Assembly (NCBI RefSeq): GCF_014960965.1 | Contig: NZ_CP063169.1 | Location: 2,017,581 to 2,081,580 of the forward strand | Direction: 5' to 3' | DNA: 64,000 nucleotides | Origin: Ruania alkalisoli | Lineage (GTDB): Bacteria; Actinomycetota; Actinomycetes; Actinomycetales; Beutenbergiaceae | Made by a program: the position numbers and the translations under genes | Notes under the pieces: generated by a model | Database searches by the model: none | Told to the model about the DNA's origin: nothing | Seen by the model: only the letters and a program-made list of their open reading frames with translations | Shown: positions 1 to 64,000 of the stretch, in pieces | Layout: each line of letters opens with the position of its first letter | How positions within the stretch are numbered: position 1 is the stretch's first letter

Positions 1-171
1 GTGAGCGTCCCGCTGATCGCCAGTGGCGGCGCCGGGACCGTCGAGCATTTCGTCGACGCTGCCCGGGCAGGTGCGGACGCTCTGCTTGCGGCGAGCGTCT
101 TCCACTTCGGTGCGCTGAGCGTCGGTCAGGTCAAGGCAGCGCTGCGCGAGGCAGGCTTCCCGGTCCGGTAG
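1..171 (+). CDS. hisF: Imidazole glycerol phosphate synthase cyclase subunit, C-terminal end (partial)
   Basis: This is the last 56 codons of HisF, cut by the window start. HisF cyclises PRFAR with ammonia from HisH to give IGP and AICAR in histidine synthesis. The visible part has the final phosphate-binding loop of the beta/alpha barrel (IASGGAG, residues 6-12 of the fragment), then [14 protein letters not shown], typical of the HisF C-terminus (normally followed by ALREAG as here). The gene ends in TAG. Location beside hisI and the trp genes fits the actinobacterial his-trp neighbourhood. The first codon in the window is a GTG inside the gene, not a start. Confidence 0.93.
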
Positions 172-186
172 GGCCGGCGCCACGAG

Positions 187-816
187 TCAGGCGGCCCAGT
201 CCCGCATCCTGGCGACGGCGTCCGGTGCGCCACGCAGGGTGAGGTCGGCGTGGTCACGGCGCCCGAAGGCGTAGAGCGCCTGCTCGACCGGTTCCCCTAC
301 GAGGGCGACGCTGTCGCTGTCCTTCCGGACCTGAGCACGCGGACCACCCGGCCACACGAGGACCACGCCAGTCGGTGCCGAGCGGTAGGCCAGGCGCGCC
401 ATCGCCACCGTGGCGTTCCAGATGGCCAGCTCCTGCTCCGCCGGGAGAGCGCGGGGATCGGTCGGTCGTTCTCCGGCGCGGCGCACGTCCTCGTGGTGCA
501 CGAGGTATTCGAGGTGGTTGGCGGTTTCATCGGCACGGTCGCCCAGGAGCGGCAGGGATACGAGGCCCGACATTCCGGGTCCACTCCCGGAGAACTCAGC
601 CAGCAGGTCCTCGTAGGAGTGCGGCTCGGTCAGCGTGGTGGACAACTCGTCGATGGCGGCATCGGCGCCGCGCAGCAGCGCCCATGGGCGATGACCGCGC
701 AGGTACAGGTGGGCCGCCAGGTGGCGGGTCTGCCAGCCTTCGCACAGAGTCGGTGCGTCGGGGCCTGCTGCCCGCATCGTCTCGAGAAGTGCGTGCTGCT
801 CACGTTGTGCCCACAT
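187..816 (-). CDS. TIGR03085-type metal-binding protein (maleylpyruvate isomerase / DinB-like fold)
   Basis: About 209 residues from an ATG at 816. A GTG two codons upstream is an alternative, and a longer reading to 975 adds a non-conserved arginine-rich stretch. The N-terminal pattern MWAQREQHALLETM, then TLCEGW (residues 23-28) and AAHL (34-37), is the signature of the mycothiol-dependent maleylpyruvate isomerase N-terminal fold in its TIGR03085 subgroup. A second His/Glu cluster, HLEYLVHHEDVR (101-112), would complete a DinB-like metal site. The biochemical role of this subgroup is not established. It is convergent with hisF and divergent from the ABC exporter. Placement of this family between hisF and hisI is, from memory, common in actinobacteria. 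Confidence 0.82.
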   Translation of the reverse strand: MWAQREQHALLETMRAAGPDAPTLCEGWQTRHLAAHLYLRGHRPWALLRGADAAIDELSTTLTEPHSYEDLLAEFSGSGPGMSGLVSLPLLGDRADETANHLEYLVHHEDVRRAGERPTDPRALPAEQELAIWNATVAMARLAYRSAPTGVVLVWPGGPRAQVRKDSDSVALVGEPVEQALYAFGRRDHADLTLRGAPDAVARMRDWAA

Positions 817-981
817 GAGCACAGCCTGGCATACGTGGATGGCATGCGGGACGGCCCGGCGGTCGACGTGCGGGCCACGGTGCCGGGTCGGTGTGCCAGG
901 ATAGGAAAGTTCGTTCCGTCCTGGTGCCGTGCCGTCTGCCCGGCCGTTCGCTTTACACCTCCTCGAGGGAGTCATCTCCGC

Positions 982-2841
982 ATGCCCACCGTGCCATCCG
1001 GCCCGGATCGTTCAGACCCTGACAGACCTCATGCCTTGGCCGGCAGCGCCATACGCCGTTCCTTGCTCCTACTGGGCCGTGGCCTGAGATCTCAGCCGCG
1101 TGCGTTCACGATCGCGATCGGTGCGAGCGTCGGCTACGGCGTGGCACTCGTGGCCTCGGGGTGGGCCCTCGGTCAGGTGACCGACCAGATTGTCGTTCCC
1201 GCGCTGACCGGCGGCGTCAGTCCGGGCACCCCATGGTTGGCCGGCGTCGCCCTGCTGGTCATCGCTGTCGCCACTGCTGTCGGAGTTGCGCTGCGGCGTA
1301 CCTTCGCCGGGGTGGGTGCGCTCGGGGTCCAGGCCGGGCATCGCCGGGCTGTGACGCGTCAGTATCTGCGGTTGCCGATGACCTGGCATCGCAAGCACCC
1401 GGCCGGGCAGCTGCTCTCCAACGCGAATGCTGATGCGGAGACCGCCGGGTTCGTGTTCGGGCCGTTGCCGTTCGCTCTCGGGGTGATCGCCATGATCCTC
1501 GTGGCCAGTGGTGCGATGCTCGCCGCCGATCCTGTCCTCGGTGCCATCGGGATCAGCATGCTGCCGCTGATCTTGGTGGCGAATGCGGTGTACCGCCGGA
1601 AGATGGCACCGGCGGTCACTGAGGTGCAGCATGAACGCGCTGTTGTCTCTGATGTGGCCCACGAGAGTTTTGAGGCTGCGGCTGTCGTGAAGTCGCTGGG
1701 AACCGTTGACGTCGAGGAGGAGCGTTTCGCGGCGGCTGCGGACCGGCTGAGGCGGGCGAACGTCCGCGTGGGCCGGATCCGGTCGGTCTTTGACCCGGTC
1801 ATCGATCTGCTCCCCGCGTTGGCGACCCTGGTGGTCCTGGCGCTCGGAGCCATTCGGGTCTCGTCGGGCCACATCGGGACGGGAGATGTGGTCACTGCCT
1901 CCTACCTGCTGACCGTGCTCGCGATCCCGGTACGCGCCATCGGGTTCGTCCTGGGTGACCTGCCGCGGTCGCTGGTGGGTCACGACCGGATCTCCCGGGT
2001 GATCGACGCTCGCGGGTACCTCCCGGAGGGCCAGCGTGTGCTCTCGGGTGGCGGTGGTATGCGCCTGGACGCGGAGTCGGTGACGCTGCGCGTACCCGAT
2101 ACCGACTCACCACACGGCGAGCGGACGATTGTGCGCGAGGTGGGATTCGCCGTGCCGGCCGGTCACACGCTCGCCATCGTCGGCCGCACCGGTGCTGGCA
2201 AGTCCTCGCTGGTCGACCTGCTTGCCAGGCTCCGTGACCCGTCCGAGGGAGTGGTGCGCTACGACGGTGTGGACGTGCGCGACCTGTGCAGCGCTCACCG
2301 CACCGCCACCGTCGCGTTGGTGGCCCAGCAAGCGTTCGTGTTCGAGGACACCGTCCGCGACAACGTCACCCTCGGCGACGGCCCTGCTGATCGCCCATTC
2401 ACCGACGAGGAGGTCTGGAAGGCGCTGCGGATCGCCTGCGCGGACGCCTTCGTCGATGCACTCCCCGATGGGCTCGACACCGTGATCGGGGAGCGGGGTG
2501 CCAGTCTCTCGGGCGGACAGCGGCAGCGCTTGGCGATCGCCCGGGCACTGATCCGGCGCCCCCGCTTGCTCCTGCTCGATGACGCCACGTCGGCGCTGGA
2601 CCCCGTGGTGGAGCAGTCGATCCTCACCGGGCTGCGCGAGATCGCCGGTGATGTGACGGTGGTGATGGTGGCCTACCGCAACGCCACCATCGCTCTCGCC
2701 GACACGGTGCTGCACCTGGACCGTGGGCAGGTGACGGGTATGGGTTCGCATGACGATCTGCTGGCCGCCGATGCCGGGTACCGGCGCCTCGTGACCGCCT
2801 ACCAGCGGGATCGTGACGAGCGTACCGAGGCCAGTCGATGA
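982..2841 (+). CDS. ABC exporter half-transporter, degenerate-site subunit (TMD-NBD)
   Basis: A 619-residue half-transporter with about six membrane helices (residues 30-330) followed by an ATPase domain. It pairs with the next gene to form a heterodimeric exporter. Walker A GRTGAGKS is at 401-408 and the signature LSGGQ at 509-513, both canonical. The Walker B end reads LLLLDDATSALD with Asp534 in place of the catalytic Glu, and the H-loop reads VAYRN with Tyr565 in place of His. This subunit therefore should not hydrolyse ATP at its own site. The start chosen is ATG 982, preceded by a GAGGGA sequence; an in-frame opening further upstream lacks family similarity. Its stop overlaps the next start (ATGA). 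The substrate is unknown; drugs, lipids or peptides are all possible. Confidence 0.88.
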   Translation: MPTVPSGPDRSDPDRPHALAGSAIRRSLLLLGRGLRSQPRAFTIAIGASVGYGVALVASGWALGQVTDQIVVPALTGGVSPGTPWLAGVALLVIAVATAVGVALRRTFAGVGALGVQAGHRRAVTRQYLRLPMTWHRKHPAGQLLSNANADAETAGFVFGPLPFALGVIAMILVASGAMLAADPVLGAIGISMLPLILVANAVYRRKMAPAVTEVQHERAVVSDVAHESFEAAAVVKSLGTVDVEEERFAAAADRLRRANVRVGRIRSVFDPVIDLLPALATLVVLALGAIRVSSGHIGTGDVVTASYLLTVLAIPVRAIGFVLGDLPRSLVGHDRISRVIDARGYLPEGQRVLSGGGGMRLDAESVTLRVPDTDSPHGERTIVREVGFAVPAGHTLAIVGRTGAGKSSLVDLLARLRDPSEGVVRYDGVDVRDLCSAHRTATVALVAQQAFVFEDTVRDNVTLGDGPADRPFTDEEVWKALRIACADAFVDALPDGLDTVIGERGASLSGGQRQRLAIARALIRRPRLLLLDDATSALDPVVEQSILTGLREIAGDVTVVMVAYRNATIALADTVLHLDRGQVTGMGSHDDLLAADAGYRRLVTAYQRDRDERTEASR

Positions 2842-4628
2842 GTCAGCCGAGCGCTCAGATCGAGCAGACCTCCTCCCTCGGAGTGCTGGCGACCCTCCGC
2901 GAGGGCATCCGGATCTCACCGGCGATCAAAGACGGCATCGTGGTCTCCGCATTGCTGGCCATCGTCGCCACGGCCGGCAAGGTCATCGTGCCGATGGCGG
3001 TCCAGCTCACCACCGACCGGGGCCTGTTTGCCGACGGCGGTGTGAATGTGCCGTTGGTGCTGCAGTTGTGCGCCGTGGCCGCTGTCGGTCTCCTGCTCAC
3101 CTCGGCGTGCACCACTTGGGTGAACATCCGCCTCTTCCGGGCGGCGGAAGCTGGGCTGGCCCAGCTGCGAGTCAAGGCGTTCCGGCACGTGCACGACCTG
3201 TCGGTCCTGACCCAGAACACCGAACGGCGAGGAGCGCTGGTGTCGCGCGTCACCTCCGACGTCGACACGATCTCGATGTTCGTGCAGTGGGGCGGGATGA
3301 TGCTGCTGCTGTCTTCCCTGCAGATCGCGGCTGCCACGGTGGCGATGCTGGTGTACTCGTGGCAGCTGACGCTCGTGGTGTGGCTCGCCGTCGCGCCGAT
3401 GCTCATCCTGGCACCACGAGCGCAGCGGGCACTCAGCCGCGCCTACGGCGAGGTGCGTGAGCGGGTCGGCATCATGCTGGGCCGGATCTCGGAGTCGGTT
3501 GTCGGCGCGCAGACGATCCGCGCGTACGGAGCCGATGAACGTACACAGCGCCGGGTGGATACCGCGATCGATGATCACCGCCGTTCGGCCGTCCGGGCCC
3601 AAACCCTCGCGGCCGTCGCGTTCTCCGCCGGGGTGCTGCTGTCCGGACTGGCCTTGGCAGCGGTCGTGGTGGTGGGCACGATGCTCGGCATCGGGGGCGA
3701 GATCACGGTCGGGGGGCTGCTCGCGTTCCTGTTCCTCGTCCAGCTCTTCGTCGGGCCGGTGCAGTCTGCCACCGAGGTCCTCAACGAGATGCAGAACGCG
3801 GTGGCCGGGTGGCGCAGGGTCATCACGGTGCTGCACACGCCGTTGGACGTGACCGATCCGGAGCATCCTGCACCAGCCGGGCCACGTGGGCCGGCCGAGC
3901 TCCGCTTCCAGGACGTCTCGTTTGCGTACCCGGGCGGTGAACGTGTCTTGAAGGACGTCACTCTGACCATCGAATCCGGAGCGCGGGTGGCGATCGTCGG
4001 CGAGACCGGGTCCGGGAAGACCACACTGGCCAAGTTGCTGACCCGGATGATGGATCCGGCCGCCGGATCGGTCCAGCTGAACGGTACCGATCTGCGTCAG
4101 CTCGCCCTGTCCGATCTACGGGACCGGGTGGTGATGGTGCCGCAGGAAGGGTTCCTGTTCGAGGGCACGATCGAAGAGAACATCGCCTATGGGAACAAGG
4201 ACCGGACCCGCTCGGTGGACGTCACCGAGGTGCTGCGTACGCTCGGTCTGGATGACTGGGTTGCGTCCCTTCCAGGTGGGGTGGGGACCGAAGTAGGGCA
4301 GCGCGGTGAGGCGCTCTCGGCAGGTGAGCGCCAGCTCGTGGCCATCGCACGCGCCTACCTGGCCGACGCGGACGTGCTTGTCCTGGACGAGGCGACCTCC
4401 GCCGTCGACCCGGCCACGGAGCAGCGGATCAGCACTGCACTGGCGCGTCTCACGCAGGGCCGGACCTCGGTGGCGATCGCGCACCGGCTCTCCACGGCCG
4501 AGTCCGCCGACATGGTCGTGGTGGTGGATGCCGGCCGGGTGGTCGAGGTAGGTCGCCATGACGAGCTCGCGGCCAATGACGGTGTCTACGCGCGGATGCA
4601 CGCTTCGTGGATCGTGGCCAGCGCGTGA
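2838..4628 (+). CDS. ABC exporter half-transporter, catalytic subunit (TMD-NBD)
   Basis: A 596-residue partner of the preceding gene, translationally coupled by ATGA. An N-terminal six-helix domain (about 30-320) precedes an ATPase with Walker A GETGSGKT (388-395), Walker B LVLDE (catalytic Glu518), and H-loop IAHR (His549), all canonical. Its signature motif is altered to LSAGE (493-497). Combining the two subunits gives one consensus site (this Walker A/B plus the partner's LSGGQ) and one degenerate site, as in TM287/288 and BmrCD exporters. It is a plasma-membrane exporter of unknown substrate, placed between a TIGR03085 gene and hisI. Confidence 0.9.
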
Positions 4629-4660
4629 GGGTAGCCACGCAGACGTGGCAGGATCGGGGG

Positions 4661-5029
4661 GTGTCCGATGTGAGCCTCACCCTGGATCCGGAAGTCGCCG
4701 GGCGACTCTCCCGCAATGATCAGGGCCTCGTGTGCGTCGTCGTGCAGGACGACGACTCCGGCGAGGTGCTGATGGTGGCGTGGATGAACGACGAAGCGCT
4801 GCGGCGCACCCTCACCGAGGGCCGGGTGACGTACTGGTCCCGGTCCCGGCAGGAGTACTGGCGCAAGGGCGACACCTCCGGCCACGTCCAGTACGTCCGG
4901 TCGGTGGCGATCGACTGCGATGGTGATGCCCTGCTGCTGCGCGTGGAGCAGATAGGCCCCGCCTGCCACACGGGGACGCGCAGCTGCTTCCAGGCCGGTG
5001 GCCTGCTGCCGTTGAGCCGGGAGGCATGA
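4661..5029 (+). CDS. hisI: Phosphoribosyl-AMP cyclohydrolase
   Basis: HisI opens the adenine ring of PR-AMP, the third step of histidine synthesis. It is a cytosolic zinc and magnesium enzyme. From GTG 4661 the product has 122 residues. AGGA sits about 7 bases before this start, and GTG 4670 is an alternative. Diagnostic motifs are [22 protein letters not shown], the Asp-rich DCDGDALLL and the zinc-binding CHTGTRSC near the C-terminus. There is no HisE (pyrophosphohydrolase) domain, so hisE must be elsewhere. It overlaps trpE (ATGA region), which couples His and Trp genes in one transcript. Confidence 0.95.
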
Positions 5030-6624
5030 TGACTGAGTCCACGGAATCAACCGCACCGGCTGATCCCGCAACCGACTCTCCCGCTGGCGCATTGCCCGCT
5101 CCTCCGCCCTGGGGGGCGACCTGGCCCACCCTCCCGGAGTTCCGTGAGATGGCCACCCATCGCCGCGTGATCCCGGTGGTACGTCGCCTGCTCGCCGACG
5201 ACGTCACGCCTGTCGGGTTGTACCGTCAGCTCTCCTCGGGGCGTCCGGGCACGTTCGTGCTCGAGTCCGCCTCCGACGGCGCGTGGTCGCGGTGGTCCTT
5301 CATCGGTGTGACGGCCCGGGCGATCCTCACCGAACGGGACGGGCAGGCGCACTGGACCGGTGATGTGCCGGTGTCGGTTCCCACCGAGGGGAACGTGCTC
5401 AGTGTTCTGCGCGGGGCGCTGGCGGCGCTACACACCCCGAGCCTGCCGCACCTGCCACCGTTGACCGGTGGATTGGTCGGTTCACTCGGTTGGGACGTGG
5501 TGCACCACTGGGAGCCGACGTTGCCGGCGGTTCCACCCGACGAGCTCGACGTCCCGGACGTCGCGCTGTGCCTGGTGGGCGACATGGCCGCGATCGACCA
5601 CCACACCGGTGACGTGTGGTTGATCGCCAATGCGATCAATACCGACGACTCCGATGCACGCGTCGACGAGGCGCACGCCGACGCTGTCGCCCGCCTGGAC
5701 TCGATGCAGGAGCAGCTGGTGGCGCCGACTCGATCCCACGCACTGCGCGCGACCGATGTTGAGCAGCCCGAACTGCAGTTCCGGACCGCTCGGGAGGACT
5801 ACGCCGCCGGCGTCCAGGCAGCGAAGCAGGCGATTCGCGACGGCGAGGTGTTCCAGGTGGTGCTGTCCCAGCGCCTCGACCTCGACTGCCCGGCCGACCC
5901 GCTCGATGTCTACCGCGTGCTGCGCACCATCAACCCGAGCCCGTACATGTACTTCCTGCACCTGGCCGATGCCGATGGCGGGGAGTTCCACGTGGTCGGA
6001 TCCAGCCCGGAGACGCTGGTGAAGGTGACGGGCCGGGAAGCGCAGAGTTTTCCGATCGCGGGATCGCGGCCACGCGGTCGCAACCCCGGGGAGGATCGGC
6101 GGCACGCCGAAGAACTGCTGGCCGACCCGAAGGAGCGGGCTGAGCACCTGATGCTGGTGGATCTGGCCCGCAACGACCTCGGTCGCGTCTGCGAGGCGGG
6201 CTCGGTCGCCGTCGTGGAGTTCATGGAGATCAAGCGGTTCAGCCACATCATGCACATGAGCTCCACCGTGGTGGGCACCGTGCGTGAGGATGCCTCGGCC
6301 GTTGACGTGCTGACAGCGACGTTCCCGGCCGGCACCCTCTCCGGTGCACCGAAGCCACGGGCGATCGCCCTCATCGACGAGCTGGAACCTGCCCGGCGGG
6401 GTATCTACGGGGGCACCGTGGGCTACTTCGACCTCGCAGGTGACCTCGACATGGCGATTGCGATCCGGACCGCACTGATCTGCGGCGGCAGGGCCAGTGT
6501 GCAGGCCGGCGGCGGGCTGGTGGCCGACTCCGATCCTGAGGACGAGTACTGGGAGACCCGGAACAAGGCCGCCGCAGCCGTCCGAGCGGTCCAGATCGCG
6601 TCCGCAGTGGCGGAGGTGGAATAA
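5029..6624 (+). CDS. trpE: Anthranilate synthase component I
   Basis: TrpE converts chorismate to anthranilate, using ammonia from TrpG, and is the committed enzyme of tryptophan synthesis. The product has about 531 residues. Its N-terminal part carries the ESA-S-W type feedback region (FVLESA-SDGAWSRWSFIG). The chorismate-binding domain shows IRDGEVFQVVLSQR, GSSPETLVKV, SRPRGRNPGED, LVDLARNDLGRV and GTLSGAPKPRAIALID. An ATG directly before (5026) is in frame but too close to the GGAGG at 5020-5024, so 5029 is preferred. No TrpG or TrpD is encoded in the window. No tryptophan-rich leader peptide or attenuator is seen, since the gene is internal to an operon. Confidence 0.96.
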   Translation: MTESTESTAPADPATDSPAGALPAPPPWGATWPTLPEFREMATHRRVIPVVRRLLADDVTPVGLYRQLSSGRPGTFVLESASDGAWSRWSFIGVTARAILTERDGQAHWTGDVPVSVPTEGNVLSVLRGALAALHTPSLPHLPPLTGGLVGSLGWDVVHHWEPTLPAVPPDELDVPDVALCLVGDMAAIDHHTGDVWLIANAINTDDSDARVDEAHADAVARLDSMQEQLVAPTRSHALRATDVEQPELQFRTAREDYAAGVQAAKQAIRDGEVFQVVLSQRLDLDCPADPLDVYRVLRTINPSPYMYFLHLADADGGEFHVVGSSPETLVKVTGREAQSFPIAGSRPRGRNPGEDRRHAEELLADPKERAEHLMLVDLARNDLGRVCEAGSVAVVEFMEIKRFSHIMHMSSTVVGTVREDASAVDVLTATFPAGTLSGAPKPRAIALIDELEPARRGIYGGTVGYFDLAGDLDMAIAIRTALICGGRASVQAGGGLVADSDPEDEYWETRNKAAAAVRAVQIASAVAEVE

Positions 6625-6627
6625 GGC

Positions 6628-7242
6628 GTGATCGCGTCCAGGAGTACCTCCGAGCCGCATCGCCGCAGTGTCGGACGCCGGACCGCGGTGCTGGTGCTGC
6701 TGGCGGTGGGAGCGCTGCTGCTCGTGCTCAGCCTGCCGACGTGGGCCCACGCCCCGGTACGCACCACGATCGGCGCCGGCGGGACGGCATCAGTGTCCGG
6801 AGCTGATGGCGCCCCGCTGGTCCCTAGCCTGGCGCTGGTGGTGATCGTGGCTGGTCTGGTGATCGGCTTGGCCGGCCGGGTCGCGCGTGTCGTGGCAGCT
6901 GTGGCCGCAGCACTCGGTGGACTCGGCGCGATCGTCGCGGTCGTGGCTTTCCTGCGGGATCCGCAGACGCCGGTACAGTCCGTGGCCGCGGACATGACCG
7001 GAGTGCGTGAGCTCGGTGGGGCCGTGACGACCACGGTCTGGCCCTGGCTGGCGCTCGTGGCCGGTGCGACCGTCGCACTCGTCGGCACGCTCCTGCCCTG
7101 GCGGATGGGCAGCTGGCGCGCAGCCGCTCGGCGCTACGAGCGCGCACCTGACCCGGATGAGGAATCCGGGCAGCTTGGGCGCGCTACCAGGATGGCGGAC
7201 TGGGACGCGTTGAGCCGCGGTGAGGACCCCTCCGACCGGTAG
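6628..7242 (+). CDS. Trp-biosynthesis-associated membrane protein (TIGR02234 / Trp_oprn_chp)
   Basis: A 204-residue integral membrane protein starting at GTG, three bases after trpE. Four hydrophobic segments are visible (about residues 20-40, 68-85, 88-108 and 136-155), followed by a charged cytosolic tail ending RMADWDALSRGEDPSDR. This architecture and position, directly after trpE, define the actinobacterial family annotated as Trp biosynthesis associated; its molecular role is unknown. RYERAPDP and WDALSRGEDP in the tail are typical of the family by recall. The gene belongs to the trp transcription unit. A TAGGCT sequence overlapping its stop could be a -10 element for the next gene. Confidence 0.85.
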   Translation: MIASRSTSEPHRRSVGRRTAVLVLLAVGALLLVLSLPTWAHAPVRTTIGAGGTASVSGADGAPLVPSLALVVIVAGLVIGLAGRVARVVAAVAAALGGLGAIVAVVAFLRDPQTPVQSVAADMTGVRELGGAVTTTVWPWLALVAGATVALVGTLLPWRMGSWRAAARRYERAPDPDEESGQLGRATRMADWDALSRGEDPSDR

Positions 7243-7284
7243 GCTGGTACCAGAACACCATCTGGCGGACGAAGGGCACGACTC

Positions 7285-7569
7285 ATGACCACCTCAGCAC
7301 GCTCCGGTGCGGCACAGTCCGTGGCAGTCACCGGCTCGGCCGAGCAGATCCGTCCGCCTGCATCGCCCCCGCAGAATCACGGCCGTACGGTTGCTGCCTG
7401 GGTCTTCTTCCTGGCCGGGGTCGTCGCGACCACTGTGGCCGGGGTTGGCTTCGTCCTTCCGTCGATGCCGCTGATCGCCGTCGGTGCCGGGCTGTTTGTG
7501 CTCGGCGGGATCGTCAGTCTGTCCCTGCGGGCCGCCGGACTGGGACAGGTACGCCGCTCGCGGCGATGA
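7285..7569 (+). CDS. HGxxPAAW family small membrane protein (variant motif)
   Basis: A 94-residue protein with a hydrophilic N-terminus, the motif NHGRTVAAW (residues 31-39), and two transmembrane segments (about 38-57 and 60-83). The family is named after HGxxPAAW; here the Pro is Val. Members are almost always found among actinobacterial trp genes, between trpE and trpC, as here. No function is known. The stop overlaps the start of the next gene (ATGA). Confidence 0.82.
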   Translation: MTTSARSGAAQSVAVTGSAEQIRPPASPPQNHGRTVAAWVFFLAGVVATTVAGVGFVLPSMPLIAVGAGLFVLGGIVSLSLRAAGLGQVRRSRR

Positions 7570-8009
7570 TGGGCGTGGCGACCGGCGGAACGCACGCGGG
7601 GGCATCCGTGGGCGAGCGGGTGCGTCGAGACCGCGTGGCCCCGACGGCGATCGGCGGCGTTCTCGCCGCTGGTACCGGTCTGGTTGTGCTCATGCAACCG
7701 CAGGCAGGAGGGCCGGTACTGTGCCCACTGCTCGCGCTGACGGGTCTCTACTGCCCGATGTGCGGTGGGTTGCGCACGACCGCCGCGCTGGCCCACGCCG
7801 ATGTCGCGGCCGCGTGGTCGGTGAACCCGATGCTCACGGTGCTTCTCCCACTGGCCGCCGTGGCCTGGGCGGTGTGGATGGTCCGTTCCTGGCGCGGGCA
7901 GTCGCCGCTGCGGATCCCCGATGCCGTGTACCCGGCACTCGCCGTCGCTGTGGTCGTCTTCGGAGTGCTGCGCAACATTCCTTTTCTCGCCCCCTTTCTG
8001 TCACCGTAA
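7566..8009 (+). CDS. DUF2752 membrane protein
   Basis: A 147-residue protein with about three membrane helices and the DUF2752 signature CPLLALTGLYCPMCGGLRTT (about residues 53-72), a pair of CxxC-like cysteines plus the Gly-Gly-Leu-Arg motif. Function is unknown; conserved cysteines at a membrane face suggest metal or redox chemistry, but this is inference. ATG 7566 overlaps the previous stop; a second ATG at 7569 is equally possible. It is co-directional with the trp genes and precedes a DUF4190 gene. Confidence 0.82.
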   Translation: MMGVATGGTHAGASVGERVRRDRVAPTAIGGVLAAGTGLVVLMQPQAGGPVLCPLLALTGLYCPMCGGLRTTAALAHADVAAAWSVNPMLTVLLPLAAVAWAVWMVRSWRGQSPLRIPDAVYPALAVAVVVFGVLRNIPFLAPFLSP

Positions 8010-8029
8010 GACCCGATGCAGGAGCACAT

Positions 8030-8668
8030 GTGAATCACCCCACCAATCCCTACGGGTCGTACTTCTCGGATTCAGACCCCGACGGCACCGGCAGTCACAC
8101 CGGAGGGCAGCAGTCCTCTCCGTCCGGATCCTCCTCCCAGTACGGGCCCTACGGGACTGGGCAGGGCGGCAGCGAGGCACAGCCACCGTGGAACAGCGCG
8201 CCGGGACCGGGAGCAGGCCAGGGTATGCCGCCCGGACCCCCCGCCCCACCGGGACCGCCCGGACCGCCCGGTCCGCCCGCACCCCCTGGGCCTTACGGCC
8301 AGCCGGCAGGCGGGTACGCCCAGCCCGGCGTGTACGGGGGCGCAGGAAGCTACGGGGCGCCTGGACCCTACGGGGCTGCAGGCAACCAGGCCGGGTACGG
8401 CGGCTACCCGCCGGTGAGCTCGTCCAACAACTCCCTCGGTGGCTGGGCCCTAGGACTGGGGATCGGTGGAGTGGTCCTGAGCTGTCTATGGATGATCGGA
8501 GGCCTGCTGGGCCTCGCTGCGGTGCTCCTCGGGGTCAGGGCTCGCAATGCCGTCGCCGCTGGTCAGGCATCCAACGGTGGTATGGCGATGGCGGGAATGA
8601 TCCTTGGATTCGCCGCGATCCTGTTCAGCATTGTGGTCGCGGGCCTGAGCCTGCTCGGCGCCTTGTAG
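8030..8668 (+). CDS. Pro/Gly-rich DUF4190-type membrane protein
   Basis: A 212-residue protein starting at GTG 8030, five bases after GGAG. The first two thirds are low-complexity: Gly/Ser/Gln-rich, then a collagen-like run of Gly-Pro-Pro and Ala-Pro-Pro triplets (about residues 63-88), then Tyr/Gly-rich repeats (YGQ, GVYGG, GSYGAPGPYGA). The C-terminal third has two hydrophobic helices flanking a short basic loop containing GVRARNAVAAGQASNGG, which fits DUF4190. Function is unknown. Such proteins place a disordered proline-rich tail at the membrane, possibly in contact with division or cell-wall proteins (inference). Confidence 0.75.
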   Translation: MNHPTNPYGSYFSDSDPDGTGSHTGGQQSSPSGSSSQYGPYGTGQGGSEAQPPWNSAPGPGAGQGMPPGPPAPPGPPGPPGPPAPPGPYGQPAGGYAQPGVYGGAGSYGAPGPYGAAGNQAGYGGYPPVSSSNNSLGGWALGLGIGGVVLSCLWMIGGLLGLAAVLLGVRARNAVAAGQASNGGMAMAGMILGFAAILFSIVVAGLSLLGAL

Positions 8669-8793
8669 ACCACTCCCTGGGCGACGCCTGACCTGGGTGG
8701 CGAAGTCTGGAGGGATGAGGGCGCTCGTGAGACGAGTGATCGGCACCCCCAGTCACGTCCTACGATGGTCATCGAACCGAGGAGAGGCGGATC

Positions 8794-9609
8794 GTGACCG
8801 TTCTGGAAGACATCGTCGCCGGCGTCCGGGAAGACCTGGCCGCGCGGGAGGACGCCGTCCCGCTCGAGGACGTCAAGCGCCAGGCGGAGGCGAGGACCTC
8901 GGCGCTGAACGCCGTCGACGCGCTGCGACGCGAGGACGCAGTGACAGTGATCGCCGAGGTCAAGCGGTCGAGCCCCTCCAAGGGTGCGCTTGCTGAGATC
9001 GCCGATCCGGCCGGTCTGGCTGCCGACTACGAGGCCGGAGGGGCGAGCGCCATCAGCGTGCTGACCGAACGACGTCGGTTCGGCGGATCGCTTGAGGATC
9101 TCGCCGGTGTGCGTGCCCGGGTCGACATCCCGGTGCTGCGCAAGGATTTCGTCGTCGCTCCGTATCAGGTGTGGGAAGCGCGGGCGCATGGTGCCGACAT
9201 GGTCCTGCTGATCGTCGCCGCGCTGGAGCAGACGGTGCTCACCTCACTGGTCGAGCGGATCCACTCCCTCGGGATGACAGCCCTGGTCGAGGCACACACG
9301 GCCGACGAGGTGGCGCGGGCGGCAGATGCCGGAGCAGAGGTGATCGGGGTCAACGCCCGCGACCTCCACACACTCGAGGTGCACCGCGGGGTCTTCGCCG
9401 AGTTGGCCCCGCTGGTCCCGTCCGGTGTCGTGACCGTGGCCGAGTCGGGAGTGCGCGGACCGCACGATGTGCTGGAGTACGCCCGCTCCGGCGCCGATGC
9501 GGTGCTGGTCGGCGAGGCGTTGGTCACTCAGCGCGACCCGAAGGTCGCGGTCGCCGACATGGTGGCCGCGGGAGCTCATCCCGCTCTGCGCGCGGTGCGT
9601 TCCCGATGA
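8794..9609 (+). CDS. trpC: Indole-3-glycerol phosphate synthase
   Basis: TrpC closes the indole ring, turning CdRP into indole-3-glycerol phosphate. It has 271 residues from GTG 8794, with GAGGAGAGG just upstream. The barrel motifs are clear: [13 protein letters not shown] (catalytic Lys), [51 protein letters not shown], and the phosphate site [19 protein letters not shown] at 8761-8766 may serve as a -10 element, so the CBA part may have its own promoter. Its stop overlaps trpB (ATGA). No separate trpF is present. Confidence 0.96.
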
Positions 9610-10967
9610 GTACGAGGAGCGGTCGGGACGATGGGCAGGCAGGCGACGTGAGGGATGAGGGCCGCCGGAGCGAGACGTCGGTCGGATCCCAGACACCGGG
9701 GGAGAGGAGTGAGGACAACCGAGCGCTGCGGGATGCACTCGGCCCCTACTTCGGGGAGTTCGGTGGGAGGTTCGTGCCAGAGGCGCTGATTGCTGCGCTG
9801 GACGATCTGACGGCCGCCTGGGAGAAGGCTCGCACGGATCCGGAGTTCACCGACAAGCTGGCGGCACTCCACCGTGACTACACAGGGCGGCCGAGCCCGA
9901 TCACCGAGGTACCGCGTTTCGCCGCGCACGCCGGTGGCGTGCGGGTACTGCTCAAACGCGAGGATCTCAACCACACGGGGTCTCACAAGATCAACAACGT
10001 GCTCGGGCAGGCGTTGCTGACGCAGCTCGTCGGCAAGCGCCGGGTGATCGCGGAGACGGGTGCCGGCCAGCACGGCGTCGCGACCGCCACGGCCGCTGCG
10101 CTCTTCGGGCTTGAGTGCACGATCTACATGGGCGCTGAAGACACTCGCCGCCAGGCGCTGAACGTCGCTCGCATGCGCCTCCTCGGCGCCGAGGTCGTCC
10201 CGGTGGAGACTGGTTCGCGGACTCTCAAGGACGCGATCAACGAGGCATTCCGCGATTGGGTCGCCAACGTCGAGACGACCAACTACGTGTTCGGCACGGT
10301 CGCCGGTCCCCACCCCTTCCCCACACTGGTGCGCGATCTGCAGAAGATCATCGGCGAGGAAGCGCGCGGGCAGGTGCTGGAGCGGATCGGGCGGTTGCCT
10401 GACGTCGCGATCGCCTGCGTCGGTGGCGGATCGAACGCGATGGGACTCTTCCACGCCTTCCTGGACGACCCGGTCCGGCTCATCGGATGTGAGGCCGCCG
10501 GAGACGGTGTGGAGACCGGCCGTCACGCGGCCACCGTCACGGCCGGCGCGCCTGGGGTGCTGCACGGGGCTCGTTCATACCTGCTGCAGGATGCCGACGG
10601 TCAGACGATTGAGTCCCACTCGATCTCGGCCGGCCTCGACTACCCGGGTGTCGGCCCCGAGCATTCCTGGCTGTCGAGCATCGGGCGTGCGGAGTATCGC
10701 CCCGTGAGCGATGCCGAGGCCATGGACGCCTTCCGTCTGCTCTGCCGTACCGAGGGGATCATCCCCGCGATCGAGAGCGCGCACGCGCTCGCCGGGGCGC
10801 TGCGTGTGGGCAACGAGATCGCCGATGGGGCTCCGGCGGGGACGGATCCCGCCGAGACGGTGCTGCTGGTCTCCCTCTCGGGCCGTGGCGACAAGGACGT
10901 GGCGACCGCGGCATCGTGGTTTGACCTGGTGGACGAGAACGACCTGATCGAGAAGGGCACATCATGA
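9606..10967 (+). CDS. trpB: Tryptophan synthase beta chain
   Basis: TrpB condenses indole with serine using PLP, as an alpha2-beta2 complex with TrpA. From ATG 9606, overlapping the trpC stop, it has 453 residues. That gives an N-terminal extension of about 45 polar residues before the conserved [16 protein letters not shown]. The PLP lysine is Lys128 in GSHKINN. Other landmarks are [53 protein letters not shown] and LSGRGDKD. The stop overlaps trpA (ATGA). The polar N-terminal extension is longer than in enterobacterial TrpB but common in actinobacteria. Confidence 0.96.
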
Positions 10968-11833
10968 CCGCGGCGATCGCCTCCCGGACGGCGCGTGCCA
11001 TCGATGCCGCGCGGGCCGAAGGACGTGCCGCACTCGTGGTCTACCTCCCGGTCGGATATCCGGACGTCGACACCTCCATCGCTGCGGCGAAGGCAGCAGT
11101 TGACGCCGGCGCCGACATCGTCGAGCTCGGCCTGCCGTACTCCGATCCAGGGATGGATGGGCCGGTCATCCAGGCTGCCGTGGAGGCGGCCCTCGACGCC
11201 GGCACCCGGACCGCAGACGTCCTGAGAGCGGTGCGGGAGGTGGCCGCCACCGGAGCCCCAACGCTGGTCATGACGTACTACAACCCCGTGCATCGCTATG
11301 GCGTGGAGGCGTTCGCTGCCGACCTCGCCGCTGCTGGCGGCGCCGGATTGATCACCCCCGACCTCATCCCGGACGAGGCAGGGGAGTGGATCGCCGCGGC
11401 TGACCGGTACGGCCTCGACAAGGTGTTCCTCGTGGCTCCCAGTTCCACCACGGAACGGCTCCACCTGACCGCGGCCGCCTCGCGGGGCTTCGTCTACGCA
11501 GCCTCCACGATGGGGGTCACGGGCGCCCGGGCCAGCGTCGGTGAACGTGCTGAAGCCTTGGTGGCCGCCACCCGGTCGGCCGGGGCCGAGCGCGTGTGTG
11601 TCGGACTCGGAGTCTCCACGGGCGAGCACGCACGCGAAGTGGCCGGATACGCCGACGGTGTGATTGTGGGATCGGCTCTGGTGCGTACGCTGCAGCGCTC
11701 CGACGGCGACATCGAGGCAGCGCTGGCCGATCTGCAGGGACTGACACGCGATCTGGCGGCTGGGGTCCGGGCAGCGCGGGTCGCACCGGTTTCGCAGGAT
11801 CTGGACCAGGCGGGTTCGGTGGGGTCGGCATGA
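10964..11833 (+). CDS. trpA: Tryptophan synthase alpha chain
   Basis: TrpA cleaves indole-3-glycerol phosphate and channels indole to TrpB. It has 289 residues and starts in an ATGA overlap with trpB. The catalytic pair is Glu54 in [11 protein letters not shown] and Asp65 in GMDGPVIQ. Other motifs are [43 protein letters not shown] and the phosphate-binding [11 protein letters not shown] and GVIVGSALV. The C-terminal 25 residues form an Ala/Val-rich extension. The stop overlaps lgt, forming an unbroken coupled chain trpC-trpB-trpA-lgt. Confidence 0.96.
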
Positions 11834-12900
11834 GCCCGCTCATGGCAGCAGCGGACCCGTCCGCCTGGGGTGCTGTCGCGGCGGGGATCCCCAGTCCCTC
11901 TCAGGGAACGTGGGAGTTCGGCCCGATTCCGGTGCGCGCCTATGCGATCGCCATCCTCGCCGGTATCGCGCTGGCCACCTGGATCTCGGTGCGACGCTAC
12001 CGGGAGCGGGGCGGGCCGACCGGCGTCATCATGGACGCGATCTTCCTCGCGGTGCCGCTGGGCATCATCGGCGCACGGATCTATCACGTCTTCTCCTCTC
12101 CGGATGCCTACTTCGGCCCGGAGGGCAACCCCTGGAACGCGTTCGCGATCTGGAACGGCGGTCTGGGCATTTGGGGAGCCATCCCCGCCGGCGCTCTCGG
12201 GGTGTGGATCGTGCTGCGCCGTGCCGGGCTCCGCCTGTCGACGGTCGCAGATGCGATGGCACCGGCCGTCCTCGTCGCTCAAGCGGTCGGACGCCTCGGC
12301 AACTACTTCAACCAGGAGCTCTTCGGTGCCCCCACCACGTTGCCGTGGGGACTGCAGATCGATCCCTCCGTCCTCATGGCCCAGGGAATGGACTACCCGC
12401 AGGGAACGCTGTTCCATCCGACGTTCCTGTACGAGCTGCTCTGGAACCTGGCGCTAGCCGGGCTGCTGGTGTGGGTCGACCGACGGTACCGGCTCGGTCA
12501 CGGGCGGGTGTTCTGGCTGTATGTCTTCGGATACACCGCCGGCCGCGTGTGGATCGAGATGCTGCGCATCGACGAGGCCGAGACGGTCCTGGGTCTGCGG
12601 CTGAACGTCTGGACCTCGATTCTGGTCGGGCTGGTGGCGCTGCTGGTGTTCGTGGTGCTCTCCAAGCGCTATCCCGAGCGAGAGGATTCACCGTGGCTGC
12701 CAGGCCGGGAACCGGTGAGTGGAGATGCCGACGACCCCGATGCGGGCGCATCCGGCGGCGAGGTCGCCAATGAGACGACTGCCGCTGAAGGCAATGAGGA
12801 CAGTGACGAGGCAGGTTCCACCGGGCAGCAGGACGCCGGGTCTGGTGGGTCGACGTTGGCACCGGTGGAGCAGGAGAAAGCCGAAGGCGACGAACGCTAG
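11830..12900 (+). CDS. lgt: Prolipoprotein diacylglyceryl transferase
   Basis: Lgt transfers diacylglycerol from phosphatidylglycerol to the lipobox cysteine of prelipoproteins in the plasma membrane. The product has 356 residues from ATG 11830. Visible motifs are YAIAILAGI, the Lgt signature region GRLGNYFNQELFG, the conserved HPTFLYELLWNL and the C-terminal helix after RVWIEMLRID. After residue about 290 there is an acidic, low-complexity cytoplasmic tail of some 65 residues rich in Glu, Asp, Gly and Ser that the core enzyme does not need. It is coupled to trpA by ATGA. Likely clients here include the two lipoproteins at 21002-22455 and the sugar-binding protein at 39933. Confidence 0.93.
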   Translation: MSPLMAAADPSAWGAVAAGIPSPSQGTWEFGPIPVRAYAIAILAGIALATWISVRRYRERGGPTGVIMDAIFLAVPLGIIGARIYHVFSSPDAYFGPEGNPWNAFAIWNGGLGIWGAIPAGALGVWIVLRRAGLRLSTVADAMAPAVLVAQAVGRLGNYFNQELFGAPTTLPWGLQIDPSVLMAQGMDYPQGTLFHPTFLYELLWNLALAGLLVWVDRRYRLGHGRVFWLYVFGYTAGRVWIEMLRIDEAETVLGLRLNVWTSILVGLVALLVFVVLSKRYPEREDSPWLPGREPVSGDADDPDAGASGGEVANETTAAEGNEDSDEAGSTGQQDAGSGGSTLAPVEQEKAEGDER

Positions 12901-13062
12901 CGACATGTCCGGCCCGTTCGACAGGTGAGATCGACCGCCTGGATGAGCGTGGGATCGGACGAGAGCTCACACAGTGCGATATCGTCCCGGATGCACCGGC
13001 GCCGTGCACCGCCGTCACCCTCATGGCCCCGGGCGCCTTTTCGTGCCTGGGTCGTGACACGG

Positions 13063-13068
13063 TAAAGT
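13063..13068 (+). promoter_or_regulatory. Possible -10 element upstream of gltB
   Basis: TAAAGT fits the actinobacterial TANNNT pattern and lies about 95 bases before the gltB start, in the 260-base gap after lgt. No good -35 hexamer sits 16-18 bases upstream, so support is weak. The rest of the gap shows no gene or RNA that I can recognise. Confidence 0.25.
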
Positions 13069-13160
13069 TGAGGTAGAACGTGGGTCGACGGCGTCCCAGC
13101 AGAACGCAATCGATGCCGCAGGATCTCCCCCGAAGTCCTTGCGGTGGTGAGGATGGTCGG

Positions 13161-16100
13161 ATGAACGGCAGCCCCCAGGGCGGGAGCCCCTACCAGCGCT
13201 TCAGTGCAGCCCCTGCTAAGCATGGGCTGTACGACCCTGCGCGGGACAAGGACGCGTGCGGTGTCGCCTTCGTCGCCACGATGCGAGGAACGCCGGGCCG
13301 GGACATCGTCGACGCCGCGCTGACCGCGCTGGAGAACCTGGACCACCGCGGCGCGGTGGGTGCGGAGGAGAACTCCGGCGACGGCGCAGGGATCCTGACG
13401 CAGATCCCCGACGCATTCCTGCGTGATGTGGTCGATGCGGAGCTTCCCGCACCCGGGTACTACGCCATCGGCTTGACGTTCCTGCCGCAGGACAGCGAGG
13501 AAGCGGCCGAGGCGGCCCGGCTCGTCGGCGAGATCGCCACCGACGAGGGATTGGAAGTACTCGCCTGGCGGGACGTCCCGGTCACCACTGAGCTGGTGGG
13601 GCAGATGGCACGCGACTGCATGCCCACGTTCCGTCAGCTGGTTGTGGCAGCACCGGGCCGCGACGTCGCCGAGGTGGACCTGGACCGCCGCGCGTACCGG
13701 CTGCGCAAGCGTGCCGAGCACACCGCGGGTGTCTACTTCGCCTCGCTGTCGAGCAGGACGCTCGTCTACAAGGGCATGCTGACCACCGGGCAGCTCGAGC
13801 CGTTCTTCCCCGACCTGTCCGACCCGCGCTTCGCGACCGAGCTGGCGCTCGTGCACTCGCGCTTCTCGACGAACACTTTCCCGTCCTGGCCGTTGGCGCA
13901 CCCGTTCCGGATGGTTGCGCACAACGGTGAGATCAACACTGTCCGCGGCAATCGGAACTGGATGGCAGCCCGGCAGGGCACGATCTCCTCTGACGTGCTC
14001 GGGGATGTAGCTCCGTTGCTGCCGATCTGCGACGAGGAGCAGAGCGACTCGGCCAGTTTCGACGAGGTACTCGAGCTGCTGCACCTCGGCGGACGGTCCC
14101 TGCCGCACGCGGTCCTGATGATGATCCCCGAGGCGTGGGAGAACCACGGCTCGATGGACGCCAAGCGGCGTTCCTTCTACGAGTACAACTCCACCATCAT
14201 GGAACCCTGGGACGGCCCAGCCGCCATGTGTTTCACCGACGGCCGCTACATCGGTGCTGTCCTGGACCGCAACGGACTGCGACCGGGGCGGTACTGGATC
14301 ACCGACGACGGTCTCGTCGTCCTGGCCAGCGAAGCGGGCGTGCTCGACATCGAGCCCTCACGTATCGCACGTAAGGGCCGGCTGGCGCCGGGCAAGATGT
14401 TCCTCGTCGACACCGGTTCAGGTCGGGTTGTCGAAGACGCGCAGATCAAGAGCCAGCTCTCCGATGCCTACCCGTACTCGCAGTGGCTCGAGGACAATCT
14501 CGTGCGATTGGAGGACCTGCCCGCACGAGAGCACGTCGACCACTCCCGCAGCTCGGTCGCCCGTCGGCAGCAGACGTTCGGATACACGGAGGAAGAGCTG
14601 CGGATCCTGCTGCGGCCGATCGCGGCCACCGGAGCTGAAGCGCTGGGGTCGATGGGCACCGACACGCCGATCGCCGTGCTGTCTTCGCGGCCACGGATGC
14701 TGTTCGACTACTTCATCCAGATGTTCGCCCAGGTGACCAATCCGCCGCTGGACGCGATCCGCGAGGAGCTCGTGACGTCTCTGGGCGGCGCGATCGGGCC
14801 GGAGCCGAATCTGCTCTCGGACACTCCGGATCACGCCCGCAAGCTGATCGTGCCGTTCCCGACGATCGACAACGACGAGCTGGCGAAGATCAAGCACATC
14901 CACCGCACACGTGGACCGGGCAAGGACTTCAAGGCCGTCACCATCAGCGGTCTCTACCGTGTGGCCGGCGGGGCGCAGGCCCTGGAGGCCAGGCTGGAGG
15001 AGATCTTCGCCGAGGTCGACGCTGCTATCGCTGACGGTGCGAGCTTCATCGTGCTCTCGGACCGGGAGTCCAATTCCGAGCTTGCTCCGATCCCGTCGCT
15101 GCTGCTCACCGCAGCCGTGCATCACCACACCATCCGTCAGCAGACCCGGACCCGGATCTCGCTACTGGTGGAGGCCGGCGACGTGCGCGAGGTTCACCAT
15201 GTGGCGCTCCTCATCGGCTACGGGGCGGCTGCGGTCAACCCATACCTGGCGATGGAGAGCGTCGAGGAGCTCGTGCGCTCCGGCGTCGTGGAGGGTGTCA
15301 CCCCCGAGCAGGCAGTGAAGAACCTCATCAAGGGCCTGGGCAAGGGTGTGCTCAAGGTGATGAGCAAGATGGGGATCTCCACGGTGCACTCCTACAGGGG
15401 CGCGCAGGTGTTCCAGGCCATCGGACTCTCGCAGCGCCTCGTTGACCGTTACTTCACCGCGACGGCCAGCCCGCTCGGAGGCGTGGACCTGGACGTTATC
15501 GCGGCCGAGGCTGCGGCCCGGCATGCGACCGCCTATCCGCGCAGCGGTATCTCCCCGGCGCACCGTCGGCTCGAGGTCGGCGGTGAGTACCAGTGGCGGC
15601 GTGAAGGCGACCCGCACCTGTTCGACCCGGAGACTGTCTTCCGCCTCCAGCACTCCACCCGCAACCGTCGCTTCGACATCTTCCGTGACTACACCTCCCG
15701 GGTGGACGAGCAGGCCAAGCGCCTGATGACGCTGCGCGGTCTGTTCGAGTTCAAGGAAGGGGCGCGCCCGCCGATTCCGGTGGACGAGGTGGAACCGGTC
15801 AGCGAGATCGTCAAGCGGTTCTCCACCGGCGCCATGAGCTACGGCTCGATCTCGGTGGAGGCTCACGAGACCCTCGCGATCGCGATGAACCAGCTCGGCG
15901 CCAAGTCGAACACCGGTGAGGGCGGCGAGGACGAAGACCGCCTGTACGACCCGCAACGCCGGAGCGCGATCAAGCAGGTCGCCTCCGGTCGGTTCGGCGT
16001 GACCTCCGACTATCTGGTCAATGCCGACGACATCCAGATCAAGATGGCTCAGGGAGCCAAGCCGGGTGAAGGCGGTCAGCTGCCGGGGGCGAAGGTCTAC

Positions 16101-17744
16101 CCCTGGGTAGCCAAGACGCGGCACGCGACGCCCGGGGTCGGGCTGATCTCTCCGCCGCCTCACCACGACATCTACTCCATCGAGGACATCGCTCAGCTGA
16201 TCCACGACCTGAAGAACGCCAATCCACAGGCACGGGTGCACGTGAAGCTGGTCTCCGAGGTCGGGGTGGGTACCGTTGCCACGGGTGTGTCCAAGGCGCA
16301 CGCGGACGTGGTGCTGATCTCCGGCCACGATGGCGGTACCGGAGCCAGCCCGCTCACCTCGCTCAAGCACGCAGGCGGGCCGTGGGAGATCGGCCTGGCC
16401 GAGACCCAGCAGACACTGGTCGCCAATAACCTGCGCGACCGGATCGTGGTGCAGACCGACGGTCAGCTCAAGACCGGACGAGATGTCATCATTGCGGCGC
16501 TGCTGGGAGCCGAGGAGTACGGCTTCGCAACTGCACCGCTGGTGGTCTCGGGCTGCGTGATGATGCGGGTGTGCCACATGGACACCTGCCCCGTGGGTGT
16601 CGCAACACAGAACCCGGAGTTGCGCGCGCGGTTCTCGGGCAAGCCAGAGTTCGTGGTGACCTTCTTCGAGTACATCGCAGAAGAGGTCCGTGAGTACCTC
16701 GCGCAGCTGGGCTTCCGATCGCTGGACGAGGCGATCGGTGCCGTGGACGCCCTCGACACCCGCGCCGCGGTCGAGCACTGGAAGGCCTCCGGACTCGACC
16801 TGTCTCCGATCTTGGTGCAGCCCACGCTGCCGCAAGGATCTCAGCCGCGGCAGGTGAAGGGCCAGGACCATGGCCTGGACCGCGCACTCGACAATGTGCT
16901 CATCGCACAGGCCGAGCCCGCGATCGAACGCGGTGAACCGGTCCGGATCACCGAGAACGTGCGCAACGTCAACCGGACGGTCGGCACGATGCTGGGCAAC
17001 GCCGTCACCCGCAAGCGCGGGGCCGCAGGCCTGCCCGAGGGCACGATCGACGTGACCCTGCGCGGATCGGCCGGTCAGTCGTTCGGCGCCTTCGTCCCGC
17101 ACGGCGTCACGCTGCGATTGCTCGGCGACGCCAACGACTATGTCGGGAAGGGCCTCTCGGGTGGTCGGGTGATCGTCCGACCCGACGAGGTGGCAACCTT
17201 CGAGGCGAGCGAGAACGTCATCGCCGGGAACGTCATCGCCTATGGAGCGACAGCCGGCGAGATCTTCCTGCGTGGCGTGGTCGGTGAGCGGTTCTGTGTG
17301 CGCAACTCCGGCGCGACCGCGGTCGTCGAGGGTGTGGGCGATCACGGGTGCGAGTACATGACCGGCGGGACGGTGCTCGTGCTCGGACACACCGGCCGGA
17401 ACTTCGGGGCGGGGATGTCCGGCGGTACCGCCTATGTCCTCGACCTGGACCCCGATCTGGTCAACGCAGCGGCGCTCGCCTCCGGTGAGCTCTCGCTCGG
17501 TCAGCTGGACGAGGAGGATCTGAACATCGTCATGGACCTGCTGGCCCGGCACCACGAGCACACCGGCTCGCGTGTGGCCGAGACGCTGCTGGCCGATCGG
17601 GACGAGGTGCGGCGCCGCATGACGCGCGTGCTGCCTCCGGCCTATGCCCGTGTCAACGCGGTGCTCGCCCAGGCGCGTGCCGACGGCGTGGATGTGGCCG
17701 AACCCGATGTATGGAACCGAGTGATGGAGGCGACCCGTGGCTGA
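13161..17744 (+). CDS. gltB: Glutamate synthase (NADPH) large subunit
   Basis: GltB carries out the glutamine amidotransferase and synthase half-reactions of GOGAT, with GltD supplying electrons. The product has 1527 residues from ATG 13161, with GAGGA about 8 bases upstream. The first 32 residues form a propeptide, and the mature N-terminus would be catalytic Cys33 in KDACGVAF. An N-terminal class II GATase (about 33-430) with NHRGA-like [17 protein letters not shown] is followed by a central domain, an FMN barrel ([27 protein letters not shown]) and the 3Fe-4S cysteines [17 protein letters not shown]-terminal GXGXG beta-helix ends in [11 protein letters not shown] and GMSGGTAYV. Length and domains are normal. 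The stop overlaps gltD by eight bases. Confidence 0.97.
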
Positions 17745-19206
17745 CCCCAAGGGATTCCTGAAGGTCCGGGAGCGGGAGCTGCCCACCCGGCGGCCCGTCC
17801 CGGTGCGGATCATGGACTGGAACGAGGTCTACGAGACGCGCGAGGAGGACGCGGCAGCGCTGAAGAGGCAGGCGGGGCGCTGCATGGATTGCGGCATCCC
17901 CTTCTGTCACAACGGCTGCCCACTGGGGAACCTGATTCCCGAGTGGAACGACCTGACGCGCACCGGCCGCTGGGACGAAGCGATCGAGCGGTTGCATGCG
18001 ACCAACAACTTCCCGGACTTCACCGGGCGACTGTGCCCCGCACCGTGCGAGACGTCCTGCGTGCTGGGCATCAACCAGCCTGCGGTGACCATCAAGAACA
18101 TCGAGCTGTCGATCATCGACGAAGCCTTCGAACGTGGCCTCGTCACCCCCCAGGTCCCGGAGCGACTCACGGGGCAGACCGTCGCTGTCATCGGATCCGG
18201 TCCGGCGGGCCTTGCGACGGCTCAGCAACTCACGCGCGCTGGCCACACGGTCGCCGTCTTCGAGCGTGACGACCGCATCGGCGGGCTGCTGCGGTACGGC
18301 ATCCCCGAGTTCAAGATGGAGAAGCGTCACCTCGATGCGCGGCTCGATCAGATGGAGTCCGAGGGCACGCGATTCCGGCCCGGCGTCGAGATCGGGGCCG
18401 ATGGCGAGCTCACCGGGCCCCAGTTGCTGGAGCGGTACGACGCTGTCGTTCTCGCCACCGGTGCCACGATCAGGCGTGATCTTCCGGTGCCTGGACGGGA
18501 GCTGGACGGCATCCACCAGGCCATGGACTACCTGCCCCAGGGCAACCGTGCGGCCCTGGGCGAGCACGTGGCGGATCAGATCACCGCCGAGGGCAAGGAT
18601 GTCGTGGTCATCGGTGGCGGTGACACCGGCGCCGACTGCCTCGGTACGGCACTGCGCCAGGGTGCGAAGAACGTCATCCAGCTCGAGATCATGCCGCGGC
18701 CCACTGAAGAGCGGCCAGCTGGCCAGCCCTGGCCGACCTATCCGATGATCTACCGGGTCTCCTCGGCGCACGAAGAGGGTGGCGAGCGTGTGTACGCGAC
18801 CTCCACCGTCGAGTTCGTCGGCGACGAGAACGGTGTCGTCAAGGAGCTGCGGGTTGTCGAGGTCGACATGTCTGGCGGACGCCCGGAGCCGGTCGAAGGC
18901 ACCGAGCGCACGATCCCGGCACAGCTGGTGCTGCTCGCGATGGGATTCACCAGCGTGCAGACCGACGGGTTGGTCGAGCAGCTCGGCCTCGAGGTGGACC
19001 AGCGCGGCCGGCTAGTGCGAAGCAGCGAGTTCCAGACGTCGAACGAGCAGGTGTTCGTGGCTGGAGACGCGGGGCGCGGGCAGTCGCTGATCGTCTGGGC
19101 GATCGCCGAGGGCCGGTCGGCGGCTGCGGCCGTGGACGAGTACCTACGTGGGCACACCGAGTTGCCTGCGCCGATCGAACCGACCACGGTGTCGATCACG
19201 GTCTGA
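17737..19206 (+). CDS. gltD: Glutamate synthase small subunit
   Basis: GltD is the FAD-dependent NADPH oxidoreductase partner of GltB. It has 489 residues from GTG 17737, preceded by GGAGG. The N-terminal 4Fe-4S region has [20 protein letters not shown] and a second cluster set [12 protein letters not shown]. The FAD motif is [15 protein letters not shown] with an [18 protein letters not shown] loop, and the NADPH motif is [13 protein letters not shown]. The C-terminal FAD contact [15 protein letters not shown] is intact. It forms one transcription unit with gltB. Confidence 0.97.
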
Positions 19207-19214
19207 TGAGTTGT

Positions 19215-19232
19215 CCGCTGTCACAGCAGCGG
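19215..19232 (+). terminator. Small hairpin after gltD
   Basis: CCGCTG and CAGCGG form a 6-bp stem with a 6-base loop, nine bases after the gltD stop and followed by TTGTCG. It is short and lacks a full U-run, so it is only a candidate end for the gltBD transcript. Confidence 0.35.
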
Positions 19233-19359
19233 TTGTCGAGGTCGTAGAACCGGCCATCCGTGCTAACGGATGGGTAATTCAGGACGAACATCTAGCGAGC
19301 TGTCGTGGGCGCGGACTACTCCGGTGGCCGCCATGTGCCTGTGGGACGGTCGGAAGGCA

Positions 19360-19365
19360 TAAGGT
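19360..19365 (+). promoter_or_regulatory. Candidate -10 element of pyk (leaderless arrangement)
   Basis: TAAGGT lies 7 bases before the pyk ATG, so transcription would begin at or next to the start codon. The AAGG inside it could alternatively act as a weak ribosome site, so leadered initiation is not excluded. No clear -35 element is seen. Confidence 0.4.
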
Positions 19366-19372
19366 TTGAGGT

Positions 19373-20794
19373 ATGCGTAGAGCCAAGATTGTGTGCACGT
19401 TGGGTCCGGCCACGGAGTCTCCGGAAATGGTCCAGGCGTTGGTCGACGCCGGAATGGACGTGGCGCGGATCAACCGCAGCCACGGTGACGCGGACGCGCA
19501 TGCTGCGGTGATCCGGCGGGTCCGGGAGGCTGCAGAGGCCGCCGGCCGCGCGGTCGCCGTCCTGGTGGACCTCCAAGGGCCGAAGATCCGGCTGGGTCGC
19601 TTCGTGGAGGGCAAGCACTATCTGGCCGAGGGTGACACCTTCACCATCACGACCGAGGATGTGCCGGGCACCAAGGAACTCGTCTCGACGACGTTCAAGG
19701 GTCTGCCCCAGGACGTCAACCCTGGCGACGCCATCCTGATCGATGACGGCCGGGTGAGTGTCCGGGTGACTGCGGTCGAGGGACCTCGCGTGGTCACTCG
19801 CGTCGAGGTCCCCGGGCCGGTGTCGAACAACAAGGGACTGAACCTCCCAGGTGTTGCCGTGAACGTGCCGGCTCTGTCCGAGAAGGATGCCGAGGACCTG
19901 CGCTGGGGCCTGAAGCAGGGAGCGGACTTCATCGCCTTGTCGTTCGTGCGCAGCGCCGAGGACTATGAGGACGTCGCCCGGATCATGGACGAGGAGGGGC
20001 GTCGCGTTCCGGTCGTGGCCAAGATCGAGAAGCCGCAGGCCGTGGACAATCTGCCGGAGATCGTCGACGCCTTCGACGGGATCATGGTGGCCCGCGGAGA
20101 CCTCGGTGTGGAGCTGCCGCTGGAACAGGTGCCGCTCGTGCAGAAGCGTGCCACCGAGCTGGGCCTGCGCAACGCCAAGCCGGTGATTGTCGCCACCCAG
20201 GTCCTGGAGTCGATGATCAGCGCACCGCGACCCACCCGCGCGGAGGCTTCCGACTGCGCCAACGCCGTACTCGACGGCGCCGATGCAGTCATGCTCTCAG
20301 GCGAGACCAGTGTGGGTGAGTACCCGATCGAGTGCGTGCGCACGATGGCCCGGATCATCGAGAACACCGAGGAGCACGGACTGGACCGGATCGCCAGGCT
20401 CCGCCACACTCCGCACACCCGGGGTGGGGTCATCACGAAGGCGGCAGCCCAGATCGGAGAGACCCTGGGAGTGAAGTACCTCGCGTGCTTCACCCAGTCG
20501 GGCGACTCGGCTCGACGGATGTCGCGACTGCGCTCGGCCATCCCGCTGCTTGCCTTCACCCCGATTCCGGAGGTTCGCAACCAGCTGGCGCTCAGTTGGG
20601 GTGTGCAGACGTACACGGTGCCTCGCGTGCAGCACACCGACGACATGATCAATCAGGTCGACGTCGTGCTGAAGGGCGCCGACCAGGTTGAGGAGGGCGA
20701 CTCGCTGGTCGTCGTGGCCGGTATGCCTCCAGGTGTGTCAGGTTCCACCAATTCCATCCGTGTCCACGCCGTCGGGGAAGAGCTCGGCGGCTGA
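19373..20794 (+). CDS. pyk: Pyruvate kinase
   Basis: Pyk converts phosphoenolpyruvate and ADP to pyruvate and ATP at the end of glycolysis. It has 473 residues, the normal length without an extra C-terminal domain. It starts RRAKIVCTLGPATES. The barrel then carries LVDLQGPKIRLG, ALSFVRSAEDY, VAKIEKPQAV (active-site Lys), GIMVARGDLGVELP, PVIVATQVLESMI and DAVMLSGETSVGEYP. Two substitutions from the textbook pattern are seen: INRSHGDAD where most enzymes have LNFSHG, and ATQVLESM where Met is usual. It is a single-gene unit between a candidate promoter and a hairpin. Confidence 0.96.
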   Translation: MRRAKIVCTLGPATESPEMVQALVDAGMDVARINRSHGDADAHAAVIRRVREAAEAAGRAVAVLVDLQGPKIRLGRFVEGKHYLAEGDTFTITTEDVPGTKELVSTTFKGLPQDVNPGDAILIDDGRVSVRVTAVEGPRVVTRVEVPGPVSNNKGLNLPGVAVNVPALSEKDAEDLRWGLKQGADFIALSFVRSAEDYEDVARIMDEEGRRVPVVAKIEKPQAVDNLPEIVDAFDGIMVARGDLGVELPLEQVPLVQKRATELGLRNAKPVIVATQVLESMISAPRPTRAEASDCANAVLDGADAVMLSGETSVGEYPIECVRTMARIIENTEEHGLDRIARLRHTPHTRGGVITKAAAQIGETLGVKYLACFTQSGDSARRMSRLRSAIPLLAFTPIPEVRNQLALSWGVQTYTVPRVQHTDDMINQVDVVLKGADQVEEGDSLVVVAGMPPGVSGSTNSIRVHAVGEELGG

Positions 20795-20810
20795 TCGTCC
20801 GCGGCGCATC

Positions 20811-20853
20811 CGAGGGCGCCCGTTCTCGCGCGTGGCCGCCCTCGGCGCCCTCG
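20811..20853 (+). terminator. Hairpin downstream of pyk
   Basis: A perfect 10-bp inverted repeat, CGAGGGCGCC and GGCGCCCTCG, with a 23-base spacer, begins 17 bases after the pyk stop. There is no U-tract, as is common for high-GC actinobacterial terminators. Confidence 0.45.
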
Positions 20854-20913
20854 ATCCGTCCCTGAGCAGTTGCGCAGGTGGCGGTCGTGCTGACTCCCCG
20901 TGGTTCGGAGTGA

Positions 20914-20929
20914 CGGGCAGATCTGCCCG
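20914..20929. promoter_or_regulatory. 16-bp perfect palindrome upstream of the lipoprotein pair (candidate operator)
   Basis: CGGGCAGATCTGCCCG is a perfect two-fold palindrome in the 207-base gap before the first lipoprotein. A TACCGT (-10 like, 20962-20967) follows 32 bases later, which puts the palindrome at roughly -45 to -60, a typical place for a dimeric regulator. No matching copy was noticed elsewhere in the window. Confidence 0.4.
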
Positions 20930-21001
20930 CCATCGGAAGCGTATGCGCCGGGCGGTCGCGGTACCGTTCGGTGAATCGGGTATCGGACAGGAGTGATCGC
21001 A

Positions 21002-21745
21002 GTGCGCAGGAATCGGATGTGGGCCGTGGCCATCGCCGTGCTCGCACTGGTGGTTCCCACCGGCTGCCAGCTCCTCGGCGGGTCAGAGGACGACCAGCTG
21101 GGTGGGTCCGATTCGTCTGCGGGCGACAGTAGTGACGGGCACGGGGCCTCGGACGGACCCGCCACGATCCCGCCGCAGTTGCTCGAGTGCGGTGACCCGT
21201 CTGCACAAGACAAGGATGACCAGGACAAGGGAACTGACCCGGAATCCGGCGACGAAGGTGGGCTGCTCCTGACCGACACCGACTTGACCGCCGCCAGCTG
21301 GTCGATGCCTGACGGTTTCCAGGAGGCTTTCGGCTACGTCGAGGACAACCCAGTTGAGGCTCTCGATCAGATCTGGGTCGCAGAACCGACCGACTCGACG
21401 GTCCCGTCGCTCAATGTCGTCAACGTCGTGGTGTACACGGGCCTGGACTGGGGACCACTGGCCAGTGAGTGCGCCCAGGTGCCGCTGGACGCCGTCGAGG
21501 AGCGTCTGGCCGGATACCGTGACCAGATCGACGCCGAGCCCCTCACCGACGCGCAGATGACGGAGGTGGCAGGGCTGCCGGCGATCACACAGGAGGTCGG
21601 TCTCGACTCCTACGACTACGTCGGGTACTGGCTGTTCTCACGCACGGATCTGGTGCACGTGTACTGCCAGTGGACCGACGCGCAGTACCGGACGGTCGTC
21701 GAGGACGGCTGCGCTGACCTGGTGGCGAGCGTACGGGTGGGCTGA
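21002..21745 (+). CDS. Putative lipoprotein, paralog 1 of a tandem pair
   Basis: A 247-residue exported protein of unknown function. From GTG 21002, preceded by GGAG with an 8-base gap, it opens with basic residues, a hydrophobic stretch and the lipobox-like VVPTGC. The -3 position is Pro, which is off consensus. A Ser/Gly/Asp-rich linker follows, then a folded domain with TIPPQLLECG, LDWGPLASECAQVP, EVAGLPAITQ, GYWLFSRTDL, YCQWT and a C-terminal CADLVASVRVG. Four cysteines in this domain also occur in the neighbour, so two disulfides are plausible. GTG 20993 is an alternative start. It is probably anchored on the outer face of the membrane by Lgt. Confidence 0.75.
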   Translation: MRRNRMWAVAIAVLALVVPTGCQLLGGSEDDQLGGSDSSAGDSSDGHGASDGPATIPPQLLECGDPSAQDKDDQDKGTDPESGDEGGLLLTDTDLTAASWSMPDGFQEAFGYVEDNPVEALDQIWVAEPTDSTVPSLNVVNVVVYTGLDWGPLASECAQVPLDAVEERLAGYRDQIDAEPLTDAQMTEVAGLPAITQEVGLDSYDYVGYWLFSRTDLVHVYCQWTDAQYRTVVEDGCADLVASVRVG

Positions 21746-21747
21746 CG

Positions 21748-22455
21748 GTGAACCGGAAGGAGATCTGGCGCGTCGCCGTCGGGCTGCTGCTCACCGGCGC
21801 TCTCGCGGGATGCCAGGTGCCTGGAACCGGAAGCGAGGGGGAGCCTGAGCCGGGTCCTCCGGGTGAGAGTTCTGACGGCGGCCCGGGTGAGCCGCGCCGC
21901 ACGATCCCGCCGCAGCTGCTCGAGTGCGGAGCTCCCGATTCCGGTGACAAAGGGGCCGGCGAGGAGCAGATCGACCTAACCGACGCGCGCGTCGCTGCCG
22001 ACGCGCGGTGGATGATCCCGGCCGGGTATACGGAGGCAGACGGGTACTACGACGATCTCGCCTACGAACAGCAGACCTTCCTGGTCACGCTCGTGCCCGA
22101 CGAGCCCGGGTACGACACCCTCGATCTGCTCGGCATCGTCGGATATGAGGGGCTCGACTGGGGGAACTTGGCACGCGAATGCGGTCAGGTGCCCGTGGTA
22201 GCCATGCTGGAGCGGGTCCAGCAGTACCAGGACGCGCTCGGCTCAGAGGCGTTGAACGAGCCACAGGTGACCGAGGTGGCGGGGCTGCCTGCCGTGACGC
22301 AAGACATGCGTATTCCGAACTACGACTTCCGCGGATACTGGCTCTTTTCCCAGACCGAGCTGCTGTTCCTTGGCTGCCAGTGGACGTCTGGGTCCGCCCA
22401 GCCCGAGATCGAGAGGTCCTGCCGTGAGCTCGTGGCGAGCGTCGTGGTCGGCTGA
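21748..22455 (+). CDS. Putative lipoprotein, paralog 2 of a tandem pair
   Basis: A 235-residue lipoprotein starting at GTG, two bases after the first paralog. The signal is LLLTGALAGC with a consensus lipobox, followed by a Gly/Pro/Glu-rich linker. The domain then repeats the neighbour's landmarks in the same order: TIPPQLLECG, LDWGNLARECGQVP, EVAGLPAVTQ, GYWLFSQTEL, CQWT and CRELVASVVVG. All four domain cysteines are kept. The pair looks like an old tandem duplication, since the linkers and the central parts have diverged strongly. I do not recognise the domain. Confidence 0.78.
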   Translation: MNRKEIWRVAVGLLLTGALAGCQVPGTGSEGEPEPGPPGESSDGGPGEPRRTIPPQLLECGAPDSGDKGAGEEQIDLTDARVAADARWMIPAGYTEADGYYDDLAYEQQTFLVTLVPDEPGYDTLDLLGIVGYEGLDWGNLARECGQVPVVAMLERVQQYQDALGSEALNEPQVTEVAGLPAVTQDMRIPNYDFRGYWLFSQTELLFLGCQWTSGSAQPEIERSCRELVASVVVG

Positions 22456-22518
22456 CCACTGTGAGCGGGCACGTGGCACAGTAGATTCTCCGGTGATCGG
22501 TTCGACGAAGGAGACGAT

Positions 22519-23088
22519 GTGGACAGTTCGGCCCTCGTGGTGGGAGTGGACATCGATGATGTCCTCTATGACTGGTCCGGCCGGGCACATCAGCTGTCAG
22601 TCCAGGCGGGGCTGGCCGGCCAGGTACAGACGATCACCTCCTGGACGCCTCACCGCGAGTACGGATGTACCGCCGAGCAGTGGTGGGAGGTCATCGAGGG
22701 CGGGATCCACGACGGCAGCCTCTTCGGCGCACCGCCGATCGACGGTGCGATCGCCGCCTTGCAGCAGTTGCGGACAGCCGGCCACCAGATCCATCTCGTC
22801 ACCGCGCGGGGCAGCGGAGGGTTCAGTCCCTATGCCGCAACGGTGCAGCAGCAGACTGTTGATTGGGCGGCCCGTCACGGCATCCCGCACGACGATCTGA
22901 CCTTCACTGCCGACAAGGCGCGCGTACGAACCGACTACTTCGTTGACGACAGCGCTGACAACGTAGTGGCGATCCGGCAGACGGGTTCGCGCGTGTACGT
23001 GATGGACCGGCCCTGGAACAGCCATCTCGACCATCCACACCGCGTCCATCACATCACTGAGTTCGCGGCCGCGGTGCTCTCAGCATGA
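22519..23088 (+). CDS. HAD-like 5'(3')-deoxyribonucleotidase (NT5C type)
   Basis: A 189-residue protein starting at GTG 22519 after AAGGAG. The N-terminal [13 protein letters not shown] supplies the nucleophile and acid Asp pair of the HAD fold. HLVTARG gives motif II, and [17 protein letters not shown] carries the Lys and C-terminal acidic motif III. This matches the NT5C (cytosolic 5' nucleotidase, deoxy type) family, which dephosphorylates nucleoside monophosphates, but the true substrate cannot be told from sequence. A TAGATT at 22482-22487 could be its -10 element. Its stop overlaps the start of arcA (ATGA). Confidence 0.75.
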
Positions 23089-24323
23089 CCCTCGGTGTCC
23101 ACTCCGAGGTCGGACGCTTGCGCAAGGTGCTGGTCTGTGCGCCCGGCCGTGCGCACGAACGGCTGACCCCGTCGACGGCGGATGAGCTTCTCTTCGACGA
23201 CGTGCTGTGGGTGCAGGCTGCTCAGCGCGACCACGCCGACTTCGTCGATCAGCTCACCGACCGTGGCGTCGAGGTTGTCGACCTGAGGGATCTACTCACC
23301 GAGACGATGCAGTTGCCGCAGGCCCGTCGCTGGTTGCTCGAACGTACGATCGTGCCCAACCGGGTCGGACTGGGCCTGGTCGCCGACACGCTCGCCTACC
23401 TGGACACGGTGCCCGCGCGTGAACTCGCGGACGACCTGATCGGTGGCCTGGCCACGACGGACCTTCCGCGTGAGTTCCGGCCCGCCTATGTGGCGCTTGC
23501 GGAAGTGAGCGGAACACCGCGGTCGGAGTATCTGCTGCCGCCGTTGCCGAACATGCTCTACACCCGCGACACCACCAGCTGGCTGTATGGCGGACTGACC
23601 CTGAACCCGTTGTACTGGCCGGCGCGACGTGAGGAGACCTTGCTGATGAAGGCCATCTACACGTTTCATCCGGAGTACGCCGACAGCCGAGTCTGGTGGG
23701 GGGACCCCGAGCTGGACTGGGGCCACGCCACCCTCGAGGGCGGTGACGTGATGCCCGTCGGCCATGGTGTGGTGCTGCTGGGCATGGGGGAGCGGACCTC
23801 GCGACAGGCGATCACCCAGCTCGCGGCTGTGCTCTTCGAGGCCGGTGCCGCCGCACAGGTGGTGGTGGCGGGAATGCCGAAACTGCGTTCGGCCATGCAT
23901 CTCGACACTGTGTTCACCTTCGCTGACCGTGACGTGGCCACTGTGTACCCGGCGATCGTGGACGGCATCCATGCGTTCTCCCTCTACCCGGCTGACCAGC
24001 CGCCAGGCATCGAGGTCGTCGACGAGGGAGTCGGCACCTTCACCGACGTGGTGGCCCGGGCTATGGGCCTGCCCTCCCTGCGGGTGATCGAGACCGGCGG
24101 CGACGCCTACGCCTCTGAACGCCAGCAGTGGGACAGTGGCAACAATGCCGTCGCTGTCGAGCCCGGTGTGGTGTTCACCTATGACCGGAACACGGTGACG
24201 AACGCCTTGTTGCGCGAAGCGGGCATCGAGGTGATCGAGATCCGCGGTGGTGAGCTCGGTCGGGGCCGTGGAGGGGGCCATTGCATGACCTGCCCGCTCA
24301 TACGGGACCCGGTTGAGCAATGA
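23085..24323 (+). CDS. arcA: Arginine deiminase
   Basis: ArcA hydrolyses arginine to citrulline and ammonia. It has 412 residues. Family landmarks are [52 protein letters not shown], the [17 protein letters not shown] stretch and the catalytic Cys400 in [14 protein letters not shown]. All catalytic elements are intact. In other bacteria arcA usually sits with arcB, arcC and the antiporter arcD; none is present here, and the only partner is the upstream nucleotidase, to which it is coupled by ATGA. It may therefore serve arginine breakdown or pH homeostasis with partners elsewhere. Confidence 0.93.
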
Positions 24324-24370
24324 TGCCAGCGACGGAGCGGCCGGCGTGAAGAAGGCCGTGCAGATCGCGC

Positions 24371-24376
24371 TAGGAT
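24371..24376 (+). promoter_or_regulatory. Possible -10 element of the tRNA-Leu gene
   Basis: TAGGAT lies 30 bases before the tRNA 5' end. GTGAAG at 24346 is a poor -35 with 19-base spacing. The short gap after arcA suggests that the tRNA has its own promoter. Confidence 0.35.
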
Positions 24377-24406
24377 GTCTGCTCGCGGCCCGTGAACGGG
24401 CCAGAT

Positions 24407-24490
24407 GCCCCGTTGGCGGAATTGGCAGACGCGGTCGGCTCAAACCCGGCTGCCCTCACGGGCGTCCCGGTTCGAGTCCGGGACGGGGCA
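24407..24490 (+). tRNA. tRNA-Leu (anticodon CAA)
   Basis: An 84-base class II tRNA. The acceptor stem is GCCCCGT with ACGGGGC, and the D stem is GCG/CGC. The anticodon arm GTCGG-CTCAAAC-CCGGC places CAA at 24441-24443, which reads UUG. A long variable arm (GCCC paired with GGGC) and the T arm CCCGG-TTCGAGT-CCGGG complete the cloverleaf, with discriminator A. The 3' CCA is not encoded, since CGA follows, so it must be added by a nucleotidyltransferase. UUG is a minor Leu codon in such a GC-rich genome. Confidence 0.93.
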
Positions 24491-24531
24491 CGAGGGGATT
24501 GCACGTGCAGCGAGGCCCGGCCCACGCGCGT

Positions 24532-24537
24532 TAGGAT
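24532..24537 (+). promoter_or_regulatory. Candidate -10 element of pdtaR (leaderless arrangement)
   Basis: TAGGAT sits 6 bases before the GTG start, and no purine-rich ribosome site lies in between. Transcription would start at the GTG, giving a leaderless mRNA. The -35 region has no clear match. Confidence 0.45.
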
Positions 24538-24543
24538 CGCCAC

Positions 24544-25224
24544 GTGAGCACGGACGAGACCACCGGCGGGACGCCGGAGAAGCCTGACGCCAACCTGCTG
24601 GACCTCGACATCCCCGAGGCGGTGCCTGAGGAGAAGCCTGCCCCAGGGCGTACCCGCCGAGCGGTGGTAGCCGAGGACGAAGCGCTCATCCGTCTCGACG
24701 TGGTCGAGACCCTCGCTGAGGCAGGCTACGAGGTGGTCGGAGAAGCCGGAGACGGTGAGACTGCCATCCAGCTCGCGACCGATCTGAAGCCCGATGTCGT
24801 CGTGATGGACGTCAAGATGCCCGTTCTGGACGGAATCTCGGCCGCCGAGAAGATCACCAAGGCCCGCATCGCCCCCGTGGTGCTCCTGACAGCGTTCTCA
24901 CAGACGGAACTGGTGGAACGCGCACGGGACGCGGGAGCGATGGCGTACGTCGTCAAGCCATTCACCCCCGGTGACCTCCTGCCTGCGCTGGAGATCGCGA
25001 TCTCCCGTCACCAGGAGATCTCGGCGCTTGAGTCCGAGGTGGCAGATCTCACCGACCGCTTCGAGACCCGCAAGCGCGTCGACCGTGCCAAGGGCTTGCT
25101 GATGACGAAGATGGGCCTGTCCGAGCCGGAGGCCTTCCGGTGGATTCAGAAGACCTCTATGGACCGGCGCCTGACCATGCGCGAGGTGGCCGATGCGGTG
25201 ATCGATCAGGTCGGCGCGAAGTAG
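24544..25224 (+). CDS. pdtaR: ANTAR-type response regulator, transcription antiterminator (PdtaR-like)
   Basis: A 226-residue two-domain regulator. After a polar N-terminus of about 38 residues, a receiver domain shows VVAEDEALIR, phosphoacceptor Asp in VVVMDVKMP, LLTAFSQ and the conserved Lys in YVVKPF. A coiled linker (ALESEVADLTDRFETRK) leads to a C-terminal ANTAR RNA-binding domain (RAKGLLMTKMGLSEPEAFRWIQKTS, split here only for reading). By family knowledge (Rv1626, with PdtaS kinase), it binds twin hairpins in nascent mRNA to prevent termination. No cognate kinase is adjacent. Position before polA matches M. tuberculosis. The start is GTG 24544, placed by a TAGGAT six bases upstream. 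Confidence 0.93.
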   Translation: MSTDETTGGTPEKPDANLLDLDIPEAVPEEKPAPGRTRRAVVAEDEALIRLDVVETLAEAGYEVVGEAGDGETAIQLATDLKPDVVVMDVKMPVLDGISAAEKITKARIAPVVLLTAFSQTELVERARDAGAMAYVVKPFTPGDLLPALEIAISRHQEISALESEVADLTDRFETRKRVDRAKGLLMTKMGLSEPEAFRWIQKTSMDRRLTMREVADAVIDQVGAK

Positions 25225-25311
25225 TCACTTCCGAGGGGCAGCCGGCGCGCCCCGCAGTCAGCGAGTGGGCGTAGTGTGTGACAGCATCCGGACGAGGTCG
25301 TAGGAGGTGGC

Positions 25312-26022
25312 ATGGCGGTGAGCATCGGAGCCGTGCGCGCCCGTCTCGCTGATGCCGGTGACCTGGACTCGGTGCTGCCCGTCCTGTGTTCGGCACGTGC
25401 GGACTCCCCGCTCGGACCGCAGTTCATCGCGCCCGAGGTCGCCGCGCTCGACAGTCAGCTCGCCGCCTGGTTCGAGATGCCGGAGAGCCGCCTGGTGATC
25501 GCGGAATGCGACGGAGCGACTGTGGGGATGGCTCTCGTCCAGCTTGTGCAGCCAGGGCTGCTCTGTGACGTCCCGTACGCGCAGATCGAAGCGCTGTATG
25601 TCGACGCTGAGCATCGACGTCGCGGGGTCGGCCGCGCGCTGCTGTACCAGTCTGCAGTCGAAGCCGCCCGCCACGGGGCTGAGCGCATGATCACCGCTCC
25701 ACTGACGGGTGCCCGCAGTGAGCAACGATTCCTCGCCGGGCTGGGGTTCCTGCCTGCCGGTGCACGCCGGGTGGTCGAGACTGCATCCGTGCTGCGTCGC
25801 CTCGAACTGAGCGGGACCCCGTCGCGGGAGCGCCGGCCCCGGGGTCTCGAGGAGCTCATCGCCCGGCGCCGTCGTAGTCGTGGGCTCCCGGAGACTCCAG
25901 CGCGTGGGATGGAATTGACAGCGCTACTCGAGCGCAGTCAGGCGGAGTCCAGGAGCAGGCAGGTCAAGCGGGCGGTGCAGACCCGCCGTCCCGACTCCTC
26001 CTCCACGACGGCGATCTCGTAG
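25312..26022 (+). CDS. GNAT family N-acetyltransferase
   Basis: A 236-residue protein from ATG 25312, with GGAGG upstream. Residues 5-155 form a GNAT domain with the acetyl-CoA loop RRRGVGRALL (about residues 100-109) preceded by IEALYVDAEH. The C-terminal 80 residues are Arg-rich and probably disordered (RRRRSRG, RQVKRAVQTRRPDSSS). The acceptor substrate is unknown. Its last 85 bases overlap the end of the convergent thioesterase gene, so the Arg-rich tail and the thioesterase C-terminus share DNA on opposite strands. Confidence 0.82.
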   Translation: MAVSIGAVRARLADAGDLDSVLPVLCSARADSPLGPQFIAPEVAALDSQLAAWFEMPESRLVIAECDGATVGMALVQLVQPGLLCDVPYAQIEALYVDAEHRRRGVGRALLYQSAVEAARHGAERMITAPLTGARSEQRFLAGLGFLPAGARRVVETASVLRRLELSGTPSRERRPRGLEELIARRRRSRGLPETPARGMELTALLERSQAESRSRQVKRAVQTRRPDSSSTTAIS

Positions 26023-26369
26023 GCGGCCGTCGAGCGGCCCAGATGAATCGCCCGCGCTTCCCCGCGGACCCAACCGTGACGAACTCCACGATGATGCGTC
26101 GCATTCAGATCGAGTCCCACAGCGGCGCGCCCTGTGCCGGCGTGGACGGTCGCCGCGATGGAGGCGAGCGTCTCGGCCAGAGCCGCGGAGGCGCCGCCGT
26201 GCAGCAGCCCTGCCGGCTGGGTGTTGCCTGCGACCGGCATTCGCCCCGTCGTGCGGTCGGAGCCGATCTCGAGCACCTCGATTCCGAGACGTTCCACCAG
26301 CGTTCCACGGAGGTCGACGTCCTGGGCCGGGTCTGTCGATCGCGAGTCAGGACCTGCAGTGTCGGTCAT
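25938..26369 (-). CDS. PaaI-type hotdog-fold thioesterase
   Basis: A 143-residue hotdog protein, starting at ATG 26369 (MTDTAGPD). The helix-end motif QPAGLLHGGASAALAETLAS, with a HGG core, and the strand GLDLNATHHRGVRHGWVRGEA are typical of PaaI/YdiI-like acyl-CoA thioesterases. Likely reaction: hydrolysis of an aromatic or short acyl-CoA; substrate unknown. It is divergent from polA, with only 19 bases between the two starts, and convergent with the GNAT gene, which it overlaps by 85 bases. By recall, hotdog genes next to polA are common in actinobacteria. Confidence 0.82.
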   Translation of the reverse strand: MTDTAGPDSRSTDPAQDVDLRGTLVERLGIEVLEIGSDRTTGRMPVAGNTQPAGLLHGGASAALAETLASIAATVHAGTGRAAVGLDLNATHHRGVRHGWVRGEARAIHLGRSTAAYEIAVVEEESGRRVCTARLTCLLLDSA

Positions 26370-26375
26370 GCGTCC

Positions 26376-26381
26376 TAGGCT
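26376..26381 (+). promoter_or_regulatory. Candidate -10 element of polA (leaderless arrangement)
   Basis: TAGGCT is followed after 7 bases by the GTG start at 26389. The site lies in the 19-base gap between the divergent thioesterase and polA starts; the CCTAGG core reads TAGGAC on the other strand. Confidence 0.4.
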
Positions 26382-26388
26382 GTCAGGT

Positions 26389-29076
26389 GTGAGTGACACT
26401 GCGCGACCCCGACTCCTGCTCATCGACGGACATTCGATGGCCTACCGTGCGTTCTTCGCCCTCCCCGTGGAGAACTTCTCCACGACGACGGGCCAGACCA
26501 CGAACGCCGTGTACGGGTTCACGTCGATGTTGATCAACCTGCTCCGGGACGAGGAACCCACCCACGTGGCGGTGGCCTTCGACGTCTCCAGCCAGACCTT
26601 CCGCAAGGACACCTACGCCGACTACAAGGGGACGCGAGAGGAGACACCCCAGGAGTTCCGCGGCCAGATCCCGCTGATCGAAGAAGTCCTGGCCGCACTG
26701 AGCATCACGACACTCGGCCGCGAGGGTTTCGAGGCCGATGACATCATCGCCACCCTCGCCAGCCAAGCGGGCTCGGCCGGCTACGAGGTGCTCATCTGCT
26801 CCGGCGACAGGGACACCTACCAGCTGGTGACCGACGGCGTCACCGTGCTCTACCCCCGCAAGGGCGTCTCCGACTTGGTGCGGATGACACCTTCTGCGGT
26901 CGAGGAGAAGTACGGGGTGCGCCCCGAGCAGTACAGCGACCTGGCCGCGCTGGTGGGGGAGACCAGCGACAACCTGCCCGGCGTTCCCGGGGTGGGCCCC
27001 AAGACGGCAGCGAAGTGGATCCTGGCACATGGGGGTCTCGAAGGCATCGTTGCGAACGCTCCCTCGATCACCGGCAAGGCGGGCCAGTCGCTGCGGGACC
27101 ATCTCGACCAGGTGCTCCTCAACCGTCAGTTGAACGAGCTGCTGCGGGATATGGAGCTTCCGGTCGGACTGGACGAGATCGCACGCCAGCCGTTCGAACG
27201 GGAGCGTGTGCATCAGGTCTTCGACGCGCTGGAGTTCCGGGTGTTGCGGGATCGCTTGTTCGAGATGGATCCTCAGGACACCGAGTCCGCCACGGCCGAG
27301 TCCTTCGCCCTCGACGTCACCGCGTTGCAGCCCGGCGCCCTCGCCACCTGGATCCATGAGCACGGCGACACCCGGCTCGGTGTCGATGTGAGGGGCAGCG
27401 CAGCTGCCGGTACCGGTGACGCGTGGGGACTGGCGATCGCGGCACCCGGTGGCGCGGTGCTGACCATCGACCTCATCGAGATCGGTCCGGAGGACGAGAA
27501 GGCACTGGCCACATGGCTCGCGGACGAGACCGCGGAGAAGGTGCTGCACGACGCTAAGACCGCGTGGCACTGCCTGGATGGTCGGGACATGAGGTTGTCC
27601 GGCGTGACCTTCGACACTGCGACCGCCGCCTACTTGTGCCACCCGGACCAGCGTTCGTACGCGCTGGCCGACCTCACGCTGCGCTTCCTCGGACGAGAGC
27701 TCAAGGCCGGCGACGGGAACGAGTCGGAGGCATCCGGACAGCAAATGCTCGTGCTCGACGGCCCGGATGAGATCGAGCTGTCGGCCGTCCGGGCGGCCGC
27801 GGTGGCCGAGCTCGCCGAGGTGCTGACCGAACAGCTCGACCAGCGCTCATCCGTCCCGCTGCTCACCAGCCTTGAGTTGCCGGTGGCACACGTACTCGCC
27901 GAGATGGAGAAGGCCGGTATCGCCGCTGACGTCGACTACCTGCGCGATCTTGAGCACCAGTTCGACGACCATGTGCGCTCGGCTGCCAGTCAGGCGTATG
28001 AGGTGATCGGGCGCGAGGTCAATCTCAGTTCGCCCAAGCAGCTGCAGGAGGTGCTCTTCGGCGATCTGGAGATGCCCAAGACCCGCAAGACCAAGACCGG
28101 GTACACCACGGATGCGGACGCCCTGGCGGACCTCTACACCAAGACCGAGCACCCGTTCCTGGAGCACCTGCTGACCCACAGGGACCAGATCCGGTTGCGG
28201 CAGACCGTCGAAGGGCTGCTGCGTACGGTGGCCGCGGACGGACGGATCCACACCACGTACTCCCAGACGATCGCGGCCACGGGCCGGCTCTCGTCCGCCG
28301 ACCCGAACCTGCAGAACATCCCGATCCGCACCGATGAGGGCCACCGGATCCGGGCTGCGTTCGTGGTCGGCAGCGGCTACGAGTCACTGCTGACGGCCGA
28401 CTATTCGCAGATCGAGATGCGGATCATGGCCCACCTCTCCGAGGACGAAGGTCTCATCGAGGCGTTCCGCTCCGGGGAAGATCTGCACTCATTCGTCGGT
28501 TCGCGCGTCTTCGACGTTGCGCCCGAGGAAGTGACGGCCCCGATGCGGTCGAAGATCAAGGCGATGTCCTATGGGCTGGCGTACGGCCTGAGTGCTTTCG
28601 GACTGTCCCGGCAGCTGAAGATCCCCACCTCTGAGGCACGCGAGCTCATGGAGGAGTACTTCCAGCGGTTCGGTGGCGTGCGCGACTACCTCGCCTCCGT
28701 CGTCGACCAGGCGCGTGTGAACGGATACACGCAGACCATCCTGGGTCGCCGGCGCTACCTGCCGGACCTGACCAGCGACAACCGCCAGCGCCGCGAGATG
28801 GCTGAGCGAATGGCGTTGAACGCACCGATCCAGGGCAGTGCGGCGGACATCATCAAGGTGGCGATGATCGGTGTTCACCGAGCGATGTCCGAGCAGAAGC
28901 TTGCCTCCCGGCTGCTGCTGCAGGTCCACGACGAGCTCGTGGTCGAGGTTGCGGCGGGGGAGCGGCAGCAGGCCGAGAGCATCCTGCGCGAGCACATGGG
29001 CGCGGCTGCCGATCTAGCCGTCCCGCTCGAGGTGAGCGTCGGTTCCGGGGCCACCTGGCGCGACGCAGGTCACTGA
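26389..29076 (+). CDS. polA: DNA polymerase I
   Basis: PolA fills gaps in repair and Okazaki fragment processing. It has 895 residues from GTG 26389; an in-frame ATG at 26368 is an alternative. The N-terminal 5'-3' exonuclease (1-300) shows LLIDGHSMAYRAFFA, EADDIIATLA, GDRDTYQLV and GVPGVGPKTAAKW. The central 3'-5' exonuclease-like region lacks the metal-binding DxE motif (LGVDVRGSAAAG in that place), so proofreading is probably absent, as in other actinobacterial Pol I. The polymerase domain has motif A DYSQIEMRIMAHLSED, motif B RSKIKAMSYGLAYG and motif C QVHDELVVE. The gene ends 7 bases into the convergent methyltransferase gene. Confidence 0.96.
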   Translation: MSDTARPRLLLIDGHSMAYRAFFALPVENFSTTTGQTTNAVYGFTSMLINLLRDEEPTHVAVAFDVSSQTFRKDTYADYKGTREETPQEFRGQIPLIEEVLAALSITTLGREGFEADDIIATLASQAGSAGYEVLICSGDRDTYQLVTDGVTVLYPRKGVSDLVRMTPSAVEEKYGVRPEQYSDLAALVGETSDNLPGVPGVGPKTAAKWILAHGGLEGIVANAPSITGKAGQSLRDHLDQVLLNRQLNELLRDMELPVGLDEIARQPFERERVHQVFDALEFRVLRDRLFEMDPQDTESATAESFALDVTALQPGALATWIHEHGDTRLGVDVRGSAAAGTGDAWGLAIAAPGGAVLTIDLIEIGPEDEKALATWLADETAEKVLHDAKTAWHCLDGRDMRLSGVTFDTATAAYLCHPDQRSYALADLTLRFLGRELKAGDGNESEASGQQMLVLDGPDEIELSAVRAAAVAELAEVLTEQLDQRSSVPLLTSLELPVAHVLAEMEKAGIAADVDYLRDLEHQFDDHVRSAASQAYEVIGREVNLSSPKQLQEVLFGDLEMPKTRKTKTGYTTDADALADLYTKTEHPFLEHLLTHRDQIRLRQTVEGLLRTVAADGRIHTTYSQTIAATGRLSSADPNLQNIPIRTDEGHRIRAAFVVGSGYESLLTADYSQIEMRIMAHLSEDEGLIEAFRSGEDLHSFVGSRVFDVAPEEVTAPMRSKIKAMSYGLAYGLSAFGLSRQLKIPTSEARELMEEYFQRFGGVRDYLASVVDQARVNGYTQTILGRRRYLPDLTSDNRQRREMAERMALNAPIQGSAADIIKVAMIGVHRAMSEQKLASRLLLQVHDELVVEVAAGERQQAESILREHMGAAADLAVPLEVSVGSGATWRDAGH

Positions 29077-29903
29077 CGCTCGGCCACCATGATCAACGTG
29101 CCCGGTAGCAGTGCACCACGTTCGGGTCCCCATCCACCCCACACGTGGGTGTTGCCCGGTTGCCACTCCGGCTCGACGAGGTCGACCAGCGTGAACCCCG
29201 CCGCGATCACGTCTCGGATGTGATCGCTGAGCGTGCGGTGGAACTCGGCGTACAGGGGTTTCCCCTGCGCATCCCGTTCGACGTAGGGTGCCCGGTCGAA
29301 GTAGGACCGTACGAGGGTCAACCCCGCATCGGTCGGGTCGTCAGGGAAGGCCCAGCGCACCGGGTGAGTGACCGAGCAGACCCACCGGCCGCCCGGACGC
29401 AGCACACGGGCTGCTTCGGCGTGTACCCGGACGGCGTCCGGGACGAACGGGATGGCGCCGAAGGCCGTGAACACGACGTCGAACGACTGGTCCGGGAAGG
29501 GCAGGTCGCGTGCGTCAGCGACGACGAACGGCACCTGCACACCGGTGGCCGTGTCGAGCTGGGCACTGGCACGCGCCATCCCGTCAGCGACGTCGCTCGC
29601 GGTGGCGTGCACGTGCCGGGCGCGCAGCCATCGGGAGCACTGTGCGGCTCCGGCGCCGATCTCAAGCACCTCCGCTGCGCGAAGGGCCGCGAGATCACCC
29701 AGCAGCCCGGCGTCGGATTCACGAAGCCCCTCCGGGCACCAGCGAAAGTCGGCCGCCCCCAGGAAGTCTCCGTGCTCGGCCAGGTAGCCGGGGGCCTCGT
29801 CCGACCACCAGTCACCATTCGCAGACGCTGCCGCCACCGGATCGACCGGCTCGTAGCCCGCGCTGGCGATGGGCTCTCGCGCCTCCGGCGCCCTCTCGTT
29901 CAT
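29070..29903 (-). CDS. Class I SAM-dependent methyltransferase
   Basis: A 277-residue protein with SAM motif I VLEIGAGAAQCSRWL (about residues 80-94), the acidic post-I position ATASDVADGM, motif II DARDLPFPDQSFDVVFTAFG, and motif III ARVLRPGGRWVCSVTHP. It fits the Methyltransf_11 family. The substrate is unknown. It is convergent with polA, overlapping by 7 bases, and divergent from rpsA. Methyltransferase genes of this type lie beside polA in several actinobacteria by recall. Confidence 0.85.
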   Translation of the reverse strand: MNERAPEAREPIASAGYEPVDPVAAASANGDWWSDEAPGYLAEHGDFLGAADFRWCPEGLRESDAGLLGDLAALRAAEVLEIGAGAAQCSRWLRARHVHATASDVADGMARASAQLDTATGVQVPFVVADARDLPFPDQSFDVVFTAFGAIPFVPDAVRVHAEAARVLRPGGRWVCSVTHPVRWAFPDDPTDAGLTLVRSYFDRAPYVERDAQGKPLYAEFHRTLSDHIRDVIAAGFTLVDLVEPEWQPGNTHVWGGWGPERGALLPGTLIMVAERQ

Positions 29904-29919
29904 GAGGCCATCATCACCT

Positions 29920-29949
29920 TTGCCAGGCCTTCGGTCGTCGGGGTAGGAT
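29920..29949 (+). promoter_or_regulatory. Promoter of rpsA
   Basis: TTGCCA (29920-29925) and TAGGAT (29944-29949) are separated by 18 bases, close to the sigma-A consensus. Transcription would start near 29956, leaving a leader of about 200 bases before the rpsA ATG. That leader can hold the autoregulatory structure known for S1 in other bacteria (inference). The rest of this 254-base gap shows nothing else I can name. Confidence 0.55.
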
Positions 29950-30157
29950 TGCCGAGGTCATTCGTGCGTTCCTGCCTCCTGACATGGCGGTCGCTGTGGT
30001 CCAGCCCTTCGAGAGTCTCGATCGGCGGCCCGGCAGCCACCACGAGTCGCGGGTGGAGATCGTCCGAGTGCCATCGCGAGCGGCTCGCGGGACGAACTGC
30101 TCGCTGTTGTCCTGTGTCCGACCCACTATCCCTGTCCGCATCGGAGTCCAACACTCA

Positions 30158-31654
30158 ATGACTATCACCAGCCCGGCCTCGACGAACGCACCGCAGGTCG
30201 CGGTCAACGACATCGGCTCGGAAGAGGATTTCCTCGCAGCCGTCGACGCGACCATCAAGTACTTCAATGACGGTGACATCGTCGAGGGCACGGTCGTCAA
30301 GGTCGACCGAGACGAGGTTCTCCTCGACATCGGTTACAAGACCGAAGGCGTCATTCTCTCGCGCGAGCTCTCCATCAAGCACGACGTCGACCCCGATGAG
30401 GTCGTCGCCGTCGGAGACGCCGTCGAGGCTCTCGTCCTCCAGAAGGAGGACAAGGAGGGCCGTCTGCTGCTGTCCAAGAAGCGCGCACAGTACGAGCGCG
30501 CCTGGGGCACCATCGAGAAGATCAAGGAAGAGGACGGCGTCGTCACCGGCACCGTCATCGAGGTCGTCAAGGGCGGCCTCATCCTCGACATCGGCCTGCG
30601 CGGCTTCCTGCCCGCGTCGCTGGTGGAGATGCGCCGCGTGCGCGACCTGCAGCCGTACATCGGCCAGGAGATCGAAGCCAAGATCATCGAGCTCGACAAG
30701 AACCGCAACAACGTCGTGCTCTCCCGCCGTGCCTGGCTCGAGCAGACCCAGTCCGAGGTGCGTTCCACCTTCCTGCAGACGCTGCAGAAGGGGCAGGTGC
30801 GCCCCGGTGTGGTCTCATCGATCGTCAACTTCGGTGCGTTCGTGGACCTGGGTGGGGTGGACGGCCTGGTGCACGTCTCCGAGCTCTCCTGGAAGCACAT
30901 CGATCACCCGAACGAGATCGTGGAGGTCGGCCAGGAGGTCACCGTCGAGGTGCTCGACGTCGACTTCGACCGGGAGCGCGTCTCGCTGTCGCTGAAGGCC
31001 ACCCAGGAGGACCCGTGGCAGGCATTCGCCCGCACGCACGCCATCGGGCAGGTCGTGCCGGGTAAGGTCACCAAGCTCGTGCCGTTCGGTGCGTTTGTGC
31101 GCGTCGAAGACGGCATCGAGGGTCTGGTGCACATCTCCGAGCTGGCCCAGCGCCACGTCGAGCTGCCCGAGCAGGTGGCGAAGGTTGATGACGAGGTGTT
31201 CGTCAAGGTCATCGACATCGACCTGGAGCGCCGCCGCATCTCGCTCTCGCTGAAGCAGGCGAACGAGGGCGTGGACCCCAACAGCGACGAGTTCGACCCG
31301 TCGCTGTACGGTATGGCCGCCGAGTACGACGACCAGGGCAACTACAAGTACCCCGAGGGCTTCGACCCGGAGACCAACGAGTGGCTCGAGGGGTACGAGA
31401 CGCAGCGGGAGGCCTGGGAGGCGCAGTACGCTTCCGCCCACGAGCGCTGGGAGGCGCACAAGGCTCAGGTCCTGCGTGCGATCGAGGCCGACGCGGAGTC
31501 TGCATCCTCCGGAGGCGGTAGCAGCAGTAGCAGCAGCAGTCCTGCCGTCGAGGCGCCTGAGTCCTCTTACACCTCGGCACCGGTTGACGCGGGCGGCACG
31601 CTTGCCTCCGACGAGGCGCTTGCCGCGCTGCGTGAGAAGCTCACCGGCAACTGA
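30158..31654 (+). CDS. rpsA: 30S ribosomal protein S1
   Basis: S1 binds mRNA at the ribosome and helps initiation. The product has 498 residues from ATG 30158, with GGAG 12 bases upstream. Four S1 (OB-fold) repeats are visible, at about 40-110, 125-195, 210-280 and 295-365. Repeats 3 and 4 carry the clear VNFGAFVDLGGVDGLVHVSEL and VPFGAFVRVEDGIEGLVHISEL cores (each cited only as a landmark). The C-terminal tail holds a serine run and a conserved end ASDEALAALREKLTGN. Fewer repeats than the six in E. coli is normal for actinobacteria. The reading frame stays open for 58 codons upstream, but that part is not conserved. Confidence 0.96.
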   Translation: MTITSPASTNAPQVAVNDIGSEEDFLAAVDATIKYFNDGDIVEGTVVKVDRDEVLLDIGYKTEGVILSRELSIKHDVDPDEVVAVGDAVEALVLQKEDKEGRLLLSKKRAQYERAWGTIEKIKEEDGVVTGTVIEVVKGGLILDIGLRGFLPASLVEMRRVRDLQPYIGQEIEAKIIELDKNRNNVVLSRRAWLEQTQSEVRSTFLQTLQKGQVRPGVVSSIVNFGAFVDLGGVDGLVHVSELSWKHIDHPNEIVEVGQEVTVEVLDVDFDRERVSLSLKATQEDPWQAFARTHAIGQVVPGKVTKLVPFGAFVRVEDGIEGLVHISELAQRHVELPEQVAKVDDEVFVKVIDIDLERRRISLSLKQANEGVDPNSDEFDPSLYGMAAEYDDQGNYKYPEGFDPETNEWLEGYETQREAWEAQYASAHERWEAHKAQVLRAIEADAESASSGGGSSSSSSSPAVEAPESSYTSAPVDAGGTLASDEALAALREKLTGN

Positions 31655-31680
31655 TCGCAGGCTCTCCAGCCGCTGATCTG

Positions 31681-31725
31681 CGAAGGCCCGGACTGTCACC
31701 GACACGGTGACGCTCCGGGCCTTCG
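31681..31725 (+). terminator. Strong bipartite terminator hairpin after rpsA
   Basis: An outer 12-bp perfect stem (CGAAGGCCCGGA with TCCGGGCCTTCG) encloses a second 6-bp stem GTCACC-gacac-GGTGAC, separated by two-base bulges on each side. It begins 27 bases after the rpsA stop and ends the S1 transcript before pcp. A U-run is absent. Confidence 0.8.
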
Positions 31726-31759
31726 TCGTCGCCGCACGCGAGCGTCCGTCCGTCCGTCA

Positions 31760-31765
31760 TAGGCT
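31760..31765 (+). promoter_or_regulatory. Candidate -10 element of pcp (leaderless arrangement)
   Basis: TAGGCT lies 6 bases before GTG 31772, after a GTCC tetranucleotide repeated at 31744-31758. No ribosome site separates it from the start, so a leaderless mRNA is likely. Confidence 0.45.
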
Positions 31766-31771
31766 GGCCTC

Positions 31772-32419
31772 GTGCCTCAACGACCGCCGACCGTGTTGCT
31801 GACCGGATTCGAACCCTTCGACGACGCTTCTTCCAATCCCTCCATCGATGCGGTGCGCCTGGTCGCCACGGCATGGGACAGGGAGGAGGAACTCGTCGTA
31901 GCGGAGCTGCCCGTGGCCTACGGCCGGGCCGGCGAGCAACTCGAGGAGCTGCTACGCGTGCACCGGCCCGCCGTGGCTGTCGGTGTGGGTCTGGCGGGTG
32001 GACGCCGCACGGTGAGCCTGGAACGTCTCGCCGTGAACTTGCGCGATGCCCGGATCCCTGACAATGACGGCGCACAGCCGGTCGACGAACCGGTCCTGGA
32101 GGATGGCCCCGCTGCCCGCTGGATGAGTCTGCCCGTCAAGCGCATCGCAAGCGCGCTGGCCGGTGCGGGCATCCCCGCCGAGCTGTCGATGACCGCCGGG
32201 ACCTATGTGTGCAACACAGTGGCGTATCACCTGGGCACGTGGGCCGCGTCGGTCTCCTCTGTCAGTCTCGGTGGTCGCCCCCCGTGTGCAGGCTTCGTTC
32301 ACGTCCCACCCGCTGACGTCCTCGGTGTCTCGGTCCTCGCCAGCGGCCTGCGTCTCGTGCTCGACGTCGCCCTGGCAGGTGAGCCCGAACTGGCGATCCC
32401 TGCCGGGAGCACCTCATGA
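31772..32419 (+). CDS. pcp: Pyroglutamyl-peptidase I
   Basis: A 215-residue cysteine peptidase of family C15, which removes N-terminal pyroglutamate from peptides in the cytosol. The catalytic triad is in place: Glu84 in SLER, Cys147 in GTYVCNTV and His177 in GFVHVPP. The N-terminal VLLTGFEPFDDASSNPS is the family's opening strand and loop. Its stop overlaps coaE (ATGA), making a two-gene unit after the rpsA terminator. Confidence 0.93.
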   Translation: MPQRPPTVLLTGFEPFDDASSNPSIDAVRLVATAWDREEELVVAELPVAYGRAGEQLEELLRVHRPAVAVGVGLAGGRRTVSLERLAVNLRDARIPDNDGAQPVDEPVLEDGPAARWMSLPVKRIASALAGAGIPAELSMTAGTYVCNTVAYHLGTWAASVSSVSLGGRPPCAGFVHVPPADVLGVSVLASGLRLVLDVALAGEPELAIPAGSTS

Positions 32420-33645
32420 GTGCAGAGAGTGCGACGCGGGCGCCAGCGTTGAGTGTGGGTCTCACCGGCGGCATCGGTGCCGGTAAATCCACGGTGACCC
32501 GGATGCTGGAGGCGAGGGGCGCCGTCGTGATCGATGCGGACGTGCTCGCACGGGAGGCGGTCGCTCCCGGTACGAGGGGCCTCGCCGAGGTGGTGGCGGC
32601 GTTCGGTGAGCAGGTGCTGGACGCGGACGGAGCGTTGGACCGGCCGGCATTGGCGCGCCAGATTTTCGGGGACGACCGCGCCCGTCAGCGGTTGAACGCC
32701 ATCGTGCACCCGCGCGTGCGGCGGGCCGCTACCGAACGTGCCGCCGCCGTGAGTCCCGGGCGGGTGGCGCTGCACGACATCCCGCTGCTGGTGGAGAACG
32801 GGCTGGCGGCCGACCACCATCTGGTGCTGGTGGTCGGCGCATCCGAGCCAGTGCGGCTGGAACGGCTGGCGGCACGGGGGATGCAGGCTGCGGACGCACG
32901 CTCTCGCATGGCGGCCCAAGCCACGGACGACGAGCGTCGGCGCGTGGCTGACATCTGGATCGACAACGGTGGCTCGCTGGCGGTGACGCACGCGCAGGTC
33001 GACCGGGTCTGGGAGCGCCGGATCGCCCCGTACGCGCAGAACCTGCGAACCGGATCACGGGCGGAGCGTCCCCTGGCTGCGGCCCTGGTGCCCGATTCGG
33101 GCCTGCCACGTACCTGGACGATGCAGGCCGAGGACCTCCTGGCCCGGATCCGGCGGGCTATGGGTGAGTCTGCGCTCTCGGCGCATCACATCGGGTCCAC
33201 CTCCGTTCCGGGCCTGGTGGCCAAGGACGTGCTGGACCTGCAGATCGGGGTTCAGGATCTGGCCACCGCCGATGCGCTGGCGGATCGCCTCGCAGCGGCG
33301 GGCTTCCCGGCCATGCCGGGCCAGTGGACCGACAGTCCGAAGGACTCCCTGGCCGATGGTGGGTGGGAGAAGCGCTTGCACGTCAATGCCGATCCTGGCC
33401 GTCACGTCAACCTGCACGTACGGGTCGCAGGTGGGCCGGCCTGGCGGTTCGCGCTGATGTTCCGGGACTGGCTGCGAGATGTTGCCGCTGAGCGGGAGGA
33501 CTACGCCCGGATAAAGCAGCGCCTAGCGGCTCAGACCACCAGCACCCGGGACTACGCCGAGGCGAAGGCGCCCTGGTTCGACCAGGCGTGGCCCCGGATC
33601 CAGGCCTGGGCGACGGCGACGGGCTGGTACCCGCCGCCGTCGTGA
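32416..33645 (+). CDS. coaE: Dephospho-CoA kinase fused to a GrpB (UPF0157) domain
   Basis: CoaE phosphorylates dephospho-CoA, the last step of CoA synthesis. The 409-residue protein has a kinase domain (1-200) with P-loop GGIGAGKST (18-26), IDADVLAREAVAPG, HPRVRR and the lid. A GrpB-like nucleotidyltransferase-fold domain (about 215-400) then shows the IGSTSVPGLVAKDVLDL motif and a C-terminal DYAEAK helix. This fusion is typical of actinobacterial CoaE (Rv1631 by recall). The role of the GrpB part is unknown, though it has been linked to folding or oligomeric state of the kinase. It is coupled to pcp. Confidence 0.94.
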   Translation: MSAESATRAPALSVGLTGGIGAGKSTVTRMLEARGAVVIDADVLAREAVAPGTRGLAEVVAAFGEQVLDADGALDRPALARQIFGDDRARQRLNAIVHPRVRRAATERAAAVSPGRVALHDIPLLVENGLAADHHLVLVVGASEPVRLERLAARGMQAADARSRMAAQATDDERRRVADIWIDNGGSLAVTHAQVDRVWERRIAPYAQNLRTGSRAERPLAAALVPDSGLPRTWTMQAEDLLARIRRAMGESALSAHHIGSTSVPGLVAKDVLDLQIGVQDLATADALADRLAAAGFPAMPGQWTDSPKDSLADGGWEKRLHVNADPGRHVNLHVRVAGGPAWRFALMFRDWLRDVAAEREDYARIKQRLAAQTTSTRDYAEAKAPWFDQAWPRIQAWATATGWYPPPS

Positions 33646-33649
33646 CACC

Positions 33650-34078
33650 TCAGGCTGCGAGCGTGGCCGAGAGCGTGATCGGCGTGGCCCTGAGAGCACC
33701 GGAGACCGGGCAACCGTCCTTCGCTGCGGCGGCGATCCGCTGGAAGTCCTCCTCGCTGATCCCCGCCACGACTGCCGAGACGGTCAGTGCGATGCCGGTG
33801 ATGCCTGTGCCGGGCTCAAATGTCACCTCGGCGGCGGTGTTGACCGACTCCGGCGGCGTCCCGTTGCTCGCGAGCTCGTTCGAGAACGCCATCGAGAAGC
33901 AGGAGGCGTGCGCGGCGGCGATCAGCTCCTCCGGCGTCGTGGTACCGGCACCGGGCTCAGTGCGGGCCTTCCAGGACACGTCGAACGTGCCCAGACCTGA
34001 CGTGTCGAAGGTGGTGCGGCCGGATCCGTTGAACAGATCCCCGGTCCATGCGGTACTGGCGTTGCTGACGACGGCCAT
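33650..34078 (-). CDS. osmC: OsmC/Ohr-family peroxiredoxin
   Basis: A 142-residue enzyme from ATG 34078, with GGAGGA upstream on the minus strand. The two redox cysteines are Cys60 in AAAHASCFSM and Cys123 in DGCPVSGAL. It reduces organic hydroperoxides with thiol help in the cytosol. The preceding minus-strand region has a near-palindrome (GGTGGT-C-ACCACC around 34105-34118) that could be a control site, but nothing ties it to a known regulator. It is convergent with coaE, four bases apart. Confidence 0.9.
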   Translation of the reverse strand: MAVVSNASTAWTGDLFNGSGRTTFDTSGLGTFDVSWKARTEPGAGTTTPEELIAAAHASCFSMAFSNELASNGTPPESVNTAAEVTFEPGTGITGIALTVSAVVAGISEEDFQRIAAAAKDGCPVSGALRATPITLSATLAA

Positions 34079-34183
34079 GGGTGTCCTCCCGTAGGTGGCA
34101 GTGGTGGTGGTCACCACCCATCCTGCCTTCCCGGCGGCTGTGCGTGCACGATCACCCGCCCGTAGCTGCGAGAGAATCACCGC

Positions 34184-34930
34184 TCAGGACGTCAGATGCG
34201 TCCGGAGGAAGCTCGCGACGGCGGCCACTTCTGCTGTCGAGACACCGTGTCCGAGCCCGGGGTACTCCGTGACGGTGAGCGCCGTGTGCGAGGTGAGGAA
34301 CGCCGTCGTGGCCGCGAAGACCTCGGGCGGCAGCAACGGGTCTGCGGAGCCGTAGCCGGAGAAGACAGGCGGGCGGATCTGCGCGAGCGCCTCGTCACCG
34401 GCCACCGGCCCGGGGACGTGGAACCCGGAGAGCACGACACCGCACCGGAACAGTTCCGGGCGGTTCCGGAGCAGGTGCGTCACCATCGCACCGCCCTGCG
34501 AGAAGCCGAGCACCCCGATGGGCCCTGGTGTGCCGGCCATGGCCAGGACGCGCTCCAGCCACCCCAGCACCCCGGCCGTGGCGGCCGTGGCGATCGCCGG
34601 ATCCGGTGATCCTGCCGATGCCGCGTCCTCGATGGGGAACCAGGCGTAGCCACGCTGCGCCGGGAGCGGGGCCCGCAAGCTGGCCACGACGGCGTCGCTC
34701 ACCAGCTCTGGAGCTAGGCCGGTGAGGTCGCCCTCGTCCGCACCGTACCCGTGCAGCAGGACCAGCAGCGGGCGGGACTCGAGTGCGGCCGCGAGATCAT
34801 CAGGGCCGAATCGGGCGGGAAGCGTCCACACGATGGCACCATCGTCGATGGGCAGCAGGGCCGGCTGCCGACCGGTGTGGTGGGGGAGCGCAGAGGACGT
34901 CGAGGAGGCAGAGGAGCCAGAGGTGTTCAC
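34184..34930 (-). CDS. Alpha/beta hydrolase, phospholipase/carboxylesterase type
   Basis: A 248-residue serine hydrolase from GTG 34930. The triad is Ser144 in [10 protein letters not shown], Asp197 in [10 protein letters not shown] and His228 in GLGHGVS, with the oxyanion region [12 protein letters not shown] (about 58-69). It belongs to the Abhydrolase_2 (acyl-protein thioesterase / carboxylesterase) family. The N-terminal 20 residues are Ser/Thr-rich and unlikely to be structured. It is divergent from uvrB by 38 bases. Substrate unknown. Confidence 0.87.
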
Positions 34931-34956
34931 GCAGGCACGATGTCACACCCGGCGCG

Positions 34957-34962
34957 TACCGT
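34957..34962 (+). promoter_or_regulatory. Candidate -10 element of uvrB (leaderless arrangement)
   Basis: TACCGT lies 6 bases before the uvrB ATG in the 38-base gap between divergent genes. No LexA-like TCGAAC-N4-GTTCGA was seen here, unlike at uvrA. Confidence 0.4.
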
Positions 34963-34968
34963 AGTCCC

Positions 34969-37056
34969 ATGCGTCCCGTGACCGATCTGCAGCGCACCGT
35001 CGCTCCCTTCGAGGTGATCTCCGAGTACTCGCCGGCGGGAGATCAGCCCAGCGCCATCGCCGACCTGACTCAGCGATTGCAGGCGGGGGAGAAGGATGTC
35101 GTCCTCCTCGGCGCGACGGGGACGGGGAAGTCGGCGACGACGGCGTGGCTGATCGAGCAAGTGCAGCGGCCCACGCTGGTGATGGCGCCGAACAAGACCC
35201 TCGCGGCCCAGTTGGCCACCGAGTTCCGCGAACTGCTGCCCAACAACGCCGTCGAGTACTTCGTCTCCTACTACGACTACTACCAGCCCGAGGCCTACGT
35301 CCCGCAGACGGACACCTACATCGAGAAGGATTCCTCGATCAACGATGAGGTCGAGCGACTGCGGCACTCGGCCACCAACAACCTCCTGACGCGCCGCGAT
35401 GTCGTGGTGGTGGCGTCGGTCTCGTGCATCTACGGCCTGGGCACACCGCAGGAGTACGTGGACCGGATGGTGCCGCTGCGGGTGGGGGACCAGGTGGAGC
35501 GCGATGACCTGCTGCGCCAGTTCGTCACGATGCAGTACACGCGCAACGACATGGCCTTCACCCGCGGTACGTTCCGAGTGCGTGGCGACACCATCGAGAT
35601 CATCCCGGTGTACGAGGAGATGGCGGTCCGGATCGAGATGTTCGGTGACGAGATCGAGACCCTGGCCACGCTCCACCCGGTCACCGGCGAGGTCGTACGC
35701 ACCGAGTCCGAGCTCTACCTGTTCCCGGCCACGCACTATGTGGCGGGGCCGGAACGCATGGAGCGGGCGATCACGTCTATCGAAGCCGAGTTGGAGGAGC
35801 GCCTGGCCGAGCTGGAGCGCCAGAACAAGCTGCTGGAAGCTCAACGGCTGCGCATGCGCACCACGTACGACATCGAGATGATGCGCGAGATCGGTTCGTG
35901 CTCAGGCATCGAGAACTACTCCCGCCACATCGACGGCCGCGAGGGCGGGACTGCCCCGAACACTCTGCTGGACTACTTCCCTGAGGACTTCCTCCTCGTG
36001 ATCGACGAGTCGCACGTGACCGTGCCGCAGATCGGTGCCATGTATGAGGGCGACATGTCCCGCAAGCGGACGCTCGTGGATCACGGATTCCGGCTTCCCA
36101 GCGCCATGGACAACCGGCCGCTGCGCTGGGAGGAGTTCCTGGAACGGATCGGGCAGACCGTGTATCTGTCGGCGACACCCGGAAACTACGAGCTCAGCCA
36201 GTCCGACGGGGTCGTCGAGCAGATCATCCGGCCGACCGGGCTGATCGACCCCGAGGTCGTGGTCAAGCCCACCCAGGGCCAGATCGATGATCTACTCGCT
36301 GAGATCACCGAGCGCACCCAGCGTGACGAACGGGTGCTGGTGACCACGCTGACGAAGAAGATGGCTGAGGACCTCACCGACTACCTGCTCGAACGCGGAG
36401 TTCAGGTGCGCTATTTGCACTCCGAGGTCGACACGCTCAGGCGGGTGGAGCTGCTCCGCGAACTGCGGATGGGCAGCTTCGACGTGCTCGTCGGGATCAA
36501 CCTGCTGCGCGAAGGGCTGGACCTGCCCGAGGTCTCGCTCGTCAGCATCCTCGATGCCGACAAGGAGGGCTTCCTACGATCTGGCACCTCCCTCATCCAG
36601 ACGATCGGGCGCGCTGCGCGCAACGTCTCGGGCCAGGTGCACATGTACGCCGACTCGATCACGCCCTCGATGCAGCACGCGATCGAGGAGACCAACCGGC
36701 GCCGGGAGAAGCAACTCGCATACAACGCCGAGATGGGGATCGACCCGACCCCGCTGCGCAAGCGGATCGGTGACATCACCGACATGCTCAGCCGTGAGGA
36801 CATCGACACCAAGGAACTGCTCGAGGGCGGCTACCGGAAGAGCAAGGCGGGTACGAGCCGCTCGGCGGGTGCGGGCGGTTCACGGGAGAAGCTTGCCGGT
36901 GCCGCGGCAAGCGACCTGGCCGACCTCATCCAGCAGCTCAACGACCAGATGCTCGCTGCCGCAGACGAGCTCCAGTTCGAGCTCGCCGCCCGGTTGCGGG
37001 ATGAGATCTCCGACCTGAAGAAGGAGCTGCGGCAGATGACGCAGGCGACCGCCTGA
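34969..37056 (+). CDS. uvrB: Excinuclease ABC subunit B
   Basis: UvrB is the damage-verifying helicase of nucleotide excision repair. It has 695 residues from ATG 34969. Walker A is GATGTGKS (48-55) and the beta-hairpin is in [20 protein letters not shown]. Motif II is LLVIDESHV, motif III YLSATPG, and motif [17 protein letters not shown]. The C-terminal UVR domain (about 640-690), needed to bind UvrC, is present. Between it and the helicase lies a Ser/Gly linker. Length is normal. It is convergent with the sugar kinase gene. Confidence 0.96.
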
Positions 37057-37073
37057 GCGAGTCCGCTGAACCG

Positions 37074-38057
37074 CTACCGGCGGGCTGCGATCGTCTCGGT
37101 CAACCGGTCGAACACTGCTTCGGTGACGGTGATTCCGCCTCGGCGGAGCGCGAGGTTCGCTGCACCGACCAGCCCGTCGGTGGTGAGGATCGGTTCCTGC
37201 TCCGGCAGTTGCGCACCGACGATCTCGGCGACGGTGGGCTGCTGCGTGAGCACGCTTCCGCCGAAGACCACCGGGCCACTGATGTCCGGGGCGAGCATCG
37301 CTGCGAGGGCGGCGCGCAGGGCGAGTGCGGCCTCGTGGACGATGGCGCGAGCGGTGGCGTCGCCTTCACGTGCGGCCTCGAAAGCGATCGGTGCCAGTTG
37401 AGCGAGCTCGACCGGACGCCACGTATAGAGCAGATCGACTGCATGCTGGATGGCACCGGGACGTCCCTCGACCTCCGCCGGTGCGTCCGGATCGAGGTCG
37501 AGCGCCGTCAGCAGCGCATCGGTCAGCGCTGTGGGATCGGCTCGACCATCGAGGGCCGCCAGGCCGTGCCGGACGACCTGGTGGCCGACCCAGAATCCGG
37601 AGCCGGCATCACCGAGGAGCCATCCGAGTCCGTCGGTCACCCGTTCCAGCTCGAAGTTCCGCACCCGGACGGCTACCGCGCCGGTGCCGGCGACGACGGC
37701 GTACCCGTCGGGCTGAGGGGTGGCAGAGAGGAACGCGGCGAGCAGGTCGGGCTCGAGTGTGAGTGAGATCGGGAGGCCGGCCGCGTGCAGCGGGTCGTTG
37801 AGCCAGTCCGCCTCGCGCGCGACGCGACTGCCCGCCATGGCCGCGATACCGTCAGCGAGCAGCGACGGCTCGGCGCCGGCGTTCGCCAGCGCAGCCTGAC
37901 TCGCGGTCAGCACATTCTGTGCGGCGAGCTCCGGCCCTGCACTGATCGGATTGCCGGATCCGGCCCGTCCGGTTCCGAGGCAGGTGCCGTCGGGCAGTAC
38001 GAGTGCAGCACGTGTGGACGTGCCGCCGGCGTCGATGCCGAGATAACAGTTGGTCAC
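37074..38057 (-). CDS. BadF/BadG/BcrA-type N-acetylglucosamine kinase-like ATPase
   Basis: A 327-residue ASKHA-fold kinase from GTG 38057, with GGAGGA upstream. Motifs are the phosphate-1 loop LGIDAGGTSTRAAL, GTGAVAVRV (phosphate-2) and FGGSVL (adenosine). A Gly-rich GWLLGDAGSGFWVG segment matches eukaryotic-type GlcNAc kinases of the BadF family. It probably phosphorylates GlcNAc or another amino sugar imported by the ABC system at 39933-43251. It is transcribed away from the RpiR regulator, which likely controls both directions. Confidence 0.82.
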   Translation of the reverse strand: MTNCYLGIDAGGTSTRAALVLPDGTCLGTGRAGSGNPISAGPELAAQNVLTASQAALANAGAEPSLLADGIAAMAGSRVAREADWLNDPLHAAGLPISLTLEPDLLAAFLSATPQPDGYAVVAGTGAVAVRVRNFELERVTDGLGWLLGDAGSGFWVGHQVVRHGLAALDGRADPTALTDALLTALDLDPDAPAEVEGRPGAIQHAVDLLYTWRPVELAQLAPIAFEAAREGDATARAIVHEAALALRAALAAMLAPDISGPVVFGGSVLTQQPTVAEIVGAQLPEQEPILTTDGLVGAANLALRRGGITVTEAVFDRLTETIAARR

Positions 38058-38073
38058 GATTCCTCCGAGACGC

Positions 38074-38102
38074 TTGACGAACGTCGACACTGAGAATACC
38101 TT
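38074..38102 (+). promoter_or_regulatory. Promoter of the RpiR gene, overlapping a divergent promoter
   Basis: TTGACG (38074-38079) and TACCTT (38097-38102) lie 17 bases apart, about 37 bases before the regulator's start. Its -10 shares two bases with the -10 of the opposite promoter. Confidence 0.5.
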
Positions 38103-38122
38103 TCACGTACTTCGGCGAACAA
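38093..38122 (-). promoter_or_regulatory. Promoter of the sugar-kinase gene, overlapping a divergent promoter
   Basis: On the minus strand TTGTTC (38122-38117) and TATTCT (38098-38093) are 18 bases apart. The transcript would start near 38086 and run into the kinase gene. Confidence 0.5.
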
Positions 38123-38138
38123 GCGAGAGGGATTTTCA

Positions 38139-39041
38139 GTGGCGAGCACGGTGACGGAGGTCGACCGGAACCTCCGGGTGACTGAGCGTATCCACGCCAA
38201 CCGGGCATTGATGTCCGCGGCGATGCGCAAGATCGCCGATGTCGTGCTGGACGACCCGAGCGCGCCGCTGGAGCTGTCGATCACTGAGCTGGCCGACCGC
38301 GCCGGTACCTCGCCCGCGACGGTCACGAGGTTCTGCCGCCAGCTGGGGTACCCGGGCTACGTGCAGTTCCGCGTCGGTGTGGCCACTGACTCGGGCCGCG
38401 GTGATGATTCCGACGCCGAGGGATGGCGGATCGAGATGGGGCGCACGCTCGATCCGGACGACTCCCCGGACGACGTCCTGCGGGCCCTGCTCAACGCCCA
38501 TGTGCGTTCCTTGCGGGCCACCGCGGACGTGCTCGACCTCGACGCGGTCACACAGGTGGCCCTGCGAATCGCCGCAGCCGACCATCTCGACATCTACGGC
38601 ACTGGCGGCAGTTTCGCAATGGCCGACGAGATGCGTACGCGCCTCTACCGGATCGGCGTGAACGCCCACTCCTGGGGTGACGTTCACGCCGGCTTGGCGA
38701 GCGCCTCCATCCAAGGCCCCCAGACCACCGCCATCGGAATCTCCAACAGTGGCCGCACGCGCGAGACCATCGACATGCTCGCCCGCGCCCAGCGATCCGG
38801 GGCATTCACGGTCGCCATCACGAGCTTTCCTTCCTCGCCGCTCGCGCAGCTCGCTGATCTCAGCCTGCTCGCCTCGGTCCCGGAGCAGTACCTGCATCCG
38901 GCCGACCTTTCCGCCAAGCACTCACAGCTGTTCGTGCTCGACGTCCTCTACCTGATCGTCGCGCAGCAGGACTACAGCGGTGCTGCCGCCAAGATTGCCG
39001 CATCCGCCGACGCGGTGGCGGCTCGACGTCGTCCGGACTGA
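38139..39041 (+). CDS. MurR/RpiR family transcriptional regulator
   Basis: A 300-residue regulator from GTG 38139, with GAGAGGG upstream. Residues 20-95 form the RpiR helix-turn-helix domain (LSITELADRAGTSPATVTRFCRQLGYPGY). Residues 135-270 form a SIS sugar-phosphate-binding domain (DIYGTGGSFAMADEM, AIGISNSGRTRETIDML). Such proteins sense a phosphosugar, often GlcNAc-6-P or MurNAc-6-P. It sits between the divergent kinase gene and the SIS-ABC operon and is likely to control both, through the overlapping promoters at 38074-38122. Confidence 0.9.
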   Translation: MASTVTEVDRNLRVTERIHANRALMSAAMRKIADVVLDDPSAPLELSITELADRAGTSPATVTRFCRQLGYPGYVQFRVGVATDSGRGDDSDAEGWRIEMGRTLDPDDSPDDVLRALLNAHVRSLRATADVLDLDAVTQVALRIAAADHLDIYGTGGSFAMADEMRTRLYRIGVNAHSWGDVHAGLASASIQGPQTTAIGISNSGRTRETIDMLARAQRSGAFTVAITSFPSSPLAQLADLSLLASVPEQYLHPADLSAKHSQLFVLDVLYLIVAQQDYSGAAAKIAASADAVAARRRPD

Positions 39042-39089
39042 CCCGGTCGTGATGTCTCGCCCTTCACCCGAAAGAACGAGAGGAACCCG

Positions 39090-39845
39090 ATGATCTCTAC
39101 CGTTGCCGACTTCCACCGCGAGGTGGCTGGTCGACTGGACACGCTCGCGCAGCGGGCAGCCGACGGGACGTTCGACCCAGCGGTCGATCTGCTCGTGAAC
39201 GCTCTCGAAGCTGGTGGCGTCATTCAGGCGTTCGGTACCGGCCACTCCGAGGCTTTCGCGATGGAGATCGCCGGACGGGCCGGTGGGCTGATCCCCACCA
39301 CTCGCATCGCGCTGCGCGATGTCGTCCTGCACGGCGAGCGTTCGGTAGCCGACCTCGAGGGCGCGACGATGGAGCGTGACCCGGACATCGTTGCGGAGCT
39401 GCTGGCGGCCTCGCCGCTGCACCCGGAGGACGTGTTCGTGATTGCCTCCAACTCGGGCGTCAACGGATCCATCGTCGGACTCGCCCTGGCGGTGAAGGAG
39501 CGTGGCCACAAGGTCATCGCGGTCACGAGTATGGAACACACGATGGCGGTGCCGCCCAAGCACCCGAGCGGTCAGCGCCTCGCGGACGTGGCTGACGTGG
39601 TCCTCGACAATCTCGCGCCGTTTGGTGACGCGACGCTCACCCTCGGTGAGAAGTACGGTGCCGGCGCCGTCTCGTCGCTGACCGCCGCGTTCATCGCCCA
39701 GGCACTCACGCTCGGTGTGACCGAGCGCATGCTTGCCGCGGGATCCGTCCCGCCGCTGTACATCTCAGCCAACTCACCAGGAGGTGACGAGCACAACCAT
39801 GCACTCGAAGAGCGTTACCGCGGCCGGATCCGGCGATCCGGCTGA
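39090..39845 (+). CDS. SIS domain protein (UPF0309-like sugar-phosphate isomerase)
   Basis: A 251-residue protein with a SIS fold. The ligand motif FGTGHSEAFAMEIAGRAGG (about residues 48-66) and IASNSGVNGSIVG match UPF0309 proteins. It is neither a MurQ etherase (it lacks the MurQ signature) nor a NagB or NagA enzyme. Possible roles are isomerisation or binding of an amino-sugar phosphate. It follows rpiR by 48 bases, probably in one transcript, and precedes the sugar-binding protein by 87 bases. The first of those bases can form an imperfect hairpin. Confidence 0.78.
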   Translation: MISTVADFHREVAGRLDTLAQRAADGTFDPAVDLLVNALEAGGVIQAFGTGHSEAFAMEIAGRAGGLIPTTRIALRDVVLHGERSVADLEGATMERDPDIVAELLAASPLHPEDVFVIASNSGVNGSIVGLALAVKERGHKVIAVTSMEHTMAVPPKHPSGQRLADVADVVLDNLAPFGDATLTLGEKYGAGAVSSLTAAFIAQALTLGVTERMLAAGSVPPLYISANSPGGDEHNHALEERYRGRIRRSG

Positions 39846-39932
39846 GCGGGCCGCACGCGGGATGCGCGTGGCCGCTCGTCCTGTTATCACTGCACCATCC
39901 AGTACCCCCACCACAGAAAGGTCGACGACGAC

Positions 39933-41360
39933 ATGAATGCCAAGCTCACCACCACCCCCGACCGCCGGACCGTACTCCGCGGTGGAATCATCACCGCGGC
40001 CAGCCTGCCCCTCGGTGTCACCCTTGCCTCCTGCGCCACCGGAGGTGGCGGCGACGAAGAGACCACTGACGGCGGCGAGGAGCCGGGCGGCGAGACTTCG
40101 GCCGACAACCCCTTCGGCATGGCCGAGAACACCACCGTCGACGCCGTCATCTTTGATGGTGGCTACGGCGTCGACTACGTCGAGTTCGCCGCTGACATCC
40201 TCGCCGAGACCCACGAGGGATCCTCGGTCGAGGTGTCCCCGTCCACCCAGATCGCCACCGAGCTGCAGCCGCGGTTCGTGGGCGGCAACCCGCCCGACCT
40301 CGTGGACAACTCCGGAGCCGGCTCGATCGGCTTCAACGCGATCCTCGACCAGCTCGAGGACCTCAACGATGTGATCGATGCCCCCAACCTCGAGGGCACC
40401 ACGATCCGCGACACGCTGTACGACGGTGTGCTGGCCCCGAGCACCTACGGGGACAAGCTCGCCGCCATCAACTACGTCCTGACGGTCTATGGCGTGTGGT
40501 ACTCATCCAGCCTGTTCGAGGAGAACGGCTGGACCCCGCCCACCACGTGGGACGAGGCCCTGGAACTCGGAGCCGCGGCGAAGGAGCAGGACCTGTACCT
40601 GTTCGGCTGGGGCACCGAGGCTGCCACCTACTACCAGACGCTGGCGATCGAGTCCGCGATCAAGGAAGGGGGCGACGAGGTCCGGCTGGCGCTGGAGAAC
40701 CTGGAGGCCGACTGCTGGTCGCAGGACGCGATCCAGGGCGTCTTCGCAGCGATGAAGGAGGCCGTCGACGCCGGCTACTTCAAGCCCGGCGGCTCCGGCA
40801 CCCAGTTCACGGCTGCTCAGGCGCAGTGGTCCAACACGCAGGAGTTCCTGCTCTACCCCTCGGGATCCTGGATCGAGAACGAGATGCGTGACCAGACCAC
40901 CGAGGGCTTCGAGATGAAGGGCATCTCCTCGATGAGCCTGACCTCGAGCCCGGCGCTGGGGGCGGACGCGCTGCACTCCACGGCGGGTGAGCCGTTCATC
41001 GTTCCCTCCGACGGCAACACCGCCGCGGGCAAGGAGCTGCTGAGGATCATGCTCTCGAAGGAGTCGGCCGAGAACTTCGCCGCGACGAAGCTCGCTCCCA
41101 CCATCGTGCGCGACACGGTGCCGGCTGACGGGTTCGGCTCCACGGCCCTGGTCTCCCAGACCGACCTGCTCTCGGCAGCCGGGGAGAGCATCTTCACCTT
41201 CAACTTCGTCAACACCTACGGAATGAACCCCGAGCAGCTGCCGATCTGGAACTCCTTCCTTGACGGCAGCAAGTCGGTGGCCGACCTCACGAGCGAGCTC
41301 CAGGCGATCACCGATCGGATCCGGGAGGATGACACGATCGACAAGGTCGAGGTCTCATGA
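39933..41360 (+). CDS. Sugar ABC transporter substrate-binding lipoprotein, NgcE-like
   Basis: A 475-residue solute-binding protein. Its N-terminus has a twin-arginine pair (Arg11-Arg12 in DRRTVLRGG), a hydrophobic stretch and the lipobox LASC (Cys34), indicating Tat export and lipid anchoring. A Gly/Asp/Glu-rich linker then leads to a cluster B sugar-binding fold (PPDLVDNSG, STYGDKLAAINYVLTVYGVWY, QEFLLYPSGSWIENEM). The architecture and flanking genes resemble NgcE, the GlcNAc/diacetylchitobiose binder of Streptomyces. That assignment is a resemblance, not a proof. Coupled to the first permease by ATGA. Confidence 0.85.
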   Translation: MNAKLTTTPDRRTVLRGGIITAASLPLGVTLASCATGGGGDEETTDGGEEPGGETSADNPFGMAENTTVDAVIFDGGYGVDYVEFAADILAETHEGSSVEVSPSTQIATELQPRFVGGNPPDLVDNSGAGSIGFNAILDQLEDLNDVIDAPNLEGTTIRDTLYDGVLAPSTYGDKLAAINYVLTVYGVWYSSSLFEENGWTPPTTWDEALELGAAAKEQDLYLFGWGTEAATYYQTLAIESAIKEGGDEVRLALENLEADCWSQDAIQGVFAAMKEAVDAGYFKPGGSGTQFTAAQAQWSNTQEFLLYPSGSWIENEMRDQTTEGFEMKGISSMSLTSSPALGADALHSTAGEPFIVPSDGNTAAGKELLRIMLSKESAENFAATKLAPTIVRDTVPADGFGSTALVSQTDLLSAAGESIFTFNFVNTYGMNPEQLPIWNSFLDGSKSVADLTSELQAITDRIREDDTIDKVEVS

Positions 41361-42379
41361 CCCTCTCCGGCTCGGTCATCGACGGGCAGCCGCCGAACCA
41401 GACCACTCCTACGGGGCCCGTTCCCGGGCCCCGTAGGGGGCGGCGCCGGAAGTGGACGCTGGACCGGATCACCTTCTTCATCGTCTTCCTCGGGCTGCCG
41501 CTCGCCCTGTTCCTGATCTTCGTCATCAACCCGTTCATCCAGGCCGGGTACTACTCGCTGACGAACTGGTCGGGGTTCTCCCCGGAGCAGGAATTCGTCG
41601 GGCTGCAGAACTTCATCACCCTCGCCCAGGACCCACGGTTCACCAACGCGGTGGGCAACAGCGTGGTGCTGGGGCTGGTGGTGCCGTTCGTCACGCTGAC
41701 GATCGCGCTCATCTTCGCGATCCTGATCACGATCGGTGGCGCTGGCCGCGGGCAGATCCGTGGCGTCAAGGGTGCCGGGTTCTACCGGGTGGTCTCGCTC
41801 TTCCCGTACGTCATCCCCGGGATCGCGATCGGCCTGATCTGGCGGTTGATCCTGGACCCGAGCAGTGGTCTGGTCAACGGTGTGCTGACCGGTCTGGGAC
41901 TCGACCAGTTCGAGTCCTTCGCCTGGCTCGGCAACGTGACCACCGCGATGCCTGCCTCGATCTTCGTGATCGTGTGGGGCTTTGTCGGCTTCTACATGCT
42001 GCTGTTCATTGCCGCAATCAAGGGCATCCCCGCCGAGACCTACGAGGCTGCCCGTCTGGACGGTGCTGGGCGAGCTCGGATGAGCTGGTCGATCACGTTG
42101 CCGCTCATCCGCGACAACGTGCAGACCGCCTACATCTACATCGGCATCATGGCGCTCGATGCCTATGTCTACATGCAGGCTCTCAACCCCCAGGGTGGGC
42201 CAGACAGCTCCACCCTGGTCATGTCGCAGCAGCTGTTCCGCACGGCGTTCACCGAGAGCAAGTTCGGCTATGCCAGCGCCATGGGTGTGGTGATCGCACT
42301 GGTCACACTGGTGTTCGCCGCCTTGGTGTTCACGGTGAACCGTCTGACCGGCGGCAAGGACGATGGAGGTGCCTCATGA
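41357..42379 (+). CDS. Sugar ABC transporter permease, NgcF-like
   Basis: A 340-residue membrane protein with six helices. The N-terminal arm is Pro/Gly/Arg-rich (PTGPVPGPRRGRRR). The inner-membrane EAA loop is EAARLDGAGRARMSWSITLP, the docking site for the ATPase. The gene's start overlaps the binding-protein stop, and its own end overlaps the next permease. A 13-bp stem hairpin sits inside its first 80 bases (41408-41437). Confidence 0.9.
   Translation: MTLSGSVIDGQPPNQTTPTGPVPGPRRGRRRKWTLDRITFFIVFLGLPLALFLIFVINPFIQAGYYSLTNWSGFSPEQEFVGLQNFITLAQDPRFTNAVGNSVVLGLVVPFVTLTIALIFAILITIGGAGRGQIRGVKGAGFYRVVSLFPYVIPGIAIGLIWRLILDPSSGLVNGVLTGLGLDQFESFAWLGNVTTAMPASIFVIVWGFVGFYMLLFIAAIKGIPAETYEAARLDGAGRARMSWSITLPLIRDNVQTAYIYIGIMALDAYVYMQALNPQGGPDSSTLVMSQQLFRTAFTESKFGYASAMGVVIALVTLVFAALVFTVNRLTGGKDDGGAS
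41408..41437 (+). repeat. Strong hairpin inside the start of the permease gene
   Basis: CCTACGGGGCCCG and CGGGCCCCGTAGG form a perfect 13-bp stem with a TTCC loop, 51 bases after the permease ATG. It extends to 15 bp if one G-U pair and one C-G pair are counted. It could act as a partial transcription terminator or 3' stability element, raising binding-protein mRNA over permease mRNA. Confidence 0.6.
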
Positions 42380-43251
42380 GTACCGCTACGACGCAGCGGA
42401 CAGTCCGCAAGACCGTACCGGCGAAGGGCGATCGTCCTGTCGCAGTCGTCTCGCATGGCGCCCTGGTGTTCTGGTGCGTGCTGGTGATCGCACCGATGCT
42501 GTGGACGTTGCTCAGCTCGTTCAAGACCTCGAGCGAGATCTTCGCCTCGCCGTTCGGGCTTCCGGCCGAGTGGAGCTTCACGAACTACGCCAACGCCTGG
42601 GTGGATTCGGGGTTGGGCGACGCGTTCATCAACACGATCATCGTCGTCGGCACTGCCTTGGTGCTGGTGATGCTGCTCGGGTCGATGTGCGCCTACATAC
42701 TGGGACGGTTCGAGTTCTTCGGGCGCCGGGCGATCTACTACCTGATGCTCGCAGGGCTGACCTTCCCGGTCTTCCTCGCGATCGTGCCGCTGTTCTTCGT
42801 GCTGCAGAACCTCGGCCTCCTCGGGACGCTTCCGGGGCTGATCGTCACCTACGTCTCCTTCGCCCTTCCGTTCACCGTCTTCTTTCTCTACTCATTCTTC
42901 CGCGGCCTGCCGGGGGAGATCAGTGAAGCGGCGGCGATCGACGGAGCGGGGGAGTGGCGCACCTTCTTCCAGGTGATGCTGCCGATGGCCCGTCCGGGCA
43001 TGGCCTCGGTCGCGATCTTCAATTTCCTCGGACTGTGGAACCAGTTCCTGCTTCCGGTGGCGCTGAACACTGACCGCGACAACTGGGTCCTGGCCCAGGT
43101 GCTGGCCAGCTTCATCTCCTCGGCAGGTTACGCCGTCGACTTCGGAGCGATGTTCGCTGCGGCCGTCGTGACGATCGTGCCGGTGCTGATCGCCTACATC
43201 GTCTTCCAGCGTCAGCTGCAAGGCTCGGTCAGTCAGGGCACGATGAAGTAG
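42376..43251 (+). CDS. Sugar ABC transporter permease, NgcG-like
   Basis: A 291-residue permease from ATG 42376, which overlaps the previous stop. Six helices are predicted, and the EAA loop reads EAAAIDGAGEWRTFFQVMLPMARP. No ATP-binding subunit follows, so this importer likely uses a shared multiple-sugar ATPase encoded elsewhere (as MsiK does in Streptomyces). The operon seems to end here, since a hairpin and a riboswitch follow. Confidence 0.92.
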   Translation: MSTATTQRTVRKTVPAKGDRPVAVVSHGALVFWCVLVIAPMLWTLLSSFKTSSEIFASPFGLPAEWSFTNYANAWVDSGLGDAFINTIIVVGTALVLVMLLGSMCAYILGRFEFFGRRAIYYLMLAGLTFPVFLAIVPLFFVLQNLGLLGTLPGLIVTYVSFALPFTVFFLYSFFRGLPGEISEAAAIDGAGEWRTFFQVMLPMARPGMASVAIFNFLGLWNQFLLPVALNTDRDNWVLAQVLASFISSAGYAVDFGAMFAAAVVTIVPVLIAYIVFQRQLQGSVSQGTMK

Positions 43252-43330
43252 GCCTCTGAGGTGCCGGGCCCGCCGTCCGACCGCGCGACAATGCGCGGAG
43301 GGCGGCGGAATGGCACTCCGCGAGGATCGA

Positions 43331-43367
43331 CATGTGGCCGGGTGCGCTCTCTGTACCCGGCCACATG
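43331..43367 (+). terminator. Perfect 13-bp hairpin after the sugar ABC operon
   Basis: CATGTGGCCGGGT pairs with ACCCGGCCACATG across an 11-base loop, 80 bases after the permease stop. It probably ends the ABC transcript and insulates the riboswitch. TACCCT at 43372-43377 right after it may be the -10 element of terC. Confidence 0.6.
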
Positions 43368-43381
43368 CTGCTACCCTTTGT

Positions 43382-43503
43382 CGAAGGAGGGGAGTACCCC
43401 TTAAGCGGTGACGTCGTCAGTACAGGCGAGCCAGTTCGTCTCGGCGTCATCGGCCCACCAGCGGTGGGGGAGACCTCCGGTGCACACCCAACTCACCGGA
43501 GGT
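43382..43503 (+). promoter_or_regulatory. yybP-ykoY Mn2+ riboswitch with Shine-Dalgarno switch
   Basis: Conserved elements GGGGAGTA near the 5' end (43390-43397) and GGGGGAGACC (43466-43475) match the L1 and L3 regions of the yybP-ykoY class. A stem CGGTGACG/CGTCATCG (43406-43413 with 43445-43452) and a hairpin CCCACC-agc-GGTGGG (43454-43468) fill the middle. GGAGG at 43386-43390 can pair with CCTCC at 43474-43478 (aptamer closing stem). The same CCTCC can pair instead, in a 10-bp stem, with the ribosome site GGAGG at 43498-43502. Binding of Mn2+ would free the ribosome site and turn on terC. Confidence 0.8.
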
Positions 43504-43509
43504 TTTCGT

Positions 43510-44574
43510 ATGGATGTCCCACTCTGGGCATGGCTGGCCACCGTTGGTCTCATCGTCGCAATGCTCGTCGTCGACTTCATGGGCCATGTGCGCAAAGCGC
43601 ACGCACCGTCGCTGAAGGAGGCGGGCCTGTGGTCGGCCGGCTACGTGCTGATCGCGCTCGTATTCGGTGGATTCGTCCTGCTCGAGTGGGGATCGGACTA
43701 CGGGCTCCAGTATTTCTCCGGCTACATCACGGAGAAGTCGCTCTCGGTGGACAACCTGTTCGTGTTCGTGCTGATCATGGCGAGCTTCCGCGTACCGCGG
43801 AAGTATCAGCAGAAGGTGCTGCTGATCGGGATCGTGATCGCGCTTGTGCTGCGCACCCTGTTCATCGTGCTCGGCGCCGCGATCGTCAATGAGTTTGCCT
43901 GGGTGTTCTACATCTTTGGGGCCTTCCTCATCTACACGGCCATCACGCAGGTGAGAAAGTCGGAGGAAGACGAGGAGTTCAAGGAGAACGCCGCATTGCG
44001 GCTGGTGCGCCGCGTCTTCCCGACGACGGAGGGCTACGTCGACGACAAGATGTTCACCCGCTCCTCCGGCCGGATGCACGTGACGCCGATGTTCATCGTG
44101 ATCCTCGCCATCGGCAGCGCCGACATCCTGTTCGCCGTCGACTCCATCCCGGCGATCTTCGGCCTCACCCAGGAGGTCTTCCTGATCTTCGCGGCCAACG
44201 CCTTCTCGCTGCTCGGCCTGCGGCAGCTGTACTTCCTCATCGACGGCCTGCTCGACCGCCTCGTTTACCTCAACTACGGACTGGCCGCGATCCTCGCTTT
44301 CATCGGGGCCAAGCTGGTGATCCACGCCCTGCACGAGAACGAGGTGCCGTTCATCAACGGTGGGCAGGAGTGGCACGTGATCCCGGAGGTCAACACCTAC
44401 GTCTCCCTGATCGTGATCGTCGGCATCCTGACAGTGACCACCGTGACCTCACTGCTGGCCGGTCGCAGGTCCGCTACGGCGGTCGAGGTCACGGCAGCAG
44501 CGGAAGAAGCGTCGACGGCGGTCGGCGAGGACGATGGCGAGCCCCGCTCGTCGTTGGGTGACCTGTACCGCTGA
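43510..44574 (+). CDS. TerC family membrane protein, probable Mn2+ exporter
   Basis: A 354-residue membrane protein with about eight to nine helices. Signature acidic clusters are EWGSDYGLQYFSGY, EKSLSVDNLFVF (about residues 78-89) and GSADILFAVDSIPA. The C-terminal 35 residues are acidic and cytosolic. TerC proteins of this Alx/MeeF type export manganese, often to supply or protect exoenzymes; direct control by a Mn2+ riboswitch here supports that. The start at ATG 43510 is fixed by GGAGG seven bases upstream, which the riboswitch can hide. Confidence 0.93.
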   Translation: MDVPLWAWLATVGLIVAMLVVDFMGHVRKAHAPSLKEAGLWSAGYVLIALVFGGFVLLEWGSDYGLQYFSGYITEKSLSVDNLFVFVLIMASFRVPRKYQQKVLLIGIVIALVLRTLFIVLGAAIVNEFAWVFYIFGAFLIYTAITQVRKSEEDEEFKENAALRLVRRVFPTTEGYVDDKMFTRSSGRMHVTPMFIVILAIGSADILFAVDSIPAIFGLTQEVFLIFAANAFSLLGLRQLYFLIDGLLDRLVYLNYGLAAILAFIGAKLVIHALHENEVPFINGGQEWHVIPEVNTYVSLIVIVGILTVTTVTSLLAGRRSATAVEVTAAAEEASTAVGEDDGEPRSSLGDLYR

Positions 44575-44691
44575 ATCTCTCAGCGTTCTGCCTGAGGGAG
44601 CGGCGTGCACGGTGGGGCCTTGTGACAGTGGCCGACTGCTCTGTGCAGGACTGGCTCTGTGCGGGACGGTGCGCGGGCGACGTGTTCGCCG

Positions 44692-44988
44692 TCAGGTCCG
44701 GGCTGCGAGGACTCCGATCACGGGGTTCCATGCCCGGACCTTGCGGTGGGAGATCAGGTGGGCGCGGTGGAAGGGGTCGGCGTCCAGGATCTGCTTGACC
44801 TGGGCGTCGTCCTCGGCCGAGACCAGCAGCAGAGCGCCCGGTGCGGCATTGTCCAGCCACGGCCCGGACGCGAGCACCGTACCCTCCGCGGCAAGTCCGT
44901 TCAGGAACTCGCGATGCTCGGGCCGGAGTGCATCGATGTCGGCGGTCCGCGTGGTGTCGTAGACGTACTCGACGGCGAATGTCCTCAT
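44692..44988 (-). CDS. YCII family protein (YciI-like)
   Basis: A 98-residue protein from ATG 44988. The YCII motif RPEHREFLNGL (His25), GTVLASGPW and DADPFHRAHL (Asp71) are present; His and Asp form the proposed catalytic pair in this dimeric alpha-beta barrel family. The activity is unknown, with dehydrochlorinase-like chemistry seen in one relative. TACGCT 6 bases upstream suggests a leaderless mRNA. The 117 bases between it and terC hold no gene; short imperfect repeats (CTCTGTGC) are seen there. Confidence 0.83.
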   Translation of the reverse strand: MRTFAVEYVYDTTRTADIDALRPEHREFLNGLAAEGTVLASGPWLDNAAPGALLLVSAEDDAQVKQILDADPFHRAHLISHRKVRAWNPVIGVLAART

Positions 44989-44994
44989 GCGTGC

Positions 44995-45000
44995 AGCGTA
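44995..45000 (-). promoter_or_regulatory. Candidate -10 element of the YCII gene (leaderless arrangement)
   Basis: Reading on the minus strand, TACGCT is followed after 6 bases by the ATG at 44988. It lies just inside the gap between this gene and the metallo-hydrolase gene. Confidence 0.4.
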
Positions 45001-45014
45001 CCTGTGGCGCTCGA

Positions 45015-45710
45015 TCACCACCCTCGTGCCCGCCAGGCGGGAAGGTGAGGGCGCTCGGCACCGAGCGTGGTGCTATCCCCGTGCCCCGGGTGGACCAGTG
45101 TGGAGTCGTCGAAGACGTCGAAGACGCGACTGGAGACGTCGGTGAACAACGTCTGGAAATCCTCAGCGGAGCGGGTTCTTCCGAGACCACCGGGGAAAAG
45201 GCTGTCGCCGCTGAAGAGCCATGTCACGCCGTCGGGATCCTGCCACGCCAGAGCGACAGAACCGGGCGTGTGACCGCGTAGCCCGATCACCGTCAGGTGG
45301 AACTTGCCGATTTCGATCAGCTCGCCGTGGCGCAGTCGGCGCGTGACGGGCACAGGGAGGTGGTCGGCATCGGGAGCGCCGGCGAGGACAGCGGCGCCCG
45401 TGGCCGCGATCACCTGCGGTAGCGCGCGATGGTGGTCCCAGTGGCGATGCGTGGTGACCACGCTCGTGAGGCGACCGCCGGGACGGGCTGCCTCGACAAG
45501 GCTGAGCACGCGCTCGGAATCGTCGGCGGCGTCGATCAGGAGCTGTTCACCGAGTTCGCGATCGGTGAACAGGTAGGTGTTGTTGTCCTGCGGGGAAACG
45601 CTGGCCTTACGGATCTCGACGTCACCGCGCCGCCAGCACAGACCGGCGCCGCCTTGCTCGACGTGTGCCGGGATCACCGGATCGGGGCCCTCGGCGAGAC
45701 CAGCCGTCAT
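45015..45710 (-). CDS. MBL-fold metallo-hydrolase (glyoxalase II-like)
   Basis: A 231-residue metallo-beta-lactamase-fold enzyme. The metal motif is THRHWDHH (His88, His90, Asp92, His93), His147 is in GHTPGSV, the bridging Asp169 in FSGDSLFPGG, and the last ligand His210 in HPGHGDSTTLG. The pattern fits hydroxyacylglutathione-hydrolase-type or related thiol-ester hydrolases; in an organism that makes mycothiol, a mycothiol conjugate is a reasonable guess. By recall M. tuberculosis also has an MBL gene next to uvrA. Coupled to the upstream glyoxalase gene by ATGA. Confidence 0.87.
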   Translation of the reverse strand: MTAGLAEGPDPVIPAHVEQGGAGLCWRRGDVEIRKASVSPQDNNTYLFTDRELGEQLLIDAADDSERVLSLVEAARPGGRLTSVVTTHRHWDHHRALPQVIAATGAAVLAGAPDADHLPVPVTRRLRHGELIEIGKFHLTVIGLRGHTPGSVALAWQDPDGVTWLFSGDSLFPGGLGRTRSAEDFQTLFTDVSSRVFDVFDDSTLVHPGHGDSTTLGAERPHLPAWRARGW

Positions 45711-46117
45711 GGCAGCAGGCTCTCACCCAACTCGGTGGGGTTGACCGCAACCTCCCACCGGAACCCGTCCGGGTCGATGACGTAGCCGGAATACCCGCCC
45801 CAGCTACGCCACGCCGCCTGACCGATCCGGGCGCCGGCACCTTCAGCGAGTTCGAGAATGCTGTCGACCTCTGTAGGTTCGGCCACATTGTGGGCGAGCG
45901 TGATCGGGGGAGTGCCCGTACGGGAGACGGGGCCGATCTCGGCCTCGGCGTGATCACGGTGCCATAGCGACAACAGCAGGTGGTCCCCGATGCGGATCAT
46001 CAGCACCTCTCCGGGGACATCGACCTCGGCCTGCCAGCCGAGCCCATCGATGTAGAAGGCGCGGGAGACGTCGAGATCGGCGACGACGAGAGTGATGAGG
46101 CTCAGGCGTTGGTCCAT
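45707..46117 (-). CDS. Glyoxalase/bleomycin-resistance (VOC) family protein
   Basis: A 136-residue vicinal oxygen chelate fold protein from ATG 46117. Two beta-alpha-beta-beta-beta modules are seen: [22 protein letters not shown], and a C-terminal half ending [20 protein letters not shown]. Metal ligands such as the Glu in RWEVA are plausible. Function within the family is uncertain. It is divergent from uvrA with the LexA-like box between them, and it is co-translated with the MBL gene, which suggests a joint detoxification step. Confidence 0.83.
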
Positions 46118-46171
46118 GACAGAGAGTCTGGCACCAGCCACCGACATGCGTGTGATCGCACACGAAGAGTG

Positions 46172-46187
46172 TCGAACGCTTGTACGA
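46172..46187. promoter_or_regulatory. LexA-binding SOS box upstream of uvrA
   Basis: TCGAAC-GCTT-GTACGA differs at one base from the actinobacterial LexA consensus TCGAAC-N4-GTTCGA. It ends 20 bases before the uvrA ATG. The divergent glyoxalase gene might also be affected. Confidence 0.75.
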
Positions 46188-46207
46188 TGTCGGTAGTGCG
46201 GCTTACC

Positions 46208-49168
46208 ATGGCGGGCGTGAGTGACACCCTCCTCGTGCGCGGCGCCCGCGAGCACAACCTCAAGAACGTCAGCATCGACCTGCCCCGTGACGGCCTCATC
46301 GTGTTCACCGGACTCTCGGGGTCCGGGAAGTCATCGCTTGCCTTCGACACGATATTCGCCGAGGGGCAGCGGCGATACGTCGAGTCCTTGTCCGCCTACG
46401 CGCGCCAGTTCCTCGGCCAGATGGACAAGCCCGACGTGGACTTCATCGAGGGCCTGTCGCCTGCGGTGTCGATCGACCAGAAGTCGACCAACCGGAACCC
46501 GCGATCGACCGTCGGAACGATCACCGAGGTGTACGACTACCTGCGCTTGCTGTTCGCGCGCGCAGGTACCCAGCATTGTCCCCAGTGCGGCGAACAGATC
46601 GTGGCCCAGACCCCGCAGCAGATCGTCGACCGGTTGCGAGCCAAGCCGGAGGGCACACGCTTCCAGGTGCTAGCTCCGGTGGTGCGCGGGCGCAAGGGGG
46701 AGTACGCCGATCTGTTCAAGGATCTGCAGTCGCGAGGATTCGCACGCGCCATCGTCGATGGTGAGCTCGTGCAACTCAGTGAGCCGCCCGTGCTGGAGAA
46801 GAAGCTCAAGCACACCATCAACGTGGTGGTCGACCGACTCGTCGTGCGGGAGAACATCCGCCAGCGACTCACGGACTCGGTGGAGACCGCGCTCGGCCTG
46901 GCGGAGGGACTGGTCGTGGCCGATTTCGTCGACCTCGACCCCGAGGATCCGGAGCGCACACGTCGCTTCTCCGAAAAACGGGCCTGCCCGAACGATCACC
47001 CGCTCGCCTTGGAGGAGATGGAGCCACGGACGTTCTCCTTCAACGCCCCCTACGGAGCATGCCCGGACTGCACCGGGATCGGGACGCGCCTGGAGGTAGA
47101 CCCGGAACTGGTGATCCCCGATGACGACCTCACGCTCGCCGAGGGAGCGGTGGCACCGTGGGCGGGTGCGAACGCGCAGTACTTCGACCGGGTGCTGGTG
47201 GCGCTGGGGGAGGATCTCGGCTTTTCCGTCGACACCCCGTGGCGGGCGCTACCGGCGCGTGCCAAGGAAGCCGTGCTGCACGGTAAGGACCACAAGGTGC
47301 ACGTCCGGTACAAGAACCGGTGGGGTCGGGAGCGGTCGTACTCGACCGGCTTCGAGGGCGTGATCTCCTTCCTGCAGAGGCGCCACTCCGAGACAGAGTC
47401 GGAGTGGTCGCGGGAGAAGTACGAGGAGTACATGCGCGAGGTGCCGTGCCCGACCTGCCAGGGCGCACGGCTCAAGCCCGAGGTGCTCGCCGTCACGGTG
47501 GGCGGCAAGTCGATCGCTGATGTCTGCTTCCTGGCCATCGACGAGGCGAAGCGCTTCCTCGACGGGCTGGAACTGGGGGAGCGGGAGGCCGCGATCGCAG
47601 GCCAGGTACTCAAGGAGATCCACGCTCGCCTCGGGTTCCTGCTCGACGTGGGCCTCGACTACCTCTCGCTGGCACGCCCGGCCGGAACGCTCTCCGGCGG
47701 CGAAGCGCAACGCATCCGCCTCGCCACCCAGATCGGCTCCGGCCTCGTCGGTGTGCTCTACGTGCTGGACGAACCGAGTATCGGCCTGCACCAGCGTGAC
47801 AACCGCCGTCTCATCGAGACGCTCACCCGCCTGCGTGACCTCGGCAACACGCTCATCGTGGTCGAACACGACGAGGACACGATCCGGTCGGCCGACTGGA
47901 TCGTGGACATCGGCCCCGGTGCCGGAGAGCACGGTGGCCACATCGTCCACTCCGGGGACTACGCGGGACTGCTCGCATCCGAGGCGTCGCTCACTGGTGC
48001 GTATCTGGCAGGACGGCGCAGCATCGCCATCCCCAGCCACCGTCGTCAGCCGGAGAAGGGCCGCTGGGTCACGGTCCACCGCGCACGGGAGAACAACCTG
48101 CAAGGCGTGGACGTCTCCTTCCCGCTGGGAACCCTCACGGCAGTGACCGGCGTGTCAGGTTCAGGGAAGTCGACGCTCGTGAACGGCATCCTCTACAACG
48201 TGCTTGCCAACGAGCTCAACGGCGCCAAGCACGTGCCCGGCCGGCACAAGCGCGTCACCGGCCTGGAACAACTCGACAAGGTCGTCCACGTCGATCAGAG
48301 CCCGATCGGCCGCACACCACGGTCGAATCCAGCAACCTACACCGGCGTATGGGACCACATGCGCAAGCTCTTCGCTCAGACACAGGAGGCGAAGGTCCGT
48401 GGGTACACCCCAGGCAGGTTCTCCTTCAACGTCAAGGGAGGACGCTGCGAGGCCTGCTCGGGCGATGGCACGCTGAAGATCGAGATGAACTTCCTCCCGG
48501 ACGTGTACGTTCCCTGTGAGGTGTGCCACGGTGCCCGGTACAACCGGGAGACACTCGAAGTGCACTACAAGGGCAAGACCGTGGCCGAGGTGCTGGACAT
48601 GCCCATCTCGGAGGCAGCCGAGTTCTTCTCTGCCGTCCCGGCCATCGCCCGGCACCTGCACACACTGGTCGACGTCGGTCTGGGTTACGTCCGCCTGGGC
48701 CAGCCTGCGCCGACTCTCTCCGGCGGCGAGGCCCAGCGCGTCAAACTCGCCTCGGAGCTTCAGAAGCGTTCGACCGGCCGCACGGTCTACGTCCTCGACG
48801 AGCCCACCACAGGACTGCACTTCGAGGACATCAGCCGCCTGATGGCCGTGTTGCAGGGGCTGGTGGAGAAGGGCAACACCGTGATCGTGATCGAGCACAA
48901 CCTCGACGTGATCAAGAATGCCGACTGGGTCATCGACATGGGTCCCGAAGGTGGCTCTGGCGGCGGAATGGTCGTGGCCGAGGGAACCCCTGAGGAGGTT
49001 GCGCGTGTCGATGCCTCGCACACGGGGCGCTTCCTCGCCGAGATCCTGGGTACCGATGCGGTTCCGGCGCTACGTCCAGTCACTGCGGTGGCTCCGCTGG
49101 GCAAGCCCAAGGCGCGTTCGGCGCGACGGTCGGCGAAGGCCGCCCGGGCCAAGCGTGAGAGCGCCTAG
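46208..49168 (+). CDS. uvrA: Excinuclease ABC subunit A
   Basis: UvrA finds DNA damage and loads UvrB. It has 986 residues from ATG 46208; a GTG at 46217 is an alternative. The N-terminal ATPase has GLSGSGKSS and the zinc module with CPQCG. The insertion domain carries a second CxxC pair (CPTCQ) near the [10 protein letters not shown]-type region, and the C-terminal ATPase has GVSGSGKST, a zinc finger with [11 protein letters not shown] and CEVCHGARY, then LSGGEAQR and DEPTTGLH. The Ala/Arg/Lys-rich tail (last 30 residues) is poorly conserved. The LexA box supports induction on DNA damage. Confidence 0.97.
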
Positions 49169-49219
49169 GCGCACACGCGCACATCACAGCCGCAGTCGAC
49201 AGTCGCGAGCCGCATTCGA

Positions 49220-49264
49220 CGGTCGGGCGGGGGTGTGGCGGTCGGGCGGGGGTGTAGCGGTCGG
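49220..49264 (+). repeat. Short tandem repeat downstream of uvrA
   Basis: A 19-base unit (CGGTCGGGCGGGGGTGTGG) occurs twice, with one base difference, and a third partial copy follows. It lies between uvrA and the convergent OsmC gene. Nothing links it to a function. Confidence 0.7.
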
Positions 49265-49266
49265 CG

Positions 49267-49749
49267 CTACGCGGGTGCGGCGATCCGGGTGGTCGCCGGG
49301 ACATGCCGCACCGGGAAGTTCACCGACCGGGCGATGAAACAGTGGTCGTGGGCCTGCTGGTGCAAGTCGGCGATGACCTCCTCACCGACGTCGTGGGCGA
49401 CCGTCACGCGTGGGTGCAACGTCACCTCCGTGAACTGCCCCGCGCCGGCAGTCTCCACCCGCATCGTGCCGGTGGCACGGTCGGTATACCCCGTCACGAC
49501 CACTCCGGCCACGGCGGCGCGGTGAAGAAACCACAACAGATGACACTGGGAGAGTGCCGCGACGAACAACTCCTCCGGTGAGTAGCGGGTGTTGTCGCCA
49601 CGGAAGGCCGGATCGGCCGAGCCGGGAAGGTCCGGCTTTCCCTCGATCGTGACGATGTGGTCACGGCCGTAGGAGGTGTAGGACTCGGTGCCCGTCTCAC
49701 CGGCTCCGGTCCAGTCGACGTTGACTTGATACGTGTGCAGGGGTCCCAT
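49267..49749 (-). CDS. OsmC family protein
   Basis: A 160-residue OsmC-fold protein, distinct from the one at 33650. Redox cysteines Cys69 in [11 protein letters not shown] and Cys137 in [10 protein letters not shown] are intact. The spacing and flanking residues resemble the OsmC/YhfA-type proteins. Peroxide reduction is likely but not certain. Its start lies 33 bases from the divergent uvrC start. Confidence 0.87.
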
Positions 49750-49755
49750 GGAGCA

Positions 49756-49761
49756 ACGCTA
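49756..49761 (-). promoter_or_regulatory. Candidate -10 element of the OsmC gene (leaderless arrangement)
   Basis: On the minus strand TAGCGT lies 6 bases before the ATG at 49749. It faces the uvrC element at 49770-49775, eight bases away. Confidence 0.4.
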
Positions 49762-49769
49762 GCGCGAAC

Positions 49770-49775
49770 TACCCT
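49770..49775 (+). promoter_or_regulatory. Candidate -10 element of uvrC (leaderless arrangement)
   Basis: TACCCT lies 7 bases before the uvrC ATG at 49783. The whole divergent gap is only 33 bases, so each promoter's -35 region would fall in the other gene's first codons. Confidence 0.4.
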
Positions 49776-49782
49776 GGTCGGC

Positions 49783-51765
49783 ATGGCCGACCCTTCCACG
49801 TACCGCCCGAGCCCGGGTGAAATCCCTACCTCGCCGGGGGTCTACCGGTTCCGGGACGCCCACCGTAGGGTGATCTACGTCGGCAAGGCGAAGAATCTGC
49901 GGGCGCGCCTGAGCAACTACTTCCAAAACGTCGCAGCGCTCCACCCTCGCACCGCCCAGATGGTGACCACAGCGGCATCCGTGGAGTGGACGGTCGTCGC
50001 GACCGAAGTGGAATCGCTCGCACTCGAGTACTCCTGGATCAAGGAGTACGACCCCCGGTTCAACGTCAAGTACCGCGACGACAAGTCCTACCCCTATCTC
50101 GCCGTCACCATGGGTGAGGAGATCCCGCGGGTGCAGGTGATGCGCGGTAAGAAGCGTCGAGGCACCCGGTACTTCGGCCCCTACTCGCACGCCTGGGCGA
50201 TCAGGGAGACCGTGGACCTGCTGCTGCGCGTCTTCCCCATCAGGTCCTGTTCCAAGGGCGTCTACAAACGAGCCGAGCAGACCGGGCGCCCGTGCCTGCT
50301 GGGCTACATCGACAAGTGCTCGGCCCCGTGCGTCGGGCGGATCAGTCCGGAGGAGCATCGCGATCTCGCGGAGGACTTCTGCTCCTTCATGGCGGGGGAG
50401 ACCGGCCGTGCCGTGACCCACATCGAGCAGGAGATGAAGCAGGCGTCGGCCGAGCTCGACTTCGAGCGCGCGGCCCGGCTACGGGACGATCTCGCCGCGT
50501 TGCGGCGAGTGGTGGAGAAGAACGCCGTCGTGCTGCCCGACGGCACGAACGCCGACGTCTTCGCGATGGCCGCCGACGAGCTCGAGGCCTCCGTGCAGGT
50601 CTTTCACGTCCGGGGCGGACGCATCCGCGGCCAGCGCGGTTGGGTGACCGAACGTGTGGAAGACATCAGCGATGCCGAACTGGTCGAACGTCTGCTGGAA
50701 CAGGTTTACGGTGACCTGGCCGAGACTGCCGGCACAGCAGAGGAAGCCGGCACCGATGTCGCCGTCGGGACCGAAGCCGTCCCGAAAGAGGTCGTCGTCC
50801 CGGTGCTGCCGGAGAACCACACCGAGATCGAGGCGTGGCTGCGGGGGATCCGCGGTGCCGCCGTTCGCGTGTACGTGGCCCAGCGCGGGGACAAGAGAGC
50901 CCTGGCCGAGACCGTGCACCAGAATGCGACGCAGGCTCTGGCTTTGCATAAGACCCGGCGTGCGGGAGATCTGACGGCCCGGTCGGCGGCCTTGTCCGAG
51001 CTCACCGAGCATCTGGGGCTGCCGGAGTCACCGTTGCGGATCGAGTGCTATGACATCTCCCACACCGCCGGCACCGAGCAGGTCGGCTCGATGGTGGTCT
51101 TCGAGGACGGCGTCCCTCGAAAGAGCGAGTACCGCCACTTCGTGGTGCGTGGACCCGAGGGCCACGGTGCACGAGACGACACCGAGGCCATGAACGAGGT
51201 GCTGACCCGACGTTTCCGCCGCTATCTTGCCGAACGAGACGGGATGAGCGCCGATGAGCTCGACGCCGTCGAGGACGGTGAGCAGGTCGAGGCAGGTTCT
51301 GCCGGACGCCGCGAGAAGCGCCGGTTCGCCTACCCTCCGCAGCTTGTGGTCGTCGACGGCGGAGCTCCCCAGGTCGCAGCGGCGCACCAGGCGCTGGCGG
51401 ACCTCGGCATCACCGACGTCTCCGTCGTCGGCCTCGCGAAGCGGCTTGAAGAGGTCTGGCTACCCGGGGAGGACTACCCTGCGGTACTCCCGCGCACGAG
51501 CGACGGACTGTTCCTCCTGCAACGGCTGCGAGATGAGGCGCACCGGTTCGCCATCACACACCATCGCAAGCGGCGCGGCCAAGGGATGACCCGGTCGGCA
51601 CTGGATGCTGTTCCGGGTCTGGGACCGAGTCGGCAGTCGGCCCTGCTGAAGGAGTTCGGCTCGGTCCGGGCGCTACGCGAGGCGGAGCCGGAGGAGATCG
51701 CACGTGTGCGCGGCATCGGACCGGCGCTCGCGCAGGCGATCGCTGCTCACCTGCAGCAGTCGTGA
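49783..51765 (+). CDS. uvrC: Excinuclease ABC subunit C
   Basis: UvrC makes both incisions in nucleotide excision repair. It has 660 residues. The GIY-YIG nuclease domain is at 15-95 ([21 protein letters not shown]), and a cysteine cluster near CSAPCVGR follows. The UVR domain ([21 protein letters not shown]) binds UvrB. The RNase H-like C-terminal nuclease ([30 protein letters not shown]) precedes tandem helix-hairpin-helix motifs ([22 protein letters not shown]). It heads the uvrC-rapZ-yvcK-whiA group, as in many actinobacteria. Confidence 0.96.
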
Positions 51766-51866
51766 CGCGGGTCGACGTCCGTGGGGCCGGACCCCTCGGC
51801 GCAACCAGCGCCCACGTGCCATCCTTGGACCATGAGTGAGCGAGGCGGGGAGATGAGGACCACGAC

Positions 51867-52805
51867 GTGACCGACCCGGATCAGCCCACGACGGTGCCCT
51901 ACGGCATTCCACTGCTGGAGGAGAGCGCACCGCCCCCGGTCGACGACCGGCCGGAGATCTTGCTGATCACCGGCATGTCCGGTGCCGGACGAAGCCGCAC
52001 CGCGGCAGTACTGGAGGACCTCGACTGGTACGTCGTGGACAACTTGCCACCCAAGATGCTCATGGCTCTGGCCGGGATGATGACCCAGGCCGACGGTGGC
52101 GTGCGCCGGCTGGCGGCCGTGGTGGACGTGCGCTCACGGGAGTTCTTCTCCGACCTGGTCCAGGTGCTCGACGATCTGCGCAGTGCCCAGATCAGCTATC
52201 GCATCGTCTTTCTCGACGCAACGGACGAGGTGCTGGTGCGGCGTTTCGAGCAGGTGCGACGGCCTCATCCCCTCCAAGGCGACGGACGGATGCTGGACGG
52301 CATCGCCGAAGAACGCCGGCTGCTGGCGCACCTGCGATCTCGTGCTGACGTGACCCTGGACTCCAGCGACCTCTCCGTGCATGACCTCGCCCGTGCCGTC
52401 CGCGATCTGGTGGCCACTGACGTCCAGGCCGACCTGCGCATCACGACTGTCTCCTTCGGGTTCAAGTACGGCCTCCCGCTCGATGCCGATCACGTCGTGG
52501 ATGTGCGATTCCTGAGAAACCCGTACTGGGTGAGCGAGCTGCGGCACCTGACCGGCAAGGACGAACCGGTACGCGACTACGTCCTCGGTTTGCCGGGCGC
52601 CGAGGAGTTCGTGCGCCGGTGGGTGGCGGCGATCGAACCGGTGCTCGACGGGTACGTCCAGGAGCAGAAGCCCTATGTGACGATCGCGGTCGGATGCACA
52701 GGAGGCAAGCATCGGTCAGTCGCCATCTCCGAGGCCATCGCGACAGCATTGCGCGGCCAGGGCCGCGTTGTACGGACGGTGCACCGGGATCTGGGCCGCG
52801 AATGA
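51867..52805 (+). CDS. rapZ: RNase adapter / nucleotide-binding protein RapZ (YvcJ)
   Basis: A 312-residue P-loop protein from GTG 51867. The P-loop is GMSGAGRS (36-43), with Arg in place of the usual Lys, as seen in actinobacterial relatives by recall. Further motifs are WYVVDNLPP, DVRSREFF, FLDATDEVLVRRF, SFGFKYGLP, DVRFLRNPYW and GCTGGKHRSV. In E. coli RapZ directs RNase E to GlmZ and senses GlcN6P; the role in actinobacteria is unclear. Coupled to the next gene by ATGA. Confidence 0.93.
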   Translation: MTDPDQPTTVPYGIPLLEESAPPPVDDRPEILLITGMSGAGRSRTAAVLEDLDWYVVDNLPPKMLMALAGMMTQADGGVRRLAAVVDVRSREFFSDLVQVLDDLRSAQISYRIVFLDATDEVLVRRFEQVRRPHPLQGDGRMLDGIAEERRLLAHLRSRADVTLDSSDLSVHDLARAVRDLVATDVQADLRITTVSFGFKYGLPLDADHVVDVRFLRNPYWVSELRHLTGKDEPVRDYVLGLPGAEEFVRRWVAAIEPVLDGYVQEQKPYVTIAVGCTGGKHRSVAISEAIATALRGQGRVVRTVHRDLGRE

Positions 52806-53827
52806 GTCTGCTCACACCTCCCACCGGATGGCACCCCACAGCGGGATACAGCGGCCGGGAACGGCGCCCTCGCGTGGTGGCGCTCGGCGGCGGCCACGGC
52901 CTGGCTGCCACGCTCGGCGCCCTGAGGCACGTCACGACGGCGCTCACCGCCGTCGTGACGGTCGCTGACGATGGTGGCTCGTCCGGGCGGCTGCGCCAGG
53001 AGCTCGGCGTGCTACCCCCCGGCGATCTGCGGATGGCACTGTCCGCCTTGTGCGACGAGACCGACTGGGGTCACACGTGGCGGGATGTCCTGCAACACCG
53101 CTTCAGCTCAGCGGGTTCCCTCGACGGTCATGCTGTCGGTAACCTGCTCATCGCGACCGTGTGGGAGCTGCTCGGCGACCAAGTCGCCGGCTTGGATCTC
53201 ATCGGCCAGCTCCTCGGCGCGAAGGGCCGGGTGCTACCCATGGCGGCGGTACCACTGAATATTGAGGCGGACGTCGTGCATGGTAGCGGCGAGTACGCCC
53301 ACCGTGCTCTGGTCCGCGGTCAGAGCCGGGTAGCGGTGACGGCCGGCCGGGTGGAGCGGGTCCGCCTGATCCCGAGTGAACCGCCAGCGCATCCGGAGGC
53401 GGTGGCCGCTGTCATGGATGCCGACTGGGTGATCCTGGGTCCAGGATCCTGGTACACATCCGTGATGCCGCACCTACTGGTGCCTGAGCTTGCCGAGGCG
53501 TTGCACACCACGTCGGCGCGCATCGGTCTCACCCTCAATCTTTCGGCCCAACTGGGTGAGACCTCCGGGTTCAGCGCCGCGGATCATCTGCGATCGCTGC
53601 ACGATCTGGCCCCTGACCTTCGTCTGGACGTGGTGGTCGCAGACCCGACGGCCGTGGAGGATATCGACGATCTCGCGACGTGTGCCGCCACGGCCGGCGC
53701 GCAGCTGCTGCTCCGGCAAGTCAGTGAGGGCGATGGCACTGCGCGTCACGACACGCTCCGGCTCGCGGGGGCCTATCGTGACGCGTTCGAACAGTTCCTT
53801 GGCGACGTAGGGGAGAGGTCAGGATGA
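52802..53827 (+). CDS. yvcK: Gluconeogenesis factor / UDP-GlcNAc-binding protein (YvcK/CofD-like)
   Basis: A 341-residue CofD-like protein from ATG 52802. Motifs are [50 protein letters not shown] and [18 protein letters not shown]. In B. subtilis YvcK binds UDP-sugars and affects cell-wall and carbon metabolism. It sits between rapZ and whiA with start/stop overlap on both sides, the usual trio in Gram-positive bacteria. Confidence 0.93.
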
Positions 53828-54825
53828 ATGGCAGGATGGCGCTCATGTCTCTGACCGCCGACGTGAAAGACGAGCTGGCCCGTCTGAAGATCGACAAGCT
53901 CTCCGCCAGGAAGGCTGAGGTCGCTGCAACCCTTCGCTTCGCGGGTGGGCTGCACATCATCGCCGGACGGCCGGTGGTGGAGGCGGAGGTCGATGCAGGC
54001 ATCACAGCCCGTCGCCTGCGGCAGGCGATCCAGGAGGTTTACGGGCACGCCAGTGAAGTGATCGTCGTCTCCGGTGGTGGCCTGCGCCGCGGCAACAGGT
54101 ATGTGGTGCGGGTCGTGGCCGGGGGGGAGCAGCTTGCCCGGCAGACGGGTCTGCTGGACGCTCGTGGGCGGCCCGTGCGTGGACTGCCGCCGCACGTGGT
54201 GAACTCCAGCATCGGCGACGCCGTCGCGGCCTGGCGAGGGGCGTTCCTTGCCCATGGCTCGCTGACAGAGCCGGGCCGGTCCTCGGCCCTGGAGGTTACT
54301 TGCCCGGGCCCGGAGGCGGCCCTGGCGCTCGTCGGCGCGGCCCGGCGGCTCGGCATCCAGGCCAAGGCCCGTGAAGTACGGGGCGTCGACCGGGTGGTGA
54401 TCCGCGATGGTGATGCGATCAGTGCCATGCTCACGCGTATGGGAGCTCACGATGCGGTCCTGGCGTGGGAGGAGCGCCGGATGCGGCGTGAGGTCCGCGG
54501 TACCGCGAACCGGCTCGCGAACTTCGACGACGCCAATCTGCGTCGTTCCGCGCAGGCAGCCGTCGCGGCAGGGGCGCGTGTGGAGCGCGCGTTTGAGATC
54601 CTCGGGGACGAGATGCCGGATCATCTACGCCAGGCCGGAACACTGCGTCTCGAGCACAAACAAGCCAGCCTGGAGGAACTTGGGCAGCTCTCTGAGCCGC
54701 CGCTGACCAAGGATGCGGTCGCCGGAAGGATCCGGCGTCTACTGGCCATGGCTGACAAGCGCGCCAGCGAGCTCGGGGTCCCGGACACCGAGAGCAACCT
54801 CACCCAGGACATGCTCGATATGTGA
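53824..54825 (+). CDS. whiA: Sporulation/division regulator WhiA
   Basis: A 333-residue DNA-binding protein. The N-terminal half is a homing-endonuclease-like (LAGLIDADG) degenerate domain ([24 protein letters not shown]). The C-terminal helix-turn-helix is visible in [18 protein letters not shown] and [22 protein letters not shown] 53824 overlaps yvcK and has GGGGAGAGG before it, whereas ATG 53845 gives the more usual family N-terminus. In non-sporulating relatives WhiA affects chromosome segregation and division. Confidence 0.93.
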
Positions 54826-54884
54826 ACGTCACTCATCGGTAGACCAAGTGGGCGCCCCTTTGCCCGTGGCGGGTGTACCGTTGA

Positions 54885-56024
<1,140 letters not shown>

Positions 56025-56039
56025 CCAAGCGCTCATGAT

Positions 56040-56074
56040 CCGCGCCCGCGTGCTCAGCGAGTACGCGGGCGCGG
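56040..56074 (+). terminator. Perfect 12-bp hairpin between gap and pgk
   Basis: CCGCGCCCGCGT pairs with ACGCGGGCGCGG across an 11-base loop, 16 bases after the gap stop and 38 bases before pgk. It lacks a U-tract. It may end most gap transcripts or protect their 3' ends, so gap would be made in excess over pgk and tpiA. Confidence 0.65.
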
Positions 56075-56112
56075 TCGTGCGCCGAGTCCTGCCCGGTTGA
56101 CGAGGGAGACCC

Positions 56113-57312
56113 ATGAAGACCATCGATGACCTCGGCGAGCTGCGCGGCAAACGCGTCCTCGTCCGTTCCGACTTCAACGTGCCACTCGATGGCACCACCA
56201 TTACCGACGACGGCCGCATCCGCGCTGCGCTGCCCACCATCCGTCGCCTCGCCGCGGCGGGAGGCAAGGTGGTCGTCACCGCTCACCTCGGGCGGCCCAA
56301 GGGCTCCCCGGACCCCGCCTTCTCGCTGGCGCCCGTGGCCCAGCGACTGGGCGAGCTGCTCGGCTCCCACGTCACGCTCGCCTCCGACACCGTCGGTGAG
56401 GGTGCTCGGTCCGCGGTCGCTGCGATGGAGCCCGGGGACGTCGTCTTGCTGGAGAACATCCGCTTCGACGCCCGCGAGACCTCGAAGGACGACGCCGAGC
56501 GCGCGTCCTTGGCTGACGACCTGGCGGCTCTCGCCGATGCCTACGTCTCCGACGGCTTCGGTGTCGTCCACCGCAAGCAGGCCAGCGTCTACGACGTCGC
56601 GCTGGAGCTGCCGCACGCGGTCGGCGGACTGGTACAGACCGAGATCGAGGCATTGAGTCGGGCTACCGAGAGTCCCGAGCGCCCCTACGCTGTCGTGCTC
56701 GGAGGCTCGAAGGTCTCCGACAAGCTGGGTGTGATCGAGAACCTGCTGACCAAGGCTGACCGGCTCCTCATCGGTGGCGGGATGGTCTTCACCTTCCTCG
56801 CCGCACAGGGCTACTCCGTCGGCTCCTCGCTGCTCGAGGCGGACCAGATCGAGACCGTGAAGGGCTACCTCGCCGCCGCTGCCGACCGGGGCGTCGAGAT
56901 CGTGCTCCCCACCGACATCGTCGTGGCCCCGGCGTTCGCTGCCGACTCCCCGGCAACCGTGGTGGCGGTGGATGCGATCCCCGCCGATCAGATGGGCCTG
57001 GACATCGGACCGGACGCCGCTGCAGCCTTTGCTGCCTCGATCGCCGATGCCAAGACCGTCGTATGGAACGGCCCCATGGGTGTGTTCGAGTTCCCCGCCT
57101 TCGCGGGCGGCACCAAGGCCGTCGCGCAGGCGATGATCGAGGCGACCGCAGGCGGTGCGTTCACGATCGTCGGTGGCGGTGACTCTGCGGCAGCAGTGCG
57201 CCAGCTCGGCTTCGACGAGGCCGGCTTCAGCCACATCTCGACCGGCGGCGGTGCGTCGCTGGAGTACCTCGAGGGCAAGACACTCCCCGGCATCGACGTT
57301 CTCGCCGACTGA
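56113..57312 (+). CDS. pgk: Phosphoglycerate kinase
   Basis: Pgk makes ATP and 3-phosphoglycerate. It has 399 residues from ATG 56113, after GAGGGAGA. Motifs are [52 protein letters not shown] and GGGDSAAAV. Length is normal. It is followed by tpiA after 34 bases, with a clear GGAAAGG ribosome site. Confidence 0.97.
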
Positions 57313-57346
57313 CCGGCCGACGACAGATCACGGAAAGGCCAGACAT

Positions 57347-58141
57347 ATGGCAGCACGCACCCCGCTGATGGCGGGTAACTGGAAGATGAATCTCGACCAC
57401 CACGAGGCCACGCACCTGGTGCAGAAGCTGGCGTGGACGCTCAAGGACGCCAAGCATGACTTCGCTGGTGTCGAGGTGGTCGTCTGCCCGCCATTCACGG
57501 ACCTGCGTTCGGTCCAGACTCTCGTGGATGCCGACAAGCTGGAGATCGGCTACGCCTCGCAGGACATCTCGGCCCACGAGAAGGGCGCCTACACCGGTGA
57601 GGTGTCGGCCACCATGCTCAGCAAACTCGGGGTGAGCTACGCCGTCGTAGGCCACTCGGAGCGGCGGGAGCACCACGCCGAGGACGATGCACTCGTGGGC
57701 GCGAAGACGAAGGCCGCCCTCGGTGCCGGCATCGTGCCGATCGTCTGCGTGGGTGAGGGACTGGACGTGCGGCAGGCCGGTGAACAGGTGTCCTACACCC
57801 TCGCCCAGGTCGACGGCGCTCTCGCCGGCATCTCCGCCGAGGACGCTGCGAAGGTCGTCATCGCCTACGAGCCCGTCTGGGCGATCGGTACCGGCGAGGT
57901 GGCCACCCCGGAGGACGCGCAGGAAGTGTGCGCTGCTATCCGGGCCCGGCTGGCGGAGCTCTACTCCGCCGATGTGGCCGGTGCGGTGCGCGTGCTCTAC
58001 GGCGGATCGGTCAAGTCCACCAACGTGGCCTCGATCATGGCCCAGACGGACGTCGACGGTGCTCTGGTGGGCGGTGCGAGCCTGCAGGCCGAGGAGTTCG
58101 CCGCCATCGTGCGCTTCCAGTCGCACTCGGTCGGTCTCTGA
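57347..58141 (+). CDS. tpiA: Triosephosphate isomerase
   Basis: TpiA interconverts DHAP and G3P. It has 264 residues from ATG 57347. Catalytic residues: Lys13 in GNWKMN, His in VVGHSERR and Glu in [11 protein letters not shown], with phosphate-binding LYGGSVK and [10 protein letters not shown]. It ends just before a 16-bp hairpin. Confidence 0.97.
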
Positions 58142-58173
58142 CCATTCGGCGGGCCGGAAAGGCTCGCCACAGG

Positions 58174-58214
58174 CGTGGTCGGTGCGCGGTGACGATCGCC
58201 GCGCACCGATCACG
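58174..58214 (+). terminator. 16-bp hairpin downstream of tpiA
   Basis: CGTGGTCGGTGCGCGG pairs with CCGCGCACCGATCACG in a 16-bp stem with one G-U pair and a 9-base loop (TGACGATCG). It is the most stable hairpin I noticed in the window and ends directly against TAGACT (58215-58220), a possible -10 element of secG. Confidence 0.7.
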
Positions 58215-58286
58215 TAGACTCGGCCCTGCCGGTCCCGGCGCAGTGGACCGGTGCTGACCCGCCCGACGAGGAAAGAACTCTCACAC

Positions 58287-58532
58287 GTGACCGCACTGAC
58301 GATCATCCTGCAGGTGCTGCTGGTGCTGACCAGTTTCATGCTGGTGCTCTCCATCCTCATGCACAAGGGAAAGGGAGGCGGGCTCTCCGACATGTTCGGC
58401 GGCGGCATCTCCTCGAGCCTGGGGTCCTCAGGCGTGGCCGAGCGCAACCTCAACCGCATCACGATCGGATCGGCGATCGTCTGGGGAATCGTGATCGTTC
58501 TCCTCGGTCTCATCCAGCGATTCACGTTCTGA
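58287..58532 (+). CDS. secG: Preprotein translocase subunit SecG
   Basis: An 81-residue membrane protein from GTG 58287. Two helices (about residues 3-23 and 58-77) flank a conserved cytosolic loop MHKGKGGGLSDMFGGG, the SecG hallmark. It is part of the SecYEG channel. The ribosome site is GAGGAAAG, 11 bases upstream. The tpi-secG order is conserved across actinobacteria. Confidence 0.94.
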   Translation: MTALTIILQVLLVLTSFMLVLSILMHKGKGGGLSDMFGGGISSSLGSSGVAERNLNRITIGSAIVWGIVIVLLGLIQRFTF

Positions 58533-58550
58533 GCAAGGAGTACGTTCTCG

Positions 58551-58901
58551 ATGGCAGGTGGCGGTAGTGCAATCCGGGGTTCGCGCGTAGGCGCGGGCCC
58601 GATGGGCGAGGCAGAACGAGGCGAGTCCGCACCACGCGTGTGGGTCTCCTACTGGTGTGCGACGGGGCACGAGACTCGTCCGAGTTTTGCGCAGGAGCAG
58701 GGCCTGGCCGTCCCTGAGACGTGGGACTGCCCTCGGTGTGGGCTCCCTGCCGGGCAGGACCGGGAGAACCCTCCCGAGGCACCGAAGAACGAGCCGTACA
58801 AGACGCACCTGGCCTATGTGAAGGAGCGACGCACCGAGGCTGACGGCGCCGCTCTGCTGGACGAGGCGCTGGCCGCTCTACGTGCTCGCCGCGGCGGCTG
58901 A
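58551..58901 (+). CDS. rbpA: RNA polymerase-binding protein RbpA
   Basis: A 116-residue RNA polymerase partner unique to actinobacteria. The N-terminal core SAIRGSRVGAGPMGEAERG leads to a zinc-binding-like beta domain (VSYWCATGHETRPSF, WDCPRCGLPAG) and a C-terminal sigma-interaction helix (KTHLAYVKERRTEADGAALLDEAL). It stabilises sigma-A-type holoenzyme at promoters. The GTG/ATG choice is fixed at ATG 58551 after AAGGAG. Confidence 0.94.
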   Translation: MAGGGSAIRGSRVGAGPMGEAERGESAPRVWVSYWCATGHETRPSFAQEQGLAVPETWDCPRCGLPAGQDRENPPEAPKNEPYKTHLAYVKERRTEADGAALLDEALAALRARRGG

Positions 58902-58985
58902 TCAGGGACGGGGCCGCATGCGCCTGGGGAGGCCTGCGGAGTGCAGGGTAGTCGCGCTCGCAGGTGCCCTGAGTCCTCGGTGCCC

Positions 58986-59429
58986 TTAGTCCTCGGCCAG
59001 GCGCGCCAGCCTGGCGACTGATCTGGCAAGCGCCTCGCTCGTCGTTGCACGAGCCCTCACCAGCCGGGCAGGGTCGGTGAGTTCCGACCAGTCGTAGGTG
59101 TGCCGGACCAGCGTGTGATCATCCGCTATCGGCATCAGCTCCCACCGCCAGAGGTGCCCTGGCCGCGGCTTGCCGATCTCCGCAGGCTGCCACGCGATCA
59201 CGCGGCCCTCATCGAACTCGACCACATGGTTCTCGCGGACGGCGCCGTTGGTGAGGAGAGTCCGGAAAACGTCCCCGACGCCGTGCACTCGTTGCCCCGG
59301 CTCGGCACGGTCGAGGTTGTCGTTGCCGTCCCACTCCGGCTGGCGAGCGGGATCGGCGATCAGTTCGAAGATCATGTCCGCAGCTGCGCGCACCTCGCGC
59401 TCTGCTGTCACGACCATGACGCTGCTCAT
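58986..59429 (-). CDS. SRPBCC family protein (polyketide cyclase/START-like)
   Basis: A 147-residue START-fold protein from ATG 59429. It shows a beta-strand/helix start (VTAEREVRAAADMIFELIADPARQPEWDG), the central GDVFRTLLTNGAVRENHVVEFDEGRVIAWQP and a C-terminal helix. It would bind a small hydrophobic ligand; no substrate is known. Its start overlaps the pgl stop (ATGA), so it is the last gene of the pentose phosphate operon, an unusual partner. Confidence 0.82.
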   Translation of the reverse strand: MSSVMVVTAEREVRAAADMIFELIADPARQPEWDGNDNLDRAEPGQRVHGVGDVFRTLLTNGAVRENHVVEFDEGRVIAWQPAEIGKPRPGHLWRWELMPIADDHTLVRHTYDWSELTDPARLVRARATTSEALARSVARLARLAED

Positions 59430-60193
59430 CGACCCGCCGCCTCGGCGTCCAGCAGCCACAGTGTGACATCGCGACCCGCGGCTGCAGCGGCCGGAACCTC
59501 GTCCGGTTCGGCACCGCCCAATGCGCGCGCGACCGCATCGGCCTTGGCGGCGCCAGCGGCGACCACCCACACCTGCCGTGCATGCGTGAGGGCCGGTACC
59601 GTCAGCGAGATGCGCCGCGGTGGTGGCTTGGGGGAGTCCGATACCCCGATGACACTGCGATCGGTGATGCGTACCGTCCCGTGGCCCGGGAACAGGGAGG
59701 CGATATGCCCATCCGGGCCCATCCCGAGGAGAACGACATCGAACTCGGGCGTCCCGACGGAAGCAGGCAGCTCAGCCCGGTCAGGTGAAGCGGCAGCGAA
59801 CGCAGTCAGCTCGGTGGCATAGTCGGCAGCAGCGGCGTCCGGATCGCTGGCATGGTCGCTGGTGGGCATCCTGTGGACATTCTCGGCCGGGATGTCGAGA
59901 CCGCCGAACAGCACCTCTGTTGCCTGTCCCTCGTTGCGATCGGGGTCGCCGCAAGGGACGAACCGCTCATCGACCCACCACACGTGCAGCCCGCTGAGGT
60001 CGACGTTCTCCAGCAGTGGCGACGTGGCCACCTCGGCGAGCACCTGGGTGCCGACGCTCCCGCCAGCGATGGCCAGGTGGATCGGACTCCGAAGTGCCTG
60101 GGCATCAGCGAGGGCGAGCAGCAACCGTGCAGCCGTCGCGCGCGCCAGCGCCTGCGCTGTGGGATGGACCAGGACAGCCCGTTGCCCGGTCAC
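59426..60193 (-). CDS. pgl: 6-phosphogluconolactonase
   Basis: A 255-residue lactonase of the DevB type, from GTG 60193, which overlaps the opcA stop. Landmarks are HLAIAGGSVGTQVL, WWVDERFVPCGDPDRNEGQ, LLGMGPDGHIASLFPGH and VWVVAAGAAKADAVARAL. It hydrolyses 6-phosphogluconolactone in the oxidative pentose phosphate path. A longer frame upstream adds residues without similarity. Confidence 0.94.
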   Translation of the reverse strand: MTGQRAVLVHPTAQALARATAARLLLALADAQALRSPIHLAIAGGSVGTQVLAEVATSPLLENVDLSGLHVWWVDERFVPCGDPDRNEGQATEVLFGGLDIPAENVHRMPTSDHASDPDAAAADYATELTAFAAASPDRAELPASVGTPEFDVVLLGMGPDGHIASLFPGHGTVRITDRSVIGVSDSPKPPPRRISLTVPALTHARQVWVVAAGAAKADAVARALGGAEPDEVPAAAAAGRDVTLWLLDAEAAGR

Positions 60194-61119
60194 GAGGCCA
60201 CCTGCACACGCGGCAGGCCGTGCAGCACCGTACGTTGATAGGTCGCGTCGGGGTCCATACGCCGCAAGTCCTCCATCAGACAGTCCTGCAAGGGGCGTTT
60301 CGGCATGGCGAGCTGGTGATCGGGCTGGCCGGGCTGAGTGATGGACACCACGACCTCTCCCTCGGGGCGGCGCATCGAGATGGTGCCGTCCGCGAGTTCG
60401 ATGTCCAGGCCCGTGATCACCGTGGCGTCCGGCTCCTCCACCAGGGTGACGTCCAGATCGAACGCTGCCGCCAGCCAGGCGGCGAACAGGTGCGTGGAGG
60501 GACGGTGCCCGGCCCCGCGGACCGTCACGGCGCGCACCGGCGAGCTGACGTCGTCCATCGCCGCCGCCGTGATTCCGCGCCACAGGGTGGTTCGAGCCCA
60601 GGACAGGTCGGTGTCGCCCGGGGTGTACTTCTCACCGAGACGCGCCAGCTGGGCAATCGCGTCGCTCGACTCGCCCACGTCGCTGATCCGCCGCTGGGCC
60701 ATCCGTCCGAGCGGATCCTCGCCGGGGTGCTCGGGCGGCTGCGCCGGCCACCACACCACGATCGGAGCATCTGGCAGCAGCAGAGGGATGACGAGCGTGT
60801 CGAGCTCGGCACGGGCGTCCCCGGTGGGGTGCAGCAGCACCACCTCGGACGCACCGGCATCACCACCGATCCGGATCTCGGCGTCGAGCCCGGCGTCACC
60901 GTGCTCGCCAGAGGCGTCAACCACGATCACCCGGCAGGGGTGCTCCTTGCTAGCCTGGTTGGCCGCGTCGATGAGAGCGTCGGTCCCGACCGGCGAGCCG
61001 GTGGCGACGATCACGAGTGTGAGAACTCTGCCCAGGGCGACAGCCCCGCCCTCTTCTCGCAGTGCTACCAGCCGCGCACCGATCTCGGCCGTGGTCGTCT
61101 CGGACATGGTGATGATCAA
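60190..61119 (-). CDS. opcA: OpcA, glucose-6-phosphate dehydrogenase assembly/activator protein
   Basis: A 309-residue protein. The N-terminus shows TTTAEIGARLVALREEGGAVALGRVLTLVI, the middle VVWWPAQPPEHPGEDPLG, SDVGESS and DLSWARTTLWRG. The C-terminus has a substrate-binding-like region with YQRTVLHGL. It promotes assembly or activity of Zwf in actinobacteria and cyanobacteria. Its ATG overlaps the zwf stop, so it is made in step with Zwf. Confidence 0.95.
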   Translation of the reverse strand: MIITMSETTTAEIGARLVALREEGGAVALGRVLTLVIVATGSPVGTDALIDAANQASKEHPCRVIVVDASGEHGDAGLDAEIRIGGDAGASEVVLLHPTGDARAELDTLVIPLLLPDAPIVVWWPAQPPEHPGEDPLGRMAQRRISDVGESSDAIAQLARLGEKYTPGDTDLSWARTTLWRGITAAAMDDVSSPVRAVTVRGAGHRPSTHLFAAWLAAAFDLDVTLVEEPDATVITGLDIELADGTISMRRPEGEVVVSITQPGQPDHQLAMPKRPLQDCLMEDLRRMDPDATYQRTVLHGLPRVQVAS

Positions 61120-62642
61120 GGTCGCCTCCAGGTGCGTCCGTCCTGGGCGAGCATCTCATCTGCCGACGCCGGTCCCCAGGTACCGGCGCGGTACTGGTCC
61201 GGCTGCCCGAACGTCGACCACGCATCGATGATGGGATCGAGAATCTCCCAGGAGAGCTCGACCTCCCGCTGGTGCGGGAAGAGCGGCGGATCGCCCAGCA
61301 GGACGTCCAGCAGCAGTCGCTCGTAGGCCTCGGGGGAGGACTCGGTGAAGGAGTGCCCGTAGCCGAAGTCCATCGTGACGTCGCGGACTTCCATGGCTGT
61401 GCCCGGCACCTTGGAGCCGAACCGGATCGTGACGCCCTCGTCCGGCTGGACGCGGATCACCAGAGCGTTCTGGCCCAGCTCCTGGGTCTCGTTCAGGTCG
61501 AACGGCAGGTGCGGCGCACGCTTGAAGACCACGGCGATCTCGGTGACACGACGCCCGAGCCGTTTACCCGCCCGCAGGTAGAACGGCACGCCGGCCCACC
61601 GGCGCGTGTCCAGGTCGAGGCGGATAGCGGCGTAGGTCTCAGTGATCGAGTCGGCCGGCACGCCGTCCTCGGAGAGGTAGCCGCGCACCTGCTCCCCGCC
61701 CTGCCATCCGGCCGAGTACTGGCCACGGGCGGTGTGGCGGCGCAGGTCGCTCGGAAGCCGCACCGAGGACAACACCTTCTCCTTCTCAGTGCGCAACGCA
61801 TCGGCGTGGAAAGAGACAGGCTCCTCCATCGCGGTCAGCGCCAGCAGCTGCAGCAGGTGGTTCTGGATCACGTCCCGGGCCGCGCCGATGCCGTCGTAAT
61901 AGCCTGCACGCGAGCCGATACCGATGTCCTCGGCCATCGTGATCTGCACATGGTCGACGTAGTTGGCGTTCCAGATCGGCTCGAACAACTGATTGGCGAA
62001 GCGCATCGCCAGCAGGTTCTGCACCGTCTCCTTGCCGAGATAGTGGTCGATCCGGAAGACGGCGTCGGGCGGGAACACCTTCTCGACGACGTCGTTGAGC
62101 TCGCGGGCCGATTCCAGGTCGGAGCCGAACGGCTTCTCGATCACCACCCGGCGCCACGTCCCTGGCTGCGGTGTGGACAGGCCGGACTCGGACAGCTGCT
62201 GGCACACCACCGGGAACTGGCCCGGTGGGATTGACAGGTAGAACGCGTGGTTGCCCCCGGTTCCCCGTTCGGCGTCGAGCTCATTGACGGTGCGCGCCAG
62301 ATTCGCAAAGCCCTCCGGATCGTCGAAGGTGCCCTGGACGAAGCGGAAGCCCTTGGCCAGTTGCTCCCAGACGTGCTCGTCGAAGGGAGTCCGGCAGTGG
62401 GCCTCGACGGCTTCCCGTGCGACGCCACGGAAGTGGTCGTGGTCCCAGTCGCGCCGGCCGTAGCCGGTCAGGCCGAAGCCGGGGGGCAGGAGGCCACGGT
62501 TGGCGAGGTCGTAGACAGCGGGAAGGAGCTTCTTGCGGGCAAGGTCACCGGTGACTCCGAAGAGCACCAGGCCACCGGGGCCCGCGATACGCGGGAGCCG
62601 GCGATCGGCTGGATCCCGCAGCGGGTTCGTTGAGTTCGGCAT
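61116..62642 (-). CDS. zwf: Glucose-6-phosphate 1-dehydrogenase
   Basis: Zwf oxidises glucose-6-phosphate with NADP. It has 508 residues from ATG 62642. Motifs: LVLFGVTGDLARKKLLPAVY (nucleotide fold), VVIEKPFGSDLESAREL and the catalytic RIDHYLGKETVQNLL. The start sits 10 bases after tal. The stop overlaps opcA. Confidence 0.96.
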   Translation of the reverse strand: MPNSTNPLRDPADRRLPRIAGPGGLVLFGVTGDLARKKLLPAVYDLANRGLLPPGFGLTGYGRRDWDHDHFRGVAREAVEAHCRTPFDEHVWEQLAKGFRFVQGTFDDPEGFANLARTVNELDAERGTGGNHAFYLSIPPGQFPVVCQQLSESGLSTPQPGTWRRVVIEKPFGSDLESARELNDVVEKVFPPDAVFRIDHYLGKETVQNLLAMRFANQLFEPIWNANYVDHVQITMAEDIGIGSRAGYYDGIGAARDVIQNHLLQLLALTAMEEPVSFHADALRTEKEKVLSSVRLPSDLRRHTARGQYSAGWQGGEQVRGYLSEDGVPADSITETYAAIRLDLDTRRWAGVPFYLRAGKRLGRRVTEIAVVFKRAPHLPFDLNETQELGQNALVIRVQPDEGVTIRFGSKVPGTAMEVRDVTMDFGYGHSFTESSPEAYERLLLDVLLGDPPLFPHQREVELSWEILDPIIDAWSTFGQPDQYRAGTWGPASADEMLAQDGRTWRRP

Positions 62643-62652
62643 CCCTGTCCGT

Positions 62653-63795
62653 TCAGTTCGCGTTGCCGAGGCCGGTACGCACGCTGTCCAGCAACTCCGC
62701 CCAGCTCTTCTCGAAGGAGGCGACCCCAGCCGTCTCGAGGTCGGTGAGGATCGTCTCGTACGGCACGCCCTGGCCCGCGATGGCGTCGAGCACGTGGCGG
62801 GAGTCGTCGTAGGTTCCGTGAACGGTGTCAGCACCGGTGGAGCGCGAGTGGTCGTGCACGGCCTCGAGTGTCTTGCGCGGGAGAGTGTTGACCACGTCGG
62901 CCACGACCAGGTCGTCGACGTACATCGTGTCCGGATAGTCCGGATCCTTGGTGCTGGTCGAGGCCCACAGTGGCCGCTGCCGGTGCGCCCCCTCATCGGC
63001 GAGGGCTGCGAACCGCGGGGTCGCGAAGATTTCCTCGAACACCTCGTAGCACAGGCGCGCTCCTGCGATGGCCGCTCGGCCGCGCAGCGCCAGCGCGTCC
63101 TCGGTGCCGATCTGCTCGAGCGCGGCGTCGACCTTGGAATCGATCCGGGAGAGGAAGACCGAAGCGACCGATCGGATCGTCGTCAGGTCGATTCCGGCGC
63201 GGTGAGCGCGTTCGAGCCCGTCGACATAGGCCTGCGCGACCGCCCGATAGCGGTCCACGCTGAAGATGAGGGTGACATTGATGCTGATGCCGGCGGCGAT
63301 CGCAGCCGTGATGGCCGGCAAGCCCTCGTTGGTGGCGGGGATCTTCACGCAGAGGTTGGGACGATCGACGGTATTCCACAACCGGTGCGCGGCCTCCACG
63401 GTGCCTTCGGTGTCATGAGCCAGCCGTGGGTCGACCTCGATCGATACTCGCCCGTCCTGACCGCCGGTCGCGTCGTAGACCGGGCGGAACAGGTCACAGG
63501 CCGCCCGGACGTCGTCGGTGGTGAGGGTGAGTACGGCCTCGTCGGCGGAGGCTCCCGCGTCGGCGAGGTCACGTAGTTGGACGTCGTAGGCGGAGCCGCT
63601 GGTCAGCGCGGCGGCGAAGATCGTGGGGTTCGTCGTCACGCCTACCACATGACGTGTGGCGATCAGGGACGCCAGGTCCCCTGTGGAGATCGCCTCTCGC
63701 GAGAGGTCGTCCAGCCAGATGGATACGCCCGCCTGGCTGATCGCCGCCAGTGGGGACGGGGCTGTGGACGTGTGCTCGGGTCGTGCGTCGGTCAT
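62653..63795 (-). CDS. tal: Transaldolase
   Basis: Tal transfers a three-carbon unit between sugar phosphates. It has 380 residues from ATG 63795; the adjacent ATG 63798 is equally possible, with GGGAG upstream. The Schiff-base lysine is Lys151 in LCVKIPATNEGL. Landmarks are SIWLDDLSREAI, GVTTNPTIF, INVTLIFS and RPLWASTSTKDPDYPD. The length of about 380 is that of the long TalB-like actinobacterial type. Confidence 0.95.
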   Translation of the reverse strand: MTDARPEHTSTAPSPLAAISQAGVSIWLDDLSREAISTGDLASLIATRHVVGVTTNPTIFAAALTSGSAYDVQLRDLADAGASADEAVLTLTTDDVRAACDLFRPVYDATGGQDGRVSIEVDPRLAHDTEGTVEAAHRLWNTVDRPNLCVKIPATNEGLPAITAAIAAGISINVTLIFSVDRYRAVAQAYVDGLERAHRAGIDLTTIRSVASVFLSRIDSKVDAALEQIGTEDALALRGRAAIAGARLCYEVFEEIFATPRFAALADEGAHRQRPLWASTSTKDPDYPDTMYVDDLVVADVVNTLPRKTLEAVHDHSRSTGADTVHGTYDDSRHVLDAIAGQGVPYETILTDLETAGVASFEKSWAELLDSVRTGLGNAN

Positions 63796-63835
63796 CATGA
63801 ACTCCCGGTCGGTGCGGGTGGTGACAGGGTGGTTG

Positions 63836-63875
63836 CGGTGGGGTCAGGAGGGTGGGCCCCCGCCCGACCCCACCG
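63836..63875 (-). terminator. Hairpin between tkt and tal
   Basis: CGGTGGGGTC and GACCCCACCG form a perfect 10-bp stem across a 20-base GC-rich loop that can pair internally. It lies 7 bases after the tkt stop and 38 bases before the tal start, so it could partly end tkt transcripts. Confidence 0.55.
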
Positions 63876-63882
63876 GAGGGCG

Positions 63883-64000
63883 TCAGGACGTCGCCGGTGC
63901 CAGTGACTGCCGTACAGCTGCCAGCGACTCCTTGGCCGCCGCGACCGTGGCTTCGGCGGTGATCCCGAATTCGGTGAACAGCGTCTTGTAGTCCGCGGAG
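63883..64000 (-). CDS. tkt: Transketolase, C-terminal end (partial)
   Basis: About 38 residues of the transketolase C-terminus. The frame reads SADYKTLFTEFGITAEATV then AAAKESLAAVRQ and stops at TGA 63885-63883. This sequence is characteristic of the family's last helix-strand. The 5' part is beyond the window. Confidence 0.9.
   Translation of the reverse strand, partial: SADYKTLFTEFGITAEATVAAAKESLAAVRQSLAPATS

Follow-up and report, generated by a model that had tools for sequence, protein, structure and literature searches.

Leaders of the yybP-ykoY class (RF00080), to which those of Lactococcus lactis yybP and of Escherichia coli mntP and alx belong, share an L1 core, GGGGAGUA, an L3 core, CGUCA, a closing helix P1 and a downstream gene of the TerC/Alx type. 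In crystal structures of the class, helices P1 to P4 meet in a four-way junction, and in the L. lactis member Mn2+, NusA and RNA polymerase all act on P1.1, which serves as the switch helix (PMC11087558). The pneumococcal mgtA member has a three-way junction, termed canonical in a review (PMC9495176). In E. coli mntP, the ribosome-binding site is hidden without Mn and freed with it (PMC11647493). In Corynebacterium glutamicum, an RF00080 element was predicted in the leader of terC (cg2157), with 49.13 bits under the 2013 Rfam (PMC3890552 Table 2), and RF00080 was also predicted as two mRNA leaders of this species (PMC4046766). As actinomycete predictions of this kind and the three-way junction of one class member are already in print, we assign the element described below to the known class.

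That element lies ahead of terC in the window, i.e. the whole stretch of 64,000 nucleotides of Ruania alkalisoli DNA that was analysed. We read positions 43386–43503 as a Mn2+-sensing yybP-ykoY riboswitch with a translational ON platform for terC, at a probability of roughly 0.87; its ligand, direction and kinetics in R. alkalisoli are what we infer. Like the class members above, it has both cores, a closing P1 and a TerC/Alx-type gene downstream, and as in C. glutamicum the RF00080-class element precedes terC (PMC3890552). It differs from the class in having no P2 hairpin and an RF00080 score under the gathering cut-off. E. coli mntP has a hairpin at the place of P2, whereas the window leader has none, and the 5'-UTR of E. 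coli mntP measures 229 nt (PMC11647493) against ~125 nt here, as counted from the probable transcription start. The anti-Shine-Dalgarno (anti-SD) sequence of the window leader is the P1.1 3' strand itself. The elements of the leader are as follows.

43372–43377, + strand: putative -10 box TACCCT, assigned to this leader from the placement of TANNNT across leaders.
43386–43390, + strand: P1.1 5' strand GGAGG, identical to the SD sequence (sequence, covariation, RNAalifold and a match of the covariance model R1, see below, at 43386–43478).
43391–43396, + strand: L1 core GGAGUA (all six columns invariant among the 45 aligned rows; demanded by the motif parse).
43397–43400, + strand: P1.2 5' strand CCCC, partner 43466–43469 (CG/UA compensatory changes).
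43401–43405, + strand: short junction at the place of helix P2, too small for P2 (L1–CGUCA spacing in 85 leaders).
43406–43413, + strand: P3.1 5' strand, partner 43445–43452 (two-sided changes in eight of eight pairs, with 74.7% of cells paired).
43414–43419, + strand: L3 core UCGUCA (CGUCA invariant in 45 rows; demanded by the motif parse).
43424–43441, + strand: P3.2 hairpin, AGGCGA/UCGUCU (MFE fold).
43445–43452, + strand: P3.1 3' strand (covariation in the 45-row alignment).
43454–43468, + strand: P4 hairpin, CCCACC/GGUGGG in the MFE fold.
Within 43454–43468, + strand: short form of P4, at least ACC/GGU if P1.2 forms (read from the sequence).
43466–43473, + strand: P1.2 3' strand GGGG and L1 3' strand GAGA (45-row alignment, covariation).
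43474–43478, + strand: switch strand CCUCC, either P1.1 3' strand or anti-SD (sequence, compensatory changes, SD pairing test).
43473–43503, + strand: SD-sequestering hairpin of 10 bp with a loop of 11 nt (fold; covariation above that of shuffles for pairs 6, 8 and 9 among 41 leaders).
43498–43502, + strand: SD sequence GGAGG, 7 nt 5' of the start codon (sequence, SD location test).
43510–44574, + strand: terC, ATG at 43510, coding for a TerC/Alx family metal homeostasis membrane protein (Pfam TerC, 2.6e-51; TIGR03718 'R_switched_Alx', 5.1e-113).

The original prediction had placed GGAGG at 43386–43390, CCTCC at 43474–43478 and the SD sequence GGAGG at 43498–43502, and all three are in the sequence, exact to the base. 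The two aptamer cores that it named, GGGGAGTA and GGGGGAGACC, occupy 43389–43396 and 43466–43475 as stated, and its 10-bp stem pairs 43473–43482 with 43494–43503 (one A-U pair plus CCUCCGGUG/CACCGGAGG). The L3 core UCGUCA (43414–43419) and helix P1.2, both absent from that prediction, are also present and conserved. The TerC protein of the window shares 98% identity with its Ruania rhizosphaerae counterpart. A GTG frame at 43408, inside the aptamer, was rejected as a gene start: GGAGG at 43386–43390 is 17 nt away, and TerC homology begins at 43510.

RF00080 aligned with the window leader over its full model length (positions 1–177), between 43374 and 43539, with 29.6 bits and E = 1.3e-6 (301-base search, 4227 families), under a gathering cut-off of 45. 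The covariance-model match on which the original prediction had staked its class assignment was thus obtained, though below the gathering score. At that score, Rfam gave nothing in the whole window and RF00080 nothing in the genome, and at E ≤ 10 the window leader is the sole RF00080 match in the 4.45-Mb, one-contig genome. A sub-cut-off score is weak evidence against membership, and we did not let the gathering score decide it because the leader of E. coli K-12 mntP also misses the cut-off (41.6 bits, 601-base search). The present model still matches C. glutamicum, presumably now under the cut-off, because the controls above cut-off stay at two once C. glutamicum drops out.

The other hallmarks of the class were then compared. 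The L1 core GGGGAGUA and the 3' core (G/A)AGACC adjoining P1 are present at 43389–43396 and 43466–43475, and GGAGUA and AGAC are invariant in 45 aligned rows, in part through selection by the parse. The L3 core CGUCA at 43415–43419 is flanked by the covarying strands of P3.1, and P1 is closed by complementary strands around the cores, with compensatory changes in both P1.1 and P1.2. TerC/Alx provides the downstream gene for Mn efflux or homeostasis. P2, and with it the four-way junction, is absent according to the RF00080 alignment and to the spacing in leaders; we treat this helix as optional rather than defining because the three-way junction of the pneumococcal member is termed canonical (PMC9495176). 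The yybP-ykoY assignment of the original prediction is thus backed by the cores, the sub-threshold RF00080 match, compensatory changes in both P1.1 and the SD hairpin, and the linkage to TerC/GDT1 genes.

Leaders of relatives were collected from 69 TerC loci in named genomes and from a search of 59 genomes, among them that of the window, 58 of which have a TerC relative at E ≤ 1e-40; this search supplied loci for no more than 30 matches. From 106 loci, four of them without a TerC match (L003, L005, L006 and L007), 113 distinct upstream stretches were cut, and L1, CGUCA and the 3' core with its following tail occur in order in 85 of them. The parse demanded GGAGUA, CGUCA and GG(A/G)*AGAC, so that their conservation is partly by selection, but it did not demand the helices; with stricter spacing, it took only 12 of the 113. 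The 28 unparsed stretches include second tandem TerC copies and motif-free loci (six from Clavibacter, L022 from Nocardia harenae and others), as well as L013, in which the motif is yet visible by eye.

Among these motif-selected leaders, in which related genera recur, P1.1 pairs 1–4 form in 85/85 and pair 5 in 76/85 (58/58 and 51/58, respectively, in the non-redundant set, n = 58). The exchanges in P1.1 include GGAGG/CCUCC, GAAGG/CCUUC, CAAGG/CCUUG, GUGAG/CUCGC and GGGCG/CGUCC (GC/AT/CG), and P1.2 shows CG/UA exchanges. We aligned 45 of the 58 non-redundant leaders, leaving out 11 with aptamers longer than 120 nt and, by hand, L066 and L069. RNAalifold, unaided, recovered P1.1 and three P1.2 pairs from these 45 leaders and nothing more, with seven of the eight pairs changed on both sides. 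For the structure that we named (P1.1, four-pair P1.2 and P3.1), 86.5% of cells are paired, versus 70.2% after shuffling and at most 61.8% with slid partners, and the covariation score is 0.512, versus 0.213 shuffled and 0.131–0.207 slid. The poorest pairing is that of P3.1, a quarter of whose cells are unpaired, probably in part because the alignment is loose in that region. The distance from GGAGUA to the first CGUCA is 12–20 nt in all 85 parsed leaders, where the parse allowed 8–45; the two shortest spacings, 12 and 13 nt (L066 and L069), stem from the pattern taking an earlier CGUCA. As this leaves no room for a P2 hairpin in the actinomycete form, P1, P3 and P4 would meet in a three-way junction.

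The region 43360–43530 folds 3.1 standard deviations below shuffles (z = -3.14), none of 200 shuffles being as low, and the thermodynamic fold lengthens the SD stem to 14 bp (43469–43482 with 43494–43507). In relatives, the SD sequence was picked because it resembled GGAGG and lay 4–11 nt from an in-frame start, not for complementarity, so that its spacing is partly by construction. Placed in this independent manner, it was found in 48 of the 58 non-redundant leaders (71/85 overall) and in 41 of those 48 (62/71 overall) all five of its bases pair with the P1.1 3' strand, versus 16/4737 control 5-mers of the same aptamers (21/7041 overall). The full pairing is missing in the other seven leaders with an SD, and a GGAGG-like SD is missing from the searched place in 10 of the 58. 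The 41 leaders were chosen for forming the lower five pairs, so the upper hairpin, which was no part of the choice and has no role in P1, was scored separately. Its pairs 6, 8 and 9 covary, their observed pairing being reached by 0/2000 shuffles; pair 7 is equivocal (79/2000), and there is no signal for pairs 10 and 11. These counts ignore relatedness and are thus not probabilities. Each of the two competing helices has its own compensatory changes across actinomycetes, which supports the mutually exclusive use of CCUCC proposed originally.

Over 43384–43520, the SD-hiding fold has an energy of -66.2 kcal/mol, versus -51.3 with P1.1 forced and -49.1 with P1.1 and P1.2 forced. The nearest-neighbour model gives a probability of 0.0 both for P1.1 and for a free SD, the model taking no account of Mn2+ or of the L1–L3 contact; at equilibrium, the modelled RNA would therefore never leave the OFF state. 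The long form of P4 takes up G residues that P1.2 would also need. Because the OFF fold is favoured by 15–17 kcal/mol, there is room only for a kinetic, co-transcriptional switch, which amends the original prediction in this one respect. In the proposed mechanism, Mn2+ would dock L1 on L3 and keep P1.1 shut while the RNA is made. With P1.1 closed, CCUCC could not trap the SD that emerges ~20 nt later, and ribosomes would load and TerC be made. Without Mn2+, the more stable SD hairpin would displace the 5-bp P1.1 and translation would be OFF. The outcome would be set by the kinetics of transcription and ribosome loading rather than by equilibrium. The ON direction with Mn2+ is suggested by the geometry and by analogy with E. 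coli mntP.

The hairpin 43473–43503 and the UUUUC that follows it might instead form an intrinsic terminator, with transcriptional control of the kind that Firmicutes members use. The stem is indeed strong and GC-rich and is followed by UUUUCGU in the window; however, the start codon lies 7 nt past the SD of this hairpin, and at least five T in the eight bases 3' of the SD are present in just 8 of the 48 non-redundant leaders, TTTT in four. A terminator scan found none, a weak argument as it covers loops of 3–8 nt and the loop here has 11. We consider termination very unlikely; since the hairpin buries the SD and a T-run seldom follows, control is most likely translational, as originally predicted. 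That the whole is a chance secondary structure of a GC-rich leader would fit the base composition and the sub-cut-off Rfam score, but it is almost inconceivable given the low fold energy, the compensatory changes in three helices and in the hairpin, and the recurrence of the structure in many families.

A genuine aptamer fold could also serve another divalent metal, or Mn2+ as one among several. For the pneumococcal mgtA member, a review gives an affinity for Ca2+ that exceeds the one for Mn2+ (PMC9495176), and the aptamer here is devoid of P2; on the other hand, L1, L3 and the 3' core are those of the class, and a TerC or GDT1 gene lies downstream in 52 of 57 fetched loci. Both observations are still compatible with a wider metal range, although we find this quite unlikely. 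Rho, or RNA stability coupled to translation, might also contribute to control by Mn, the SD hairpin acting first: in E. coli, Rho terminates within the riboswitch region of mntP, with coupling restored under excess Mn (PMC11647493). Such a route, which we hold to be unlikely, would add to the SD mechanism, not replace it.

We assessed how far this predicted Mn2+-sensing translational switch may extend in actinomycetes with an aptamer covariance model, R1, built from the 45 aligned rows. In the 4.45-Mb genome of R. alkalisoli, R1 finds one strong place, with 79.3 bits and E = 2.4e-17, a score that is partly by construction as the rows include the leader of the window; the next two matches have E = 0.6 and 1.8. 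When genomes were drawn evenly from the class on whose leaders R1 had been trained, R1 hit 197 of 296 (E ≤ 0.001); in a draw of the phylum, it hit 47 of 198. RF00080 matches 8 of the 296, none above cut-off, under a stricter pre-filter than in the R1 search, so the two counts are not like for like (13 and 8 scored candidates per genome for R1 and RF00080, respectively, in searches of more than 40 genomes). With direct cmscan of 20 loci chosen from 166, including the motif-free L022, RF00080 matched at E ≤ 1 only at the window's locus. R1 gave no match at E ≤ 10 in a 12-kb stretch with E. coli mntP, which indicates that it is specific to the actinomycete form.

The 57 R1 loci that were fetched (L110 to L166) are the best matches of the class search and the matches of ten genomes chosen for at least three hits. 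Shortly downstream, 48 have a TerC relative, four have a gene of the GDT1 family (PF01169), which we take to be the same as UPF0016, and five have neither (L119, L141, L145, L150 and L166). According to a review, TerC and UPF0016 are families of Mn exporters (PMC9334652). The GDT1-family cation/proton antiporters preceded by the aptamer are those of L156, L159, L162 and L164, and P1 is GAAAG/CUUUC in L156 and L159. In L166, the R1 match precedes a gene for a PGPGW membrane protein, in L150 by eye possibly V-type ATPase-like subunits, and in L145 a gene other than TerC or GDT1. In L119, a 139-residue piece of the downstream protein has no Pfam family.

A promoter-like box also appears to be placed in a regular manner. 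A TANNNT box begins 10–18 nt 5' of P1 in 43 of the 58 non-redundant leaders, compared with a mean of 4.9 and a maximum of 13 in 500 shuffles, whereas a sigma-70 pattern scan found no promoter at the window's terC leader. Because the box has this position in most leaders, transcription likely starts at ~43383–43386, and the RNA would thus begin close to P1. In C. glutamicum, RNA-seq places the start of the terC transcript 6 nt inside the RF00080 prediction (PMC3890552 Table 2).

Mn2+ control is thus likely for terC here and for the TerC/GDT1 genes of many actinomycetes, whose leaders the present Rfam model mostly scores under its threshold. The RF00080 cut-off seems too strict for the actinomycete form, as for E. 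coli mntP. The short, clean design, in which the closing helix and the SD are rival partners of one 5-nt strand, recommends the leader for tests of kinetic translational switching and of compact Mn2+ sensors in actinomycetes. Among titles and the beginnings of abstracts in the open-licence literature, we found no description of the P2-less actinomycete form and no account of its extent, of the coevolution of the three strands or of the shortfall of RF00080.

The chances seem to us about even that actinomycetes have their own Mn2+ riboswitch subclass. It would combine a P2-less three-way junction, a P1 5' strand that copies the SD, a single anti-SD strand with two near-identical partners, and coevolution of P1, anti-SD and SD. 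It would be present in about two-thirds of the sampled class genomes (197/296), mostly unseen by RF00080, and some lineages that keep P1 with a hairpin leaving the SD uncovered would have a different output.

Those lineages are Nesterenkonia (L028, L030, L032, L033, L045 and L051), Pseudarthrobacter (L054 and L055) and Microbacterium (L040), in which P1 is kept and covaries and the hairpin, by eye, leaves the SD uncovered; the output logic of these loci may differ. In Micromonospora leaders (L036 to L039, L041 and L049), the switch strand starts ~82 nt ahead of the SD, versus 24 nt in the window.

A few observations concern the surroundings of the aptamer. Between the terC leader and the ABC-transporter permease gene that lies upstream of it, a perfect inverted repeat of 13 bp (43331–43367) is perhaps the terminator of the ABC-transporter operon. 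Three matches to microRNA families within 43322–43378 and a DUF3800-XI match at 43451–43478 were dismissed as due to chance or to this repeat. In L160 (1706–1846) and L154 (1253–1359), a second aptamer copy lies on the opposite strand ~110–140 nt from the first, and both copies, by eye, precede a small hydrophobic reading frame. Finally, tandem terC paralogues in the genus of the window each have their own riboswitch copy, at two places in each of L009, L010 and L086; L009 and L010 recur as L087 and L088.
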